A stretch of 64,000 nucleotides of DNA from Synechococcales cyanobacterium CNB (GTDB taxonomy: Bacteria; Planctomycetota; Phycisphaerae; Phycisphaerales; UBA1924): positions 1 to 64,000 of the forward strand of contig SZOZ01000010.1 in NCBI GenBank assembly GCA_030263455.1, written 5' to 3'. Under the pieces are notes generated by a model. It was not told the origin of the DNA and did no database searches. It saw only the letters and a list, made by a program, of their open reading frames with translations. A program made the translations under genes and the position numbers. Position 1 is the stretch's first letter. Each line of letters begins with the position of its first letter. This document shows positions 1 to 64,000 of the stretch, in pieces.

Positions 1-51
1 GACGATCGAATGAAGTCGCCTCGCGATGCCCTTCGTGCCGGTCGCTGCCAT
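1..51 (-). CDS. Start of an unidentified protein, cut by window edge
   Basis: An ATG on the minus strand at position 51 opens a frame that stays open to the window edge and begins MAATGTKGIARRLHSIV. A GGGAG stretch lies about eight bases upstream and could be its ribosome site. Only 17 residues are visible, too few to assign a family. The call rests on the start context and the minus-strand direction shared with the next seven genes. The 152 bases between it and the next gene contain an inverted repeat (GTTCACC / GGTGAAC) but nothing else recognisable. Confidence 0.3.
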   Translation of the reverse strand, partial: MAATGTKGIARRLHSIV

Positions 52-203
52 GGTCGGTCTCCCGATGTCCGGTGTGCGTTCACCAACCCGGCCCGCCGCG
101 ACGGTGAACCGGGCACAAGGCGCCCACGCCGGCAGTATGCCGGAAGAGCCTGCGCGCGCCAAGCGCATTTCGCTGGTTTTTGGCCTCAGAACGGCAGACC
201 CTG

Positions 204-638
204 CTACCTCACGGCATCACCCGGCACGCGAGGTGGGGGGCGGTCTCGGATGTCGGCTGCGGTTGGGGGTTCGGATTCCGCGCCGGCGGCGAAGCGGAGG
301 TCGGTGGGAATGCCGTAGGCGCGTACGCGGAAGGGTGGTTTGAAGAGGGCGAGTTCGTAGGCGTCGCCTGTGCCGCGGGGAGTGATGGGGGCGACGAGGA
401 CGCGGACGCGCGGGCCTTGCCAGTCGGGGTCGATGGGGGCTTCGAGGGGGACGGAGATGGAGCCGCCTGGGCCGACGAGGGGGGCGTCGAGGGTGGTGGT
501 GTCGCTCTGGCCTTCGTAGACGCGGAGGGCGAGGTCGGCGGTGGAGTCGTTGAGGAAGGTGAACTGGGGGTGCGACGTGCCGCAGGCGGCGAGGAGGAGA
601 GAGACGGAACCGAGAATCGTCGCGGCGTGGCGCATCAT
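204..638 (-). CDS. Putative lipoprotein of unknown function
   Basis: A 144-residue protein with a lipoprotein-type signal: a hydrophobic stretch ending LLLAACGT, so Cys-19 would be lipidated and the protein anchored to a membrane. The body (residues about 25-115) looks like a small beta-sandwich (TFLNDSTADLALRVYEG...) with a Pro-rich tail. No enzyme motif is visible. It resembles the lipoprotein at 2562-2960 in plan: lipobox, a word about N or T-rich strands, then a short beta domain, so the two may be distant paralogues. The start overlaps the stop of the upstream gene by four bases (ATGA), which suggests co-translation. Function unknown. Confidence 0.7.
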   Translation of the reverse strand: MMRHAATILGSVSLLLAACGTSHPQFTFLNDSTADLALRVYEGQSDTTTLDAPLVGPGGSISVPLEAPIDPDWQGPRVRVLVAPITPRGTGDAYELALFKPPFRVRAYGIPTDLRFAAGAESEPPTAADIRDRPPPRVPGDAVR

Positions 639-865
639 GGGGCCTGCTCCTTGGGCGTGGGGGGGGGCGGCTCGATGCGCATCTCTTCGACGACGGTGCG
701 CCGGAGCGTGACACGCCCGGCGGGGGTGTCGCGGGTCTGCTCCTGCGTTTCGCGGCGGAGGGTTTCGGTCTTCGGCGCGGCGGGGTCGTGGCGGACGCCC
801 TTCCAGACCTCGCCGAGGAACTCGCCGAGGGAGCGCATGAGGGTCTTGCGGGGGGCGCCGGGCAT
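635..865 (-). CDS. Small conserved-looking hypothetical protein
   Basis: A 76-residue, charged, soluble-looking protein. The N-terminal part (MRSLGEFLGEVWKGVRHD) is probably helical, and the C-terminal part carries the strand-like segment VTLRRTVVEEMRIE followed by a Pro-rich end. It has no signal peptide and no known catalytic motif. Met-10 (start at 838) is an alternative start, because no clear ribosome site precedes the first ATG. Its stop overlaps the start of the next gene by four bases, so the pair is probably co-translated with the lipoprotein downstream. I do not recognise a function. Confidence 0.6.
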   Translation of the reverse strand: MPGAPRKTLMRSLGEFLGEVWKGVRHDPAAPKTETLRRETQEQTRDTPAGRVTLRRTVVEEMRIEPPPPTPKEQAP

Positions 866-900
866 CGGAGAAGGATAGTGCGCAGCGTGCGTGTGCGCGG

Positions 901-1257
901 CTATCGCTTCTTTCCCTTCTTCTTTTCAGGTTCCTCGACGGTGACGCGTGTGCGCATCGACTTTCCGGTCTCGGTGTTGAAGCCGCACTGCACGCAGACG
1001 ACGCCGCCGGGGGGGATGGGGCTGTTGCACTGGGGGCAGGGCGTGGACTTCACGGCGACGGAGCCTTCGACAAGTCGCGCCATCACGGGGTCCGTGCCGC
1101 CGGTCTGCGGTTGGGGGGGCGCTTTCGCGGCGGCCCTGGCCTGCTGCTTCTCGATGCAGGCGCGGCAGGCGTATCGGCCCTGCCTGTCCTTGACGTGCGG
1201 ACGGGCGGAGCAGTCCTGCTTGCAGATGACGCAGACTTTGGGCTGTCCCTCGGCCAT
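901..1257 (-). CDS. Double zinc-ribbon protein of unknown function
   Basis: A 118-residue protein with two Cys clusters. The first (residues about 9-35) has CVICKQDC and CRAC. The second has CPQC at about residue 76 and CVQC at about 90. Each set of four Cys fits a zinc ribbon, and the end is a Lys-rich tail (EKKKGKKR). The Ala/Pro-rich stretch between the ribbons is a flexible linker. Proteins of this build often bind nucleic acid or other proteins, but nothing here specifies a target. It lies 21 bases upstream of no other frame; nuoE ends just before it at the lower-stream side (1279), so it is likely the next gene of the same minus-strand operon. Confidence 0.65.
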   Translation of the reverse strand: MAEGQPKVCVICKQDCSARPHVKDRQGRYACRACIEKQQARAAAKAPPQPQTGGTDPVMARLVEGSVAVKSTPCPQCNSPIPPGGVVCVQCGFNTETGKSMRTRVTVEEPEKKKGKKR

Positions 1258-1278
1258 CGCCGGCTCCGGTCGCGTGGG

Positions 1279-1818
1279 TCAGTGCCCGTGGGTGCGCTTC
1301 GCCTCGGCGAGGAGGCGGGGCACGTCGGCGGGCTTGAGGTTCTCGTGGAGGGTGTGGTCGATGAGGGCGGCCGGCGCGGTGCCGCAGGAGCCGAGGCACT
1401 CGAGCTCGATGAGGGTGAACTCGCCGTCGTCGGTGGTCTCGCCGACGTCGATGCCGAGGGCTTCGCGGACGGCGTCGGTGATGGCCTGCTGGCCGCAGAA
1501 CTCGCAGGCGATGGACCGGCAGACGGCGACGACGTGCCTGCCCTTGGGTCGGAGCCAGTACTCCTCGTAGAAACTGGCGGTGTCGAGGACTTCGGCGGGG
1601 GAGAGGCCGAGGTGGCGGGCGATCTCCATCATCGCCTGGTGGGGGATCCAGCCGTAGCGCTCCTGCACCATGTGAAGCGCGGGAAGGAGCGCGCCGGCCT
1701 TGCGCTCGTAGCGCGGGAGGATGCGCTCGTCGAGATCGCGGCGCATGTCGGCGGTCAGATACGGCTCGTCGCGGCGTTCGACCTGCGCGCCGGCGGAGTC
1801 CTTGGTGATCCACGCCAT
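1279..1818 (-). CDS. nuoE: NADH-quinone oxidoreductase subunit E
   Basis: A 179-residue thioredoxin-fold subunit of the NADH-oxidising arm of complex I. It binds the 2Fe-2S cluster N1a: CRSIAC (C-x4-C) and CLGSC (C-x3-C) are the four ligands, placed as in NuoE. The helical N-terminal half (MVQERYGWIPHQAMMEIARHL) is also typical of the family. The start MAWITKDS is chosen because it lies two bases after the upstream stop and matches family length. No nuoF or nuoG flanks it; the neighbours are a lamin-tail protein and a zinc-ribbon protein. nuoD is 59 kb away in this window, so complex I genes are scattered in this genome. Confidence 0.9.
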   Translation of the reverse strand: MAWITKDSAGAQVERRDEPYLTADMRRDLDERILPRYERKAGALLPALHMVQERYGWIPHQAMMEIARHLGLSPAEVLDTASFYEEYWLRPKGRHVVAVCRSIACEFCGQQAITDAVREALGIDVGETTDDGEFTLIELECLGSCGTAPAALIDHTLHENLKPADVPRLLAEAKRTHGH

Positions 1819-1820
1819 CG

Positions 1821-2543
1821 TCAGCGGCCCTCGTCGGTCGGTGCGCTCGCCTGCCGGCCGCCCGGCGGGGTGCCGGGGCTGAACCGTAGGCCGCCGACGG
1901 TGGGGTGCGCCGTAAAGGGTGAGCCTGCAAGAGGCTGCGTCCGCTGCACGCTGCCGGCGGAGGCGTTCGGGGCGCGCTCGACGACGGAGTCGGGGAATGG
2001 GGGCGGCGTGTCGGTCTTGCCCCAGGTGACGCAGGAGACCGGCTCGCCCTTGGCGTCCAGGAGCACGACCCAGTCGCCGTCGTTGGCGAGGCCGGTGCTC
2101 TTCGAGGTGTTGCTCATGGTGAAGACCCATGCGCCGTCGAAGTCGTCGTGGGGCTTGTCGGGGGCCTTGGTGGAGTCGCCGACGGGGCCGGTCCAGGTCT
2201 GATTCACGCCGTTGAAGACGACGACGACGGCGCGAGGGGGGAGTTCGAACCTGGGGAAGACGAAGGAGACCTGGTTGCTGCCGGGGGGGTTTCGGTCGTT
2301 GATGGTGTAGCCGTCGAGGCGGATGGGCTTGTCGTGCGGGTTGTAGAGTTCGACGAACTCGTCGCCGAGGGCGTCGCGGAGGCCGTCGCGGTTGGCGTCG
2401 CCCTCCGGCCCGCGCGGGACGGCGTAGAGGACTTCGGTGATGATGGGGTGGAGCGGCGCGCCGGCGGGAGTGCGCGCGGGCTGCTGCTGCGGCTGCTGCG
2501 CCTGGGCGGGCACGAGCAAGGCGATGAGCGCGAGTGGGAGCAT
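1821..2543 (-). CDS. Secreted lamin-tail-domain protein
   Basis: A 240-residue exported protein. A short signal peptide (LPLALIALLVPAQAQ) is followed by a Gln/Pro/Ala-rich spacer. Residues about 33-180 form a lamin-tail (LTD) fold: ITEVLYAVP..., DEFVELYNPHDKPIRLDGYTI, PRAVVVVFNG and WVVLLDAKGEPVSCVTWG are the typical blocks. In bacteria such domains sit on secreted or surface proteins and often accompany nucleases; no nuclease domain is present here. AAGGAG precedes the ATG at good spacing. It lies between a lipoprotein gene and nuoE with a two-base gap, an unexplained pairing. Confidence 0.8.
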   Translation of the reverse strand: MLPLALIALLVPAQAQQPQQQPARTPAGAPLHPIITEVLYAVPRGPEGDANRDGLRDALGDEFVELYNPHDKPIRLDGYTINDRNPPGSNQVSFVFPRFELPPRAVVVVFNGVNQTWTGPVGDSTKAPDKPHDDFDGAWVFTMSNTSKSTGLANDGDWVVLLDAKGEPVSCVTWGKTDTPPPFPDSVVERAPNASAGSVQRTQPLAGSPFTAHPTVGGLRFSPGTPPGGRQASAPTDEGR

Positions 2544-2561
2544 CGGGTTCTCCTTCGGCGA

Positions 2562-2960
2562 TCAGTCCGGGATCACGGTGAAGCGAGGCGAGCCGTAGGT
2601 CGCGTCGCCGTCGGCGACGACTTCGATGCGCTGGTAGCCGCGGCGGACGTAGAACTTGCTCGGCGGGAGTCCTGCCTCGTCGGCCTGCACAACATAGAGG
2701 CGCATGGGGTCGGTCCACGGGGCTTCGACGGGGCCGAGGGCCGCGCTCTCGCCGGGGGCGAGTCGCGTCGAGGCGAGGCGGACCGGCTCGTCGACGAGGC
2801 GGTCCTGCGAGAGCCAGGCGGTGATCGGGACACTCATGCGGTTGGTGAGGTCCACGGTGTAGGTGGTGTTGCAGGCGCCGAGCGTGAGCGCGCCCGCGGC
2901 GGCGACGCCCGAGCACGCCGCGAGGCGCGTGGCGAACCGTGGGAATGCACGTCGCGGCAT
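2562..2960 (-). CDS. Putative lipoprotein of unknown function
   Basis: A 132-residue protein with an N-terminal Arg-rich stretch, a hydrophobic segment and the lipobox LTLGACN, so Cys-30 is a likely lipidation site. The mature part (TVDLTNRMSVPITAWLSQD...) reads as a compact beta-sandwich with the ending RFTVIPD. AGGAG sits just upstream of the ATG. It is co-directional with the lamin-tail gene, 18 bases away. Similarity in plan to the lipoprotein at 204-638 suggests related surface proteins. No function can be named. Confidence 0.65.
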   Translation of the reverse strand: MPRRAFPRFATRLAACSGVAAAGALTLGACNTTYTVDLTNRMSVPITAWLSQDRLVDEPVRLASTRLAPGESAALGPVEAPWTDPMRLYVVQADEAGLPPSKFYVRRGYQRIEVVADGDATYGSPRFTVIPD

Positions 2961-3018
2961 GGTCGGCTCTCCTGCCCTCCGGCGCGGCGGGCGTGCCGCG
3001 GGCGGGAGGGCAGGATAC

Positions 3019-3597
3019 TCACTCCGGGGAGGTTCCCGCCAGTTCGGCCTTGAGCCATTCCTTGGCGGCTTCCCAGTCTCGCTTGACGGTGCGGGGGGAG
3101 CAGTCCATGGCTTCGGCGATCTGCTCGATGCGCAGGCCGACGAAGAAGCGGAGCATGACGACGCGGAAGATGCGCGCGTCGGTGCGTTCGAGTTTGTCGA
3201 GGGCCTCGTTGAGGGCGAGGAGTTCGCCGGCGGACTCGGGGCGCGAGGAGAAGCCGGTGTCGAGCGGGACGCGCTTTCGCCCCCCCCCGTGCTTGAGGGC
3301 GTGGCGCCGCCGGGCGTCGTCGATGAGGATGCGTCGCATGGTCTGGGCGACGGCGGCGAAGAAGTGGCCTCGGCTCTCCCACTCGGCCTCGGGCGTGGAG
3401 AGGACCTTGAGGTAGGCCTCGTGGACGAGGGCGGTCGGCTGGAGGATGCCGCTGGCGCGCTCGAACTTCATCTGGGAGTGGGCGTACCGGCGCAGGTCGG
3501 CGTAGAGGCGGTCGAACATCTCTTCGGAGCGGGCGCGCGCGGCATCGGCGGGATCGCGGCCGTCCGACGGCGGCAGCGGTGCGGTAGTCCCCTCCAT
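3019..3597 (-). CDS. ECF-type RNA polymerase sigma factor
   Basis: A 192-residue sigma-70 family factor of the ECF subgroup common in planctomycetes and acidobacteria. Region 2 spans about residues 25-95 (MFDRLYADLRRYAHSQM, LQPTALVHEAYLKVL, FFAAVAQTMRRILIDDARRR). Region 4 spans 135-190, with LRIEQIAEAMDCSPRTVKRDWEAAKEWLKAEL as the helix-turn-helix. The block LQPTALVHEAYLKL is a hallmark of this subgroup. The frame is open far upstream but the start MEGTTAPLPP gives family length. No anti-sigma factor is adjacent. It is transcribed divergently from the mechanosensitive-channel gene. The target promoters are unknown. Confidence 0.9.
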   Translation of the reverse strand: MEGTTAPLPPSDGRDPADAARARSEEMFDRLYADLRRYAHSQMKFERASGILQPTALVHEAYLKVLSTPEAEWESRGHFFAAVAQTMRRILIDDARRRHALKHGGGRKRVPLDTGFSSRPESAGELLALNEALDKLERTDARIFRVVMLRFFVGLRIEQIAEAMDCSPRTVKRDWEAAKEWLKAELAGTSPE

Positions 3598-3717
3598 GCC
3601 CTGCAACCTTAGCCCCCCGCGGCACTCGGCGCGGCGCGGACGAGCGGCGAGCGTGCGGGGGGTACGATGCACGCACGGGACGCGGGGTGCGCCCGGGCAT
3701 TTGCACACGGGGATCGC

Positions 3718-6700
3718 ATGGGGCGGGCTGACGCACGGGCAGGCATGGCGCTTCGGATGGTCGTCGCGCTGGTGGCGTGGTGCGTGGTCGGGCTGCCGGT
3801 GATGGCGCAGCCGACGCCGCCGCCCGAGGCGCCGCGGCTCGACGAGGTGGAGCGTCGCCTTGCGGCGGTGGGCGAACGGACGGACCTGCCGGAGTCGGCG
3901 CGGGTGGAGCTGGCGGGGCTGCTGCAGCAGACGATCGAGGCGTTGCGTGCGGCGCAGGGGTTCGAGGTGCAGATCGCGGAGTATGACCGGCTGATCGCGG
4001 AGTCGCCAGCGTTGCTGGAGCGCATCCGTGCGGAGCTGGCGGAGCCGGCGCCCGCGCCGGTGGTGGACCTGCCGGCGGGGGCGACGGTGCAGGACGCGGA
4101 GCAGCGGCTCGCGGAGTCGCAGGCGGAACTGGCCGCGGCGCGGGAGGAACTGGCGCGGCTGGAGGCGGAGCCTGAGCGTCGCTCGCAGCGGCGGACGGAG
4201 ATCGCGCAGCTGGTGGCGCAGGGGCGGGCGAGGCTGGCGGAACTGGACGAGCGGATCAGCCTCGCGCCCGCGCCGGCGGACGAGGTCGAGCGAGCGCGGC
4301 TGGACCTGCTGCTGGCGCAGCGGCGCGCGCTGGCGTCGGAGATCACGAGTTACGAGAAGGAGCGTGGGCGGTACGACGCGCGGCGCGAGGTGCTGCCGGA
4401 GCAGCGCAACCGTGCGGCGCGCCGTGTCGCCACGCTCGAGGCGACGGTTGCGGCGTGGCAGGCGGAGGCGCAGGAGCGGCGGCGCAGGCAGGCCGAGGAG
4501 CAGGCGCGCGAGGCGCAGCGGCTTCGGCGCGAGGCGGCCGCGCTGACGCCGGCGCTGCGCGAGCTGGCGGAGCAGAACCAGGAGATCGCGGACGCGAGGA
4601 CGGGTCGGGACGGCATCGCGGAGCGGCTGGCCAAGGCGAGGGCGGAGCTCAATGCGTTGCCGCAGGAGATCGTGCGGTTGCAGCGCGAGTTCGCGTCGGT
4701 GAGCCGGAAGGTGGACGCGGCGGGGCTGACGAGCGCGGTGGGTCAGTTGCTGCGTCGGCAGTTGGAGCGGCTTCCGGACGAGTCGCTGCTGCGGCAGCGG
4801 TCGCGTGAGCGTCGGGCGGCGGTGGCGGACAGCCAGGTGCGTCTGCTGCAGGCCGAGGAACTGGCGGCGAGCGTGCGCGACGAGGACGCGTTCATCGCGG
4901 ACCTGATCGCGGGGCTGTCGCCCCCGCCCGGGGAGGCGGAGGCGCAGGCGATCCGGGAGTTGGCGCGGGAGCTGCTGGCGCAGCGTCGGGCGTTGCTGGC
5001 CGCGCTGACGGACGACCACGAGTTGTACGTGGAGCGGATCGCGCCGGAGCTGGACGCGCTGAGCAGGCAACTGCTGCTGGCGACGGAGCAGTTCCGGGGG
5101 TACGTGGAGCGGCGCATCCTGTGGCTGCGGAGCGTTCGGGGGGGGGCATTGCCTGACCCTGTGCAGGCGGCGCAGGCGGCGCGGTGGCTGGTGGCGTCGC
5201 CGGATTGGCCGGAGGCGGTGCGGCGTGCGTGGGTCCGGTCGGCGACGGACACGCTGGCGTCGGGGCTGTCGGCGCTGCTGCTGGTGATGCTTGGGGGCGC
5301 GTCGCCGTGGGCGTCGCGTCGGCTGGCGAAGCTGGCGGAGTCGTGCCGGCGTTTCACGACGGACTCGTACCGGCTGACGATCAGGGCGCTGGGGTTGACC
5401 GCGTTGAAGGCCGCGCCGGTTCCGGCGGCGTTGCTGCTGCTGGGGTGGTGGATCGCGGCGCCGACGGACCAGGTGGAGATCGCGCGTGCGGCGGGACCGG
5501 CGTTGCGGCGCGCGGGGTACGTGCTGTTCGCGCTGCTGATGGCGTGGCACGCGTTGAAGCCGAACGGTCTTGCGGAGGCGCACTTCCGGTGGCCCTCGGC
5601 GACGGTGCGGCGAGTGCGCCGGCACATGCTCTGGTTCCTGTGCGCGGCGGGGCCGATCGTGTTCGTGGTGGGCACGATCGACCGGCAGACGGTGAGCGAG
5701 GCGTGGAACGAATCGCTGGGCCGGATGGCGTTCATCGCGGGGCTGGTGGCCCTGGCGGCGGTCGTCCAGAGGCTCTTCCGTCCGTCGGGGCCGATCGGCG
5801 TCTACTTCACGACGAGCAACCGTGGCGGCTGGATGGACCGGCTGAAGTGGGTGTGGTACCCGTTGCTGGTGGGCGCGCCACTCGCGCTGTGCGTGCTGTC
5901 GCTGGCGGGGTTCCACTACACGGCCCACGAGCTGGCGGTGCGGCTGGTCGATTCGATCCTGCTGCTGCTGGTCCTGGTGCTGGTGTACGCGATGCTGCTG
6001 CGCTGGTTGTTCGTGGAGCGCCGGCGGCTGGCGATCGCGCGGGCGAAGGAGCGGCGCGCCGCGGCGCAGGAACAGGCGGAGAGCGGCGTCGAGGCGGTCC
6101 CGCTGGCCGACGAGCGCGAGCTCGAAGTGCCGGTGATCGACGCGCAGACGCGGCAGTTGATCCGGGCGGTGGTCGCGGTGTCGGTGGTGCTGGGGTTGTA
6201 CTCGGTGTGGGCTGGGACGCTCCCGGCGTTGCGCGTGCTGGACCGCGTGCAGGTGTGGCCGACGGTGCGGATGCTGGACTCGATGTACGTGGACGACGTG
6301 TCCGCGCTGGTCGCTCCCGTCGCGGTGGATGCCGCGCCCGCGGCGCCCGCGGCTGCTGCGCCCGGGTCGGCTGGGGCGGGTGCATCTTCGCCGAGCATCC
6401 CCGGCGTGCCGCCGCTGACGCCGACGCGGGGCGCTTCGGAGAGCGAGTCCGGGGCGGCGATTCCGGCCTCGGTGACGCTGGCGGACCTCGGCGCGGCGGC
6501 GCTGCTGATCCTGCTGACGACGGTGCTGGCCCGCAACGTTCCGGGCCTGCTGGAGATCACGCTGCTCAAGCGGCTGCCGATGGACGCCGGCTCGCGGTAC
6601 GCGGTGAGCACGGTTGCCCGCTACCTGATTCTCATCGTGGGAGTGACGGCGGTGTGCACCGCGCTGGGGATCGGGTGGTCGAAGGTTCAGTGGCTTGCGG

Positions 6701-7311
6701 CCGCGCTGACGTTCGGGCTGGCGTTCGGGCTGCAGGAGATCTTCGCGAACTTCATCTCGGGCCTGATCATCCTGGCCGAGCGGCCCGTGCGCGTGGGCGA
6801 CGTCGTGACGATCGGGAACGTGTCGGGGACGGTCGCGCGCATTCGGATGCGAGCGACGACCATCCTCGACTGGGACCGGAAGGAGCTGATCGTTCCGAAC
6901 AAGGCGTTCATCACGGACCAGATCATCAACTGGTCGCTGTCGGACCCGACGCTGCGGCTGACGACGACGATCGGCGTGGCGTACGGGTCGGACACCGCGC
7001 TGGTCGAGCGCACGCTGCTCGCGGTCGCGAACGCGAACGAGAACGTGCTGAAGGACCCCGCGCCGACGGTCGTCTTCCAGCGCTTCGGCGAGAGCAGCCT
7101 GGACTTCGAGTTGCGCGTCTTCCTGCCGGCGATCGACCGGCTGGTGCCGACGCGACACCAGCTGCACCTGGCGATCGACGCGGCCTTCCGTGCGGCGGGG
7201 ATCGAGATCGCCTTCCCGCAGCGCGACCTGCACATCCGATCGGTCGATGGCGTGTTCACGGTGGCCCAGGACGGCTCGGTGCGTCGCGCGGCGGGCGGCG
7301 ATGCGTCATGA
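3718..7311 (+). CDS. Large MscS-family (MscK-like) mechanosensitive channel
   Basis: A protein of about 1197 residues (1214 if the ATG at 3667 is used; 3718 is preferred because GGGGAT precedes it). Order: a signal peptide ending VMAQ; a long periplasmic coiled coil (about residues 35-430) rich in Glu, Arg, Ala and Leu; about ten membrane segments between 510 and 985; an Ala/Pro-rich loop near 865-910; then the MscS core at about 1000-1190. The core shows the pore helix GLAFGLQEIFANFISGLII, the beta domain (RPVRVGDVVTIGNVSGTV) and the alpha/beta C-terminus. It should release solutes during osmotic downshock. Its 3' end overlaps the convergent ccoS gene by six bases. Confidence 0.92.
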   Translation: MGRADARAGMALRMVVALVAWCVVGLPVMAQPTPPPEAPRLDEVERRLAAVGERTDLPESARVELAGLLQQTIEALRAAQGFEVQIAEYDRLIAESPALLERIRAELAEPAPAPVVDLPAGATVQDAEQRLAESQAELAAAREELARLEAEPERRSQRRTEIAQLVAQGRARLAELDERISLAPAPADEVERARLDLLLAQRRALASEITSYEKERGRYDARREVLPEQRNRAARRVATLEATVAAWQAEAQERRRRQAEEQAREAQRLRREAAALTPALRELAEQNQEIADARTGRDGIAERLAKARAELNALPQEIVRLQREFASVSRKVDAAGLTSAVGQLLRRQLERLPDESLLRQRSRERRAAVADSQVRLLQAEELAASVRDEDAFIADLIAGLSPPPGEAEAQAIRELARELLAQRRALLAALTDDHELYVERIAPELDALSRQLLLATEQFRGYVERRILWLRSVRGGALPDPVQAAQAARWLVASPDWPEAVRRAWVRSATDTLASGLSALLLVMLGGASPWASRRLAKLAESCRRFTTDSYRLTIRALGLTALKAAPVPAALLLLGWWIAAPTDQVEIARAAGPALRRAGYVLFALLMAWHALKPNGLAEAHFRWPSATVRRVRRHMLWFLCAAGPIVFVVGTIDRQTVSEAWNESLGRMAFIAGLVALAAVVQRLFRPSGPIGVYFTTSNRGGWMDRLKWVWYPLLVGAPLALCVLSLAGFHYTAHELAVRLVDSILLLLVLVLVYAMLLRWLFVERRRLAIARAKERRAAAQEQAESGVEAVPLADERELEVPVIDAQTRQLIRAVVAVSVVLGLYSVWAGTLPALRVLDRVQVWPTVRMLDSMYVDDVSALVAPVAVDAAPAAPAAAAPGSAGAGASSPSIPGVPPLTPTRGASESESGAAIPASVTLADLGAAALLILLTTVLARNVPGLLEITLLKRLPMDAGSRYAVSTVARYLILIVGVTAVCTALGIGWSKVQWLAAALTFGLAFGLQEIFANFISGLIILAERPVRVGDVVTIGNVSGTVARIRMRATTILDWDRKELIVPNKAFITDQIINWSLSDPTLRLTTTIGVAYGSDTALVERTLLAVANANENVLKDPAPTVVFQRFGESSLDFELRVFLPAIDRLVPTRHQLHLAIDAAFRAAGIEIAFPQRDLHIRSVDGVFTVAQDGSVRRAAGGDAS

Positions 7312-7470
7312 TCGCGGGGCGCGCTCGGGCGGGTCGTCGTCGGGCAGCATCCGCGCGGCTGGGGTTTCGAGGTCGTCGAACTGACCCTGGCGCGCGGCCC
7401 GGATGAACGCCCACACACCGAGCGCGGCGAGCGCGATCGCCAGCGGGAGAACGAGGTAGATCACGCTCAT
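7306..7470 (-). CDS. ccoS: Cbb3 oxidase assembly protein CcoS
   Basis: A 54-residue membrane protein beginning MSVIYLVLPLAIALAALGVW. A single membrane helix is followed by the characteristic CcoS block FIRAARQGQFDDLETPAARML and a short acidic tail. In other bacteria CcoS is needed to insert haem b and copper into CcoN. The gene overlaps the end of ccoI by ATGA and is the last gene of the operon; its own end overlaps the convergent channel gene by six bases. It is shorter than most gene callers' cut-off, but the family match and the position make it secure. Confidence 0.9.
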   Translation of the reverse strand: MSVIYLVLPLAIALAALGVWAFIRAARQGQFDDLETPAARMLPDDDPPERAPRS

Positions 7471-9923
7471 GCGTCGCCCCCGAAGGTCCGCGACCGGTAG
7501 GAGAGGAAGACGACGGTGAGGGAACTGAGGGGCATGAGCACGGCGGCGAGGAGCGAGGAGATCAGCCCTGCCATGCAGAGCGCGACGGCGACGGCGTTGT
7601 AGGCGAGCGAGGCGGCGAGGTTGCGCCGGATGACGCCGACGGTGCGGCGCGAGCCGCGGCAGAGTTCGACGATGGGCGCGAGGCCGGGGGTGCGGAGGTA
7701 GGCGTCGGCGGCGGCGAGGCTGGCCTCCGCGCCGCCGCTGACGGCGACGCCGACGGTTGCACGGGCGAGCGCGGCGGCGTCGTTGACGCCGTCGCCGACC
7801 ATGACGACATGGCCGCGGGCGAGTTCTTCCTCGACGACGCGGAGTTTGTGCTCGGGAGTTGCACCGCCGAGGCAGTCGCGTTCTTCAAGCCCGAGCGAGC
7901 GACCGACGGCGCGGACGACCTCCGGGTGGTCGCCGGAGAGGAGGCGCACGCGCCAGCCGTCGGCGCGGAGCGCGTCGATGGAGGCTCGGGCGTCCTCGCG
8001 GAGGGGATCGCCGAGGGCGGCGAGCGCGACGGCGCGGCCGTCCACGGCGACGAGGACGGGCGAGAGCGCGTCGGCGGTCGCTCGTTGGATCGCGTCGGTG
8101 AGCCATGCGGGCCGATCGGTGATGAACGCGACGGAGCCGACCTCGACGCGGCGTCCGCACACCGTGCCGAGAACGCCTGAGCCGAGAGTCTGCGAGACGC
8201 CGCTCGCCGCCGTGGCGATCTCGTCGCCGGCGTGCGCGATGATGGCACGCGCGACGGGGTGCGAGGAGTCTCGCTCGACGGCGGCGGCGAGGGCGAGGGC
8301 GTCGGAGTCGCCCTCCCAGCGGACGACGGCGAGCCGGCCCTGGGTGACGGTGCCGGTCTTGTCGAGGAGCATGACGCCCGGTCGGGCGAGGCGTTCGATG
8401 GCGGCCCCCCCCTTGATGAGGATGCCGCGGCGCGAGGCCCGCCCGACGGCCGCGGTGATCGCGAGGGGGGTGGCGAGTCCGAGCGCGCACGGGCACGTGA
8501 CGATGAGCAGCGCGAGGGCGGACTCCATCGCCCTTGCGGGGTCGTGGCGCACCCAGAGGGAGAAGGTGATCGCGGCGAGCGTGGTGACGACGAGGACGAA
8601 CCACCCCGCGATGCGGTCGGTGAGGGCGACGATGGGGGCGCGGCGTCGTGCGGCGTCCTCGACGCCGGCCATCAGGCGGCCGACGCGGGTTTCAGCGCCG
8701 GTCGCCTGCACGCGCACGAGCACGCGGCCGGCGAGGCTGGTGGTCGCGGCGTGGACGCGGTCGCCGGGTCCGGCGGCGATGGGGCGTGACTCGCCGGTGA
8801 GGAGGGAGGCGTCGATCTCGGTGCGGCCGGATTCGATGACACCGTCGGCCGGGAAGGCTTCCTCGGCGCGGACCTCGACGGTGTCGCCGGGGCGGAGGCT
8901 CGCTGCGCTGACGCGGCGCGAAGTGCCGTCGGGGCCTACAAGGCGCGCCCAGGCGGGGGCGAGCGAGTAGAGGAGTTCGACGGCGTCGGCCGCGGAGCGC
9001 TGCTGGCGGTGCTGGAGCCATCGTCCGGAAAGGAGGAGAAAGACGAGCACGGTGAGCGCGTCGAAATAGACGTCGCCCTCGCCGCGCAGGACGTTGACGA
9101 CGCCGACGAGGCCCGCGGCGGCGAGGCCAATGGCGATTGGCAGGTCGAGGCGCGGGGCGCGTGCCCGGATGGAGGCGATCGCGCCGCGGAAGAAGACGCG
9201 GCCGGGCCAGGCGAGCGAGAGGAGGCCCAGGCCGAGGCTCGTCCATCGGAAGAACTGGCGGAACTCGGCCTCGATGCCGCTGACCATGCCGCTGTAGAGG
9301 GCGAGCGCGAGGAGCATGCAGTTGCCGGCGATCGCGCCGGCGACGGCGATGCGGACGAGAAAGCGGCGGTCCTCGCGCCTGGCGGCCTCGCGCGATCGCG
9401 CGTCGCGTGCGGGGTGCGGGGCGTAGCCGAGGCGGTCAAGCGTGCGGGCGATTTCGCCGAGGCGCACGCGGGACGGATCCCACGCGACGCGCACGAGTGA
9501 GCGGCCGAGGTCGAGGCGCGCCTCGGCGACGCCGGGCAGGAGGCGCGGGAGGCGTTCGACGAGCCAGACGCAGGCCGCGCAGTGGACGCCCTCGAGGAAG
9601 AGTTCCGCGGTGCGCAGGCCGCCGTGGCGTTCGCGGACGAAGGCGCGGGTGAAGGCGTCGTCGTCGAACTCCTCGTAGTGTGCGCCGGTGGAGCGTGCGG
9701 GGCCGCCGGTTGCTTGTGCGAGCGATTCGCGCAGGGCGTAGTAGCGTTCGAGGCCGCAGCCGTGGATGACTGCGTAGACGGTGCGGCATGCCTCGCAGCA
9801 GAACTGGCGCTGGGCGTCCGGCTCGACCAGCCCGGCGGGGACAGGGAGGTGGCAGTGTGCGCAGTGCGGTGCGGGCGCGCTCGCCGCTTTCACGGTCTCG
9901 CGTTCGGCGATCGCCGGGGTCAC
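7467..9923 (-). CDS. ccoI: Cu-transporting P-type ATPase CcoI
   Basis: An 818-residue P1B-type ATPase that exports copper across the inner membrane for assembly of the cbb3 copper centre. It has an N-terminal Cys-rich metal region (HCAHC, CCEAC), an HMA domain with GVHCAACVWL, a CPC motif in the transport helix (VTCPCALGLATP), the phosphorylation motif DKTGTVT, and the hinge motif GDGVNDAAAL. About eight membrane helices surround these. The start is GTG and it overlaps the stop of the preceding gene by GTGA; the stop overlaps ccoS by ATGA. The order I-S is typical of cbb3 assembly operons. Confidence 0.95.
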   Translation of the reverse strand: MTPAIAERETVKAASAPAPHCAHCHLPVPAGLVEPDAQRQFCCEACRTVYAVIHGCGLERYYALRESLAQATGGPARSTGAHYEEFDDDAFTRAFVRERHGGLRTAELFLEGVHCAACVWLVERLPRLLPGVAEARLDLGRSLVRVAWDPSRVRLGEIARTLDRLGYAPHPARDARSREAARREDRRFLVRIAVAGAIAGNCMLLALALYSGMVSGIEAEFRQFFRWTSLGLGLLSLAWPGRVFFRGAIASIRARAPRLDLPIAIGLAAAGLVGVVNVLRGEGDVYFDALTVLVFLLLSGRWLQHRQQRSAADAVELLYSLAPAWARLVGPDGTSRRVSAASLRPGDTVEVRAEEAFPADGVIESGRTEIDASLLTGESRPIAAGPGDRVHAATTSLAGRVLVRVQATGAETRVGRLMAGVEDAARRRAPIVALTDRIAGWFVLVVTTLAAITFSLWVRHDPARAMESALALLIVTCPCALGLATPLAITAAVGRASRRGILIKGGAAIERLARPGVMLLDKTGTVTQGRLAVVRWEGDSDALALAAAVERDSSHPVARAIIAHAGDEIATAASGVSQTLGSGVLGTVCGRRVEVGSVAFITDRPAWLTDAIQRATADALSPVLVAVDGRAVALAALGDPLREDARASIDALRADGWRVRLLSGDHPEVVRAVGRSLGLEERDCLGGATPEHKLRVVEEELARGHVVMVGDGVNDAAALARATVGVAVSGGAEASLAAADAYLRTPGLAPIVELCRGSRRTVGVIRRNLAASLAYNAVAVALCMAGLISSLLAAVLMPLSSLTVVFLSYRSRTFGGDA

Positions 9924-10705
9924 GGCTCGTCCCCCGACTCAGCGCAGCACGGCAGGTCTTGATGGTCCGTGGCGCGTACGTGGTCGATCGCACCCGCGAC
10001 GCCGACGACATTCGTGTCGCTTGTGTGCATCGTGGGCAGTGTGACGCGACCAAGGACGGAACCGAGGCCGACGGCGACGAGCAGCATCGGCATGAGGACG
10101 GGGAGGCGGCGTCCGAGCGGGCCGGTGATGGTGCGCACGCCGACGCCGACGGCGACCATCATCGGGAGGGTGCCGAGCCAGAACGCGCCCATCGCTGCGG
10201 CGCCGAGGAAGGAGTCGCCCGTGCCGGCGGCGGCGATGACGAAGGCGTAGAGCCAGCCGCAGGGGAGGAGCGTGGTGAGGAGTCCGATCGCGCTCGCACG
10301 GGCGATTGGCGGCAGGGCGAACGCGCCGCGGTGGGCCGTGGTGAGGATGCGCCGGAGGGGCGCGGGCGGTTTGAACCACGGGACGCGCACGCCTCGGAGG
10401 TGGAGGAGTTGGCCGACGCCGAAGACGACCATGAGCGTGCCTGCGAGCGCTGCGGCTGCGCGCTGCACACCGACGGCCGACGCGCCGAGGTCGAGGGCGG
10501 AGCCGGCGAATCCGGCGATCGCGCCGAGGGTGAGGTAGGTCGCCAGCCGTCCGCCGTTGTACGCGGCGTGGAGGAGGGAACGCGGCACGGTCCTGGCGTC
10601 GTCCGCGCCGACGGCGAGGGCGACGAACGCGCCGCACATGCCCGCGCAGTGAGCGCTGCCGAGCAGGCTGGCGGCGAGCACCGCGCCGATGAGGGCAAGG
10701 CTCAT
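9920..10705 (-). CDS. DsbD/SafE-type membrane protein of the cbb3 operon
   Basis: A 261-residue membrane protein with about six helices. It opens with LIGAVLAASLLGSAHCAGMCGAF, the Cys-containing helix typical of the DsbD_2 / sulfite-exporter (SafE-like) family often encoded inside cbb3 operons. A second conserved block is TTLLPCGWLYAF with a further Cys. The Cys pairs suggest thiol or copper handling during oxidase assembly, but the exact role is not established. The cytoplasmic-looking tail ends DLPCCAESGDEP. It overlaps ccoH and ccoI by four bases each, so translation is coupled along the operon. Confidence 0.85.
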   Translation of the reverse strand: MSLALIGAVLAASLLGSAHCAGMCGAFVALAVGADDARTVPRSLLHAAYNGGRLATYLTLGAIAGFAGSALDLGASAVGVQRAAAALAGTLMVVFGVGQLLHLRGVRVPWFKPPAPLRRILTTAHRGAFALPPIARASAIGLLTTLLPCGWLYAFVIAAAGTGDSFLGAAAMGAFWLGTLPMMVAVGVGVRTITGPLGRRLPVLMPMLLVAVGLGSVLGRVTLPTMHTSDTNVVGVAGAIDHVRATDHQDLPCCAESGDEP

Positions 10706-11238
10706 CGTGGTTGCCCTCCCGCGACGCGCACCTCGGCGGAACCGATGAAGGCTTCGCCCGCGCGCCGGACTTCGTATCGGACTTCCCAGGCGCCGGCACG
10801 CGCGATCGGCGCTGGGCCGACGAGCACGCCCGGCGCGGACTCGGTGAGGGTTGCGACGATGCGTTGCGACGAGCGTGCGTGGTGGAACATCTCGACGCTC
10901 GCGGCGGCTCCTTCGATCGGGCGACCGTCGGCGTCGAGGGCGGTCAGGCGCACCTCGCGGTTGCCGAGCGGGTCCGGCGAGGCCGAGACCTCGACCTCGA
11001 TTCGCCAGCCGAGTTCCTCGTTGCGGGAGGCCTGCGCGCGGCGTTCGTCCCAGCGGAGGGCCTTGTCGTAGTAGTCCGGCTCGACGGCGAAGGAGGGGTC
11101 GGTGAGCGCGACGAAGGCGGTGACGCCGGCGAAGCAGAGGCTGATGGAGATGAGGGCGACGACCATGCCGGGCCAGAAGAGCCGGGCGGGGATGCCGCCG
11201 ACGCGGCCGTCGTCGCGGTTGGTGGCGTGTGCGCTCAT
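10702..11238 (-). CDS. ccoH: FixH/CcoH cbb3 oxidase maturation protein
   Basis: A 178-residue protein with one N-terminal membrane helix (WPGMVVALISISLCFAGVTAFVAL) followed by the family-typical DPSFAVEPDYYDKALRWDERRAQ. The rest is a periplasmic beta-sandwich with VRLTALDADGRPIEGAAASVEMFHHAR. FixH proteins stabilise the cbb3 complex during assembly. Four-base overlaps join it to ccoG upstream and the DsbD-like gene downstream. Confidence 0.93.
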   Translation of the reverse strand: MSAHATNRDDGRVGGIPARLFWPGMVVALISISLCFAGVTAFVALTDPSFAVEPDYYDKALRWDERRAQASRNEELGWRIEVEVSASPDPLGNREVRLTALDADGRPIEGAAASVEMFHHARSSQRIVATLTESAPGVLVGPAPIARAGAWEVRYEVRRAGEAFIGSAEVRVAGGQPR

Positions 11239-12665
11239 CGCCTGGTTCCTGCCTCTCTGCCTGCGCTGAAGAAGGGGAATGCGGTCTCGGTGGTGTAGCC
11301 GTCGGTGCCCGTGACGCGGAGGGTGATGTCGGTCCGGCGTTGCGTGACGGCGTCGGCGGGCAGGACGATGGAGACGGCCTCGCTCCGCAGCGCGCCGGCC
11401 GCGACGCGGAGAGGGCTTTCGACGGCGATGACGCGCGCACCCTCAACGCCCGGCACGCCGACCTCGTAGCCGACTTCAGCCCGGGTGCGGTTCCGCACGC
11501 GGACGATCGCCTGGTTCGAGACCTCGCCTGTCGGCAGGACGTTGAACGGCAGGCCCGGCCCTCGCAGGACGGTGACGTCCGCGGCCTCGATGCGCGAGAG
11601 TGAGACGAGGATGCCCGCGACGACCGCAGTGAGGAGGCACGGGTAGATGAGCAGGCGTGGGCGGAATCGCCGGGCGCGTTCGCCCTCGATGCCGGCCTGC
11701 GAGCCGTAGCGGATCAGCCCTCGGGGTCGGCCGAGGCGTTCCATGACTTCGTCGCAGGCGTCGATGCACTGGGTGCAGTGGATGCACTCCATCTGGAGGC
11801 CGTCGCGGATGTCGATGCCGGTGGGGCAGGTGGCGACGCACTTGAAGCAATCGACGCAGTCGCCCGTGGTGCGTTCGGCGGGCTTGCCGTTCGCGCTGAC
11901 GACGGGGAGGGCGATGGTGGTCGCGGCGCGTTTCGCCTTGCCGCGCGGCTCGCCGCGCCTCGGGTCGTACGCGACGACGAGCGAACGTCGGTCGAGGAGG
12001 ACGGACTGGAATCGGCCGTAGGGGCAGGCGACGATGCAGGTCTGCTCGCGGAAGAAGCAGAAGTCGAACATCATCAGGGCGGTGACGGAGGCCATGATGA
12101 GGAAGGAGGCGGGGTGCTCGGCTGGCGATCGGCGGACCCATCGCGCGAGTTCCTCGACGCCGACGAAGTAGGCGAGGAAGGTGTGCGCGAGGAACATGGA
12201 AACGAGGAGATAGACCGCGTACTTGGCGGGGGTGCGCCACGCGCCGCGCTTGCGTGTGCGTCCCGGCTCGCCCTCGAAGAAGCGCTCGATGGGGCGGTAG
12301 ACGAACTCCATGTAGACGGTCTGTGGGCAGGCCCACCCGCACCAGACGCGTCCGAAGAGGGCGGTGAGCAGGAAGACCGTAAGGAAGACGCCGACGACGA
12401 AGAGGGCGAGGAGCAGCGTGTCGGTCGGGTAGAAGAGGCCGCCGAAGAGGGAGAACTCGCGGCGTGCGACGTCGAGCAGGATGACGGGCCTGTTGTTGAT
12501 CTTCAGATAGGGCAGGAGCGTGAAGAGGCCGATGAGGAGCCATGCGGCGGCCCTGCGCCTGCGCCAGAAGCGTCCGCGCGACGGCTTGGGCTTCAGCCAG
12601 CGTCGGCTCCCGTCGGCGTTGAGGGTCGAGAGCACCCGCTCATGCTGTCGATCGACGGCGGTCAT
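11235..12665 (-). CDS. ccoG: Cbb3 oxidase accessory protein CcoG (Cu reductase-type)
   Basis: A 476-residue polytopic iron-sulfur protein. The N-terminal block (RRAAAWLLIGLFTLLPYLKINNRPVILLD) and FGRVWCGWACPQTVYMEF are CcoG hallmarks. Two cytoplasmic 4Fe-4S sites are given by CVDCFKCVATCP and CIHCTQCIDACD, and QTCIVACPYGRFQ is also conserved. The C-terminal periplasmic Ig-like domain (about residues 350-470) is present. CcoG reduces Cu(II) to Cu(I) for oxidase assembly in studied bacteria. Thirty bases separate it from ccoP, the largest gap in the operon. Confidence 0.95.
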   Translation of the reverse strand: MTAVDRQHERVLSTLNADGSRRWLKPKPSRGRFWRRRRAAAWLLIGLFTLLPYLKINNRPVILLDVARREFSLFGGLFYPTDTLLLALFVVGVFLTVFLLTALFGRVWCGWACPQTVYMEFVYRPIERFFEGEPGRTRKRGAWRTPAKYAVYLLVSMFLAHTFLAYFVGVEELARWVRRSPAEHPASFLIMASVTALMMFDFCFFREQTCIVACPYGRFQSVLLDRRSLVVAYDPRRGEPRGKAKRAATTIALPVVSANGKPAERTTGDCVDCFKCVATCPTGIDIRDGLQMECIHCTQCIDACDEVMERLGRPRGLIRYGSQAGIEGERARRFRPRLLIYPCLLTAVVAGILVSLSRIEAADVTVLRGPGLPFNVLPTGEVSNQAIVRVRNRTRAEVGYEVGVPGVEGARVIAVESPLRVAAGALRSEAVSIVLPADAVTQRRTDITLRVTGTDGYTTETAFPFFSAGREAGTRR

Positions 12666-12695
12666 CGGACTCTCCCCGGAACTCTCGCCGCCCCC

Positions 12696-13283
12696 TTACG
12701 GCGTGCTTCCCTCGATGCTTGGCCATGGCGGGATGGCGTCTCCCTCTGGGCCTCGCGGGCCTGGGAGGTTCTGGCCGCGCAGGCGCGCGACGTAGGACGC
12801 CACGAGGATCATTTCGTTGGTTGAGAGGCGCTTGTCCCAGGCGGGCATGGCGCCTGCGGCCGCGCCGTTGGCGACGACGCCGTAGACGTCTTCGACGCGT
12901 TTGACCCACTTGTAGTGGTCGTCGGTGAGGTTGGGTCCGACGAGTCCCTCGCCGCGCTGGCCGTGGCACTGGGCGCAGTTGGCGGTGTAGACGCCGGAGG
13001 CGACGGCGCGCCAGCGGTCGTCGGTGGTGACGGTGAGCAGCGTGTGCTGGTCGGGGGTCAGTTCGCCGAGGTCGGCGAAGAGGCGTTTGAACTCGCGCGT
13101 GACGGCGGCCTGGTGCGCCTCGTGGACCGTGTACGCCATGGGGCTGAAGTGCCAGAAGGTGAAATAGACGATCGAGAACAGGACGGTGCCGATGAAGATG
13201 GCGTGCCACCAGCCCGGCGTCGGGTTGTCGTACTCCCGGATGCCGTCGTACTCGTGCTCCATCAGCCGGTCTTGGTGGCTCAT
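12696..13283 (-). CDS. ccoP: Cbb3 oxidase subunit CcoP, single-haem form
   Basis: A 195-residue subunit with the CcoP N-terminus (EYDGIREYDNPTPGWWHAIF), one membrane helix at about residues 25-48, and only one c-type haem site, CAQCH at residues 103-107, with the distal Met in GAMPAW (about residue 146). Standard CcoP carries two cytochrome c domains and is around 300 residues, so one domain is absent here. The frame is clean and ends naturally, so this looks like a true short form rather than a break. It overlaps ccoQ by four bases. Confidence 0.9.
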   Translation of the reverse strand: MSHQDRLMEHEYDGIREYDNPTPGWWHAIFIGTVLFSIVYFTFWHFSPMAYTVHEAHQAAVTREFKRLFADLGELTPDQHTLLTVTTDDRWRAVASGVYTANCAQCHGQRGEGLVGPNLTDDHYKWVKRVEDVYGVVANGAAAGAMPAWDKRLSTNEMILVASYVARLRGQNLPGPRGPEGDAIPPWPSIEGSTP

Positions 13284-13459
13284 CGGTTCTCTCCGGGTCC
13301 GGGGTCGTCGAGGGGGATGAAGGCGTGGCGGCGCATCTCGTCGCGTGGTCGCGTGAGGACGCGCAGCGCGACGAGGACGAACGCGCCGAAGAAGATGACG
13401 AGGCCGGCCTCGGCCCAGACGGCGAGCCCCGCGTTGCCGACGACGTCCGAGAGGCTCAC
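13280..13459 (-). CDS. ccoQ: Cbb3 oxidase small subunit CcoQ
   Basis: A 59-residue protein starting from GTG at 13459. It has one membrane helix (AGLVIFFGAFVLVALRVL) followed by TRPRDEMRRHAFIPLDD, the layout of CcoQ/FixQ, where a charged tail with a conserved aromatic/Pro segment follows the helix. The start overlaps the stop of ccoNO (GTGA) and the stop overlaps ccoP. CcoQ stabilises the complex. Confidence 0.85.
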   Translation of the reverse strand: MSLSDVVGNAGLAVWAEAGLVIFFGAFVLVALRVLTRPRDEMRRHAFIPLDDPGPGENR

Positions 13460-15753
13460 GGCGCGGCTCCTTCCTCGGGGTCGCGTGAGATATCGGTGCC
13501 GAGCCGCTGGAGGTACGCGATGAGCGCGATGACCTTCTTCGTCTGCATGCCCTCGGGGCCGCCCTGCTGGACGAGCTCTTCGGCGATGCGAGAGGCCTGC
13601 TCGCGCGCCATGGCCGGGGCGCGCTGCACCGCCTCGCCGTAGGGCACGCCGAGCATCGCCATTGCGTCCACGCGGGCCTGGATGCCCTCGAAGTCGATCT
13701 CGGCCTCGAGCAGCCAGGGGTAGCGGGGCATGACGGACTGCGGGACGAGCTGCTGCGGGTTCTCGAAGTGGAGCAGGTGCCAGAGGTGCGACTGCTTGCC
13801 GCCCACGCGGGCGAGGTCCGGCCCGATGCGCCTGCTGCCCCACTGGAAGGGTCGGTCGTAGACGAACTCGCCGGGCTTGCTGTACTCGCCGTAGCGCTTG
13901 GTCTCGGCGAAGATGGGGCGGATCATCTGCGAGTGGCAGTTGTAGCAGCCCTCGGAGACGTAGATGTCGCGCCCGGCGAGTTCGAGGGGCGTGTACGGGC
14001 GCACGGACGCGATCGTCGGCACGTTCGAGCGGATGAGGAACGTCGGGATGATCTCGAAGAGCGACGCGACCACGACCGCGATGACGACCCAGACCGTGAA
14101 GCGCAGCGGCATTCGCTCCCAGCGCCGGTGCCACGCGCCCTGCATGAAGCGGTCGATGGCGTGCCCGGCGGCGATCACGTTCGTCAGGCGCTGCGGGGGG
14201 GGAGGCTCGTCCTGGTAGTCGCGGGTGAGGCGCGGGGCGTGCTGCACCGCGTCCTCGTAGACGGCGGGGCGTGCCTTCCAGGTCATCAGGACGTTGACGG
14301 CCATCATCACGAAGCCGGCGATGAAGAGCAGGCCGCCGGCGACCCGGATCCAGTAGAAGGGCATGAGGCGGGCGACGGTCTCGGCGAAGTCGGGGTAGGC
14401 GAGTCGGCCGGTCTCGTCAAAGGCGCGCCACATGAGTCCCTGGGTGATGCCGGCCGTGTACATGGAGATGACGTAGAGGAGGATGCCGACGGTGCCGGTC
14501 CAGAAGTGGGCGGTGGCGAGGCGTCTGGACCAGAGTTCGGCGCGGAAGAGTCGGGGGGCGAGCCAGTAGATCATGCCGAAGGTCATGAAGCCGTTCCAGC
14601 CGAGGGCGCCGGAGTGGACGTGGGCGATGGTCCAGTCGGTGTAGTGGCTGAGGGCGTTGACGCTCTTGATGCTGAGCATGGGGCCTTCGAATGTGGCCAT
14701 CATGTAGAAGGTGATGCCGACGACGAAGAACTTGAGGACGGGGTCGGTGGTGACCTTGTTCCACGCGCCGCGGAGGGTGAGCAGGCCGTTGATGCCCCCG
14801 CCCCAGCTGGGCATCCAGAGCATGAGGGAGAAGAGCATCCCGAGGCTGCTGGCCCAGGCGGGCAGGGCGGTGTAGTGGAGGTGGTGCGGCCCGGCCCAGA
14901 TGTAGATGAAGACGAGCGACCAGAAGTGGACGATGCTGAGCCGGTACGAGAAGACGGGGCGGTTGGCGGCCTTGGGCATGAAGTAGTACATGAGGCCGAG
15001 GAAGGGGGTTGTGAGGAAGAAGGCGACGGCGTTGTGCCCGTACCACCACTGCATGAAGGCGTCCTGCACGCCGGCGTAGAGCGGGTAGCTCTTCAGCAGC
15101 AGGGCGGCGGAGGGCATCTCGCCGGACCTGATCCAGTGCGTCAGGCCGACGGGCAGCCAGAGGTTGTTGAAGACGTGGAGGAGGGCGACGGTGACGATGG
15201 TGGCGATGTAGAACCAGAGGGCGACGTACATGTGCCGCTCGCGTCGGCGGGCGAGCGTGCCGAAGAAGTTCACGCCGAAAAAGCCGACCCAGACGACGGC
15301 GATCGCCAGGTCGATGGGCCACTCGAGTTCGGCGTACTCCTTGCTCTGCGTGATGCCCAGGGGCAAGGTGAGTGCCGCGGCGACGATGATGAGTTGCCAG
15401 CCCCAGAAGTGGAGCGCGCTGAGCATGTCGCTGAACATGCGGGCCTTGCAGAGGCGCTGCGTCGAGTAGTAGACGGCGGCGAAGATGGCGTTGCCCGCGA
15501 AGGCGAAGATCGCGGCGTTGGTGTGCAACGGGCGCAGGCGGCCGAAGGTGAGCCAGGGCAGGCCGAGGTTCAGGGCCGGCAGGGCGAGTTGGACGGCGAG
15601 GATCAGGCCGACGAGCGTGGCGACCAGCCCCCAGACGATGGTGGCGAGCATGAACTTGCGGACGATGGCATCGTCATAGACGAACGACTCCATGATGCCC
15701 GCGTGGCCTGCCCCATCGGCTGGCCCCCGATCCGCACTGGCCGTCTCGCTCAT
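13456..15753 (-). CDS. ccoNO: Fused cbb3 oxidase subunits CcoN-CcoO
   Basis: A 765-residue fusion of the catalytic subunit and the mono-haem c subunit. Residues about 20-500 are CcoN, with twelve helices. The haem/copper His ligands lie in WYGHNAVAFFLTTP, HHLHYTALPAW and WTIAHVHSGALGWNG. After a linker (about 515-560) comes CcoO, with a membrane helix and the haem site CYNCHSQMIRP at about residue 603 plus a Met ligand region (SVMPRYPWL). The start MSETAS is preferred over the ATG at 15789, because AAAGGGG lies upstream of it. It is the first gene of the nine-gene oxidase operon. Confidence 0.95.
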   Translation of the reverse strand: MSETASADRGPADGAGHAGIMESFVYDDAIVRKFMLATIVWGLVATLVGLILAVQLALPALNLGLPWLTFGRLRPLHTNAAIFAFAGNAIFAAVYYSTQRLCKARMFSDMLSALHFWGWQLIIVAAALTLPLGITQSKEYAELEWPIDLAIAVVWVGFFGVNFFGTLARRRERHMYVALWFYIATIVTVALLHVFNNLWLPVGLTHWIRSGEMPSAALLLKSYPLYAGVQDAFMQWWYGHNAVAFFLTTPFLGLMYYFMPKAANRPVFSYRLSIVHFWSLVFIYIWAGPHHLHYTALPAWASSLGMLFSLMLWMPSWGGGINGLLTLRGAWNKVTTDPVLKFFVVGITFYMMATFEGPMLSIKSVNALSHYTDWTIAHVHSGALGWNGFMTFGMIYWLAPRLFRAELWSRRLATAHFWTGTVGILLYVISMYTAGITQGLMWRAFDETGRLAYPDFAETVARLMPFYWIRVAGGLLFIAGFVMMAVNVLMTWKARPAVYEDAVQHAPRLTRDYQDEPPPPQRLTNVIAAGHAIDRFMQGAWHRRWERMPLRFTVWVVIAVVVASLFEIIPTFLIRSNVPTIASVRPYTPLELAGRDIYVSEGCYNCHSQMIRPIFAETKRYGEYSKPGEFVYDRPFQWGSRRIGPDLARVGGKQSHLWHLLHFENPQQLVPQSVMPRYPWLLEAEIDFEGIQARVDAMAMLGVPYGEAVQRAPAMAREQASRIAEELVQQGGPEGMQTKKVIALIAYLQRLGTDISRDPEEGAAP

Positions 15754-15832
15754 ACAAACAAACCCCTTTCGGATGGGGATGATTGGCAATCCCCCCGAAA
15801 TCTCGGTGCAGGGAGGCCGATACAGCGGATAT

Positions 15833-15856
15833 ACTTATCGTCAAATGCGATATAGT
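15833..15856. promoter_or_regulatory. AT-rich dyad, candidate Rrf2 operator
   Basis: In the 161-base gap between ccoNO and the Rrf2 gene lies an AT-rich island unlike its surroundings. It holds ACTTATCG and CGATATAGT, which are inverted repeats with one extra base, separated by TCAAATG. The right arm includes TATAGT, a good -10 element for the rrf2 gene. An operator here could control both divergent genes. Regulation is inference; the dyad is seen. Confidence 0.45.
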
Positions 15857-15914
15857 CAACCGGTGTTGTCCGCGATTTGAGCGAGGTTCTGTCCTGAGGC
15901 GGTGCGATCTCGCG

Positions 15915-16370
15915 ATGCTCTCCAGAACGACCGAATACGCGCTGCGAGCCGTGCTTTACCTGGCCAAGTCGGGCGGGAGGCCGCACACGACGCAGGCGAT
16001 CGCCGAGGCGGTGCAGGTGCCGGAGGGGTATCTGGCGAAGGTTCTGAGCACGCTGGCGAAGGCTGGGGTGCTGCATGCGCAGCGCGGGCCGTCGGGTGGG
16101 TTCACGCTCGCGCGGCCTCCGGAGCGGGTGACAATGCTGGACGTTGTGGATGCGTTGGACGCGTTGCCTGAGATCAAGGAGTGTCCGCTTCGGCTTCCGG
16201 AGCACACGCCGGTGTTGTGCCCGCTGCATCGTCGGCTGGACGAGATGGTGACGACGATGCGTCGCACGCTGGCGGCGACGACGGTGGCGGAGCTGCTGGC
16301 GGAGTCGTTGGAGCCGCGCGGATGCGAGTTTCCGCCGCTGGCGAGGCCGACGGTGCGTGGTCGGGTGTGA
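15915..16370 (+). CDS. Rrf2-family transcriptional regulator
   Basis: A 151-residue regulator. The winged helix-turn-helix occupies residues 1-75 (MLSRTTEYALRAVLYLA, TTQAIAEAVQVPEGYLAKVLSTL, AQRGPSGGFTLARPP), all typical of Rrf2. Cys-90, Cys-102 and Cys-137 are present; IscR and NsrR use three closely spaced Cys for an Fe-S cluster. Here two lie 12 apart and the third is far, so cluster binding is possible but not assured. It is divergent from the cbb3 operon and converges end-to-end with the rhodanese gene. It could sense redox, NO or sulfur state. Confidence 0.92.
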   Translation: MLSRTTEYALRAVLYLAKSGGRPHTTQAIAEAVQVPEGYLAKVLSTLAKAGVLHAQRGPSGGFTLARPPERVTMLDVVDALDALPEIKECPLRLPEHTPVLCPLHRRLDEMVTTMRRTLAATTVAELLAESLEPRGCEFPPLARPTVRGRV

Positions 16371-16925
16371 TCAGGCGGAGCGTGTGTTCCAGGGCATCCT
16401 GGCGAGGAGCGCGGCCATGCCGCAGGTGTTGGTGACGCCGGCGAAGACCAGCCCCGCGCCGACGAAGGCGCTGAGCAGGTAGAACCAGGGCGAGACGAGA
16501 TAGCCGAGCGCCGCGCCCGCGACGACGAGCGAGCCGGCGGTGATCTGGACCTGCCGCTGGATGCTGATGGTCGCGCCCGGGGATCGTTCGACGGGGAGTC
16601 CCGCCTTTTTCCACGCCTCGATGCCGCCCTCGAGTTGCGTGACTTCGGGCCACCCGCAGGCGAGGAGGCGTGTGGCGGCGTCGGTGGATCGCTTGCCGCT
16701 GCGGCAATGGAGGACGACGCGCTTGCCGTCGGGCGTGGGGACTCGTGCTGGATCGAAGGAGGAGAGCGGGACGCAGATGGAGCCGCGGAGGTGCGCCTCG
16801 CGGTGCTCGTCCGGCTCGCGGACGTCGACCACGACGGCCTCGCCGCGCTCGACCCACGAGCGGAGGGTCTGCGCGTCGACGTTTCGGATCGAACCCGGGC
16901 GTGCTTCCGGCTGTGCCGTCGTCAT
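16371..16925 (-). CDS. Rhodanese with C-terminal DUF2892-type membrane region
   Basis: A 184-residue protein. Residues about 15-110 are a rhodanese domain with the active-site loop HCRSGKRST (Cys about 75) and the CH2A-like VVVDVREPDEHREAHLRGS. Residues about 120-180 are two membrane helices with the DUF2892 pattern (VQITAGSLVVAGAALGYL, WFYLLSAFVGAGLVFAG, then NTCGMAALLARMPWN). This pairing moves sulfane sulfur at the membrane. The stop abuts that of the Rrf2 gene. Overlap of four bases with the TauE-type permease places it as the last gene of a three-gene sulfur operon. Confidence 0.9.
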   Translation of the reverse strand: MTTAQPEARPGSIRNVDAQTLRSWVERGEAVVVDVREPDEHREAHLRGSICVPLSSFDPARVPTPDGKRVVLHCRSGKRSTDAATRLLACGWPEVTQLEGGIEAWKKAGLPVERSPGATISIQRQVQITAGSLVVAGAALGYLVSPWFYLLSAFVGAGLVFAGVTNTCGMAALLARMPWNTRSA

Positions 16926-17770
16926 GGTTCGGCTCCTTGTTGGTTGTATGGCGCGAGATTGTTGGCCGGTTGGGCGGTCCAGTCTCGGATGGCGTGGGGG
17001 GCTTCACGGTAGAGGACGAACGCGGCCATGGCGAGGAGGAAGAGTCCGAAGGTTTTGCGGAGCGTGGTCTGCTTGAGGCGTCCCGCGATCGCGCTGCCCG
17101 CGAAGGTTCCGGCCGCGCCGACGGCGATGAACAGGCCGATGGTCGTCCAGTCGGTTTCGATGCCGAGTGTGGGGAGGACGCGCTGGTGCTTGACGAATCC
17201 GACGGCGCAGTTCATGACGATGACAGCGAGGCTGGTGCCGACGGCGTGCCCCATGGGGAGTTGCATGAGCAGGACCATGGCGGGAACGATGAGGAACCCT
17301 CCACCGACGCCGACGAAGCCGGTCAGCGCGCCGACGGCGAGGCCCGCGGCGACGGTGAGAGCGGCGGCGCGGAGGCCGCGCCTCGGTTCCGTCCCCGGGG
17401 CCGGCACTCGCGAGGCGATGCCGACGCCGCGGACCATGAGCGTGGCGGCGACGAGCATGACGCCGGCGAAGATGGTGAGTTGCACCGCGCCGCTGACGTA
17501 CTTGGAGCCGAACGCACCGAGGAACGACCCGATCATGCCCGGGAGGCCGAAGAGGATCGCGCTGTTCCATCGGACCGCGCCGCGGCGTGCGTGCAGGGCG
17601 GCGCCCGCGGCGGCGATGCCGCCGACGATGGCGAGCGACTCGGCGATGGCGGCCTTCTCGGGTCGGCCGAGGAGGTAGACGAGGACGGGGACGGTGAGGA
17701 TGGACCCGCCCGAGCCGAGCAGCCCGAGGCTGACGCCGACCGCGAGCGCGCCGAGCAGTGCGTAGATCAC
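16922..17770 (-). CDS. TauE/SafE-family permease
   Basis: A 282-residue membrane protein with about eight helices and a two-fold repeat: LGLLGSGGSILTVPVLVYLLG near the N-terminus and TGFVGVGGGFLIVPAMVLL in the middle, the paired Gly-rich motifs of the TauE/SafE family. Members export sulfite, sulfoacetate or related sulfur anions. The start is GTG, four bases after the stop of the persulfide-dioxygenase-like gene. In this context sulfite made from persulfide is the likely cargo (inference). Confidence 0.9.
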   Translation of the reverse strand: MIYALLGALAVGVSLGLLGSGGSILTVPVLVYLLGRPEKAAIAESLAIVGGIAAAGAALHARRGAVRWNSAILFGLPGMIGSFLGAFGSKYVSGAVQLTIFAGVMLVAATLMVRGVGIASRVPAPGTEPRRGLRAAALTVAAGLAVGALTGFVGVGGGFLIVPAMVLLMQLPMGHAVGTSLAVIVMNCAVGFVKHQRVLPTLGIETDWTTIGLFIAVGAAGTFAGSAIAGRLKQTTLRKTFGLFLLAMAAFVLYREAPHAIRDWTAQPANNLAPYNQQGAEP

Positions 17771-17774
17771 GCGT

Positions 17775-19226
17775 TCATCTCGGGGCCATCCGGCCCGGGG
17801 TGATGGTCTCGCCGCCGGACTTTTCCCATGCGCTCATGCCGCCCGCGAGGTTGGTCACGTCGTGGCCGAGTCGCTGGAGGAAGGAGCAGGCGGAAGCGGA
17901 GCGCACGCCCCCGGCGCAGTGGACGACCATCGGCCCGCGGGGGAGTTCGTCGAGGCGTGCCGGGAGGCGTGTGTGCGCGACGTTGACCGCGCCGGCGATC
18001 GCGCGGGTCTCATGCTCCGCGGCGCGGCGGACGTCGAGCACGGCGCGGCTGTTGATCTCGCCGGAGTGCAGCCACTCGCGTAGTGTCGGCGCATCGATTT
18101 CCGGTGTCGTTGCGAGGTTGCGCAGGCCGGCGAGGTCTTCCGGCACGACCCATCCCTCGACGCGGTCCAGGCCGATGCGGACGAGGTCGCGGGTCAGCTC
18201 CTCGACGCGGCCAGGCTCGCAGACGAGCACGATCGGTTCCTCGGGCTTGATGTACGAGCCGGTGACCATGGGGAACTGGCTGTTGGTGGGCGTCCACATC
18301 GAGCCTGCGAGGTGGCCGTCTCGGAAGGCGGGCCAGGGGCGCACGTCGATGACCGCGGTCGAGCGGCCGTCGATGCGAGAGAGTTCGTCGGTGGTGAGCC
18401 TGCACGGCCTGGGGACTTCGCCGAGGAAGGGAACGCCGTCGCGGTTCTGGACCTTCATGCGTGCGAAGTAGAGGGGCGGCTCGGGCTGTCCTTCGAGGAT
18501 GAACTCGACGAACTTCGACTCGTCGCCCGCGAAACTCAGGGCCGGGTTGAATCGGCGTTCGTAGCCGACGGTGCTCTGGGGGACCGCACCGAGGGCCTTG
18601 CCGCACGCGCTACCCGCGCCGTGCGCGGGCCAGACCTGGAGGTAGTCGGGCAAGGCGGTGAACTTGCGGAGCGATGCGAAGAGGGTGTGCGCGGAGGCTT
18701 CCTTGACGCCTGCGACACCGGCGGCGGTTTCGAGCAGGTCGGGCCGGCCGAGGTCGCCGACGAAGACGAAGTCGCCGGTGAGGATGCCCATGGGTTCGGA
18801 CGCGCCGCCGCCGTGGTCGGTGACAAGGAAGCAGAGGTGCTCTGGGGTGTGGCCGGGGGTGTGGAGGGCGCGCAGTTCGATGTTGCCTACGCGGAAGGAT
18901 GAGCCGTCTTTGAGCAGCACGGCGTCGTAGCGGCCGCCGCCCCGCTTGCTGTCGAGCCAGCCGTACTTCCAGTCGGGTCCGCCCTCGTCGGAGAGGTAGA
19001 GGCGTGCCCCGGTGCGTTCGGCCATCTCGCGTGAGCCGGAAAGGAAGTCGGCGTGGATGTGGGTCTCCGTGACGGCGGTGATCCGCAGGCCGTTGGCCCG
19101 CGCGAGCGCGACGTAACGGTCCACGTCGCGCTCGGGATCGACGACGACGGCTTCGCCGGTGCGCTGACAGCCGATGACGTAGGCGGCCTGCGCAAGTTTC
19201 TCGTCATAGACCATTCGCATGAACAT
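17775..19226 (-). CDS. Persulfide dioxygenase-like MBL fused to two rhodaneses
   Basis: A 483-residue enzyme. Residues about 1-250 are a metallo-beta-lactamase domain with THIHADF, HTPGHTPEH, GDFVFVGDLGRPDL and WPAHGAG, the iron-binding pattern of ETHE1-type persulfide dioxygenases. Two rhodanese domains follow, at about 270-370 (loop VCEPGRVE) and 385-480 (loop HCAGGVRSAS, an intact catalytic Cys). Such fusions (CstB/BlrP-like) oxidise persulfide to sulfite and transfer sulfane sulfur to thiosulfate. The frame is open far upstream, but the start MFMRMVYDEK matches the family. It leads a three-gene operon with the permease and the rhodanese. Confidence 0.92.
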   Translation of the reverse strand: MFMRMVYDEKLAQAAYVIGCQRTGEAVVVDPERDVDRYVALARANGLRITAVTETHIHADFLSGSREMAERTGARLYLSDEGGPDWKYGWLDSKRGGGRYDAVLLKDGSSFRVGNIELRALHTPGHTPEHLCFLVTDHGGGASEPMGILTGDFVFVGDLGRPDLLETAAGVAGVKEASAHTLFASLRKFTALPDYLQVWPAHGAGSACGKALGAVPQSTVGYERRFNPALSFAGDESKFVEFILEGQPEPPLYFARMKVQNRDGVPFLGEVPRPCRLTTDELSRIDGRSTAVIDVRPWPAFRDGHLAGSMWTPTNSQFPMVTGSYIKPEEPIVLVCEPGRVEELTRDLVRIGLDRVEGWVVPEDLAGLRNLATTPEIDAPTLREWLHSGEINSRAVLDVRRAAEHETRAIAGAVNVAHTRLPARLDELPRGPMVVHCAGGVRSASACSFLQRLGHDVTNLAGGMSAWEKSGGETITPGRMAPR

Positions 19227-19379
19227 GCCGCGCTCCTCTCGTCGCCCTGGGACGAAGTGTTCGGCGGGGGCGGGGCCTTGCACGCCCCATCTCCTTCCCA
19301 TTTCGCCGGCCGCGCCCCGGACGCTCAGCGTTGGAACAGGGTAGGTACCATCCTCACCAACCGGCCCCGGAGGCGTTCG

Positions 19380-20471
19380 ATGGCGCTCGGCATTCTCGGC
19401 GGCGGACAACTCGGCCGGATGATCGCGCTGGCCGCGCACCCGCTGGGCGTGCGCTGCCGGTTCCTCGACCCCGCGCCGGACGCGTGCGCCGCTTCGGTGG
19501 GCGAGCACCTGGTCGCCCCGTTCGACGACGAGGGCGCGCTGGCGCGCCTGGCGGAGGGCGCGGAGGCGGTGACGTGGGAGTTCGAGAACGTGCCGGTGGC
19601 CGCGCTTCACCGGCTCGGCGGGCGTGTGCCCGTGCGGCCGGGGCCGACGAGCCTGGCCGTTTCGCAGGACCGCTTCGAGGAGAAGCAGGCGTTCGAGCAG
19701 GCGGGCTACGCTGTCGCGCCCTACCACGCGGCGTCGTCGCTCGAGGAGGTGCGCGTGGCGGTCGAGCGTGTCGGCGCGCCGGGCCTGCTCAAGACCCGCA
19801 CGGGGGGCTATGACGGACGCGGGCAGGCGCGCGTGGATTCGCCGGACGATGCCGAACGCGCGTGGCGGGCGTTGGGGGGCGCACCGGCGATCTACGAGCG
19901 GCGCATCGCGTTCCGGCGCGAACTCGCGTTGGTCGGGACGCGGGCGGAAGACGGGACCATCGTGTTCTACGCGCCCGTGGAGACGGTCCACCGCGAGGGC
20001 ATCCTGCACACGGCCCGCGCCCCCGCGCCGGACATCGATCGCGCCACGCTGCTGCGGGCGGAGCGGCACGCGGCCGCGCTGCTCGAATCGCTCGGGCACG
20101 TGGGCACGTTCGCCATCGAGCTCTTCGACGACGGCGAGGCGCTTCTGGCGAGCGAGATGGCTGCCCGCGTCCACAACAGCGGGCACTGGACGATCGAGGG
20201 GGCGGAGACGAGCCAGTTCGAGAACCACGTCCGGGCGGCGCTCGGGATGCCGCTGGGCGAAACGGCGACGCGGGGGCACGCCGTCACGGTCAACCTCGTC
20301 GGCGAGACGCCTGCGAGCGAGGACGTGCTCGCCATTCCCGGCGCGCACCTGCACCTCTACGGCAAGCAGCCTCGCCCGCGCCGGAAACTCGGGCACGTGA
20401 CGCTGCGGGCGGACACGACGGACGAACTCGAAGACCGCCTCGCGCGCCTGCTGCGATTGCTCCGGCTCTGA
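19380..20471 (+). CDS. purK: N5-carboxyaminoimidazole ribonucleotide synthase
   Basis: A 363-residue ATP-grasp enzyme of purine synthesis; it converts AIR, ATP and bicarbonate to N5-CAIR. The N-terminus GILGGGQLGRMIALAAHPLG, then WEFENVP, LKTRTGGYDGRGQ (ATP-grasp loop), EMAARVHNSGHWTIEGAETSQFENH and LYGKQPRPRRKLGHVT are all PurK hallmarks. The ATG at 19380 gives the family length. No purE lies in the window. It is divergent from the sulfur operon and convergent with galK. Confidence 0.94.
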   Translation: MALGILGGGQLGRMIALAAHPLGVRCRFLDPAPDACAASVGEHLVAPFDDEGALARLAEGAEAVTWEFENVPVAALHRLGGRVPVRPGPTSLAVSQDRFEEKQAFEQAGYAVAPYHAASSLEEVRVAVERVGAPGLLKTRTGGYDGRGQARVDSPDDAERAWRALGGAPAIYERRIAFRRELALVGTRAEDGTIVFYAPVETVHREGILHTARAPAPDIDRATLLRAERHAAALLESLGHVGTFAIELFDDGEALLASEMAARVHNSGHWTIEGAETSQFENHVRAALGMPLGETATRGHAVTVNLVGETPASEDVLAIPGAHLHLYGKQPRPRRKLGHVTLRADTTDELEDRLARLLRLLRL

Positions 20472-20477
20472 CGCTCC

Positions 20478-20491
20478 GGGTCGGGCGACCC
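20478..20491. terminator. Short hairpin between convergent purK and galK
   Basis: GGGTC-GGGC-GACCC forms a compact hairpin seven bases after purK, followed by a pyrimidine-rich stretch but no strong T tract. It could help end purK transcription. The rest of the 80-base gap shows nothing else. Confidence 0.3.
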
Positions 20492-20551
20492 ACCCTCGTC
20501 CTTCTTCCCGGGCGAGACGTTGCAGGCCCGTCCGCCAACTCTTCCGCGTCT

Positions 20552-21725
<1,174 letters not shown>

Positions 21726-21742
<17 letters not shown>

Positions 21743-22712
21743 CGCGTGCCGCCGCCGCCTCGACGACCCCGTCATCCATCACGTAGAGACCGACGAGGAA
21801 GTCGTTGACGAGGTACGGGTCCACGGAGAAGGCGCCGCGGATGGAGCCGTAGTTGATCGCCTGACGGGTGAGGTCGAGCGGGACGCCGAGTTTCACTTCG
21901 ACGGCGTCGTAGGGCGTTGGGGGGACGCCGATGCAGCAGCCGTCCCACTGGTTCAGCATGAGGAGGCACTCGCTGGCGGCGTCGGCGACGAAGGGGAAGG
22001 CGATGAAGCCGGTGATGCGGACCTGCTTGCCGTTGAGGAGCGCGGCCCACTCGGGCAGTTCGAGTTTGCCCTGCTTGGGGCGGTAGACGCGCGAGGCGGA
22101 GATGAGCATCTCCCAGCTGATTTCATAGGGCTTCTCGACGGTGCCCTCGCCCGTGACGACGTGCTTTCCCCCGATGAGGAAGGAGCCGTCCTCGCGCCGC
22201 TCGACCGCGTCGGGGCGAACTTCCGGCTCGGCCGGCGCGGCGTCCCCCGTCGGCGGCTTCCGCGGAGTCAGGTCCTCGCGGGTCGTTACGGCGACGGCAG
22301 GCGAAGGCGCTTCGGGTGGCGTGTTCGTTTCGTCGGCGGCCGCCACGGCATCGTTCGTTGCTTCCGGCGCGGCGACTTCCACGACAAGGACTTCCGAGAC
22401 CTCCGCGACCGCGTGCTCCTCAGCGACGACCTCGATCGGCGGTTCGACCACGGTCGCCTCCGCATCGGGTGCCTCCGCGGACACGGCGAGGGCTTCTTGT
22501 TGTGCCTGGGGCGTGGGAGTGGCGTTCTCAATATCGGCATCCCGCGTCGAGGACGCATCGGGCGATGTCGCGCGGTCCTGGACTTCCGGCGCCGGGCGCG
22601 CAGCGGTCTCGGCGACCTTTGCTCCGCCGCTCGCGGCAGGGCGATCGCGCATGAAGAGGACCGCGCCGCCGGCCAGGAACAACGCCGCCATCAACGCCCA
22701 GAAGACCCGCAT
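21726..22712 (-). CDS. DUF3299-like membrane-anchored protein
   Basis: A 328-residue protein. An N-terminal helix (VFWALMAALFLAGGAVLF) is a membrane anchor. Residues about 30-165 are a long low-complexity Ala/Glu/Pro/Val linker. The C-terminal domain (about 190-315) has WAALLNGKQVRITGFIAFPF and CLLMLNQWDGCCIGVPPTPYDAVEV, the pattern of DUF3299 with a conserved Cys pair. Such proteins often sit beside FtsX-type ABC transporters in planctomycetes, as here. AGGAGG precedes the ATG. The linker is long enough to span the periplasm. The biochemical role is unknown. Confidence 0.75.
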
Positions 22713-22804
22713 CGTCGCCTCCTGTTCCGCCTTGAGATACTCCCCCGCGGCACGGCCCGTTGCGTCCCAATCGTAGGTTCGTTCGTGGATTCTTCCTCTC
22801 GAAG

Positions 22805-22830
22805 GAGCCGTGACCGTCAGGGGGCGGTTT
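22805..22830 (+). repeat. Dispersed repeat, copy resembling 27510-27535
   Basis: A 26-base segment beginning GAGCC and ending GCGGTTT matches 27510-27535 at 22 of 26 positions, all differences being transitions. It lies in the 129-base gap between the ABC permease and the DUF3299-like gene and is followed by CTCCCC, which can pair with its GGGGGC part. It looks like a decayed copy of a mobile or structural palindromic element. Confidence 0.55.
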
Positions 22831-22841
22831 CTCCCCTCGGA

Positions 22842-24128
22842 TCAGCCGATCGGCCGCAGGTTGCGGGCGACGCTGGTCCGATACGCCATGACGGCGGGGA
22901 CGAGGCCAGCGAGCGAGGCGAGAAGGACGGTGGCGGCGGCCATGACGATCATCCAGTCGAGGGGGAGCGAGGGCTGGACGACGAGGCCGAGGCGCTCCTT
23001 CATCGCGCCCGCGGCGGCCTGTGCGCCGATGAGTCCCAGGCCGAGTCCGGCGGCAGCGCCGAGCGCGCCGAGCACGGCCGACTCGGTGAGCACGAGTCCG
23101 AAGATGCGGGGCCGGCTGGCGCCGAGGACGCGCAGGACGGCGATCTGGCGCCGGCGCTGCTCCATGGAGTTGTAGAGCGCGAGCATGATGCCGATGCCGC
23201 TGGAGACCATGACGACAGCCGCCATCGCCAGCAGCACCTGGTCCACGTTCGAGACGATGGCGAAGAGCCTGTCGATCTCGGCCTTCGGCTCGGCGACGAC
23301 GATGGAGGGGTCGCGGCGGAGTTCGCTCGCCACCACCGGCACGAGCGGGGAGGTCGCGGCTCCCCCCCTGGTGATGCAGCGGAGGTAGATGCCCGTCACC
23401 AGGCGGTCGGCGTCGGTCAGGTCCGCCTCGGTCGGGCGCGGGGAGTTCGGGTCTTCGGCGCGTCGGCGGTCGTGGGCGTGGATGATCCACGAGGCACGGA
23501 GATCGGAGAAGAGGGCGCGGTCGTGCGCGCTGCCGGTCGGTTCGAGGATGCCGGCGACGCGGTAGGTGAAGTCGTAGTGGACGTGGGCGGGCGCGCCGCC
23601 GGCGCGGGCGTCGCTGCGGCCGTGGGTGAGGTGGATTTCGTCGCCGACGCGCAGACCGGTCGCGCGGGCCGCCCGCGCCCCGAGCACAAGGTCGAACGGC
23701 CCTTCGAAGTACGTGCCCTGGGACAGGCGCCACGGCTCGCCGGGCGCGGGGGTGAAGTGCGTGAAGAACTGGGGCGTGGTCGCCAGGACGGGGAGGCCCT
23801 GGAAGGAATCGCCCTGCTGGTTGGGGATGGCCCACTCGACGCGGCCGTCGTCGGCGATCTGCTGGAATCGCTGCCAGGGGATCGGGCGTGCCGGCGCGTT
23901 GGCGTAGAAGACGCCGTTGAGGACGGAGACGAGCGGGCTGGCGTCCGCGCTGATGATGAGGTGCATGTTGCCGGAGCCGCGCTCGAACGCCTGCCGGCCC
24001 GCGTCGCGCAGGCTGAGGAGGACGAACATCAGCCCGACGGCAACAGCGACCGTGACGACCGTGGTCACGGTGGAGAACATGCGCCCGGTGAGGCTTCGGC
24101 AGATGATGGTCAGGTCGCTCATGGCCAT
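22842..24128 (-). CDS. FtsX-type ABC transporter permease
   Basis: A 428-residue permease (two Met codons, 24128 and 24122, are possible starts). One N-terminal helix (TTVVTVAVAVGLMFVLLSL) is followed by a large extracytoplasmic domain (about residues 45-270) and three C-terminal helices (LLAMAAVVMVSSGIGIMLALY, ESAVLGALGAAAGLGLGLIG, WMIVMAAATVLLASLAGLVPA). The motif RRRQIAVLRVLGASR is typical of MacB/LolE-type permeases. It pairs with the ATPase at 24241-24918. Members move lipoproteins or other hydrophobic cargo or transmit force; the cargo here is unknown. Confidence 0.9.
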   Translation of the reverse strand: MAMSDLTIICRSLTGRMFSTVTTVVTVAVAVGLMFVLLSLRDAGRQAFERGSGNMHLIISADASPLVSVLNGVFYANAPARPIPWQRFQQIADDGRVEWAIPNQQGDSFQGLPVLATTPQFFTHFTPAPGEPWRLSQGTYFEGPFDLVLGARAARATGLRVGDEIHLTHGRSDARAGGAPAHVHYDFTYRVAGILEPTGSAHDRALFSDLRASWIIHAHDRRRAEDPNSPRPTEADLTDADRLVTGIYLRCITRGGAATSPLVPVVASELRRDPSIVVAEPKAEIDRLFAIVSNVDQVLLAMAAVVMVSSGIGIMLALYNSMEQRRRQIAVLRVLGASRPRIFGLVLTESAVLGALGAAAGLGLGLIGAQAAAGAMKERLGLVVQPSLPLDWMIVMAAATVLLASLAGLVPAVMAYRTSVARNLRPIG

Positions 24129-24144
24129 CGTGCGTGATCCTCTT

Positions 24145-24229
24145 GAACGCGAAAGCCGCGGTGGTCGCGGCGTGCTTCGGAGTCTTTTCCCCGGCCCTGC
24201 GCTTCGTGCGTTTTTCGCCCTTCGCGTTC
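24145..24229. repeat. Palindromic intergenic element
   Basis: A perfect 9-base inverted repeat, GAACGCGAA at 24145-24153 and TTCGCGTTC at 24221-24229, bounds an 85-base element that fills almost the whole gap between the ABC ATPase and permease genes. The AAs and TTs stand out from the GC-rich surroundings. Similar GCGAA/TTCGC arms bound the element at 30425-30516. Confidence 0.6.
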
Positions 24230-24240
24230 GATCTCTTCGA

Positions 24241-24918
24241 TCATGTCCGCACCGCCGCTGAGAGTTCATCCCATGAGGCCCGTCGCTCGAAGCGTTCGGC
24301 CATCGAGGGGTCGTGGCTGACGCACAGCAGGGCCGCGCCTGCGTCGCGGCAGGCGTGCTGGATCAGGTCCATCGCGTTGGCGGCGTTCTCGGGGTCGAGG
24401 CTGGCGGTCGGCTCGTCGGCGAGCACGAGCGCGGGGCCGCAGGCGACCGCCCGCGCCACCGCGACGCGCTGCTGCTGCCCGACGCTCAACTCCTCGGGTC
24501 TGGCGTTCACCCGCTCGACGCCGAGGCGTTGGAGCAGCGTGCCGGCGCGTTCGCGGTGCTCGACCCTGGGGACGGTCGAGAACATGAGGGCGGCCATGAC
24601 GTTTTCGAGCGCGCTGAAGCCGTGGAGGAGGTTGAAGGTCTGGAAGATCATGCCGATGGCTCGGCCGCGGAAGAGGTCGCGCCTGGCGCCGTGGAGGTCG
24701 TGCACGACCTGACCGTCGACGACGACGCGGCCTGCGTTCGGCTCCATGAGCCCGGCGATGAGCATGAGGAGGGTGCTCTTGCCGCGTCCGGAGCCGCCGG
24801 TGAGGAGCATCTGCTCGCCGGGTGCGAGGACGAGCGACCCCACGTCCACGACAGCCGGCCCGCCCGTCCCGTACGCGAACCGCAGGCCGTCGATCCGCAG
24901 GGCAGGTGTTTCACCCAT
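24241..24918 (-). CDS. LolD/MacB-type ABC transporter ATP-binding protein
   Basis: A 225-residue ATPase for the downstream FtsX-type permease. It has Walker A GGSGRGKSTL at about residue 38, Q-loop MIFQTFNLLHGFSALENV, signature LSVGQQQRVAVARA at about 142, Walker B ALVLADEPTASLD, and the H-switch LLCVSHD. The pattern LLHGFSALENVMAAL is typical of the LolD/MacB branch. The start MGETPALRI is chosen for family length; the frame extends 42 codons upstream without similarity. Confidence 0.93.
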   Translation of the reverse strand: MGETPALRIDGLRFAYGTGGPAVVDVGSLVLAPGEQMLLTGGSGRGKSTLLMLIAGLMEPNAGRVVVDGQVVHDLHGARRDLFRGRAIGMIFQTFNLLHGFSALENVMAALMFSTVPRVEHRERAGTLLQRLGVERVNARPEELSVGQQQRVAVARAVACGPALVLADEPTASLDPENAANAMDLIQHACRDAGAALLCVSHDPSMAERFERRASWDELSAAVRT

Positions 24919-24971
24919 CGACCGGAGTCTCCCGTTGCAGAGGGGGTGATCGTAGACTAGGACGAACAAGT

Positions 24972-25052
24972 CGCCGCGGATGAGGACGGAAGCACCCGGA
25001 TCGGGAGTGAAGTCCCAAGCCAAGCCTGCTCCAACCGTGTTCATCCGTGGCG
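24972..25052. repeat. Palindromic intergenic element
   Basis: CGCCGCGGATGA at 24972-24983 and TCATCCGTGGCG at 25041-25052 are inverted repeats with one mismatch in 12. They bound an 81-base element in the 180-base gap between the ABC ATPase and the GH127 gene. The remainder of the gap holds TAGACT at about 24955, a possible -10 element, and nothing else obvious. Confidence 0.55.
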
Positions 25053-25098
25053 AGGTTCCTTTCGGTGCAGCAGGGGTGAAACGTCACCGGAGTCGAGC

Positions 25099-27495
25099 AT
25101 GAGCATGGTCATTGCCGCAGTCGGGAGCCTGGTCATGGCCGCGCAGCCTGCGGGCGCTTCGGGGTATCGTCTCGAGCCGGTGCCGTTCACGAGCGTTCAC
25201 GTCGCGGACGGGTTCTGGTCGCCGCGGCTGGAGACGAACCGTGTCGTGACGATCCCGTTCGCGTTCGAGCAGTGCGAGGCGACGGGTCGGCTGGCGAACT
25301 TCGACCGTGCGTCCGGGGCGCCCGGCGAGCACGAGGGCTTCTTCTTCAACGATTCGGACGTGTACAAGGTGATCGAGGGAGCGTCGTACTCGCTGGCGAT
25401 CCACCCGGACGCGGAACTGGAAGCCTACCTCGACGCGCTGGTCGAGCGCATCGCGGCGGCGCAGCTGCCGGACGGCTACCTCAACACGTACTACACGCTC
25501 AAGGAGCCGGGCAAGCGCTGGACGAACCTGCGGGTGATGCACGAGCTGTATTGCGCGGGGCACCTGTTCGAGGCGGCGGTGGCGCACCACCAGGCGACGG
25601 GCAAGCGCACGCTGCTGGACGTGGCGACGCGATTCGCGGACCACATCGACGCGACGTTCGGGCCCGGCAAGCTGGGCGGCACGCCGGGGCACCAGGAGAT
25701 CGAGATCGGGCTGATGCGGCTGGCGCGGCATACGGGGGAGAAGCGGTACGCGGAGCTGGCGCGGTACTTCCTTGAATCGCGCGGTCGTGGCGAGGGGCGC
25801 GCCGAGCCGCTCTACGGTCCGTACGCGCAGGACCACCAGCCGGTGGCGCGGCAGCGCGAGGCGGTCGGGCACGCGGTGCGCGCCGGGTACCAGTACGCGG
25901 CGATGGCGGACGCTGCGGCGTACCTGGGCATGGACGACTACCTGCCCGCGCTGGACTCGCTGTGGACGGACGTGGTGTCGTCGAAGATGTACGTGACGGG
26001 GGGACTCGGGGCGCGCCGGTCGGGCGAGGCGTTCGGCGAGGCGTTCGAGTTGCCGAACGACTCGGCGTACGCCGAGACCTGCGCCGCGATCGCGGGCGCG
26101 CTGTGGGCGCACCGGATGGCGCTGCTGCACGCCGACGCACGCTACGCCGACGTGCTGGAGCGCATCATCTACAACGCGTTCCTCGCGGGCGTGTCGCTCT
26201 CGGGCGACCGCTTCTTCTATCCGAACCCGCTCGCCTGCGACGGGCACACGAACTTCAACCAGGGCACGCCCGACCGCGCCCCGTGGTTCGCGTGCGCCTG
26301 CTGTCCGGTGAACGTCGCGCGGTTCATCCCGTCGATCCCCGGCTACGTCTACGCCACGTCAAGGGACGCGGTGTTCGTGAACCTCTACATGGGCGGGACG
26401 GCCGAGGTGCGCGTGGGCGGCACGCCGGCGAGCATCACGCAGCAGACGGACTACCCGTGGGACGGCGTGATCCGCCTGACGATCAGCCCGGAGCGCGAGA
26501 GCGAGTTCACGGTCATGCTGCGGTTCCCGGGCTGGGTGTACGACAGGCCCGTGCCGAGCGACCTGTACCGCTACGCGGACGAGCGGGAGGGCGTTCCCGA
26601 GTTGCTGGTGAACAACTCGACGACACCGATATCGCTCGACCGCGGATACGTGCCGATCCGGCGGGTCTGGAGGTCGGGTGACACGATCGAACTGCGCCTG
26701 CCCATGCCGGTTCGGCGCGTGGTGGCCGACGAGCGGGTCGGGCCGAACCGAGGGCGGGTCGCGCTGGAGCGGGGGCCGATCGTCTACTGCGTCGAGGGCG
26801 CGGACAACGAGGGGCGTGCGCTGCACCTCGTGCTGCCGGACGATGCTCCGCTGAGCGTGCAGCCGCGCCGCGACCTGCTCGGCGGGGTCGTTGCGATTAC
26901 GGCTCCCGCGCGCATCGCGTACTACGACGAGGCGACCGACACCATCGCGACGCGCGAGCACGCGCTCACCGCGATTCCCTACTACGCCTGGAACCACCGC
27001 GGCCCGAACGAGATGGCGGTATGGATCGCCCGGGAGGCGGGCGTCGTGCCGAAGCCGCTCAAGCCCACGATCGCCTCGACGGCGCGGGCGTCGGCCTCGC
27101 ACACGTGGTCGTCGGACACGGTGCGCGCGTTGAACGACCAGGCGGAGCCGAAGCACTCGAACGACGGCTCGATCCAGCGGCATACGTGGTGGCCGCGGCG
27201 CGGGAGCACGGAGTGGGTGCAGTACGACTTCCCGCGCGCCGCGACGGTTTGCGCCGTGGAGGTGTACTGGTTTGACGACACGGGGATGGGGCAGTGCCGA
27301 CCGCCGCGGTCGTGGCGGTTGCTCTACCGCGAGGACGGGCGGTGGAAGCCGGTCGAGGCGACGACCCCATACGCCGCCCAGACCGACCGCTGGAACACGG
27401 TGGAGTTCCGGCCGGTGACGACGGACGGGCTGCGGCTCGAGGCGGACCTGCAGCCGGAGTTCTCCGCGGGCATTCTTGAATGGCGGGTTCGGTGA
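25099..27495 (+). CDS. Secreted GH127 beta-L-arabinofuranosidase-like enzyme
   Basis: A 798-residue exported glycoside hydrolase. A short signal peptide (VIAAVGSLVMAAQPAGAS) precedes the (alpha/alpha)6 barrel, about residues 35-440, and beta-sandwich domains to about 650. The zinc and catalytic Cys motifs of GH127 are present: ETC (AYAETCAAIAG, about residue 330) and CACCPVN (about residue 398), where the middle Cys would be the nucleophile. An extra C-terminal beta domain (about 670-798: STEWVQYDFPRAATVCAVEVYW, PRSWRLLYREDGRWKPV) looks like an F5/8 or discoidin-type glycan-binding module. The likely substrate is arabinose-containing plant or algal glycan. Confidence 0.9.
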   Translation: MSMVIAAVGSLVMAAQPAGASGYRLEPVPFTSVHVADGFWSPRLETNRVVTIPFAFEQCEATGRLANFDRASGAPGEHEGFFFNDSDVYKVIEGASYSLAIHPDAELEAYLDALVERIAAAQLPDGYLNTYYTLKEPGKRWTNLRVMHELYCAGHLFEAAVAHHQATGKRTLLDVATRFADHIDATFGPGKLGGTPGHQEIEIGLMRLARHTGEKRYAELARYFLESRGRGEGRAEPLYGPYAQDHQPVARQREAVGHAVRAGYQYAAMADAAAYLGMDDYLPALDSLWTDVVSSKMYVTGGLGARRSGEAFGEAFELPNDSAYAETCAAIAGALWAHRMALLHADARYADVLERIIYNAFLAGVSLSGDRFFYPNPLACDGHTNFNQGTPDRAPWFACACCPVNVARFIPSIPGYVYATSRDAVFVNLYMGGTAEVRVGGTPASITQQTDYPWDGVIRLTISPERESEFTVMLRFPGWVYDRPVPSDLYRYADEREGVPELLVNNSTTPISLDRGYVPIRRVWRSGDTIELRLPMPVRRVVADERVGPNRGRVALERGPIVYCVEGADNEGRALHLVLPDDAPLSVQPRRDLLGGVVAITAPARIAYYDEATDTIATREHALTAIPYYAWNHRGPNEMAVWIAREAGVVPKPLKPTIASTARASASHTWSSDTVRALNDQAEPKHSNDGSIQRHTWWPRRGSTEWVQYDFPRAATVCAVEVYWFDDTGMGQCRPPRSWRLLYREDGRWKPVEATTPYAAQTDRWNTVEFRPVTTDGLRLEADLQPEFSAGILEWRVR

Positions 27496-27499
27496 TGAG

Positions 27500-27565
27500 C
27501 CGAGAGGACGAGCCACGACTGTCAGGGAGCGGTTTGCGTTCTTTCCGCTCCGCGCATCCTCTCGG
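27500..27565. repeat. Double-stem palindromic element
   Basis: CCGAGAGGA (27500-27508) pairs perfectly with TCCTCTCGG (27557-27565), and inside it GGAGCGG pairs with CCGCTCC around a T-rich loop. The core 27510-27535 recurs in degraded form at 22805-22830. It follows the GH127 stop by four bases. There is no T tract after the stem, so it is not a standard terminator, though it could slow decay or transcription. Confidence 0.6.
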
Positions 27566-27573
27566 ATTTCGGC

Positions 27574-27602
27574 TTGACATGCCCGCCGGTTTGTGCAACA
27601 CT
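27574..27602 (+). promoter_or_regulatory. Promoter of the his operon
   Basis: A perfect -35 box TTGACA (27574-27579) is followed after 17 bases by AACACT (27597-27602), which agrees with the TACACT -10 seen upstream of pepA and wzm. Transcription would begin at about 27609, only a few bases before the ATG of the His-rich leader peptide, so the leader mRNA would be almost leaderless. Confidence 0.6.
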
Positions 27603-27612
27603 ACAGCCGTCC

Positions 27613-27681
27613 ATGAGCACCCCAAGCCTCGGTTTGCAGCACCATCCCCATCACCATCGCGTCCCCCACGCGAACCGGTGA
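27613..27681 (+). CDS. hisL: His-rich leader peptide of the his attenuator
   Basis: A 22-codon frame, ATG to TGA, beginning MSTPSLGLQ and then HHPHHHRVPH. Six of 22 codons are His (codons 10, 11, 13, 14, 15, 19). It stands between a strong promoter-like sequence and a terminator, 105 bases before hisG. A ribosome short of charged His-tRNA would stall at codons 10-15, leaving the end of the leader frame free to pair with downstream sequence. No good ribosome site precedes the ATG, which fits initiation at or near the mRNA 5' end. Confidence 0.85.
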   Translation: MSTPSLGLQHHPHHHRVPHANR

Positions 27682-27721
27682 CGGTGCCGCCGAACTGAGG
27701 CCCGCCGATCGACGCCGGTTC
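27672..27721 (+). promoter_or_regulatory. Antiterminator pairing of the his leader
   Basis: GAACCGG (27672-27678), at the very end of the leader frame, is the exact complement of CCGGTTC (27715-27721), and the pairing extends two more positions through a G-T wobble and a G-C pair. The right strand includes the last four bases of the terminator's left arm, so the two structures exclude each other. A ribosome stopped at the His codons leaves the left strand free; a ribosome that reaches the stop codon covers it. Confidence 0.75.
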
Positions 27722-27743
27722 CCCCCGGCGTCGATTCCTTTTT
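27708..27743 (+). terminator. Rho-independent attenuator before hisG
   Basis: An 11-base perfect stem, ATCGACGCCGG (27708-27718) and CCGGCGTCGAT (27725-27735), with the six-base loop TTCCCC, is followed at once by TCCTTTTT. This is the clearest intrinsic terminator in the window. It lies between the leader peptide and hisG, so its job is attenuation rather than ending an operon. Confidence 0.88.
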
Positions 27744-27785
27744 GGCGGGATCGGCGTCGGAGGGACGGCAGACAAGGAGCCGCCC

Positions 27786-28673
27786 GTGACCGAGACCGCC
27801 GCCGGTGACCCCCCCCCCACAACCCTCCGCCTGGGTCTGCCCAAGGGCCGGATGCACGACGGAGTTCTCGCGCTGCTCGCGGACGCGGGCATCCGCGTGG
27901 CCGTCTCGCCGCGCGGGTATCGGCCCGTCGTCTCGCTGCCGGCGGTGGAGGCGAAGATTCTCAAGCCGCAGAACGTGGTCGAGATGCTGCACGCCGGGAC
28001 GCGCGACCTTGGCTTCGCGGGGGCGGACTGGGTGGCGGAACTCGGCGCGGACATCGTCGAAGTGCTGGACACGAGCCTCGACCCGGTGCGGCTGGTGGCG
28101 GCCGCGCCGCGGGCGATTCTTGAGGACGGGCGGTTGCCGGCGCGGCGGCTGGTCGTCGCGGCGGAGTACGAGCGACTGGCGACGCGCTGGATCGCCGCTC
28201 GCGGGCTCGACGCGGCGTTCGTGCGCTCGTATGGGGCGACGGAGGTCTTTCCGCCGGAGGACGCCGACTGCATCATCGACGTGACGGCGACCGGCTCGAC
28301 GCTCCAGGCGAACGACCTCGTGATCGTGGACGAGGTGATGCGCTCCTCGACGCGGCTGTACGCGAGCCGGTCGGCATGGGACGACCCGGCGCGTCGCGGG
28401 CGGATCGACGACCTCGCGCTGCTGCTGCGGAGCGTGCTGGACGCGCGCCGGCGGGTCATGCTGGAGCTGAACGTGCCGCGCGAGAGGCTCGAAGAGGTGT
28501 GCGCCGCGCTCCCGTGCATGAGGGAGCCGACGATCTCGCCGCTGCACGCGGACTCGGGGTACGCGGTGAAGGCGGCCGTGCCCCGTGCGGACCTGCCGCA
28601 CCTGATCCCGGCGTTGCGAGCGCGCGGGGGGACGGACATCGTGATCTCGCCGATCGCGCAGGTGGTGCCGTGA
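27786..28673 (+). CDS. hisG: ATP phosphoribosyltransferase, long form
   Basis: A 295-residue enzyme for the first step of histidine synthesis (PRPP + ATP). It starts with GTG after AAGGAG. The catalytic part (about residues 15-215) includes LRLGLPKGRMHDGVL, LGFAGADWVAELG and the PRPP loop IIDVTATGSTLQAND. The C-terminal domain (about 220-295; ADSGYAVKAAVPR..., GGTDIVISPIAQVV) is the ACT-like regulatory domain of the long form, so histidine feedback inhibition is expected and no HisZ is needed. A run of ten C lies at codons 8-11, a slippage-prone spot. The stop overlaps the hisC start by GTGA. Confidence 0.95.
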   Translation: MTETAAGDPPPTTLRLGLPKGRMHDGVLALLADAGIRVAVSPRGYRPVVSLPAVEAKILKPQNVVEMLHAGTRDLGFAGADWVAELGADIVEVLDTSLDPVRLVAAAPRAILEDGRLPARRLVVAAEYERLATRWIAARGLDAAFVRSYGATEVFPPEDADCIIDVTATGSTLQANDLVIVDEVMRSSTRLYASRSAWDDPARRGRIDDLALLLRSVLDARRRVMLELNVPRERLEEVCAALPCMREPTISPLHADSGYAVKAAVPRADLPHLIPALRARGGTDIVISPIAQVVP

Positions 28674-29705
28674 GCGATTCGCCGCGACCAGCACCGGCCG
28701 CTCGTGTCCGCGCCGTCGCACCGTATGCGCCGCCCGCCGCTGCTTCACGTCCACGGTCCGCTGTCCACAGTCCGCTGTGGCTGCACGCGAACGAGGGGCG
28801 CGCGCCGGACGCGGCGATTCTCGATCGCCTTCGCGCCCTCGACGCGGAGACGCTGCGTCGCTACGCGAAGCCGACCGCGCTCGAAGCGATTCTCGCGGCG
28901 CACTTCGGCGTCGAGCCGGAGCGGGTCGTGGTGACCGCGGGCGCGGACGACGCGCTCGAACGGCTGTGCCGGGCGATGCTGGAGCCGGGTCGTACGGCCG
29001 TGCTGACCGATCCCACCTTCGAGATGCTGCCGCGGTACGTGCGGCTGGCGGGCGGGTTGCCGGTGGAGGTGCCGTGGCTCGACAGGGCGTTTCCGGCGGA
29101 GGAGTTCGAGCGTGCGATCGACGCGAGGACCCGGGCGGCGTTCATCGTGTCGCCGAACAACCCGACCGGGGCGGCCGTTTCCCCCGCCGACATGCTGGGC
29201 ATTGCGGGGCGCAACCCCTCGTGCCTCGTCGTGGCCGACCTGGCGTACGTCGAGTTCGCGGACGAGGATCCGACGGCCGAGTTGCTCCGGCTGCCGAACG
29301 CGGTCGTGACGCGCACGTTCAGCAAGGCGTGGGGCCTGGCGGGGCTGCGCGTGGGCTACGCGATCGGCCCGGCGGAAGCGATCGGGTGGCTGCGGACCGT
29401 CGGGCATCCGTTCCCGACGTCGGGCGTGAGCCTCGCGCTGGCGGCGGCTGCGCTGGAGGCCGATCAGGCCGGCACGAGCGCGGCTCCGGTCGATGGGGGC
29501 GGACGCGCCGCCGTCGCAGGGGAACTTTGTGCTTGCGCGGTTCACGGACGCCTGGGCGGTCGCGGATGCGCTGGGCGAGCGGGGGATCCGCGTCCGGCGC
29601 TTCGAGCGGGGCACGCCGCTGGGCGATCGGCTGCGCATCACCTGCCCGGGGAACAAAGAGGAGTTCGAGCGGCTTGTCGGGGCTTTGGGAGAGATTCTCC
29701 GATGA
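28670..29705 (+). pseudogene. hisC: Histidinol-phosphate aminotransferase, frame broken
   Basis: The PLP enzyme that transaminates imidazole acetol phosphate. From GTG at 28670 the frame reads well through LHANEGRAPD, SPNNPTGA, VVADLAYVEFA and the PLP-lysine region TRTFSKAWGLAGLRVGYA, as far as SLALAAAALEADQ (about 29468). The C-terminal part resumes in a different frame as RLRSMGADAPPSQGNFVLARF and runs to 29705. Between the two parts, only eight codons separate ALEA from the MGADAPPS block, where about 28 are usual. So a non-multiple-of-three loss of around 60 bases lies near 29463-29492. The PLP lysine is intact, but the encoded chain is cut. This is gene decay or an assembly error. Confidence 0.85.
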
Positions 29706-29725
29706 ACGCTGAGTGCACGGGGATG

Positions 29726-29800
29726 AACGCGGAGGGCGCGGAGGGCAACGATGATCCGCGCAGCGTGTCCGCGGGGTGTGCACTCCGCGAGACCTCGGCG
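29726..29800. repeat. Degenerate palindromic element between hisC and hisB
   Basis: AACGCGGAG followed by GGCGCGGAG at 29726-29743 matches the left arm of the element inside hisF (31570-31587) at 16 of 18 positions. A matching but eroded right arm, starting CTCCGCG, lies at 29783. It fills most of the 130 bases between hisC and hisB. The same family is therefore present both between and inside his genes. Confidence 0.5.
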
Positions 29801-29835
29801 TGTTCTGAGTTTGAGCTTGCTGAAGGAACCTGTCG

Positions 29836-30420
29836 ATGAGCCGCACCGCCACGATCCATCGGAAGACGCGCGAGACAGAGATCGCCGTGACGCTGAGCCT
29901 CGACGGTGTCGGTGCGGTCACGGTGTCTACCGGCGTCGGGTTTCTCGACCACCTGCTGACGGCGCTGGCCACGCACGCGGGTTTCGACCTGTCGCTGACC
30001 TGCACGGGCGACCTGCACGTGGACGACCACCATACGGCGGAGGACTGCGCGATCGCGATTGGGCAGGCGATCGACGCCGCGCTCGGCGACCGCACCGGCA
30101 TCGCGCGGTTCGGGTCGGCGTATGCCCCGCTGGACGAAGCGCTGGCGCGGGGGGTGGTTGATCTGGTCACGCGGGCGCATGCGACGGTGAACCTGCCGCT
30201 GAACTACGACCGCATCGGCGGGCTGGCGTGCGAGAACATCCCGCACGTGCTGGCGTCGCTGGCGACGGCGGCGCGTCTGTGCCTGCACGCGGACCTGATC
30301 CGCGGGGAGAACGACCACCACAAGGCCGAGGCGACCTTCAAGGCGGCCGCCCTCGCGCTGCGGCAGGCCGTCACCCGCACGGGGGCGGCCGGCGCGCCGA
30401 GCACGAAGGGTGTGATGTGA
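29836..30420 (+). CDS. hisB: Imidazoleglycerol-phosphate dehydratase
   Basis: A 194-residue monofunctional enzyme catalysing the sixth step of histidine synthesis. The duplicated Mn-binding motifs are present: VDDHHTAEDC at about residue 72 and ENDHHKAEATFKA at about residue 160, together with STGVGFLDHLLTALATHAGFDL and the C-terminal PSTKGVM. Length is normal. No phosphatase domain is fused. It lies between two palindromic elements that separate it from hisC and hisHF. Confidence 0.95.
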   Translation: MSRTATIHRKTRETEIAVTLSLDGVGAVTVSTGVGFLDHLLTALATHAGFDLSLTCTGDLHVDDHHTAEDCAIAIGQAIDAALGDRTGIARFGSAYAPLDEALARGVVDLVTRAHATVNLPLNYDRIGGLACENIPHVLASLATAARLCLHADLIRGENDHHKAEATFKAAALALRQAVTRTGAAGAPSTKGVM

Positions 30421-30424
30421 GGGG

Positions 30425-30516
30425 AAAGCGACGAAGAGGCGAAGACGCCGATCGTATGGGCATATCCCGGATGACGACACGTTTGCGGTCCTTGGTATCT
30501 TCGCGTTCGTTCGAGT
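30425..30516. repeat. Palindromic element between hisB and hisHF
   Basis: Inverted arms CGAAGAGGCGAAGA (ending 30445) and TCTTCGCGTTCGTTCGA (30498-30514) bound the 105-base gap; the core GCGAAGA/TCTTCGC is perfect. The centre is locally AT-rich (GGGCATATCCC). Arms resemble the GAACGCGAA/TTCGCGTTC element at 24145-24229. Confidence 0.5.
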
Positions 30517-30525
30517 GAGCCATCC

Positions 30526-32022
30526 ATGAGCGAAGTCGTCGTCATCCGCACGGGCACAGCGAACCTCGCCTCCGTTCTTGCTGCGCTGGGGCGCGCGGGT
30601 GTCGATGCTCGTGTGTCTGACGACCCGCGCGACGCGGAGCATGCCCAGCGGCTTGTGCTGCCGGGCGTCGGCTCGTTCGGCGCGGGTATGCACGCGTTGA
30701 ACGCGCACGGCCTCGTCGAACCTCTCCGGCGGCGGATCATCGAAGGCCGACCGACGCTCGCCGTCTGCCTCGGGCTGCAGCTGCTCGCCGAGTCGAGCGA
30801 GGAGTCGCCTGGCGTGCGCGGGCTGGGGGTCATCCCGGCGAGCGTCACCCGCTTTCCCGATTCCGTCCGCGTGCCGCAGATCGGCTGGAACCGCGTGTTC
30901 GCCGGGCCTGGATGCGCGCTGCTGGAGTCGGGGTGCGCGTACTACGCGAACTCGTACCGTCTGGAAGCCCCCCCCTCGGGCTGGGCGTGCGCGACGAGCG
31001 ATCACGCCGGCCCGTTCGTCGGCGCGATGGAGCGCGGGCGCGCGCTGGCCTGCCAGTTCCACCCCGAACTGTCGGGGCCTTGGGGGCGAGCGCTCGTCGA
31101 ACGGTGGTTGTGCGCGGGCACGGGGGCGCGGCGGCCCTGCGCGTTGCATGGGGCGATCGGTCGCACGCCCTTCCCGCGCGTGATCCCTTGTCTCGACGTG
31201 CGCGACGGGCGGATCGTGAAGGGCGTTCGGTTCGCCGACCTGCGCGACGCGGGCGACCCGGCGGAGCGGGCCGCGCTCTACGAGGCGCAGGGCGCGGACG
31301 AGATCGTCATTCTCGACGTCTCGGCGACGCCCGAGGGTCGCAAGACGGCCTCGGAGACGGTGCGCCGCGTGCGTGCGGCGCTGAGCATCCCGCTGACCGT
31401 CGGCGGGGGCGTGCGCACGCCGGAGGACGCGGCCGCGCTGCTCGACGCCGGGGCGGACAAGGTGAGCGTGAACACCGCGGCCGTGGAGCGCCCCGCGCTG
31501 GTCGCGGACCTCGCCGGGCGGTTCGGCGCCCAGTGCACGGTGCTCGCCATCGACGCGGCGAGGAGGCGGAACGCAGAGGGCGCAGAGAGGGAGCCGGGTT
31601 CAGAGTCCGATCTTCCAAGCGGCGGTTCTGCTCCGCGTTCTCTGCGTTCTACTTCTTCGTCCTCGGTGTTCTCCTGGGAGGTGGTGACGCGCTCGGGCAC
31701 GCGCCGGACGGGCGTTGACGCCGTTGATTGGGCGCGGCGTGCGTGCGAACTCGGCGCGGGCGAGGTGCTGCTGACGAGTTTCGACCGCGACGGCACGCGC
31801 GAGGGCTACGACCTCGACCTGCTGCGGTCGGTCAGCGTGGCCGTGCCCGTGCCGGTGATCGCCAGCGGTGGCGCGGACACGCCCGAGCACCTGAAGCACG
31901 CGCTCGAGGCTGGCGCGGACGCGGTGCTGGCGGCGTCGATCTTCCACGACGGGGAGCACACGGTCGATGGCGTGAAGCAAGCCCTGGCCGCGCTGGGCGT
32001 GGCGTTGCGTCCGGCCGGATGA
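30526..32022 (+). CDS. hisHF: Fused HisH-HisF imidazole glycerol phosphate synthase
   Basis: A 498-residue fusion of glutaminase and cyclase, which together make IGP and AICAR from PRFAR. HisH spans about 1-195, with [11 protein letters not shown] (catalytic Cys about 85) and CQFHPELSG (His-Glu). A linker of about 20 residues leads to HisF from about 213: [20 protein letters not shown] (first catalytic Asp), [21 protein letters not shown] (second catalytic Asp) and [13 protein letters not shown]. After AIDAARR comes an extra segment of about 35 residues encoded by a palindromic element; the barrel then resumes at SWEVVTRSG. Frame and active-site residues are intact. No hisA is present nearby. 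Confidence 0.93.
31570..31648. repeat. Palindromic element inserted in frame in hisF
   Basis: AACGCAGAG at 31570-31578 and CTCTGCGTT at 31640-31648 are perfect inverted repeats, and the adjoining nine bases on each side match at six of nine. The element lies within the extra Ser/Arg/Glu-rich segment of HisF (starting [10 protein letters not shown]). The left arm is nearly the same as that of the intergenic copy at 29726. It has kept the reading frame open and in phase. Confidence 0.7.
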
Positions 32023-32028
32023 GAGCGG

Positions 32029-33279
32029 TTACAGCCGCTCGTAGATGGGGAGCGTGCCGACGAGCGGTCGGCAGTAGTCGATGAAGGCCTGACTGATGTT
32101 ATTGTGTCCGTCGATGAACTCGGGCGGCATGTGTCGCGTCTTGGCGGCGACCGTGCCCAGGTCCAGCCTGCGGAAGCGGGCGGCGTAGGGCTGGGCGGAG
32201 CCGATGGGGCTGACGCGTTCGACGGCGACGGTGCCGTCGAGGTCGCCGCTGGCGGCGAGTTCGGCGGCGAATCGGCCGACGCCGCGGGCCTCGCTCGCGT
32301 CAACGGGCGAGGCGTCGGGCCAGCATCGCTGGATGTAGCCGAAGGTGTCGGCGCGGACGCGCGGGGGCTTGCCGCCGGCGGGGGTAAGTTTGGCCTTGAG
32401 GAGATCGGCGAGGGCGTCGCCGAGCGCGCCCGAGCCGGAGAGTTGGACGTTCCCGTGCGCGTCCACCTGTGCTCCCCGGATGAGCGTGGCGCCGATGGGC
32501 CGCCCCTCGCCGTCGCAGATGCCCTCGCTGACGGCGACGTGGCAGCGGCCCTTGGCGTCGTAGACCTCGGCGACGTCCTGCACGAATCGCTCGGTGTCGA
32601 AGGGGACTTCGGGCACGTAGATGAGTTGCGGGCCGTCGGTGGACGGCTCGAAGGGCCGATCGGCGCGTCGGGCGAGCGCGCTGGCGGCGGTGAGGAAGCC
32701 GGCGTGCCGGCCCATGATGACGTTGATCTTGATGCCGGGCAGGGAGATGTTGTCGAGGAAGTCGGCCATGCAGGCCATGGCGACGAAGCGGGCCGCGGAG
32801 GGGAATCCGGGCGTGTGGTCGCTGCCGACGAGGTCGTTGTCCACGGTTTTCGGGACGTGGAAGCATCGCAGTTCGTAGCCGGCCTTGTTGCTGACCTCGT
32901 TGACGATTCGGCAGGTGTCGCTGGAGTCGTTGCCGCCGATGTAGAAGAAGTAGCGAGCGCCGTGCTTCGCGCAGGCCTCGAAGATGCGTTTGCAGTAGGG
33001 TTCGTCGGGCTTGTCGCGGGTGGAGCCGAGGGCGGCGGAGGGCGTGACGGCAAGGCGTTCGAGGCGCGGGCGGTCGAAGTCGGTGAGGTCGACGAGGTCG
33101 CCCGTGGTGAGGCCGCGCACGCCGTGGCGCATCCCGAGGATTCGCCGGACGGGGTTGCCGGGCCGGCCCGCCCCCGCGGCGAGCAGGCCCTGCACGACGC
33201 CGACGAGAGACTGGTTGATGACGGCGGTCGGCCCGCCGGACTGGCCGATCACCGCGTTGCCTTCCGCGAGCCTCGTCAT
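32029..33279 (-). CDS. pfp: Pyrophosphate-type phosphofructokinase
   Basis: A 416-residue PFK family enzyme. GQSGGPTAVINQSLVGVV is the N-terminal phosphate loop; YIGGNDSSDT replaces the GGDGS of ATP enzymes by Asp at the position associated with PPi use; PKTVDNDL and MGRHAGFLTAASAL are the fructose-6-phosphate motifs. The length and these changes fit the PPi-dependent clade that is common in planctomycetes, so a reversible PPi-linked glycolysis step is likely. Donor use is inferred from motif, not shown. It is convergent with hisHF, six bases away. Confidence 0.85.
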   Translation of the reverse strand: MTRLAEGNAVIGQSGGPTAVINQSLVGVVQGLLAAGAGRPGNPVRRILGMRHGVRGLTTGDLVDLTDFDRPRLERLAVTPSAALGSTRDKPDEPYCKRIFEACAKHGARYFFYIGGNDSSDTCRIVNEVSNKAGYELRCFHVPKTVDNDLVGSDHTPGFPSAARFVAMACMADFLDNISLPGIKINVIMGRHAGFLTAASALARRADRPFEPSTDGPQLIYVPEVPFDTERFVQDVAEVYDAKGRCHVAVSEGICDGEGRPIGATLIRGAQVDAHGNVQLSGSGALGDALADLLKAKLTPAGGKPPRVRADTFGYIQRCWPDASPVDASEARGVGRFAAELAASGDLDGTVAVERVSPIGSAQPYAARFRRLDLGTVAAKTRHMPPEFIDGHNNISQAFIDYCRPLVGTLPIYERL

Positions 33280-33407
33280 CGCTGCTCCTGTCGCCGATCT
33301 TCGTTTGCTTCGGTCAGGCCGGCGGGGATGGCATCTCGCCCGCCGTTCGATCGATGATACCCCGCGGTTGCAACCATCCCCTCCGAGCGCGTTACCCTGT
33401 CCTTGCC

Positions 33408-36400
33408 ATGACACGCACACTCCTGCCGTCGCTCGTTTCGGTCGCGTTCGCCGCGACCGTGCTCGCCCAGCCCGCCACGAACAACCCGCTCGACCCGCAG
33501 CCGAACAGCCCGCGGAAGGTCGAGCCGTCGTACCACGCGCTGGTGGGCGCGACGGTTCACGTCCGGCCCGGGGCCTCGATCGAGCGCGGGGCGGTGGTGA
33601 TCCGCGACGGGCGGATCGTCGCGGTGGAGGACATCGCGGGTCGGGAGTACGCCGCGCCCGCGGGCGCGCTGGTCTGGGACTGCGAGGGGCTGCACGTCTA
33701 CTCGGGGTTCATCGATGCGCACGCGGAGGTGGATGCGCCGCTGCCGCCGATCGACGGGCCGGGGGTCCACTGGAACCGCAAGGTCACGCCGCAGCGGTCC
33801 GCGCTCGAAGGTCGCGGGCTGCCGGAGGCGGAGGCGAAGCGGCTGCGCGATCTCGGCTTCGCGGCGGCGGCGATCGCGCCGAAGGGGGGCATCTTCGCGG
33901 GTCAGGCTGCGCTGGTCAGCCTGGCGCCCCCCCCTTCCGATCCCTCGGACGGCCGTCCGCCCGTCTACCGCGAGCGCGTCTATCACACGCTCTCGTTCGA
34001 GACGGCGGGGGGCGGGAACCTCGGTGAGTTCTCCAACTACCCCAACTCGCAGATGGGCGCGATCGCGTTGATTCGACAGACCCTCAGCGACGCCGACTGG
34101 CTCGAATCACTCACGCTCCAGAGCAGCGAGACCGCCCGTGACGCCGCGATCGCGCCGTCGTGCCTCAAGACGCTGACGAAGACGAGTTTCGACCATCTCC
34201 CGCTCGCATTCCGCACGCGCGACGAGCTCGACGCGATCCGCGCGGTGAAGATCGCCCGCGAGTTCGAGCGCCGGCCGGTCATCATCGGCAGCGGTGTCGA
34301 GTTCCGGCGTCTGGACGCCATCGCGGCGTACGACCCGCAGCGCGAGCACGTGCCCACGATCATCGTGCCCCTGACCTTCCCCAAGACCCCCGACGTGAAA
34401 TCCGCCGGCGCGGCCGACAGCGTGAACCTGCGCGACCTGATGACGTGGGAGCAGGCCCCCACCAACCCCCGGCGGCTGGACGCGGCCGGCGTGCACGTCT
34501 CGCTCACCGCGAGCGGGCTTCGGCGGGGCGAGAAGTTCGAGGACAACCTGAACAAGGCGCTCGAAGTCGGCGGGCTGACGCCCGAGCGCGCCCTCGCCAT
34601 GCTCACGACCAACCCGGCCGGGACGCTCGGCGTGAGCGAGGTGCTCGGCACGGTCGAGCGAGGGAAGATCGCCAACCTCATCGTCACTGACAAGCCGCTC
34701 TTCGACCACAAGAACAAGGCGACGATCCGCGACCTCTGGATCGACGGCCGCCGGCACGAGATCAACCCTCGCAAGCCCCCCATCGCGGGGACGTGGGCGT
34801 ATTCGTTCGGCGCCGGCGCCGAGCCTGCGGGCACGCTTGTCGTCGAGCAGGACGACAAGGGGAAGATCAGCGTCAAGCTCCCCGGCGCGGAGGGCGAGAA
34901 GCCGACGGCCGCCCGCGACGTGAAACTCGATGGCGACCGGCTCACCTATCTCGTCGATCTCCCCGACGGTGGTGTGGTGATGGTCACGCTGACGCTCGTG
35001 GGCGACCGTCTCTTCGGTTCGCTGCTCACGCCGGTGGGCGCGCGGGTGCAGTTGACGGCCGAGCGGGCCGACGCGGAGCCTGCGGGCGACGCGGCGGATG
35101 AGGGCGAGGCGGCGAAGCAGGCCGAGGACGAAGCGCCCGCACTTCCTCCCGAGGACCTGCCGGGCTATCCGTTCGGAGCGTACGCGGTGAAGGAACTGCC
35201 GCCCCAGCGGGCCGTCGTGCTGCGCAACGCCACCATCTGGACGTGCGGTCCGCAGGGCGTGATCGAGCGGGGATGGGTGTTCATCAAGGACGGCATGATC
35301 GAGCGAGTGGGCGTCGGCGGCCCGCCCTCGACCGCGGGCGACGTGCTGGTGATCGACCTCGAGGGCAAGCACGTGACGCCTGGGCTGATCGACGCGCACT
35401 CGCACACGGGCATCTCGCGGGGCGTGAACGAGTCGGGGCAGGCCGTCACCGCCGAGGTGCGCATCGGCGACGTCACGAATCCCGACGCGATCAACTGGTA
35501 TCGGCAGCTCGCGGGCGGCACGACGACGGTGAACTCGATGCACGGCTCGGCGAACCCGATCGGCGGCCAGACGCAGACCAACAAAATCCGCTGGGGCGTG
35601 CCGCACCCCGACGACATGCACATGCAGGGCGCAAAGCCGGGCATCAAGTTCGCGCTCGGCGAGAACGTCAAGCAGTCCAACTGGGGCGAGCGGAACACGA
35701 CCCGCTACCCCCAGACGCGCATGGGCGTCGAGACGATCATCCGCGACCGGTTCATGGCGGCGCGGGAGTACGCGGCGGCGAGCGGCAAGCGCCGCGACCT
35801 CGAACTCGAAGCGATGGCCGAGATTCTGGCGGGCGAGCGGCTGGTGCACTGCCACTCGTACCGGCAGGACGAGATTCTCATGCTCTGCCGCGTTGCGGCG
35901 GACTTCGGCTTCACGATCGGCACCTTCCAGCACGGCCTGGAGGTGTACAAGGTCGCGGAAGCGGTGAAGGACCACGCGATCGGGGCGTCGCTCTTCTCCG
36001 ACTGGTGGGCGTACAAGGTCGAGGTGCAGGACGCGATCCCGCACGCCGGCCCGCTGCAGGCCGCGGTGGGCGTGCTGACGTCGTACAACTCCGACTCGGA
36101 CGAACTGGCGCGGCGCATGAACGTCGAGGCCGCCAAGGCGCTGCGTTACTCCACGCTCTCCGATTCCGGTGCCTTCGCCCTTGCGCCCGAGCAGGCTCTC
36201 CACTTCGTCACGATCAACCCCGCCATCCAACTGGGCATCGCCGATCGCGTCGGCTCGATCGAGAAGGGCAAGGACGCGGACCTGGTCGTCTGGTCGGGCG
36301 ATCCGCTCTCGGCGTTCTCGCGGGCAGAGTCGGTGTGGATCGACGGGCGTGAGCACTTCTCTCTCGCCCGCGACGCGGAACTGCGCGAGCGGAACGCGGC

Positions 36401-36647
36401 GCACCGCGCGCGGATCGTCCAGAAGATACTCGCCGAGGGCGCGAAGAAGAAGCCCGACAAGAAGGACGGGGAGCAGAAAGAGAACGGCGAGGCCGAGGAG
36501 AAGCCGCCCGAATCGCTCCGCGAGCGGATGCTGGTCGAAGCGCGCCGCCGCCACTACCTCAGCCTGTATCTTCGCGGCATCGACCCGGCCGACCACCGCT
36601 GCGGCGATTGCGGCATCACCGAAACCGAACTCGGAGGCGCACGATGA
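33408..36647 (+). CDS. Secreted tandem amidohydrolase, first domain degenerate
   Basis: A 1079-residue exported protein starting with the signal peptide TRTLLPSLVSVAFAATVLAQ. Domain 1 (about residues 40-460) has the amidohydrolase frame, but its metal site is altered: GFIDAHAEVD in place of HxH. After a beta domain (about 460-590) and an acidic Ala/Glu linker comes domain 2 (about 605-1020) with intact ligands: LIDAHSHTG, VHCHSYRQDE, FQHGLEVYK and SYNSDSDE. A Lys/Glu-rich stretch and CGDCG end the chain. Domain 2 should hydrolyse an amide, lactone or cyclic substrate in the periplasm or outside; substrate unknown. ATGA overlap with the next gene. Confidence 0.87.
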   Translation: MTRTLLPSLVSVAFAATVLAQPATNNPLDPQPNSPRKVEPSYHALVGATVHVRPGASIERGAVVIRDGRIVAVEDIAGREYAAPAGALVWDCEGLHVYSGFIDAHAEVDAPLPPIDGPGVHWNRKVTPQRSALEGRGLPEAEAKRLRDLGFAAAAIAPKGGIFAGQAALVSLAPPPSDPSDGRPPVYRERVYHTLSFETAGGGNLGEFSNYPNSQMGAIALIRQTLSDADWLESLTLQSSETARDAAIAPSCLKTLTKTSFDHLPLAFRTRDELDAIRAVKIAREFERRPVIIGSGVEFRRLDAIAAYDPQREHVPTIIVPLTFPKTPDVKSAGAADSVNLRDLMTWEQAPTNPRRLDAAGVHVSLTASGLRRGEKFEDNLNKALEVGGLTPERALAMLTTNPAGTLGVSEVLGTVERGKIANLIVTDKPLFDHKNKATIRDLWIDGRRHEINPRKPPIAGTWAYSFGAGAEPAGTLVVEQDDKGKISVKLPGAEGEKPTAARDVKLDGDRLTYLVDLPDGGVVMVTLTLVGDRLFGSLLTPVGARVQLTAERADAEPAGDAADEGEAAKQAEDEAPALPPEDLPGYPFGAYAVKELPPQRAVVLRNATIWTCGPQGVIERGWVFIKDGMIERVGVGGPPSTAGDVLVIDLEGKHVTPGLIDAHSHTGISRGVNESGQAVTAEVRIGDVTNPDAINWYRQLAGGTTTVNSMHGSANPIGGQTQTNKIRWGVPHPDDMHMQGAKPGIKFALGENVKQSNWGERNTTRYPQTRMGVETIIRDRFMAAREYAAASGKRRDLELEAMAEILAGERLVHCHSYRQDEILMLCRVAADFGFTIGTFQHGLEVYKVAEAVKDHAIGASLFSDWWAYKVEVQDAIPHAGPLQAAVGVLTSYNSDSDELARRMNVEAAKALRYSTLSDSGAFALAPEQALHFVTINPAIQLGIADRVGSIEKGKDADLVVWSGDPLSAFSRAESVWIDGREHFSLARDAELRERNAAHRARIVQKILAEGAKKKPDKKDGEQKENGEAEEKPPESLRERMLVEARRRHYLSLYLRGIDPADHRCGDCGITETELGGAR

Positions 36648-38050
36648 GAACACCATGCGTCAACGCTGTCGCCTGCTTCGTCGCGGTCCTCATCTCCTGG
36701 TCCCTTGATCCATCTATCCCCCCTGCCTCCGCGCAGGATCTGGGCGTGAAGGCCCCGCCGCAGACGCGCCCGGTGTACGTTCACAACGCAACCATCCACA
36801 CGGTCTCCGGCGACACCATCGAAGCGGGCGGCATCGTGTTCGATGACGGCGTTATCACGGCGGTGCTGCCCGCGGGCATGACGCCGGCCTTCGCGCCCGG
36901 CTCGCACCCGATCGAGATCGACGCCGAAGGGCTGCACGTGTACCCGGGGCTGGTCGCGCCGTACACGCAGCTCGGCCTGACTGAGATTCAGGCGGTGCGG
37001 GCGACGCTCGACTTCCGCGAGGTCGGCACGATCGCGCCGGAAGTCCGCGCCGCGGTGGCGATCAACCCGGACTCGACGCTCCTGCCGGTGACGCGCTCGT
37101 CCGGCATCCTCACGGCGGGGGTGTTTCCGGGCACGACGTACGAGATATTCGGCGACGCCGGGCCGCGCGGCCTGATCCCGGGGCGTGCGTCCGTCATCAG
37201 GCTCGACGGCTGGACATGGGAGGATCTTGCCATCCTGGACGACGCGGGGCTGGTCGTGAACTTTCCGCTGACGCGGCCGGTCGTCGCGTGGTGGATGGAC
37301 GAGCCCCCGGATGGTCAGAGCGAGAACATCCAGCGTGCGATGGCTGCGCTTGAGGACGCCTTCCGCAACGCCGCCGCCTACCGCAACGCCCGCGCGGCGA
37401 CCCCGGACCACCCGATCGACCTGCGTTACGAGGCGATGCAGCGGGCCTTGCCCTCGGCCGCCGTCGCTCAACTTCCCACGTTCTTCATCGCCCACGACGT
37501 GGACCAGATCACGGGCGCACTCGCGTTCGCGGAGCGGCACGGGCTGCGCCCGGTCATCGTCGGCGCTCGCGACGCCGACCGCTGCACCGACCAACTCAAG
37601 GCGGCGGGTGCGGCGGTGGTCATCGAGTCCTCGTACCGGATGCCGAAGCGCGACGACTCGCCCTACGACGAGTTGTTCACGCTCCCGCAGCGGCTGGAGG
37701 CGGCGGGCGTGGCGTGGTGCTTCGCCTCGGGAGAGGAAACCGCTCATGAGCGCAACCTGCCGTACGCGGCGGCGATGGCCGTGGCCTACGGCCTGCCGCC
37801 GGAGACCGCGCTGCGCGCCGTCACGCTCAGTGCCGCGGACATCCTCGGGGTCGGCGACCGCCTCGGCTCGCTGGACGTGGGCAAGGCGGCGACGCTGATC
37901 ATCACCGACGGGCACCCGCTGGAGGTGACCACCCGCGTCCACCTGGCCTTCATCGACGGCCGAGCGATCGACCTGGAGAACAAGCACACCGCCCTGGCCC
38001 GCAAGTACCTGGAGAAATACCGGCAGCTGGGGCTGGTAGGTGGGGAGTAA
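36644..38050 (+). CDS. Amidohydrolase-like exported protein lacking metal ligands
   Basis: A 468-residue protein with a signal peptide ending PASAQ. It keeps the amidohydrolase shell: VHNATIHTVSGDTIEAGGIVFDDG at the start and GVGDRLGSLDVGKAATLIITDG at the end. Where the HxH motif should be it reads LVAPYTQLG, and no later His pair replaces it. It is therefore probably not a metal hydrolase on its own. Its start overlaps the stop of the tandem amidohydrolase (ATGA), so the two are co-translated and may form a complex in which one is catalytic. The partner role is inference. Confidence 0.82.
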   Translation: MRTPCVNAVACFVAVLISWSLDPSIPPASAQDLGVKAPPQTRPVYVHNATIHTVSGDTIEAGGIVFDDGVITAVLPAGMTPAFAPGSHPIEIDAEGLHVYPGLVAPYTQLGLTEIQAVRATLDFREVGTIAPEVRAAVAINPDSTLLPVTRSSGILTAGVFPGTTYEIFGDAGPRGLIPGRASVIRLDGWTWEDLAILDDAGLVVNFPLTRPVVAWWMDEPPDGQSENIQRAMAALEDAFRNAAAYRNARAATPDHPIDLRYEAMQRALPSAAVAQLPTFFIAHDVDQITGALAFAERHGLRPVIVGARDADRCTDQLKAAGAAVVIESSYRMPKRDDSPYDELFTLPQRLEAAGVAWCFASGEETAHERNLPYAAAMAVAYGLPPETALRAVTLSAADILGVGDRLGSLDVGKAATLIITDGHPLEVTTRVHLAFIDGRAIDLENKHTALARKYLEKYRQLGLVGGE

Positions 38051-38265
38051 GGCTGGCGCGCGACCTTCGGCTGAGCATCAGCCCGCTGGATTCTCGGGCC
38101 TGCGCGAGTTCACGCCGGGATGCGGAACCGTGCCCCGGAGCATCCGAATGGGCCTTCCTCGGCCTTCACGGTCGAGAGTCCGCATTTCCCCCGGAACACA
38201 GGGAACCCGCGTCCGTTTCGCGGGTCTAACCCTGACCGCACGGACCCTCCCCGAGCGAACCCCCC

Positions 38266-39036
38266 ATGAGTCCATACACCATGTCAAGGTCTCCGACCTC
38301 GCCGCTTCGGAACTACCCCTCCGAACAGCCCGACGGCCGGGGCAGGAACCCGTTCCACAACGGTTCTTCCCGTCTGCCGGATTGGGCTTCCGGTGCCGCC
38401 GCCTGCTGGGAGGCGCTGGTTCAGGATGCCCGGGCACTGGTCTCGGTCGTGGACGAGGCGGGGCGGTACCACTTCATCAATGCGCCGCTCGCGGGTCTGC
38501 TGGGGCTGTCGGACCCGCAGGCGGCCCTCGGCCGGACGATGCACGAGTTCCTTCCCAAGCCTTTCGCGGACGAGCGGCTTGGGTACATCCGGCGCGTGGC
38601 GGATTCCAATGCCGCGGTCACGATCGAGGGTATCTGGGCTGGGCGCTGGGTGCGCTCGACGATCCGTCCCATCACCCCCGGCGACGACGGGCTTCGGCGC
38701 GTGCTGCTCGTGACCGTTCCGGTCGCGGGGGATGAGACCACGGCCGACCGCTCGCCGGCCATCCGTCAGAAGGTGGACGACCTCGGCCCGCTTGCGTCGC
38801 TCACGCGGCGCGAGCTGGACGTGCTGCGGCTCATCGGTCGCGGACTGTCCACGGCCGAGATCGCCGCGAAGTTGTTCCGTTCTGTGAAGACGATCGAGGG
38901 TCACCGGGTCTCGCTGGGCAACAAACTCAAGGCTTCCAACCGCGTCGAACTGGCCCGGATCGCCATCCGCGCCGGGCTGGTCACGCTCGACGACGAGGCG
39001 GACGACGGCATCTCGTCCGACGACGGCGCGAAGTAG
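38266..39036 (+). CDS. PAS-LuxR transcriptional regulator
   Basis: A 256-residue regulator. A PAS fold spans about residues 50-155 (DARALVSVVDEAGRYHFIN, LGRTMHEFLPKPFADERL, VRSTIRPI). A LuxR-type helix-turn-helix spans about 180-240, with LTRRELDVLRLIGRGLSTAEIAAKL, SVKTIEGHR and KLKASNRVELARIA. No receiver or kinase domain is present, so the PAS domain is probably the sensor itself; its ligand is unknown. The 215-base upstream gap shows no clear promoter or repeat. Targets cannot be named from the neighbours. Confidence 0.88.
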   Translation: MSPYTMSRSPTSPLRNYPSEQPDGRGRNPFHNGSSRLPDWASGAAACWEALVQDARALVSVVDEAGRYHFINAPLAGLLGLSDPQAALGRTMHEFLPKPFADERLGYIRRVADSNAAVTIEGIWAGRWVRSTIRPITPGDDGLRRVLLVTVPVAGDETTADRSPAIRQKVDDLGPLASLTRRELDVLRLIGRGLSTAEIAAKLFRSVKTIEGHRVSLGNKLKASNRVELARIAIRAGLVTLDDEADDGISSDDGAK

Positions 39037-39081
39037 GCATCCCGCGTCCTGGCGCGTGGGGCGCGGTAGTCTGGCGGTAGC

Positions 39082-39615
39082 ATGCGCCGGGCCGTCTTCC
39101 TCGACCGCGATGACACGCTGATCGACAACGCCGGCGACCTCGCCGACCCATCACGGGTGCGCCTGCTGCCCGGGTCTCTCGTGGCCTGCGAGCGACTTGC
39201 CGGCGCGGGGTACACGCTCGTCGTGGTCTCGAACCAGGGCGTGGTCGCCCGGGGGGGAGGATCGTTGCGCGACGTCGAGGCGACGAACGACCGTGTGCGC
39301 GCGCTCCTGACACGGCCGCACGCGAGCCGGCCGCTGGTCGAGGCGTTCTACTTCTGCCCGTTTCATCCTGAAGGGACGGTCGGGCGGTTCGCGTCCGAGC
39401 ATCCGTGGCGCAAGCCCGCGCCGGGGATGATTCTCGTCGCCGCGGGCGAGCTCGGCATCGATCTTGCCTGCTCGTGGTTCGTGGGCGACGCGGAGCGGGA
39501 CATCCGGGCGGCGATCGCCGCGGGCATCCCCCCCCCTTGTGCCCTGCTGATCGGCGCCGCCCGCCCGCTGCCCGATCTCGCGGCAGCCGCCGACCGGATC
39601 CTGGCGAACGGTTGA
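39082..39615 (+). CDS. GmhB-like HAD phosphatase with altered zinc loop
   Basis: A 177-residue HAD-IIIA hydrolase. Motif I FLDRDDTLIDN, motif II VVVSNQG, the Lys in WRKPAPGM and motif IV WFVGDAERDI are all present. It resembles heptose-1,7-bisphosphate phosphatase GmhB, which makes ADP-heptose precursors. The zinc loop starts CPFHPEG, but the second Cys pair is replaced by EHPWRKP, so zinc binding is probably lost or changed. In motif I the usual DGT is DDT. It precedes a GT9 gene by 89 bases, supporting a lipopolysaccharide-core role. The C9 run at 39528 lies in frame. Confidence 0.82.
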   Translation: MRRAVFLDRDDTLIDNAGDLADPSRVRLLPGSLVACERLAGAGYTLVVVSNQGVVARGGGSLRDVEATNDRVRALLTRPHASRPLVEAFYFCPFHPEGTVGRFASEHPWRKPAPGMILVAAGELGIDLACSWFVGDAERDIRAAIAAGIPPPCALLIGAARPLPDLAAAADRILANG

Positions 39616-39704
39616 GCGGAGCGTGGTCGTGCCGGATCGGGTCGGCTCTGCCCGCGTGGGTCAGCGCCTTCCCAAGCCCCGTGCTCCATACCCTTTGCTC
39701 GCCC

Positions 39705-40841
39705 ATGTCCCAGGCCACGGCCACTCCCCTCCGGCTGCTCGTCGTGCTCCCATCGTGGCTCGGCGACGTGGTGATGGCCACGCCCGCGTTACGGCTGCTG
39801 CGCGACCGGCTGCGCGGCTCGTTCATCGCGGGCCTGGTGCGCCCGGAGATGCGCGGCGTGCTGTCGGGAACGGACCTGCTCGACGAGATGCACGCCGACC
39901 GCAAAGGGGGCGTGATGGGGCCGAAGCACGTCGCGGCACGGCTGCGGCCGCGCAGGTACGACTCCGCGCTCCTGCTGACCAACTCGTTCTCCAGCGCGCT
40001 GGCGGCGCGCGTCGCCGGGATCCCGCGACGGATCGGGTACGATCGTGATGCGCGAGGTCTGCTGCTCACGCACCCGATCCGCGCGCTGGAGCGAGACGGC
40101 AGCACAGCGCTGCGGCGGCGCTGGGCGCCGGTCCCGGCCGTGCGCTACTACCTCGACGCCGCGTGCGAGTTGCTGCGGTGTGCCGGCATCGATCCGCCGC
40201 CGATGCCCGATGAGCCGGCAGCGCTGCCGACGGGCATCGTGCTCGAACTCGCCACGACGCCGGAGGAGGAGCACGCGGCTGACGTGCTTCTGGAGCGCGC
40301 CGGCCTTGCCCCGGATGCGCCGTTCGTCGTCGTCAATCCCGGCGGCAACGACCCCGCGAAGCGCTGGCCCGCCGATCGCTACGCCCGCCTCGCCCGGCGT
40401 CTGGCGAGCACCCACGGCCTCGCGGCGCTGGTGAATGGTTCGCCCGTGGAACGCGACCTCGCCGCGGAGGTCTGCCGTGCCGCGGGTTCCGGCGCGGTCG
40501 CGCTGCCGGAACTCGGCGTGAGCATCGGCTCGCTGAAGGCGATCGTGCGGCGGGCGCGGCTGATGGTGACGAACGACACCGGCCCGCGACACCTCGCGGC
40601 GGCGTTCGGCACGCCCCTCGTCTCGCTCTTCGGCCCGACCGACCACCGCTGGACGACCATTCCGACACGCCCGCTGCCGAGCGGGCACCACTCGGAGGTC
40701 ATCCTTCTCGCCGACCCGACGCTCCCCGCGGGTGAACTCGCCAACGACCACCCAGACCGGTGCAGGATCGACCGCATCGAGTACGGCGCGGTGTGCGAGG
40801 CAGTGGAGCGGTTGCTTTCACTCAACGAGCCGCGACCGTAA
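39705..40841 (+). CDS. Heptosyltransferase-type glycosyltransferase (GT9)
   Basis: A 378-residue GT-B enzyme of family GT9. RLLVVLPSWLGDVVMATPALRLL is the typical N-terminus; FVVVNPGGNDPAKRWPADRYARLA and VTNDTGPRHLAAAFGTPLVSLFGPTDHRW are the nucleotide-sugar and acceptor motifs of heptosyltransferases. It should add heptose (or a related sugar) to lipid A core at the inner face of the membrane. The start MSQATATP gives family length. It follows the GmhB-like phosphatase, which suggests a small LPS-core pair. Confidence 0.9.
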   Translation: MSQATATPLRLLVVLPSWLGDVVMATPALRLLRDRLRGSFIAGLVRPEMRGVLSGTDLLDEMHADRKGGVMGPKHVAARLRPRRYDSALLLTNSFSSALAARVAGIPRRIGYDRDARGLLLTHPIRALERDGSTALRRRWAPVPAVRYYLDAACELLRCAGIDPPPMPDEPAALPTGIVLELATTPEEEHAADVLLERAGLAPDAPFVVVNPGGNDPAKRWPADRYARLARRLASTHGLAALVNGSPVERDLAAEVCRAAGSGAVALPELGVSIGSLKAIVRRARLMVTNDTGPRHLAAAFGTPLVSLFGPTDHRWTTIPTRPLPSGHHSEVILLADPTLPAGELANDHPDRCRIDRIEYGAVCEAVERLLSLNEPRP

Positions 40842-40922
40842 GAGTGCGGCACGGGCTTGCGTCGGTCTCTGTTTCGAGAGCCACTTGCTGGCACGCGCGG
40901 CTTGTTCCATGCATCAACAACA

Positions 40923-40953
40923 ACGGCCGCCCCGAAAGACTCGGAGCGGCCGT
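40923..40953 (-). terminator. Terminator of the histone-like gene
   Basis: Arms ACGGCCGC (40923-40930) and GCGGCCGT (40946-40953) pair perfectly; inside them CCGA pairs with TCGG across a one-base mismatch, closing the loop AAGAC. On the minus strand the stem is followed by TGTTGTTGAT, a moderate T-rich run. It lies 26 bases after the stop of the histone-like gene. The rest of the 138-base gap is plain. Confidence 0.6.
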
Positions 40954-40979
40954 CCGTGTGCGCTGGATGTCTCGTTCGA

Positions 40980-41303
40980 TCACGCGGCCTTGCGGACGCG
41001 GCGGCGGGCCGTCGAGGACGACGACCACGCGGCGAACGCCGGGGCGGTCGATGCCGACGTCCGGCGGCGTGTGGCGCGCTTGGCGGCGGGGCGCTTGGTC
41101 GCGGCCCGCTTGGCGGTGGTGCGCTTGGCCTTGGTGCGGCGGGTAGCGCGCTTGGCGGCGGGGCGCTTGGTCGCGGTCCGGCGGGCGGTGGTGCGCTTGG
41201 CCGCGGTCCGGCGGGCGGTGCGCTTGGCGGTGCGGCGCTTGGTCGCCGTGTGGCGGGCGGTGCGCCTGGTCGTCCTGCTGGTCCTGCGGGTTCTGGTCGC
41301 CAT
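40980..41303 (-). CDS. Histone H1-like Lys/Arg/Ala/Thr repeat protein
   Basis: A 107-residue, extremely basic protein. From residue 2 to about 82 it is built almost only from Thr, Arg, Ala and Lys, with the units KRPAAKRATRR occurring twice and many KRTARRT-like units. The last 25 residues (STAPAFAAWSSSSTARRRVRKAA) differ. This matches the disordered Lys/Ala-rich tails of histone H1 and of bacterial Hc1/AlgP-type nucleoid proteins, so a DNA-compacting role is likely. AGGAG lies nine bases before the ATG. It has its own terminator and stands alone, divergent from the DAHP synthase gene. Confidence 0.8.
   Translation of the reverse strand: MATRTRRTSRTTRRTARHTATKRRTAKRTARRTAAKRTTARRTATKRPAAKRATRRTKAKRTTAKRAATKRPAAKRATRRRTSASTAPAFAAWSSSSTARRRVRKAA
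41074..41176. repeat. 31-base direct repeat inside the histone-like gene
   Basis: The 31 bases at 41074-41104 recur exactly at 41146-41176, a period of 72 bases or 24 codons. The repeat encodes TKRPAAKRA-type units. It offers a site for recombination that would add or remove whole codons and keep the frame. Confidence 0.7.
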
Positions 41304-41574
41304 GTGCTGTTCTCCTGGCTCGTGTTCCGTGCTTCGGCTGGTCCCCGGGGGAGCGACGCGCCCCGCCTCTCGGGTCGCCATCAGGCCGGGCGACGGGGGC
41401 GAAACGCCCACCGCACCCGGCGCCGCGGCCCGAACGAGAACCGTCGGCGGACTTGCCCATCGACACTTCAAACCCCCGGCATGAGAATTTGCTCCCGGAT
41501 TCGGCCGACATTCGCACCGACGCCCCGCTTTTTTCTCGCCAACAATCACCTTCACGCCACGCAGGAGCCGCCTC

Positions 41575-42890
41575 GTGACCCCCACAGAACAGCCGTGGAC
41601 GCCCGATTCCTGGCGATCCAGGCCCGCGCAGCACGGCTTCGACTATCCCGACGCGGGCGCGCTGGAGGCCGCGATCACCAAGCTCCGCTCGCTCCCCCCC
41701 CTTGTGACCTCGTTCGAGATCGAGCGGCTCAAGGCCCTGCTCGCTGAAGCCCAGGAGGGGCGGCGGTTCCTGCTCCAGGGGGGCGACTGCGCCGAGACGC
41801 TCGCGGACTGCCGGCCGGAGACCATCACCAGCAAGCTCAAGATCCTGCTGCAGATGTCGCTGGTGCTGGTGCACGGGCTGAACAAACGGAGTCGCGCGAC
41901 GGACCGAACGGTCCGCGCACGCTCCCTTCGTACTTCGGCGACCTCATCAACGCCGCGGACTTTGACGAGCGCGCCCGCACGCCGGACCCGCACCTGATGG
42001 TGAGGGGCTACCAGCACGCGGCGATGACGCTGAACTTCATCCGCTCGCTGCTGGAGGGCGGGTTCGCCGACGTGCACCACCCCGAGTACTGGGACCTCTC
42101 GTTCCTGCACCACGCCGACCTGCCCCCGGAGCGCAAGGCCGATTACGAGCGCGTGAGCGCGAGTCTGGCCCAGGCGCTGAAGTTCATGGAGGCGCTGGGC
42201 GAGGCCCGCATCGAGGAGCTCACGCGCGTCGAGTTCTACACGAGCCACGAGGGGCTGAACCTGCTCTATGAGAGCGCGCAGACCCGGCGGGTGCCGCGGC
42301 GGACGGGCTGGTACGACCTGACCACGCACATGCCCTGGATCGGCGACCGGACCCGCGCCCTCGGCGGCGCGCACGTCGAGTTCTTCCGCGGCGTGGCGAA
42401 CCCGGTGGCCGTGAAGCTGGGGCACGGCACCAGGCCCGGCGACGCGGTCGCCATCGCCCGCGCGCTCAATCCCGCGGATGAGCCGGGCAAACTCGCCCTC
42501 ATCACTCGCATGGGCGCGCACCGCGTGCGCGAGACCCTGCCGCCGATCCTCGACGCGGTCCGGCGCGAGGGCGTGCGCGTGCTGTGGGTCTGCGACCCGA
42601 TGCACGGCAACACGACGACGACCTCGACGGGGGTGAAGACGCGCTCCTTCGATGCCATCGCCGAGGAACTGGAGCGGACCATCGACGCCCACCGCGATGC
42701 CGGCACCATGCTCGGCGGGGTGCACTTCGAACTGACGGGCGAGGACGTGACCGAATGCCTCGGCGGCGCGGCCGGGGTGACCGAGGAGGCCCTGACCCGC
42801 AACTACGCCTCCCCCTGCGACCCCCGGCTGAACTACCAGCAGTCGCTGGAACTCGCGTTCCGTCTCCGCGCCCGTCTCGCGGGAACGTGA
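41575..42890 (+). pseudogene. Class II DAHP synthase, frame broken
   Basis: The first enzyme of the shikimate pathway, plant-like (class II) type. From GTG at 41575, after GCAGGAG, the frame gives FLLQGGDCAETL and LKILLQMSLVLVHGLNK (to about 41886). The rest follows in another frame as TESRDGPNGPRTLPSYFGD and runs cleanly to 42890, with VWVCDPMHGNT, GGVHFELTGEDVTEC and NYASPCDPRLNYQQSLELAF. Between the parts about 20 residues are missing, including the conserved PEP-site motif (usually RxAGQYAKPR). Loss of that motif would abolish activity. Either the gene is dead or the sequence lacks around 60 bases by assembly error. Confidence 0.85.
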
Positions 42891-43026
42891 TCCCGGCACT
42901 GGTGCCTCCCCCTCTCGGGGCGGGCCATTCGGGCGTCATCTCTCCGTCCTCTGGTCTCCTTCATCAAGTCGCGCACTGGAAAGGCCGATCCACCCCTTGG
43001 GCCACGTCGCCCGTGTGGAGGCCTCC

Positions 43027-43500
43027 GTGCCACGCCAGAGAACGACCGGTACTACCCCCGAGCGTCTGGCTTCGGGCGCGGAGGGCGCGACCCGCACGCG
43101 GCGTGCCGCCTCACGCCCCGACGAACGACGGACGCCCCCCCCCACGGTCAAACCCGCGCCCGCTCGCCCGAGGCTTCGGCTTGTCCGCGAGACCATCGAC
43201 CCCGACGCGCCGATCCCGTTCAACAGGCGCACGTCCGATCGTGGTCCCGCGGTGGGAGAAGCGATCGCGACCTTTACGGGTCCGCACGGGTTTGCCGCGC
43301 TGGCTCGCGTGCGTCTGCGAGACAGGAGTGCGGGCGGGCTTGGCGTGCGCTGCCCGCTGGCCGTCGAGCCGGGCGCGATCGCCACGCTGACGCCCGTGCA
43401 GGCCGGTGGCATGCCCGAGTCGGCGCTCGTGGTTCGCTGCACGGGCCGGGCGGGGGCGTACCACCTCGGTCTGCGGCGGCTGTGCATGCCGGCCGCCTGA
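43027..43500 (+). CDS. PilZ-like domain protein
   Basis: A 157-residue protein starting at GTG 43027, five bases after GGAGG (an earlier TTG at 42997 is possible). The first 60 residues are basic and Pro-rich. The C-terminal half (ALARVRLRDRSAGGLGVRCPL..., ALVVRCTGRAGAYHLGLRRL) has the DxSxxG pattern and beta-strand spacing of PilZ domains; FNRRTSDRG upstream is only a weak version of the RxxxR c-di-GMP loop. It may bind c-di-GMP or be a degenerate relative. A C9 run lies in frame at 43135. Confidence 0.55.
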   Translation: MPRQRTTGTTPERLASGAEGATRTRRAASRPDERRTPPPTVKPAPARPRLRLVRETIDPDAPIPFNRRTSDRGPAVGEAIATFTGPHGFAALARVRLRDRSAGGLGVRCPLAVEPGAIATLTPVQAGGMPESALVVRCTGRAGAYHLGLRRLCMPAA

Positions 43501-43525
43501 CCGCATCCCTCAGGGGTGGTGCCCT

Positions 43526-44086
43526 TCAGACTCCCTTCGCCCGCTTCAACTCCGCAACCGTCGCTCTGAAGCGTTCCGCCATCGCGTCCAGGGCGGCGGG
43601 GATGACGCGCACGCCGCCCACGACCTCGATGAAGTTCACGTCGCCGTTCCAGCGCGGCACGAGGTGCACGTGGAGGTGCTGCGGCACGCCCGCTCCCGCG
43701 GCGCGTCCCTGGTTGATCCCGATGTTGACGCCCTGCGGCTCGAGCGTGCGTTGGAGCAGGTCCGCGGCCAGTTCGGTCAGTCGCCACAGCGAGGCCCGCT
43801 GGGCCGGTTCATAGTCGAGCAGTGTCGGTCTCGCCTCGCCCAGCGCGACGAGAAGGTGGCCGTTGGCGTAGGGGAAGGCGTTGAGGAGGATGATGCCGTC
43901 GGCGTCGCGGTAGACCACGTGGTTTCGCCGGTCGCTCGCGGGGTCGCGCCAGCGGTCGAGGAGGAAGGAGCCGGCCCCCGGCGCGGGGGGGCCTGCGGCG
44001 CGCTCGCGTGCTTCGAGGGCCTCGAGGTATTCCAGCCGCCAGGGCGCGTGCAGCCCTCGTCGTCCCGTGGTGCCTTCGTCGGCCAT
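43526..44086 (-). CDS. HIT-family nucleotide hydrolase/transferase
   Basis: A 186-residue protein with the histidine triad QHLHVHLVPRW at about residue 138, the nucleophile being the middle His of HVHLVP. The N-terminal part (HAPWRLEYLEALE, VVYRDADGIILLNAFPYANGHLLVAL) is typical of the Ap4A phosphorylase-like HIT branch found in actinobacteria and planctomycetes. It probably cleaves dinucleoside polyphosphates or nucleotide adducts. It ends head-to-head with the PilZ-like gene (25-base gap) and is divergent from pepA. Confidence 0.88.
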   Translation of the reverse strand: MADEGTTGRRGLHAPWRLEYLEALEARERAAGPPAPGAGSFLLDRWRDPASDRRNHVVYRDADGIILLNAFPYANGHLLVALGEARPTLLDYEPAQRASLWRLTELAADLLQRTLEPQGVNIGINQGRAAGAGVPQHLHVHLVPRWNGDVNFIEVVGGVRVIPAALDAMAERFRATVAELKRAKGV

Positions 44087-44128
44087 GCCGCAACGCTACA
44101 GCCGGGCCGCACGCGCCGCCACTGCGGA

Positions 44129-44134
44129 TACACT
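44129..44134 (+). promoter_or_regulatory. -10 element of pepA
   Basis: TACACT within GCGGATACACTC, 21 bases before the pepA ATG. The same GCGGATACACT string precedes wzm (50506-50516), and GCGGATATACT precedes the Rrf2 gene. A recognisable -35 box is lacking, so this may be an extended -10 promoter. Confidence 0.45.
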
Positions 44135-44155
44135 CCGCCCACAAAGGAGTTCCCG

Positions 44156-45652
44156 ATGTTCAACAGCATCAAGGCGGGCGGCACGGGTCGCGCCGCTGCG
44201 CTTGTCCTCGCCCATTTCAAGGGGCAGCCCCTCGACGGCGCCTCGAAGAAGCGTGATGCCGACGGCTCGGCCGCCGCCGCGCTGAAGCGGGGCGAGGCGA
44301 CCGGCGACCTCGGTCGCGTCGTCGAGGCGTTTCCGACGGGTCGCGGGGCGCACGGCCGCGTGCTTGTCGTCGGCCTGGGGGCGAAGGACTCGTTCGACGC
44401 GGACGCGCTGCGGACGGCGGCGGCGGCGGTCGCGCGCCGCCTGGCGGTGACGCGCGATCCTTCGGCCGAGATCGACGTACAGGGGGCGCTGTCGGGCGTG
44501 CGCCTCGACGCCGAGCGGGCAGGGTCGGCGTTCGGGGAGGGGCTTGGTCTCGTCGCCTGGAACGCCGACATCCTGAAGGGCGCGGCGGGCATCAGCAACA
44601 ACGGCCGACCGAAGCCAACGCTGACGGTGCGTTCGGCGCACGCGGCGTTTAACCGCGGATTGAAGCGCGGCCTCGCGCTCGCGGAGGGCGCGAACCTCAC
44701 GCGCACGCTGAGCCAGACGCCGCCGAACCTCGCCACGCCGATGTGGATGGCCGAGCAGGCGCGAAAACTCGCCCGCAAGACGGGCATGTCCTGCACGGTG
44801 ATCTCGGGCAGGCGGCTGAAGGACGAGCGGCTGACGGGCATCGCGACGGTCGGGGCGGCGAGCGAGAACAAACCGTGCCTGATCCGGCTCGAATACCGGC
44901 CGAAGGGGGGGCGAGCGGGCGGCAAGCCGGTGGTCCTGATCGGCAAGACGATGTGCTACGACTCGGGCGGGCTGAGCCTCAAGATCAACAACACGATGGC
45001 TGGCATGAAGCGTGACAAGGACGGCGGGTGCGCGGTGCTCGGCGCGATGCACGCGATCGCCACCACCATCAGGCCGAAGCGCCGCGTCGTCGCCCTGCTC
45101 GCGGCGGCGGAGAACTCGATCAGTGACGAGGCGTACCGGCCCGACGACGTGCTGACGTTCCGCAACGGCGTGACAGTGGAGGTGACGAACACCGACGCCG
45201 AGGGGAGGCTGGTGCTCGCGGACGCGCTCTGCTGGGCGTGCGAGCGAGAGAACCCGGAGTGCATCATCGACCTGGCCACGCTGACGGGCGGCGTCGTGAT
45301 CGCGCTCGGCTCGACCTTCGCGGGCCTGTGGTGCGACGACGACGCGCTGCGTGCCCGCATCGAGGCGGCGAGCGCGGCGAGCGGCGAGCGCGTGTGGCGG
45401 CTCCCCCACCATGCCGAGTACCGCGACATGATGAAGTCCACGGTCGCGGACATCCTGAACAGCAACCCCAACCGCAAGGCCCACCCGATCCAGGGCGCGG
45501 CGTTCCTGTCGTACTTCGTCGAGAAGGGCGTGCCGTGGGCGCACATCGACATCGCGGGCGTGCACGTCGCGGACTCGGACAAGGGGCCGTTCGTCGCCGG
45601 TCCCACGGGGTGGGGGGCGCGGCTGCTGGCGGAGTTCCTGGACGGTCGCTGA
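44156..45652 (+). CDS. pepA: Leucyl aminopeptidase, M17 family
   Basis: A 498-residue dizinc aminopeptidase. The N-terminal domain (about 1-165) is followed by the catalytic domain with IGKTMCYDSGGLSLK, MKRDKDGGCAVLGAM and the signature NTDAEGRLVLADAL. The active-site Lys, two Asp and Glu are retained, though GKTMCYD differs from the usual GKGITFD. It removes N-terminal residues from peptides in the cytoplasm. AAAGGAG stands just before the ATG. The gene is flanked by a divergent HIT gene and the polysaccharide locus. Confidence 0.93.
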   Translation: MFNSIKAGGTGRAAALVLAHFKGQPLDGASKKRDADGSAAAALKRGEATGDLGRVVEAFPTGRGAHGRVLVVGLGAKDSFDADALRTAAAAVARRLAVTRDPSAEIDVQGALSGVRLDAERAGSAFGEGLGLVAWNADILKGAAGISNNGRPKPTLTVRSAHAAFNRGLKRGLALAEGANLTRTLSQTPPNLATPMWMAEQARKLARKTGMSCTVISGRRLKDERLTGIATVGAASENKPCLIRLEYRPKGGRAGGKPVVLIGKTMCYDSGGLSLKINNTMAGMKRDKDGGCAVLGAMHAIATTIRPKRRVVALLAAAENSISDEAYRPDDVLTFRNGVTVEVTNTDAEGRLVLADALCWACERENPECIIDLATLTGGVVIALGSTFAGLWCDDDALRARIEAASAASGERVWRLPHHAEYRDMMKSTVADILNSNPNRKAHPIQGAAFLSYFVEKGVPWAHIDIAGVHVADSDKGPFVAGPTGWGARLLAEFLDGR

Positions 45653-45776
45653 CTCGGTGCGCTCCGCGGGGTCGGCGCGGGGCGTCGGCCGGGAGAGAGA
45701 CGGGCTATCGTGTGCCCGCGGCGCGAGCGCGGGGGCCGGCCGCGCCCCTCTGCAACGGCGCGTGAGGAGGTCTGCC

Positions 45777-47486
45777 GTGCGAGATCGGTACGTCGAACTG
45801 GCTCTGCCGTACATCCCGCGCCTGCTGCAACTGATCGATCGCAACCCGTACAGCCCGACGTACGGGTCGTTCGATCGCGCGTTCTGGCACTACCGGACGA
45901 TGGACTTTCCGTGCGGGATGGCGCAGGAGATGGTTCTGCCGCTCGCGCTCGTGTACGCCCGCCGCTACCCGGGCAACCGGTTCTTCGGCGTGGAGCGAGT
46001 GCGTGAACTGGCCGAGGCGGCGGTGCGGTACATGGTCCCCTCGTCGCACGCGGACGGGACGTGCGACGACTACTTCCCGTTCGAGCGAGCGATGGGCGCG
46101 CTGGTGTTCAGCCTGTACTCGGCGTCGGAGACCTACCAGCTGCTGGGCATGGACGACACCGCGGTGGTGGACCTGTTTCTGAAGCGCGTGCGCCACCTCG
46201 CGCACGAGAACGAGACGGGTCGGCTGAGCAACCACCAGGCGCTGGCCGCGCTGGCGGCGTACAACGTCTACCTCATCACGGGCGACGACGTGGCTCGTCG
46301 CGTGGCCGAGGACCGGATCGCGCTCACGCTCGGCTGGCAGCACGAGGAGGGGTGGTTCCAGGAGTACGAGGGCGCGGACCCCGGCTACCACACCTGCACG
46401 ATCGACTTCCTCGCCAAGTTGATGCAGAAGATGCGGCAGGGCGGGCACGCCGACCGCGCCGACGATCTGATCGACCCGCTGGTGCGCGCCGTCGGCTTCG
46501 CGTGGCACTTCATGCACCCGGACGGGAGTTACGGCGGGGAGTACGGCAGCCGCAACACCTACCACTTCTACCCGCACGGGTTCGAGGTCATGGCGCCGCA
46601 CACCGAGAAGGCCGGCCAGATCGCGGACGCCTTCCTGGCGGGCGTGCCGGGGGACAAACGCTACCACAACGACGACGACCGCATGACAGCCCACTACGTC
46701 TACGACTTCCTCCAGGCGTGGGAGGACTACCACCGGCCGCGTCCCGCGCCGATCAACGACGCTCGGAGCGAGCCGGCGACGGTCTGGATGCCGGGCGCGA
46801 AGATCGCCGTCTCGTGGAACGGGCGTGAGACCGAGCCGACGGGCGGGCGGTATACGGTCGCCAATCTCAGCAAGGGGGGGGTGCTCAAGGTCTTCGACGC
46901 GCACGGTCCGATCGCCTCGGACACGGGGCTGATCGGGGAGACGGCGGACGGGCGTGTCGTCGTGACCCATCTCGTGCAGCACGATTTGATCGTTCGGGCC
47001 GACCCCGGGACGGGCGTCTTCGAGGTCGAGGGGGACTTCTGCTACCGCCGGCGCAACCAGATGACGGTGCTCAAGCAGTTGATCCTGAGAGCGTGGGTGC
47101 TGACGATCGGCCGGTTCAACGCGAACCTGACGCGGAGCCTGGTGCAGAAAGTGGCGATCACCGGCAAGCCCAAGGCACCGTACCGCTTCGCCCGGCGCGT
47201 CGAGATCGCGGGCGACCGGGTGGTGGTGACGGACCGATTCCCCGCGGACATGCCGCTGCGGCGTCTGAGCGTTGGTTCGGACGCGACGAGCATCTACGTG
47301 GCGAACAGCAACGTGTACCAGGAATCGGTGCTGTGCCCGTGGCGTCACGCGGACCCGGCGTCGCTGCCCGTGGAGGGGGGATGGCGGGTGTGGCGTCGGG
47401 AGTACGCGCGGAGTAGGCCCCCGGGGGAGTCTGCCGGGGTTCCCGAGGTGTCGATCCGGTCCGGCGCGATGGAGGCCGTCTCGTGA
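45777..47486 (+). CDS. Heparinase-like helical-toroid protein, unknown function
   Basis: A 569-residue soluble protein starting from GTG at 45777 after GAGGAGG. The first 330 residues are helical repeats (YGSFDRAFWHYRTMDFPCGMAQEMVLPL, RLSNHQALAALAAYNVYLITGDD, EGWFQEYEGADPGYHTCTIDFLAKL) that resemble an (alpha/alpha) toroid as in heparinase II/III-type lyases. The C-terminal 200 residues are beta-rich. GADPGYHTCTIDFLA and PHGFEVMAPHTEKAG look like active-site segments, but I cannot assign catalytic residues. It overlaps the next methyltransferase gene by GTGA and opens the polysaccharide locus, so a glycan-processing role is likely. Confidence 0.7.
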   Translation: MRDRYVELALPYIPRLLQLIDRNPYSPTYGSFDRAFWHYRTMDFPCGMAQEMVLPLALVYARRYPGNRFFGVERVRELAEAAVRYMVPSSHADGTCDDYFPFERAMGALVFSLYSASETYQLLGMDDTAVVDLFLKRVRHLAHENETGRLSNHQALAALAAYNVYLITGDDVARRVAEDRIALTLGWQHEEGWFQEYEGADPGYHTCTIDFLAKLMQKMRQGGHADRADDLIDPLVRAVGFAWHFMHPDGSYGGEYGSRNTYHFYPHGFEVMAPHTEKAGQIADAFLAGVPGDKRYHNDDDRMTAHYVYDFLQAWEDYHRPRPAPINDARSEPATVWMPGAKIAVSWNGRETEPTGGRYTVANLSKGGVLKVFDAHGPIASDTGLIGETADGRVVVTHLVQHDLIVRADPGTGVFEVEGDFCYRRRNQMTVLKQLILRAWVLTIGRFNANLTRSLVQKVAITGKPKAPYRFARRVEIAGDRVVVTDRFPADMPLRRLSVGSDATSIYVANSNVYQESVLCPWRHADPASLPVEGGWRVWRREYARSRPPGESAGVPEVSIRSGAMEAVS

Positions 47487-48253
47487 GCAACCCGACGGCC
47501 GGCGCTCCGTCCGCACCGCGACCGCAGGGCGAGGCCCCCCCCGCGGGGGTGATGGACGCCAGTTACGCGGCGGATCGCCGGTCCAAGCCGCACTTGGAGT
47601 TCAGGTACAAGTCGCGCGCGCTCAATGCAGCCGACGCGTACCGGCGTTTCGGGCCGGGCGTTGACTCGCCGCGGGTGCTGGACCTGGGCGCGGCCGAGGG
47701 CGTCACGATGGCGGAGACGCACAGGCTGCTCGGCGCGCGCGAGTCGATCGGGGTGGAGTACGCGCAGGACCTGATCGACGCGGCGGGCGCGCTCCCACCC
47801 GGCTGCCGCCTCGTGCGCGGCGACGTGACGCGGCCGCACGAGGCAGTCGAGGAAGGGACGTTCGACCTCGTGACAGCGCTGGCGATTCTCGAGCACCTGC
47901 GCGAGCCGGTGGCGCTCATGGAGCAGGCGTCGCGCGCGTTGCGCCCGGGGGGGATCGTCGTCGCCTCGTGCCCCGCCGGGACGTGGGACACCATCAGCGG
48001 CGCGCTGCGGCTGCACAAGGACGAGCATCACGAGGACCAGATCGGGCGGGAGTCGTTCGCGTCGCTGGCCGGCGCGGCGGGCCTGACGCCCGTGCACTAC
48101 CGTCGCTTCATGTTCGCGCCGGTCGGCTTCCTGCCGTACCTGCGAGTGCCCGTTTCTCCGCGGTTTGCCGACGCCATCGATCGCGTGCTGAGGCCGCTCG
48201 TCGTGTTCAACCCCTTCTTCGTGAACCAGTTGTTTGTCGCGCGCAAGCCATGA
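47483..48253 (+). CDS. SAM-dependent methyltransferase
   Basis: A 256-residue class I methyltransferase. The SAM site VLDLGAAEGVT (about residue 65) and the acidic strand end IGVEYAQDLID fit the Rossmann fold; FDLVTALAILEHLREPVALMEQASRALRPGGIVVAS is the post-I to motif III block. The C-terminal part has a hydrophobic stretch (PVGFLPYLRVPV) typical of sugar or lipid-linked methyltransferases. GTG start overlapping the previous stop. The context suggests methylation of a glycan or its carrier. Confidence 0.85.
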   Translation: MSNPTAGAPSAPRPQGEAPPAGVMDASYAADRRSKPHLEFRYKSRALNAADAYRRFGPGVDSPRVLDLGAAEGVTMAETHRLLGARESIGVEYAQDLIDAAGALPPGCRLVRGDVTRPHEAVEEGTFDLVTALAILEHLREPVALMEQASRALRPGGIVVASCPAGTWDTISGALRLHKDEHHEDQIGRESFASLAGAAGLTPVHYRRFMFAPVGFLPYLRVPVSPRFADAIDRVLRPLVVFNPFFVNQLFVARKP

Positions 48254-48283
48254 TCGGCGGCGGCAGCGCAGCGCGGACCGAGC

Positions 48284-49246
48284 ATGACCTCGATGAACGA
48301 ACACGACGGTGGCGGTGGAGTCCGCGCTCGTTCGCGCCGCGTGCTGCTCGCGGCGATCCCGCTGGCGGGAATGACGGTCGCTCTCGTGCTGCTCGCGGCG
48401 ACGCTCGACGCTCGGCAGGTCGTCGCTTCGGTGGCGTCGGCGTCCCCTCCGTGGATCGCCGCGGGCGCGTCGCTCTGCCTGCTGAGCACGCTCATCGGCT
48501 CGCTCCGCCTGAGCCTCTTTCTTCGTGCGGCCGGGATGAGTCGCCCGCTGCGTCGGTGCTGGTCGGCGGTGATGGCGGGGCTGACGCTGAACGCCTTTCT
48601 GCCCGCGCGCGGGGGCGACCTGGCCAAGGGCGTGTTCCTCGCCGATGCGCCGGGGGAGCGTGCGGCGCTCCTGGGGATCGTGCTGGTCGAGAGGGTCTTT
48701 GACGTGTTCGTGCTCGGCGCGCTCGGGACGCTCTCTGCGATCGCGCTTGCGCAGTGGCACGCGGCCGCGCTCGCCGGGGCGCTGATGGCCGCGCCGGTCG
48801 GGGCGTTCGCGGCGCTGCGCTTCGCGCACCGGACTCCGGTGATGCGGTCGTTCTTCGAGCGGATGGGGCACGGGGCGCGCTCGATCACTGCGCGGCCGTG
48901 GTGCGCCGCGGGCGCGGGGGGGGTCGCGGCGATCGCGTGGCTCAACAACACCGCGATTCTCTGGTGCCTGCTTCGCGCGACGGGTACGGCGGTCGAGCCG
49001 CTGCGCGCGGTGGGCGCCGGCGCGCTGGCGATCTTTGTCGGGCTGCTTCCCGTCTCGGTGAGCGGGATCGGGACGCGGGACGCCGCGCTGGCCGCATTGC
49101 TGCGCGGCGTAGCCGAGCCGGAGGCGGTGGTCGCGGCCGCGATGCTCTACACCGTGCTCGGGTACTGGATGCTCGCGGCGATCGGTGCGCTCACGCTGAG
49201 GGCCGAGCTCGCCCGTGCCCTGTGGGCGCGTCGCGATCGCGCTTAG
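48284..49246 (+). CDS. LPG-synthase TM-like (UPF0104) membrane protein
   Basis: A 320-residue membrane protein with about eight helices. LNAFLPARGGDLAKGVFLAD and PVSVSGIGTRDAALAALL are the two signatures of the UPF0104/lysylphosphatidylglycerol-synthase membrane domain. In polysaccharide loci such proteins act as flippase-like or lipid-handling partners; the biochemical role is unproven. It ends four bases into the convergent GT2 gene. Confidence 0.85.
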   Translation: MTSMNEHDGGGGVRARSRRVLLAAIPLAGMTVALVLLAATLDARQVVASVASASPPWIAAGASLCLLSTLIGSLRLSLFLRAAGMSRPLRRCWSAVMAGLTLNAFLPARGGDLAKGVFLADAPGERAALLGIVLVERVFDVFVLGALGTLSAIALAQWHAAALAGALMAAPVGAFAALRFAHRTPVMRSFFERMGHGARSITARPWCAAGAGGVAAIAWLNNTAILWCLLRATGTAVEPLRAVGAGALAIFVGLLPVSVSGIGTRDAALAALLRGVAEPEAVVAAAMLYTVLGYWMLAAIGALTLRAELARALWARRDRA

Positions 49247-50310
49247 TCGGTGTGGCCGCGGTCGCTCCCTGTTCCGGCAGGCGCTCGGCGCAGCGGCCTG
49301 ACCTCGACCTGGGGCACGGGCGTCTGGGTTCGAGGGGTCGGCGGCGCGGAGGAGCGCCCGTCGCCGTCGTGCCCGGCGCGGAGGCGCACGTGCGCGGGCG
49401 AGCCGACCATGCGTGCGTTGATGAGGTCGCCGATCAGTCCGAGTCCGAAGAGGATCAGCCCGGTCGAGAGCAGGCCGGTGGTGGACACGTTCGGCACGGT
49501 CCCGAAGGCCAGCTTCCCGATGACGCCGACGACCACCGCGAGAACGATCAGGGCGGCGGCGACCGAGCCGAAGACGGGGAGCGGCTTGAAGTACATCACG
49601 GTGCGGAAGACGAGGGAGAAGAAGCCGAGGGTGTCACGGATGGGGCGGATGGAGCTCTTGCCCACGCGCGGGTGGTAGTCGATGGGCACGTAGGCGACGC
49701 TCGCGCCGTCGGTGTGGAGGGCGAGGGTGATGGTGGTGGTGAAGCTGAAGGCGTTGGGCAGCATCGACCAGTAGCGTTCGACGTGGATGCGTCGGATGGC
49801 GCGCAGGCCGGAGTTGATGTCCTTGATGTCGGCGCGGGACATCCAGCGTGCGTAGCGCAGCAAGGCCCACTTGGCGGGGCGCCGCGCCAGCGGGATGCGG
49901 ACCGACGCTCCCGTCCGCGCCCCGACCACCATGTCGTGCTCGTCGAGCAGGGCGACGAGTTCGGGGATGCGGTCGTTGGGGTAGGTGCCGTCCGCGTCGG
50001 TGATGACGATCCGCTCGAACCTGGCCTGCGCCACGCCGCGCTTGAGGGTCGCGCCGTAGCCGGCGTTGACCGGGTTGTGGTAGACGCGCAGGCGGGGGTA
50101 TTCCGCCACGAGGCGGTCGAGGATGGGGCCGGTCGCGTCGCGCGAGCCGTCGTTGACGAAGATCATCTCGGACTCGCACCCGAGGCGCGAGAGTGCGTCG
50201 TTGACCTGGCGCACGGTGTCGGCGACGGCCCCCTGCTCGTTGTAGCAGGGCACGACCACGGAGACGCCGGGCGCGACGGTCGGGTTGGGCGGGTGCGGGG
50301 CGTGGTGCAT
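49243..50310 (-). CDS. Polyprenyl-phosphate glycosyltransferase (GT2)
   Basis: A 355-residue GT2 enzyme. The N-terminal GT-A fold has VSVVVPCYNEQGAVADTVRQV, VNDGSRDAT, ITDADGTYPNDRIPEL (DxD-like) and INSGLRAIRR, close to dolichol-phosphate mannosyltransferase. Two or three membrane helices follow at about 235-310 (VFGSVAAALIVLAVVVGVIG, LLSTGLILFGLGLIGDLI). It should load a sugar on polyprenyl phosphate at the cytoplasmic face, to be used by a GT-C enzyme outside; the GT-C-like protein at 58223 is a candidate partner. It is antisense to the surrounding locus. Confidence 0.9.
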   Translation of the reverse strand: MHHAPHPPNPTVAPGVSVVVPCYNEQGAVADTVRQVNDALSRLGCESEMIFVNDGSRDATGPILDRLVAEYPRLRVYHNPVNAGYGATLKRGVAQARFERIVITDADGTYPNDRIPELVALLDEHDMVVGARTGASVRIPLARRPAKWALLRYARWMSRADIKDINSGLRAIRRIHVERYWSMLPNAFSFTTTITLALHTDGASVAYVPIDYHPRVGKSSIRPIRDTLGFFSLVFRTVMYFKPLPVFGSVAAALIVLAVVVGVIGKLAFGTVPNVSTTGLLSTGLILFGLGLIGDLINARMVGSPAHVRLRAGHDGDGRSSAPPTPRTQTPVPQVEVRPLRRAPAGTGSDRGHTD

Positions 50311-50510
50311 GCCGGGATCGTCCCAGGACGCCGATCGACGCCCGGATGTGCGGCGATGATAGGCGAAAGCCGTGCTCGGCGCGCGGGGAACGCCGGGACG
50401 CCGTCACAAACAGACACCAAATGCCGACTTCTCGCCGGTTGCGCGTCTCGGTGTCGTGCTGGAGCGGTGTCGGCGGGCGCGTGGGCATCGGCGGCGCACG
50501 GGGGCGCGGA

Positions 50511-50516
50511 TACACT
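50511..50516 (+). promoter_or_regulatory. -10 element of the wzm-wzt operon
   Basis: TACACT in GCGGATACACTCGCCC, 13 bases before the wzm ATG. The same string occurs before pepA. Transcription would start about seven bases before the ATG, giving an almost leaderless mRNA with no visible ribosome site. The remaining 200 bases of this gap show no repeat or gene. Confidence 0.4.
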
Positions 50517-50529
50517 CGCCCCTGCGCCG

Positions 50530-51396
50530 ATGACGCCTCCGCTTGTCACTCTGGCTTCCGCCCCCGCGCCGTGGTCGGCGTTGCTCAGCCCGGCGCGACT
50601 GGCGCGAGACCTGTGGCGGCATCGAGAGCTGATCCGGCAGTTCACGGTCCGTGAACTCGCGTCGCGCTCCAAGGGGACGCTGCTGGGCGTGGCGTGGGAG
50701 GTGCTCAAGCCGCTGGCCACGATCCTGGTGTTCACGTTCGTGTTCTCGGTCGTGCTGCGGGTGCGGTGGCAGGCGGCGGGGATCGAGTCGGAGACGGCGG
50801 GTTTCGTGGTGATGATGCTGTGCGCGATGATCCCGTTCAACGTCTTCTCGCAGGCGGTGCTGGCCGCGCCGACGCTCGTGCTGAGCCGCCCGAACCTGGT
50901 GAAGAAGGTGGTCTTTCCGCTGGAGGTGCTCGGGGTGTCGGCGACGCTCGCCTCGCTGGTGACGGCGCTGATCTTCGCCGTGCTGGTGCTGATCCTGCTG
51001 CTGCTGACGACGGGGCGTGTGCCGCCGACGGCGGCGCTGCTGCCGGTCACGATCGTGCCGGTGGTGATGCTGACGCTGGGCGTGACGTGGTTCCTGGCGT
51101 CGCTGGGCGTGTTCCTGCGCGACATCGGGCAGTTGCTGAACGTGGTCGTGAGCAACATCCTGTTCTTCTCCGCGCCGATCTTCTACCCGATCGAGGCGGT
51201 GCCGGAGCATCTGCGCTTCATCCCCTACCTGAACCCGATGACGTACCCGGTGCTCGACGCCCGGCGGGTGCTGGTGCTGGGCGAGGCGCCGGACTGGCCC
51301 GTTCTTGCCGCGTTCACTGTCGCGTGCGCGGTCGTGATGCAGGCGGGGTACGCGTGGTTCGTGAAGAGCAGGCGTGGGCTGGCGGACGTGATCTGA
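50530..51396 (+). CDS. wzm: Polysaccharide ABC exporter permease
   Basis: A 288-residue permease of the ABC-2 type. RELIRQFTVRELASRSKGTLLGVAWEVLKPLATILVFTFVFS is the characteristic N-terminal amphipathic segment and first helix of Wzm/TagG/KpsM proteins. Five more helices follow, with VFLRDIGQLLNVVVSNILFFSAPIFYPIE and LNPMTYPVLDARRVLVLG as conserved blocks. It exports a finished polysaccharide across the inner membrane with the Wzt ATPase encoded 20 bases downstream. Confidence 0.93.
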   Translation: MTPPLVTLASAPAPWSALLSPARLARDLWRHRELIRQFTVRELASRSKGTLLGVAWEVLKPLATILVFTFVFSVVLRVRWQAAGIESETAGFVVMMLCAMIPFNVFSQAVLAAPTLVLSRPNLVKKVVFPLEVLGVSATLASLVTALIFAVLVLILLLLTTGRVPPTAALLPVTIVPVVMLTLGVTWFLASLGVFLRDIGQLLNVVVSNILFFSAPIFYPIEAVPEHLRFIPYLNPMTYPVLDARRVLVLGEAPDWPVLAAFTVACAVVMQAGYAWFVKSRRGLADVI

Positions 51397-51416
51397 AGCA
51401 TGACGGGGCGTAACGG

Positions 51417-52751
51417 ATGAGCGCGTCAGGGCCGGCCATCGCCGTCGAGAACCTCGGCAAGTGCTACCACATGTACGCGCGGCCCGAGGACCGCCTGAAG
51501 CAGGCGGCCTTCCGCTGGAGCCGCCGCTTCTACGCCGAGTTCTGGGCGTTGCGCGAGGTGAGTTTCGAGGTGCAGCGGGGCGAGTCGTTCGGGATCGTCG
51601 GCCGCAACGGTTCGGGCAAGAGCACCCTGCTGCAGATCGTCGCGGGCACGACCGCGCCCACCGAGGGCGTGGTGCGTCGTGCGGGTCGCGTCGCCGCGCT
51701 GCTGGAGCTGGGGAGCGGGTTCGACCCGGAGTTCACGGGCCGGGAGAACGTCTACCTCAACGGCGCGATCCTCGGGCTGACGCGCCGGCAGATCGACGAG
51801 CGCTTCGACGCGATCGCCGGCTTTGCCGACATCGGGCAGTTCATCGACCAGCCCGTGAAGACGTACAGCTCGGGGATGCTGGTGCGGCTGGCGTTCGCGG
51901 TGCAGGTGCAGGTCGAGCCGGACATCCTGATCGTGGACGAGGCCCTCGCGGTCGGAGACAACCTCTTCCAGAAGCGGTGCTACCAGCGGCTGCACGAGTT
52001 GCGCGAGCGGGGGGTGACGCTGCTGTTCGTCTCGCACGACCAGGAGACGATCCGCACGCTGACCAGCCGGGCGCTCCTGCTTCACGCCGGACGGGTGCGT
52101 GCGATTGGCCCCTCGTCGGAGGTTCTGCTCGACTATCGCCGGCTGCTGCACGAGGAGGAAAGGCGCTGGATGCGGACCGAGGCGGCGGCGCACCCCCCCC
52201 GTTCGCAGGAGCGGCCCGTGGGGGAGAGCGAGCCGGACGACGGGGACGATCGTGCCCGACGATCGTTCGGCGACCTGGACGCGGAGATTCTCGGGGTGCA
52301 GGTGCTGGACGGCGCGGGCGAGCCGTGCGCGGCGTTCAGGCCCGGTGACACGCTCGTGATCCGGGTTCGATACCGAGTGAACCGCGAGATGACAGGCATC
52401 AGCGTGGGCGTGCGCATCCGCGACAAGCAGGGCGTCAAGGTATACTCGTGGGGTACGCTGAACCAGGACATGGCCATCTGGACCGGGCGGGCGCGGGGCG
52501 ACGTGCTCTGGGACCGTCGGCTCCCCGCGGGACACACCGAGGAGATCGACTTCGTCTGCGACTGCCCGCTCGGCGCCAACTTCTACGAGGTGCAGGCGTC
52601 GGTGAGCGAGGAGCGCGACCGGCACTACAACGACCAGCGCATCCTTCACTGGATCGACGAGGCGGCCTTCTTCAGCGTCCTCGTCGACCGATACGAGTAC
52701 TTTTTCGGCGGCGTCGCCGACCTGCGGATGAGGGCGCATGTCAGGCACTGA
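51417..52751 (+). CDS. wzt: Polysaccharide ABC exporter ATPase with C-terminal extension
   Basis: A 444-residue ATPase. Walker A VGRNGSGKST at about residue 62, the signature YSSGMLVRLAFAV, Walker B ILIVDEALAVGD and H-loop LLFVSHD are intact. After residue about 245 comes a linker and a beta-sandwich (about 285-435: AEILGVQVLDGAGEPCAAFRPGDTLVIRVRYRV, VYSWGTLNQDM, ANFYEVQASVSEE), the glycan-end-binding domain found in Wzt proteins that recognise a capped chain. This predicts that the chain carries a terminal modification, which the next gene could supply. Fourteen-base overlap with that gene. Confidence 0.93.
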   Translation: MSASGPAIAVENLGKCYHMYARPEDRLKQAAFRWSRRFYAEFWALREVSFEVQRGESFGIVGRNGSGKSTLLQIVAGTTAPTEGVVRRAGRVAALLELGSGFDPEFTGRENVYLNGAILGLTRRQIDERFDAIAGFADIGQFIDQPVKTYSSGMLVRLAFAVQVQVEPDILIVDEALAVGDNLFQKRCYQRLHELRERGVTLLFVSHDQETIRTLTSRALLLHAGRVRAIGPSSEVLLDYRRLLHEEERRWMRTEAAAHPPRSQERPVGESEPDDGDDRARRSFGDLDAEILGVQVLDGAGEPCAAFRPGDTLVIRVRYRVNREMTGISVGVRIRDKQGVKVYSWGTLNQDMAIWTGRARGDVLWDRRLPAGHTEEIDFVCDCPLGANFYEVQASVSEERDRHYNDQRILHWIDEAAFFSVLVDRYEYFFGGVADLRMRAHVRH

Positions 52752-55620
52752 TTACGCGGCGATCTACGACCAGTACTGGTCCCGCGCCGACCGGTGGGGA
52801 TCGTCCTCCTTCGAGAACGCCACCGAGCTGGCCCTGCGCGTCCTGGTGACCTGCGGCGGCGGAACCGTTCTGGACGCGGGGTGCGGCATGGGCGCGCTCG
52901 TCCTCGCCCTGCTGCGCGAGGGCGTGGATGCGCGGGGCGTGGACTGCGCGCGCCGCGTCGTCGAGCACGGCAACGCCCTCGCGCCGGGGCGGTTCACCGA
53001 AGGCAGCGTCCTCGACCTGCCCTTCCCCGACGGCGCGTTCGACACCGTGGTCTGCGCCGACGTGCTCGAGCATCTCGCCCCCGACGACGCCGAACTCGCG
53101 ATCACGGAACTCGCCCGCGTCGCCCGGTCGAACCTCTTCATCACGGTCGCCACGGCCGCCGACCGCGACGGGACGTGGCACCTCACCGTGCGGCCGCGGG
53201 GCTGGTGGGAGGCGCGTTTCATCGAGGCCGGTGTCCGCAAGCACCCGCTGATGCAGCGCGTCGTTCCCTATGGGCGTGGCGAGACCGTGGTCGGCCAGGC
53301 CACGCTCGTGTTCGAGAAGATTCCGCCGCGTGCGCTCGAGGCGTACCCGCTCGCCTGGCTCGCGCGAGAACGCGACCTGCACATGGACATGCTGCGTGAG
53401 GCCGGGGTTCGGTCAGAGGCCCACATCGCTCGTTACACCCTCGCGGCGTCGTATGTCAGGCCGGGGGATACGGTCCTCGACGCGGCGTGCGGCATGGGGT
53501 ACGGCGCGCACGTGCTCGCCACGGCGGGGAGGCCGGCGCGGGTGATCGGCATCGACGCCAGCGCCGCGGCGGTCGAGTACGCGGCGGCCAACTTCGGCGT
53601 GCCGGTGGCGGCGTCGAACGGCGTGCGCCCGGCCGTCGAGTTCCACAAGTCCGACGCGGCCGACCTCTCCGCGATCGACGACCGTTCTATCGATCTCGTC
53701 GCGTCGTTCGAGACGCTGGAGCACGTCGCCCAGCCCGAGCGGTTCCTCGACGAGGTGCGGCGCGTGCTGCGGCCAGGCGGGCGCCTCGTGGTCAGCGTTC
53801 CGAACCGATGGGCGGACGAGACCGGCCACGACCCCAACCCGCACCACCTGCACGTCTATGACTGGGAGACGCTGGCGCGGCAGGTCGGGTCGCGTTTTCT
53901 GCCGGAGCACACCTACGCGCAGGACGCCGACGGCGGCGTACACCGCTCGGGCGTCTTCCCTGCGCTCGCCGAGGCGCCCCTTGACGCCGACCCCCCCCCC
54001 GGCGACCCGGAGTGGTGGGTGCTGGTCGCCATGGCCGATCCGATCGGTGCGGACCGCGACGGCTACACGGAGTCGGCGTACCCGGACTATCACGACCTCG
54101 ACGGGTACAACCTCACCGCGTTCGAGCGCGACTACCACAACCCGTGGCTGGTGCGCGCGATGGTGTCGATCGGGGCGCGCACGGAGCACCCCGCGCTGCT
54201 GCGGCGCCTCGCCGAGCGAACGCTCGAAACCGCGCCGGCGGGCAGCGCGGACCACGGCGCCGCGCTGTGCGTGCTCGGCTACCGGCTGCTCGAACGCGGC
54301 GACGCCGGGGAGGTCGCCGCCCTGCTCGCACGGATCGATGAGTACCACGACAGGGCGGACGGCACGCCGCACGCCTGGCGATGGCGGATCAGCAACCAGT
54401 ATCTCGCGGGGTTGCTCCTGCTGCGAACGGGGGACCGCGAGAGGGCGCGGCGTGCGTTCCTCGTGTGCGCCGACCTCGACCCGGTTCGCTTTGCGCCGCT
54501 GCTGGCGACGAAGACCGTCGATGCGCTCTTCCGCGCGGGCCTGCTCAGCGCGAGCGACGGCCGCGCGAGCGAGGCGCGCAAGGCGTGGACGCGCGGTGTG
54601 GAGGAAGCACGGCGAGTCCTGGCGGGCGACTGGACCAACGTCGTCGGCCGGACGGACCGTCCGGTCTCGTTCGGGCTGCGCGAAGCGGCACAGGTGCTCG
54701 ACATGGCGGTCCGCTGCGGCGACGGGCTGGAGATGATCGAGGAGTGGGAGGCGAGGCCCGGCGTTGCGTGGGAGCGAGCCGCCACACTCAACTGGTCCAG
54801 CCAGCTGGCGTGGACGCGGCGGCTCGAGCGAGCCAAGGCGTGGCTGGAACGAGAGTTGGCGTGGTGGCGGGCTGAATCCGAGCGGCGCGACCAGGTCGTG
54901 CGCGAGCGCGAAGGCGAGGTCCGTCGGCTCGAGGAAGCCCGCGACTGGGAGCGTTCCCAGCAGGAAGCGTGGCGGAAGATCGCTGACGAGCGAGACGCCG
55001 CGCTGCGCCAGCAGTCCGACTGGATCGCGCGGCTCGAACAGGCGCGCGACTGGGCGGAAAGCCAGCGCGCCGGCTGGGAGCGGGAGGCGGAGCGTCTGCG
55101 CGAGGCGGCCGAGGAGTCGGCGCGCTGGGCCGAGGACCGCCGGCGGGCCGCCGAGTGGCTCGAACAGGAAGTTGAGCGCGCCCGGGCCTGGGCGACGGAA
55201 CTCGAGCGAGCGCGGGCGTGGTCCGACGATCAGCGCACCGTGTGGGAGCGAAAGTGCGCGGAGGCCGAGGCGTGCATCGGGGAACTGCGTGCCTGGATCG
55301 CGGAGTTGGACCGGAAGCGGGAGCGCGCGGACGAGGAGCACGCGGCGGAGTCCGATCGGCTCCATGCCTTGACTGAAAGTCAGCGGGTTCTGATAATCGG
55401 TCTCGAAGCGGAGCGGGAGCGGCTGCGCGACGAAGCGCGTCGCCTGAGCGAGCGGGTCCGCGTGATGCGCTCGGAACTGGAGCGGCTTTCGAGCCTCCGG
55501 GGTCTGCTGCGGGCCGGCGCCAGGAAGGTTCTGCGTCGTGCCGTCGTGGACCCGGGCGTCCTGAACCCTCTCGACGCCTCCCCGTCTCCCGACCGTCCGG
55601 CCGACGGCGCGTCGGCGTGA
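52738..55620 (+). CDS. Double methyltransferase with Trp-rich coiled coil
   Basis: A 960-residue protein in one clean frame. Methyltransferase 1 (about 1-200) has VLDAGCGMGAL and FDTVVCADVLEHL. Methyltransferase 2 (about 215-430) has VLDAACGMGYG, IDLVASFETLEHV and LRPGGRLVVSVPN. A helical, TPR-like region follows (about 450-690). Residues about 695-925 are a long coiled coil rich in Glu, Arg and Trp, with LEEARDW and LEQARDW repeated 35 residues apart. The C-terminus has a basic amphipathic end (LLRAGARKVLRRAV) that may touch the membrane. The layout parallels WbdD, whose methyltransferase caps O-antigen and whose coiled coil sets chain length. Overlap with wzt supports a shared role. Capping function is inference. 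Confidence 0.85.
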   Translation: MSGTDYAAIYDQYWSRADRWGSSSFENATELALRVLVTCGGGTVLDAGCGMGALVLALLREGVDARGVDCARRVVEHGNALAPGRFTEGSVLDLPFPDGAFDTVVCADVLEHLAPDDAELAITELARVARSNLFITVATAADRDGTWHLTVRPRGWWEARFIEAGVRKHPLMQRVVPYGRGETVVGQATLVFEKIPPRALEAYPLAWLARERDLHMDMLREAGVRSEAHIARYTLAASYVRPGDTVLDAACGMGYGAHVLATAGRPARVIGIDASAAAVEYAAANFGVPVAASNGVRPAVEFHKSDAADLSAIDDRSIDLVASFETLEHVAQPERFLDEVRRVLRPGGRLVVSVPNRWADETGHDPNPHHLHVYDWETLARQVGSRFLPEHTYAQDADGGVHRSGVFPALAEAPLDADPPPGDPEWWVLVAMADPIGADRDGYTESAYPDYHDLDGYNLTAFERDYHNPWLVRAMVSIGARTEHPALLRRLAERTLETAPAGSADHGAALCVLGYRLLERGDAGEVAALLARIDEYHDRADGTPHAWRWRISNQYLAGLLLLRTGDRERARRAFLVCADLDPVRFAPLLATKTVDALFRAGLLSASDGRASEARKAWTRGVEEARRVLAGDWTNVVGRTDRPVSFGLREAAQVLDMAVRCGDGLEMIEEWEARPGVAWERAATLNWSSQLAWTRRLERAKAWLERELAWWRAESERRDQVVREREGEVRRLEEARDWERSQQEAWRKIADERDAALRQQSDWIARLEQARDWAESQRAGWEREAERLREAAEESARWAEDRRRAAEWLEQEVERARAWATELERARAWSDDQRTVWERKCAEAEACIGELRAWIAELDRKRERADEEHAAESDRLHALTESQRVLIIGLEAERERLRDEARRLSERVRVMRSELERLSSLRGLLRAGARKVLRRAVVDPGVLNPLDASPSPDRPADGASA

Positions 55621-58211
55621 GGCGCACGGGATCCGCGCTCCGGATCGGCGAAGGGTGGATGTTCGGCGAGGTTGAAAGGCGGGCGATGATCGATCCCAAC
55701 CGTCCCGATTTCGAGAGCACGCCGGCATCCTCGTGCCGCGCGGGTTTCGACTACCGCCCCGAGGGCGAGCCGGGGCCGCCGGCCGTGAGCATCGTGACGC
55801 CGTTCTTCAACACCCCCCCCTCGGTGTTCGATCAGACGGCGCGGACAGTCTTCCGGCAGTCGCTCCAGAACTTCGAGTGGATCATCATCAACGACGGTTC
55901 CAGCGACCGGGACGCGCTCGCGGGGCTGGGCCGGTTCCGTGCGGCGGACCCGCGTGTCCGCGTGCTGGACCTTCCCCGCAACAGCGGGCCGAGCGCGGCG
56001 CGCAACGCGGGCTTCGCGGCGGCGCGGGCGGACCTGGTCTTCCAGCTCGACGCCGACGACCTCATCGAGCCGACCGCGCTGGAGAAACTCGCCTGGTTCC
56101 TGCATTCCAACACGCAGTTCTCGTTCGCGCACGGGTTCGAAGTCGGGTTCGACGCGCAGCGGTACCTCTACCCGCTCGGGTTCAACAACGGTCCCGCGTT
56201 TCTCCGCGAGTGTCTCTGCGGCGGGCACGCGGTGATGGTGCGGCGCGACGCCCACGCCCGGGTCGGCGGGTACGACGAGTCCATCCGGGGGGGGATGGAG
56301 GACTGGGAGTTCTGGCTTCGGTGCGCCGACGCGGGGATGTGGGGCGCGACCGTGCCTGAATACCTCAGCTGGTACCGTCGCCGCGAGAACCACGGCGCGG
56401 CGTGGGAGAACTGGGACGGCGCGGAGCGGCAGCAGCGTTTCGCGCGCTTCCTGCGGGAGCGCTACCCGGGCCTGTACGCCGGGCGGTTCCCGGCGCCGGA
56501 ACCGCGCCCGCCGCTGCCCTACGAGAGCGTCCGTGAGCGCTCGCCGTTCGCCAATCCGCTCGCGCGCACCGCGCCGCGCGTGCTGATGCTCCTGCCGTGG
56601 CTTCGCATGGGCGGCGCGGACCGCTGGAACCTGGACCTGACGCGGTTGCTGACGCGGCGCGGGTACGAGGTGACGATCTGCACGACGCTCGAACACGAGG
56701 ATCCGTGGCTGTCGGCCTTCGCGGAGTTCACGCCCGACATCTTCTCGCTGCATCGGATCGCGCGCCTCGCGGACCATCCCGCGGTGGTTCGGCACCTGGT
56801 CGAGTCGCGCCGGCCTGACGCCGTGCTCATCAGCAACAGCGAGTTCGGGTACCGCCTGCTGCCCTTTCTGCGCGCCCACTGTCCCGGGCCGGCCTACCTC
56901 GACTACAACCACATGGAGGAGGAGTACTGGAACAACGGCGGGCATCCCAGGAGCGGGGCGGGCTGGCAGAGCCTGCTCGACCTGAGCGTCGTCTCCTCCG
57001 ACCACCTGCGAGGCTGGATGGCATCGCGCGGCGCGGAGCGGGAACGGATCGAGGTCTGCTATACCAGCGTTGACTCGGACGTCTGGCGTCCGATGCAGGA
57101 CGAGAGGCGGCGCGTCCGCCGGGAACTCGGCATCGCCGAGGGCCGGTGCGTCATCCTCTTTTCGGGCAGGCTGTGCGCCCAGAAGCAGCCACGCGTGCTC
57201 GCGGGCGCGATCGCGCGTCTGGCCGCGCGGACCTCCGAGTTCGTGGCGCTCGTCGTGGGCGACGGCGAGGACCGCCCGTGGCTGGAACGCTTCGTCGAGA
57301 CGAACGGGCTGGGCGATCGCCTCCGCCTGCTCGGTGAGCGTCCCGCCGACGAGATGCCCGCGATCAATGCGGCGTGCGACGTCTTCTTCCTCCCGTCGCA
57401 GTGGGAGGGCATCGCGCTCTCGGTGTACGAGGCGATGGCGACTGGGCTGGCGGTGGTGGGCGCGGTGGTCGGCGGGCAGGCGGAGCTGGTCACGCCGGAC
57501 ACGGGCATCCTGATCGAGAAAGGGACCGAGGAACAGGAAGCCGAGCGGTACGCAGATGCGCTGGAACGGCTGGTGCGCGATCCGGCGGTCCGCGCCCGCA
57601 TGGGAGCGGCGGCGCGCGAGCGGGTCCGCGAACGCTTCCGGCTCGAGGACGCGGGCGACCGCATGGTCGAACTGTTCGAGTTGGCGCGCCGGCGTCAGGC
57701 CGAGTCGCCGCGGCCGGCGCCGGACGCCTCGCTGGCGCGGGAACTCGCCACGCAGGCGGTGGAATCGACGCGGGTGGCGCGGCTCGCCGAATGGCTCTGG
57801 CGCGAGCGTGAGCGGATGATCGAGGAAGCGTGCCGCGGGTCCGAGTCGCCCGCCGACGCCGGGCAGGCGGAGGAGCGAGCGATCGTCGAGCTCAAGAGCA
57901 TCGAGTCGTCTCGCGCTTGGCGGCTGGTGCAGGCGGCGAAGCGGACGCTGCCGTACCGCCTCGTCGCGCGCGCACGGTTCGGCGCGGGATGGAGCGCCGC
58001 CGATGACGTCGGCACGCCCTCGGAACGCCTCGCTCGCATCAAGTGGAGCCGGAGCTACCGGATGATCGTGGCGGTCAAGCGATCCGCGCCGTACCGGTGG
58101 TACACCGCGATCAAGGCGCGGCGCTCGGGTTCCGGCGCGTCCGGGAGTGCGGGGCGCGCTCCGGCGTGCGAGCACGAGGCGCACGCCGCGCCCGCCGAAT
58201 CCGGCCGGTGA
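55617..58211 (+). CDS. Two-domain glycosyltransferase, GT2-GT4
   Basis: An 864-residue fusion starting at GTG 55617 (GTGA overlap with the previous stop; ATG at 55659 or 55686 also possible). GT2 domain (about 55-290): VSIVTPFFNTPPSVF, INDGSSD, FQLDADD. GT4 domain (about 320-710): VLMLLPWLRMGGADRWNLDL, ILFSGRLCAQKQP, FLPSQWEGIALSVYEAMA. The C-terminal 130 residues hold two copies of a helical motif (ESSRAWRLVQAAKRTLPYR and WSRSYRMIVAVKRSAPYR). Two sugars of the polysaccharide backbone are probably added by one protein. C8 run in frame at 55813. Confidence 0.92.
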   Translation: MRRTGSALRIGEGWMFGEVERRAMIDPNRPDFESTPASSCRAGFDYRPEGEPGPPAVSIVTPFFNTPPSVFDQTARTVFRQSLQNFEWIIINDGSSDRDALAGLGRFRAADPRVRVLDLPRNSGPSAARNAGFAAARADLVFQLDADDLIEPTALEKLAWFLHSNTQFSFAHGFEVGFDAQRYLYPLGFNNGPAFLRECLCGGHAVMVRRDAHARVGGYDESIRGGMEDWEFWLRCADAGMWGATVPEYLSWYRRRENHGAAWENWDGAERQQRFARFLRERYPGLYAGRFPAPEPRPPLPYESVRERSPFANPLARTAPRVLMLLPWLRMGGADRWNLDLTRLLTRRGYEVTICTTLEHEDPWLSAFAEFTPDIFSLHRIARLADHPAVVRHLVESRRPDAVLISNSEFGYRLLPFLRAHCPGPAYLDYNHMEEEYWNNGGHPRSGAGWQSLLDLSVVSSDHLRGWMASRGAERERIEVCYTSVDSDVWRPMQDERRRVRRELGIAEGRCVILFSGRLCAQKQPRVLAGAIARLAARTSEFVALVVGDGEDRPWLERFVETNGLGDRLRLLGERPADEMPAINAACDVFFLPSQWEGIALSVYEAMATGLAVVGAVVGGQAELVTPDTGILIEKGTEEQEAERYADALERLVRDPAVRARMGAAARERVRERFRLEDAGDRMVELFELARRRQAESPRPAPDASLARELATQAVESTRVARLAEWLWRERERMIEEACRGSESPADAGQAEERAIVELKSIESSRAWRLVQAAKRTLPYRLVARARFGAGWSAADDVGTPSERLARIKWSRSYRMIVAVKRSAPYRWYTAIKARRSGSGASGSAGRAPACEHEAHAAPAESGR

Positions 58212-58222
58212 AGCGAGGCCGA

Positions 58223-60409
58223 TCAGGGCCGGGGTTGCGCGCTGGGCGTACCCGGCTGTGCGTCGTCGTTCCGGCGAGCGCACCGGGCGACGGTCGCCAT
58301 GCCGTACACGGCGACGATGCCCATCAGTCCCGTATAGACCACGCGGTAGCGCTCGATCGCGCCGAGCATGATGAGCGAGACCGCCAGCACGCCCCCGAGC
58401 ACGATCATCCCGAGCGAGAAGACGCCGTACTCCCGGGAGAAGAACGCCGCGGCCACGCCGACGAGGAAGAACGCGCCGATGAAGGGGCGGAGCAGTCGCC
58501 ACCCGGTCGCCCATTCGTCGAAATAGCGAGCGGAGGCGCTCGTCCGCAGGTAGGCGATGTCGCGCTGCATCCTCGGCCCGAGGTCGGTCCCGGCCCAGTT
58601 GCGGTTGACGCTCGGGTCAGGGATGTTGGAGGCGCCGTGAGGGTGGCCGCGGAAGGGCGCGGTGAAGGTCTCGACGGTGGTGTTCGTTCGTTCGTGTTCC
58701 CACTTGGTCCACAGGCCCAGTTGCGTCGTGAGGGCGATCCACACGGCGCGTCCGCGCGCGTAGGGCCGTCGCGCGAAGGACTCCTCGACGATCTCGCCGT
58801 GGAGGGCCTCGCGCCGGTTGAGCCAGGTCTGCCCCTCGGCCTTGGGGAAGACGTCGCCGGAGCGGACCTCGTTGGCGAACGTCCACGGGCTCATTTGCCC
58901 GGCGTCGATGCGCTTCCGGACGCGCTCCCAGTCGGCGGCGGAGAACACGCCGGTCTGGTTGGCGTCGATCGCACCCGACATCTGCGCCATCTGGAGCCGT
59001 GAGAAGTTGTACGAGAGTGCCATCCCGTAGCGTCCGTGCTCTCGCTTGGCGAGCGACATCCAGGGAGAGAGCGCGGCCAGCGCGACCAGGGCAACGACCA
59101 GTCCCTGAGCCGCGTGCACCGGGCGAAGGCGCGGCAGGCGCGCGCCGATGAGCATCGCGGGCACGAGCACCAGCAGCGTCTGAAGGGCGGAGCGGGCGTA
59201 GATCGCGGCGGCACAGCACAGGCCGAGCAGCACGGCGCGTCCGAGGCCGGCCAGCGAGCCGCGCACGCCCTCCACGGGGCGGCGCACTTCGCGCACGGCG
59301 AGCCAGCCGATGAGCGTCACGAGGAACAACGAGAGCGTCTCGGTCAGCACCCACCGTTCGTACGCGATCGCGTCCGGGTCCAGTCCGACGAGCAGCATCG
59401 CCACGACCGGCCATGGCCTCGGCAGCACGGGACGGAGCATGAGACGGCACATCCACGCCGTCCCGACGCCCATCGCCGATTGCGCGATCCCGAGCGGCAG
59501 GGAGAAGTCATCGAAGAGCCGGATGAAGGGAGCGAGAAAGACGGAGTATCCCACCATGAAGTGAAAATCGGCGAGCACAAACCGCCCCTCCGTGAGCAGC
59601 CTGTGCGCGTTGAAGAGATAGTGGGCGGAGTCCGACCACATCATCATGGGCGTAAACCACAGGACCCAGGCGCGCACCCCGACGATCGCGGCCAGTGCGA
59701 TCGACTCCGGGAGGAGCAGCCAGTTCGGTGCCAGGCGTGCGAGTCGGCGCGCCGCCTGGACCGCTCCGGCCAAGGCCAGCAGCGCGGCGTAGCACGCCGC
59801 GACGCCTGCCACGTGGTCTTGCGCGCGGAGCGCCGGGCTTCCCACGACGCCGGCCGCGCTGACCTCGGGCCGACCAGCGAACCGCAGGCTCTCGATGGCA
59901 ACCGAATCCGGCAGCGGGGCGAGCGATGCTCGGCGGCTCGGAACGCCGAAGAGCAGCGTGCGTTCCATGGCGCGCTCGACGCGCAGATTCCCGACGCGCG
60001 GATCGACCCATCGCAGCGCGTAATAGTCGGTGCGATAGTTGGGCGCATCAAACTCGACGGTCCGTGGGGCATCGCCGCCGTCCGGCTCGAAGGCGACCGC
60101 GTCGAGCCACGATCCGTTCACGATCCCGTCGCGTGACCGCCGCCACTCGACGGCGTACTCCGCCCGGGCCTCCGGAGCGGGTTCGCTGCCCGCCGCGACC
60201 ACCAGAACCTCGAGCGTGACCTCGCGCGCCACGAACCACTCTCGGCCGAGCCACCAGGCCGCGCCGGCGAGCAGCAGCAGCGCTGGCAGCAGGACGCGGA
60301 GCCTCCAGCACGAGGCGACGAGCGTCGCCGGGTCGAGCCAGCGCGGTGCGGTGTCCGATCCGGCTGCGGGCGTCGAGCCGTTCGTCGTTGGTGGCTTCGT
60401 CGTCGGCAC
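58223..60409 (-). CDS. GT-C-like polytopic membrane glycosyltransferase
   Basis: A protein of 728 residues from GTG 60409 (753 from GTG 60484; neither has a clear ribosome site). A helix near residue 40 is followed by a beta-rich domain (about 60-175), then about ten membrane helices. WSDSAHYLFNAHRLL, DFHFMVGYSVFLAPFIRLFDD and LTETLSLFLVTLIGWLAV match the first loop and helices of ArnT/PMT-type GT-C enzymes, with acidic residues in the first periplasmic loop. It likely uses polyprenyl-phosphate sugars, and the GT2 at 49243 could supply them. It is antisense to the fused glycosyltransferase gene. Confidence 0.75.
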   Translation of the reverse strand: MPTTKPPTTNGSTPAAGSDTAPRWLDPATLVASCWRLRVLLPALLLLAGAAWWLGREWFVAREVTLEVLVVAAGSEPAPEARAEYAVEWRRSRDGIVNGSWLDAVAFEPDGGDAPRTVEFDAPNYRTDYYALRWVDPRVGNLRVERAMERTLLFGVPSRRASLAPLPDSVAIESLRFAGRPEVSAAGVVGSPALRAQDHVAGVAACYAALLALAGAVQAARRLARLAPNWLLLPESIALAAIVGVRAWVLWFTPMMMWSDSAHYLFNAHRLLTEGRFVLADFHFMVGYSVFLAPFIRLFDDFSLPLGIAQSAMGVGTAWMCRLMLRPVLPRPWPVVAMLLVGLDPDAIAYERWVLTETLSLFLVTLIGWLAVREVRRPVEGVRGSLAGLGRAVLLGLCCAAAIYARSALQTLLVLVPAMLIGARLPRLRPVHAAQGLVVALVALAALSPWMSLAKREHGRYGMALSYNFSRLQMAQMSGAIDANQTGVFSAADWERVRKRIDAGQMSPWTFANEVRSGDVFPKAEGQTWLNRREALHGEIVEESFARRPYARGRAVWIALTTQLGLWTKWEHERTNTTVETFTAPFRGHPHGASNIPDPSVNRNWAGTDLGPRMQRDIAYLRTSASARYFDEWATGWRLLRPFIGAFFLVGVAAAFFSREYGVFSLGMIVLGGVLAVSLIMLGAIERYRVVYTGLMGIVAVYGMATVARCARRNDDAQPGTPSAQPRP

Positions 60410-60557
60410 GGGTGCTTCGCGTGATCGGTCCTGGATCGAACAAGCCGGAGGCGTCCAGTATACGAACCGCCATGCCCGGCCCACCGTCCGTCCGCTCTCG
60501 CGCTTCGGACTTCCTCCCTCGGCCTCCGCCTAAACTCCCGCCCCAGGGAACCACGCC

Positions 60558-61847
60558 ATGCCGTACACGATCCGCCCCGAGCAGGGCTTCACCGTTGACG
60601 CCGAGAGCACCGACTATCTGTCGCGCCACGTGGACACGGGCGACCGCTGGGTGCTGAACTTCGGCCCGCAGCACCCGGCCACGCACACCACGCTGCGCCT
60701 GGTGCTCGAACTCGACGGCGAGCGGATCGCGCGGTGCACGCCGCACATCGGCTACCTGCACTCCGGGTTCGAGAAACTCGGCGAGCACCTCGACTACAAC
60801 CAGTACGTCACCATTGTCAGCCGGATGAACTACCTCTCGCCGGTGGCGAACGACATCTGCTGGCACCACGCGGTCGAGACGCTCTTCGGCATCGACATCA
60901 CGCCCCGGTGCAAGGTTCTGCGCACCATCATGGCGGAGCTGGGCCGCATCCAGGACCACCTGCTGTGCGTCGGCGCGGCCGCCCTCGATCTCGGCGCGTT
61001 CACCGGCTTCCTCTACGCCTTCAACCCCAGGGAGAAGATCTACGACCTGTGCGACTTCATCTCCGGCCAGCGCTTCCACCCCGACTGGACCCGCGTCGGC
61101 GGCCTGATGCAGGACCTCCCCGACGAGCGCGTCTTCAAGACCATGGTCAAGGACTTCATCCACAATGACCTGCCGCGCGCCGTGGACGACCTCGTCAAGC
61201 TCGTTGAGCGCAACCGCATCTTCATCGATCGTACCCGCGGCATCGGCGTGCTGACGAAGGACCAGGCGATCGCGTGGTCGATCTCCGGTCCGGTCGCCCG
61301 CGCCAGCGGCGTGCGCCGCGACCTGCGCAAGGACGCTCCTTACCTCTGCTATGCCGACAACTGGGACGGGCAGGGTGCGCCCGCGGTCAAGTTCAGCGTG
61401 CCCATCGCCGAGGAGGGCGACGTTTACGCCCGCTTCCTGGTGCGCGTCGAGGAGATCAAGCAGTCGGTCCGGATCATTGACCAGCTCATCGATGACATCC
61501 CCGCCGGCCCTGTCAACACCTTCCCCGACGGCAAGCTCGTCAAGCCGCCGAAGGCGGACGTCTACGGCTCGATCGAGGGCCTGATCCAGCACTTCGAACT
61601 CATCATGACCAACCGGGGCTGGGAGCCGCCCGTCGCCGAGGCCTACGGAGCGAACGAGACGGCCAACGGGGAACTGGGGTACTACGTCGTCTCCGACGGC
61701 TCGCCCCGCGCATGGCGCGCCGCGACGCGCCCGCCGAGTTTCATCAACTACCAGGTCATGGCGATGCTCACCGAGGGCCACATGCTGGCCGACGTTGTGG
61801 CGATCCTCGGCTCGCTGAACATCGTCGCGGCGGAACTGGACAGGTAG
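60558..61847 (+). CDS. nuoD: NADH-quinone oxidoreductase subunit D
   Basis: A 429-residue 49-kDa-type subunit of complex I, next to the quinone site. Signatures: LNFGPQHPATHTTLRLVLELDGERI, CTPHIGYLHSGFEKLGEHLDYNQYV, LMQDLPDERV and the C-terminal DVVAILGSLNIVAAELDR. The quinone-site His/Tyr region is intact. TAAACT (60531-60536) is a possible -10 element 21 bases before the ATG. It stands alone; no nuoB, C or other subunit is adjacent, matching the solitary nuoE at 1279. Confidence 0.95.
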   Translation: MPYTIRPEQGFTVDAESTDYLSRHVDTGDRWVLNFGPQHPATHTTLRLVLELDGERIARCTPHIGYLHSGFEKLGEHLDYNQYVTIVSRMNYLSPVANDICWHHAVETLFGIDITPRCKVLRTIMAELGRIQDHLLCVGAAALDLGAFTGFLYAFNPREKIYDLCDFISGQRFHPDWTRVGGLMQDLPDERVFKTMVKDFIHNDLPRAVDDLVKLVERNRIFIDRTRGIGVLTKDQAIAWSISGPVARASGVRRDLRKDAPYLCYADNWDGQGAPAVKFSVPIAEEGDVYARFLVRVEEIKQSVRIIDQLIDDIPAGPVNTFPDGKLVKPPKADVYGSIEGLIQHFELIMTNRGWEPPVAEAYGANETANGELGYYVVSDGSPRAWRAATRPPSFINYQVMAMLTEGHMLADVVAILGSLNIVAAELDR

Positions 61848-61935
61848 TCGAAGGCGCCAGCGGCCAGCCCGCATGCTCGCGATACCGCGTGCAGATTGCG
61901 CAAGAGCGAGAGAGCGCGAGCGAGGTTTCACGCCG

Positions 61936-61967
61936 CTCCATTTGCCACTCCATTTCGAACTCCATTT
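61936..61967 (+). repeat. Three 12-base tandem repeats, CTCCATTT
   Basis: CTCCATTT begins at 61936, 61948 and 61960, an exact 12-base period, in the 272-base leader between nuoD and the FG-GAP gene. The third copy continues into CCCC, and TTTCCCC can pair with GGGGAAA about 35 bases downstream. Confidence 0.55.
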
Positions 61968-62044
61968 CCCCTGTCCCACTGGAGGAAACCTGCGGACTCC
62001 AAGGGGAAACGCCTTGTTTGCTGGCTCTTCCCGTGACCTCCGCC

Positions 62045-62113
62045 CTCCTTCGTCGCTGGCCCCTTGACGGCAATCCGGTTGCCGCCACGCAGCCACCAGC
62101 AACCACGAAGGAG
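62045..62113 (+). promoter_or_regulatory. Leader hairpin hiding the ribosome site of the FG-GAP gene
   Basis: CTCCTTCGT (62045-62053) is the exact complement of ACGAAGGAG (62105-62113), which contains the ribosome site AAGGAG of the GTG start at 62120. Nested inside are GCTGG (62055-62059) with CCAGC (62096-62100), and the stem CGGCAA (62068-62073) with TTGCCG (62079-62084) around TCCGG. The folded form would block translation, so this may be a thermosensor, riboswitch or protein-controlled switch. It matches no family I know by sequence. Confidence 0.5.
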
Positions 62114-62119
62114 AGACCC

Positions 62120-63757
62120 GTGAACGCCGCCCGAACGAATCACTCTCTGCCCCGCGGCCCCCTGGCGATGGCCGCGGCCACTGTGCTGGCTGCCGGCTCG
62201 GCGGTCGCCCAGGACTTCAACGGCGATGGCATCGCCGACCTGGCCGTTGTCGCCCCGGGCGAGTCCATCGGCGCGGCCGCCGGTGCAGGAGCGGTCACGA
62301 TCATCTACGGGGCGGGTCCGGGCGTGGGACTGGGCGCCTTCGCCCCGCTCCCAGCGGTGCAGATCACTCAGGCGACATTCGGCCTTGACCCTGTCGAGAC
62401 AGGCGACACCTTCGGCCTCTCGATGGCCTGGAGCGACTTCAACGGCGACGGCTTCGACGACCTCGCCATCGGCGCGCCCAACGAGGACGTCGGCGGCGCG
62501 GCCGACGCCGGCCTCGTGATCGTCCTCTACGGCTCACCGACCGGGCTTGCCCCGCTCGGCCCGCCCGTTCTCATGCAGGGCCTCGGCGGCATGCCCGACA
62601 CGCCCGAAGCCGGAGACCTTTTCGGCTGGTCGCTCACCACGGGCGATTTCAACGGCGACGGGTTCGATGACCTCGCCATCGGCGCGCCGGGCGAGAGCAT
62701 CTCGTTCGCCTCGCAGGGCGTCGTGCACCAGGTCTTCGGCTCGCCCGCCGGCCTCATGCCTGCCGGGCCGGGCATTCCCATGTTCGTCCAGAGTGTGCTC
62801 GGCGACCCCGACGAAGCGACCGACATGTTCGGCTACTCGCTCGCCGCGGGCGACTTCGACGGCGACGGCTTCGACGACCTCGTCATCGGCGCGCCCTTCG
62901 AGACCTTCGCCGGCAAGGGCGCGTGCGGCATGGTCAACGTCGTGTACGCGATGTCCGGCTTCGGCCTCGATCCGGCCGCACCCACAGCGCCCGAGGTCTG
63001 GACGCAGAACTCCCCCGGCGTTCCGCAGGTCGCCAACCCCTTCGACAACTTCGGCCTCACGCTCGCCGCCGGCGACTTCGACGGCAACGGCGCGGACGAT
63101 CTCGCCATCGGCGTCCCATACGAGAGCATCGGGGCAAAGACCAACTGCGGCGCGGTGAACGTGATCTATGGTGTGCCGATGCCGGGCGTCGGGCTCGATG
63201 CATTCGCCGCCGTCGCCGCCGAGATATGGCACCAGAACGTCACGGGCATCCCAGAGGTGAACGACGCGCATGACAATTTCGGCTACGCTCTCGCGGTCGG
63301 CGACTTCAACGGCGACGGCTTCGACGACCTCGCCGTTGGCGTGCCGTTCGAGGAGGTCAAGGCCATCAACGATTGCGGATACGTCAACGTCATCTACGGC
63401 GCCGGCCCGGGTCTCGGGCTTGAGACCGCGGGGACGGTCGTCGCGCAGGGCTGGCACCAGGACTCGCCCGCCGTGCCCAACTCCAACGAGGCTGCCGACT
63501 ACTTCGGCTTCGCGCTCGCCGTCGGTGACTTTGACGGCAACGGCGCGGATGACCTCGTCATCGGCGCCCGCGGCGAGGATCTCGGCGTCGTCGGCAACTG
63601 CGGCGCGGTCTTCGTGACCTACGGCAACCTCGCCGCCGGCGTCGGCCTCGACGGCACGATGCCCGTCGCCAGCCAGATCTGGCACCAGAACTCCCCCGGC
63701 ATCCCCGACTCCAACGAAAGCGACGACCTGTTCGGCGGCGGACTCGCCGGCGACTGA
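62120..63757 (+). CDS. Secreted FG-GAP repeat protein
   Basis: A 545-residue protein starting at GTG with AAGGAG seven bases upstream. A signal peptide ends AAGSAVAQ. Seven calcium-binding FG-GAP blades follow (DFNGDGIADLAV, DFNGDGFDDLAI twice, DFDGDGFDDLVI, DFDGNGADDLAI, DFNGDGFDDLAV, DFDGNGADDLVI) spaced about 65-75 residues, as in an integrin-alpha-like seven-bladed propeller. The chain ends at DLFGGGLAGD, the first strand of an eighth unit, which would close the ring. No anchor is seen. A surface adhesion or matrix role is likely. Expression may be governed by the leader hairpin. Confidence 0.88.
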   Translation: MNAARTNHSLPRGPLAMAAATVLAAGSAVAQDFNGDGIADLAVVAPGESIGAAAGAGAVTIIYGAGPGVGLGAFAPLPAVQITQATFGLDPVETGDTFGLSMAWSDFNGDGFDDLAIGAPNEDVGGAADAGLVIVLYGSPTGLAPLGPPVLMQGLGGMPDTPEAGDLFGWSLTTGDFNGDGFDDLAIGAPGESISFASQGVVHQVFGSPAGLMPAGPGIPMFVQSVLGDPDEATDMFGYSLAAGDFDGDGFDDLVIGAPFETFAGKGACGMVNVVYAMSGFGLDPAAPTAPEVWTQNSPGVPQVANPFDNFGLTLAAGDFDGNGADDLAIGVPYESIGAKTNCGAVNVIYGVPMPGVGLDAFAAVAAEIWHQNVTGIPEVNDAHDNFGYALAVGDFNGDGFDDLAVGVPFEEVKAINDCGYVNVIYGAGPGLGLETAGTVVAQGWHQDSPAVPNSNEAADYFGFALAVGDFDGNGADDLVIGARGEDLGVVGNCGAVFVTYGNLAAGVGLDGTMPVASQIWHQNSPGIPDSNESDDLFGGGLAGD

Positions 63758-63815
63758 CGCGCTCGAAACACTCCAGAGCGATCCGGGGCGGGGCTTTGAA
63801 GGCCACACCCCGTTG

Positions 63816-64000
63816 TCACTGCTGGCCGCTCCCGCCCAGTTGGTGGCGCACCAGTTGCCGGTAGGTCTCGCATCGTGCGATCAGCTCGCCGTGCGGCCCC
63901 TGGTCCACGATGCGGCCGGCGTCCAGCACGACGATGCGATCGGCGTTGAGCACGGTGCTGAGCCGGTGGGCGACGATGAGGCAGGTTCGCCCGCCGTGGA
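63816..64000 (-). CDS. C-terminal end of an ABC exporter, cut by window edge
   Basis: The last 61 codons of an ABC transporter ATPase domain, read from the window edge to TGA at 63816. [20 protein letters not shown] contains the H-switch His (VAHRLST), and [16 protein letters not shown] is the typical end of exporter-type ATPases such as MsbA or lipid/peptide exporters. The membrane domain lies outside the window, so the substrate is unknown. It is convergent with the FG-GAP gene across a 58-base gap that shows no clear terminator. Confidence 0.88.

Follow-up and report, generated by a model that had tools for sequence, protein, structure and literature searches.

A class II DAHP synthase gene split by a 58-nt loss that is probably an artefact of contig joining

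The window studied here is a 64,000-nt stretch of DNA, C10:1-64000 of a source assembly (G000) that comprises 3,206,821 bases in 17 contigs and is rated 98.68% complete. On its plus strand, at 41575..42890, lies a gene for class II DAHP synthase (aroG/aroF class II; aroG in the following) that is split over two frames. PF01474 matches it in two pieces, positions 1-97 and 112-437 of the 438-position profile, which differ in frame and adjoin each other at the break, and TIGR01358 matches it likewise. When the gene is aligned with its orthologues in two genomes of the same genus (G001 and G002), a single 58-nt gap appears between 41885 and 41886 and the rest of the gene aligns along its length; by reading the alignment, we saw no homology at the junction (41885..41886, plus strand). 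Since 58 leaves a remainder of one when divided by three, this gap shifts the reading frame. The G002 counterpart of the missing stretch reads KPVIRVGRFAGQYAKPRSSP, about 20 residues. The initial annotation of this DNA had already described a class II DAHP synthase broken at this place with a change of frame and the loss of about 20 residues that include the PEP-binding motif, and our alignments and profile matches bear out each of these points, including the motif (see below).

A PF01474 match was found in 48 of 61 genomes, and G000 alone has the pieces in different open frames. The matches in G031 and G047 are also split, yet inside one open frame, and in G003 a contig end truncates the match. 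Among the best 80 of 589 matches to the DAHP synthase, from which records of the same genome are possibly absent, the best four that carry a name come from metagenome genomes of three Phycisphaerales and one member of Planctomycetota, at 68-72% identity.

Both G000 pieces match the family of the AroG enzyme of M. tuberculosis (PDB 2B7O; TIGR01358, PF01474), and the G002 orthologue aligns with this enzyme over residues 12-451. According to the part of the literature on M. tuberculosis AroG that was accessible to us, Arg126 binds PEP, while Arg135 and Ser136 place the phosphate of E4P (PMC5493349). In the alignment of the G002 orthologue with the M. tuberculosis enzyme, the counterparts of all three residues, and with them the PEP-site arginine, fall inside the missing 58 nt, so that the G000 gene differs from M. 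tuberculosis AroG by the absence of the Arg126/Arg135/Ser136 stretch in addition to the change of frame. As written, the gene thus has neither one open frame over the profile nor these three residues and, judging from the sequence, could not give rise to an active enzyme.

Another gene of the window, hisC for histidinol-phosphate transaminase (28670..29705, plus strand), is split over two frames as well. Alignment with G001 shows 44 nt to be absent at its junction (29481..29482, plus strand), the exact place being ambiguous by a few bases. TIGR01141 matches the first part of the gene, below its cut-off since the piece is truncated, and PF00155 covers only positions 19-267 of 361, whereas G001 and G002 each have one unbroken match there. 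Open frames in the window encode HisG, HisB, and a fused HisH-HisF. The initial annotation had ascribed to hisC the same kind of loss of around 60 bases, 12 kb away from the break in the DAHP synthase gene. The kind of defect and the distance hold, with 12.4 kb between the two junctions, but the size does not, as 44 nt fall short of 60, and to speak of the "same size" was loose for losses of 58 and 44 nt.

One alternative reading of these two genes would be that the deletions are real and recent, i.e., that this strain, or some of the population, no longer has DAHP synthase and HisC and relies on an external supply of aromatic amino acids and histidine. Apart from the break, the two halves of either gene are intact, as a very recent deletion would leave them, and among seven other PF00155 matches in G000 another aminotransferase might in principle replace HisC. 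However, neither aroG nor hisC shows a sign of relaxed selection when dN/dS of the branch pairs that include G000 is compared with the intact pair of G001 and G002. For aroG, the G000 pairs gave 0.137 and 0.124 upstream and 0.054 and 0.068 downstream of the break (intact pair, 0.139 and 0.066); for hisC, the values were 0.109 and 0.137 versus 0.105 for the intact pair, and 0.225 and 0.194 versus 0.241. Neither gene thus bears the relaxed selection or the further lesions of a true pseudogene, and a very recent pseudogene would look alike. The remainder of the pathway also speaks against real deletion: profile searches with PF01474, PF00793, and TIGR01358 found no second DAHP synthase in G000, yet chorismate synthase is kept and is open along with two chorismate-binding enzymes. 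The sole PF00793 gene of G000 is a KDO8P synthase, which scores above the cut-off of NF003543 and below that of TIGR01362. A search of the assembly for a second copy of the missing DAHP synthase piece gave no convincing match beyond the two flanks (best other match with an E value of 0.036; 40 of 57 candidates scored).

Losses of this class are not confined to the window. The comparison with G001 covered 861,648 aligned bases of G000 and 662 G001 reading frames with coding signal; the G001 stretches were selected by their proximity to anchor genes rather than randomly. Among clean gaps of at least 25 nt with good flanks, nine represent sequence absent from G000 and one represents sequence absent from G001, the latter being 36 nt long and thus a multiple of three. 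By inspection, five of the nine G000 gaps break genes: aroG (58 nt, 41885/41886), a gene on C11 (53 nt, C11:168366/168367), a gene for a small membrane protein on C9 (50 nt, C9:103077/103078), hisC (44 nt, 29481/29482), and a gene near the end of C10 (35 nt, C10:140696/140697). The aroG and hisC losses were polarised by both G001 and G002 and the other losses by G001 together with the reading frame, with contig C15 as additional evidence for the one at the C10 end. A further loss relative to G001 (45 nt, G000:C9:139472/139473) is in frame and affects what we take to be a membrane pyrophosphatase-like protein; it may be the same artefact without a change of frame, or natural variation. Three gaps were left out of the gene-body class, namely one of 50 nt at C10:1269 (intergenic), one of 42 nt on C1 (within a glycine-rich repeated tail), and one of 27 nt on C7 (between genes).

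A frame test that is free of gene calls found three breaks of at least 20 nt in G000 versus none in G001; the C9 and C10-end losses failed the filters of this test and were accepted by their reading frames. For breaks below 20 nt, the same test gave seven in G000 versus 11 in G001, with eight unresolved, and we rejected a general small-indel error as the cause since such breaks are about equally common in the two genomes. Of the small breaks that we viewed, most fall between genes or at the edges of genes. The gene-based lists, which include frame breaks of every size, are similar as well (12 in G000, 10 in G001); C10:1269 is found there as a G001 break (net +50) and lies between genes on inspection. 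No clean gene-breaking loss was seen in the aligned G001 sequence, which has one composite frame break made up of three gaps (net -52; C1@130k ORF).

The same class of loss is therefore found elsewhere in G000 and in no clean instance in G001 (nine gaps versus one), with the composite break of G001 as a caveat. The aroG/hisC pair is not special within G000, and the common cause that the initial annotation had suspected behind the two defects is supported by this recurrence. Five gene-breaking losses at one time, in unrelated genes and within a quarter of the genome, would be a large number for real deletions, and we regard recent gene loss in the organism as unlikely. If the losses were true, they would indicate an unusual deletion process. 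This could be a lineage-specific mutator of the end-joining type whose deletions of 35-58 nt have hardly any homology at their junctions, and that acted too recently for selection to purge the aroG and hisC knock-outs, a scenario that we would give very little credence.

An alternative raised early on was that hairpin-prone, GC-rich DNA had been deleted in the cell or, as a variant of this idea, skipped by the polymerase during library making. The GC content around the sites is indeed about 71%, and two single folding results are low: by folding energy, the G001 version of the hisC piece (15-nt flanks) lies at the 1st percentile and the G002 version of the aroG piece (without flanks) at the 8th. 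But the G002 hisC piece and the G001 aroG piece, both with 15-nt flanks, lie at the 33rd and 38th percentile, respectively, and the mean percentiles of six lost pieces against a coding background are 0.63, 0.55, and 0.47 with 0, 10, and 20 nt of flank. These tests used the sequence of relatives except for one site, for which the genome's own C15 copy of the lost piece is available and gave 0.72-0.91. Short direct or inverted repeats that might bound the missing pieces did not exceed chance, with one of 14 boundary-repeat tests below 0.1 (an inverted repeat on C9, p 0.03). With the exception of the two low single folding results, neither boundary repeats nor strong folding mark the lost pieces, and in view of this inconsistent signal we retained neither hairpins nor flanking repeats as the cause; the suggested deletion of hairpin-prone DNA thus goes without support and seems to us very unlikely. 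The other early suggestion, systematic collapse by the assembler, fared better in one part: A systematic assembly cause is the best-supported form of a common cause, but "collapse" is a poor fit because no repeat bounds the lost pieces.

How G000 was made can be read to some extent from its exact repeats. In 1,326,366 bases of G000, we found 34 exact repeats of at least 50 nt; 16 of them measure exactly 99 nt, which is also the maximum length. Fourteen of these 16 are pairs of contig ends and two are internal. Correspondingly, 28 of the 34 contig ends (e.g., the starts of C10 and C13) have exactly 99 bases in common with another end, all 14 pairs being sibling ends, and no overlap of at least 15 bases that could still be joined was found among the 34 ends. 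Some end pairs stay similar past the 99 bases (94% for C2 end/C7 start and 97% for C10 end/C15 start), and the breaks between contigs therefore lie at two-copy sequences. In the text of the COBRA paper available to us, contig ends overlap by 99 bases for a maxK of 99 (metaSPAdes, MEGAHIT) or 100 (IDBA_UD), and contigs are advised over IDBA_UD scaffolds owing to scaffolding errors (PMC10914622). Because its contig ends show exactly this 99-base sharing, G000 is a short-read de Bruijn assembly in the sense of that description. In G001, repeats reach the same limit of 99 bases (the longest of 34 repeats of at least 50 nt), and one overlap was left unjoined there (C4/C23; 13 of around 80 contig ends examined). 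G000 thus looks as if it had been joined further than G001, which makes its joints suspect, and the joining rather than the assembler alone is suspected because G001 carries the 99-base signature without clean losses.

One of the losses touches such a unit directly. An internal 99-base unit occupies C10:140598-140696, with the 35-nt loss directly behind it at 140696/140697; one edge of the exact run is at the gap by definition, and the informative part is its length of exactly 99. Contig C15 contains this region as well, there including the 35 nt, at 97% identity over 249 aligned bases. That this gene exists within G000 in two versions, with and without the 35 nt, would also be compatible with natural variants and hence with real deletion. 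The second internal 99-base pair is found on C2 in tandem paralogues, where we saw no loss by eye. For the aroG and hisC junctions, the flanking sequences were not found elsewhere in the assembly (40 of 102 and 40 of 158 candidates scored, respectively), and no second copy of the flanks was found for the other three losses in the G000 sequence examined.

Taken together, we consider it quite likely that the 58-nt loss in the DAHP synthase gene is an artefact of joining contigs. It seems that these were joined after the graph stage, whether during scaffolding, while gaps were closed, or in a joining step of its own, and that true sequence of 35-58 nt was dropped at some of the joints regardless of the reading frame. 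Possibly, all 99 bases were cut off at joints whose true overlap was shorter, which would always cause losses of less than 99 nt, as seen. No named error type with losses in this size range (35-58 nt) is known to us, and the portions available to us of the literature on long-read indel errors, misassembly of GC-rich or hairpin sequence, and overlap joining held no direct description of such losses. The likeness to contig-joint errors of short-read metagenomes lies in the exact 99-base sharing of G000 contig ends as described in the accessible text of the COBRA paper (PMC10914622), in losses that ignore the reading frame, and in the one loss that adjoins a 99-base unit. Because their flanks were found nowhere else in the assembly, we infer for aroG and hisC that their losses arose in the same way as the one at C10:140696; the step that dropped the bases is likewise inferred. 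Against the joining artefact stand these unique flanks, which give no direct tie to a 99-base joint, as well as the composite net -52 break of G001 and the similar length of the gene-based lists (12 versus 10).

The break in the DAHP synthase gene is therefore probably not a real biological feature, and the DAHP synthase of the organism itself is most likely intact. If five gene-breaking losses per 862 kb, a rate from a non-random sample, held over 3.2 Mb, around 19 genes of G000 could be falsely broken. Given such possible false breaks in an assembly that is rated 98.68% complete, no auxotrophy should be inferred from G000. Contig ends that share exactly 99 bases offer an inexpensive clue to how such an assembly was made.

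Among the neighbors of the two split genes, the hisH-hisF fusion (30526-32022, plus strand) is one frame of 498 aa with PF00117 at 37-188 and PF00977 at 218-478 and has extra residues inside its HisF part. A GC-rich repeat that translates as NAEGAE follows hisC at around 29706-29800 and, by eye, seemingly also lies in frame inside hisF (around 31560-31670, plus strand); the length of this repeat region differs in G001. A small protein encoded at 40980-41303 (minus strand) consists of repeats rich in Lys, Arg, Thr, and Ala and by eye resembles DNA-binding proteins of the histone H1 type, with no match in Pfam.
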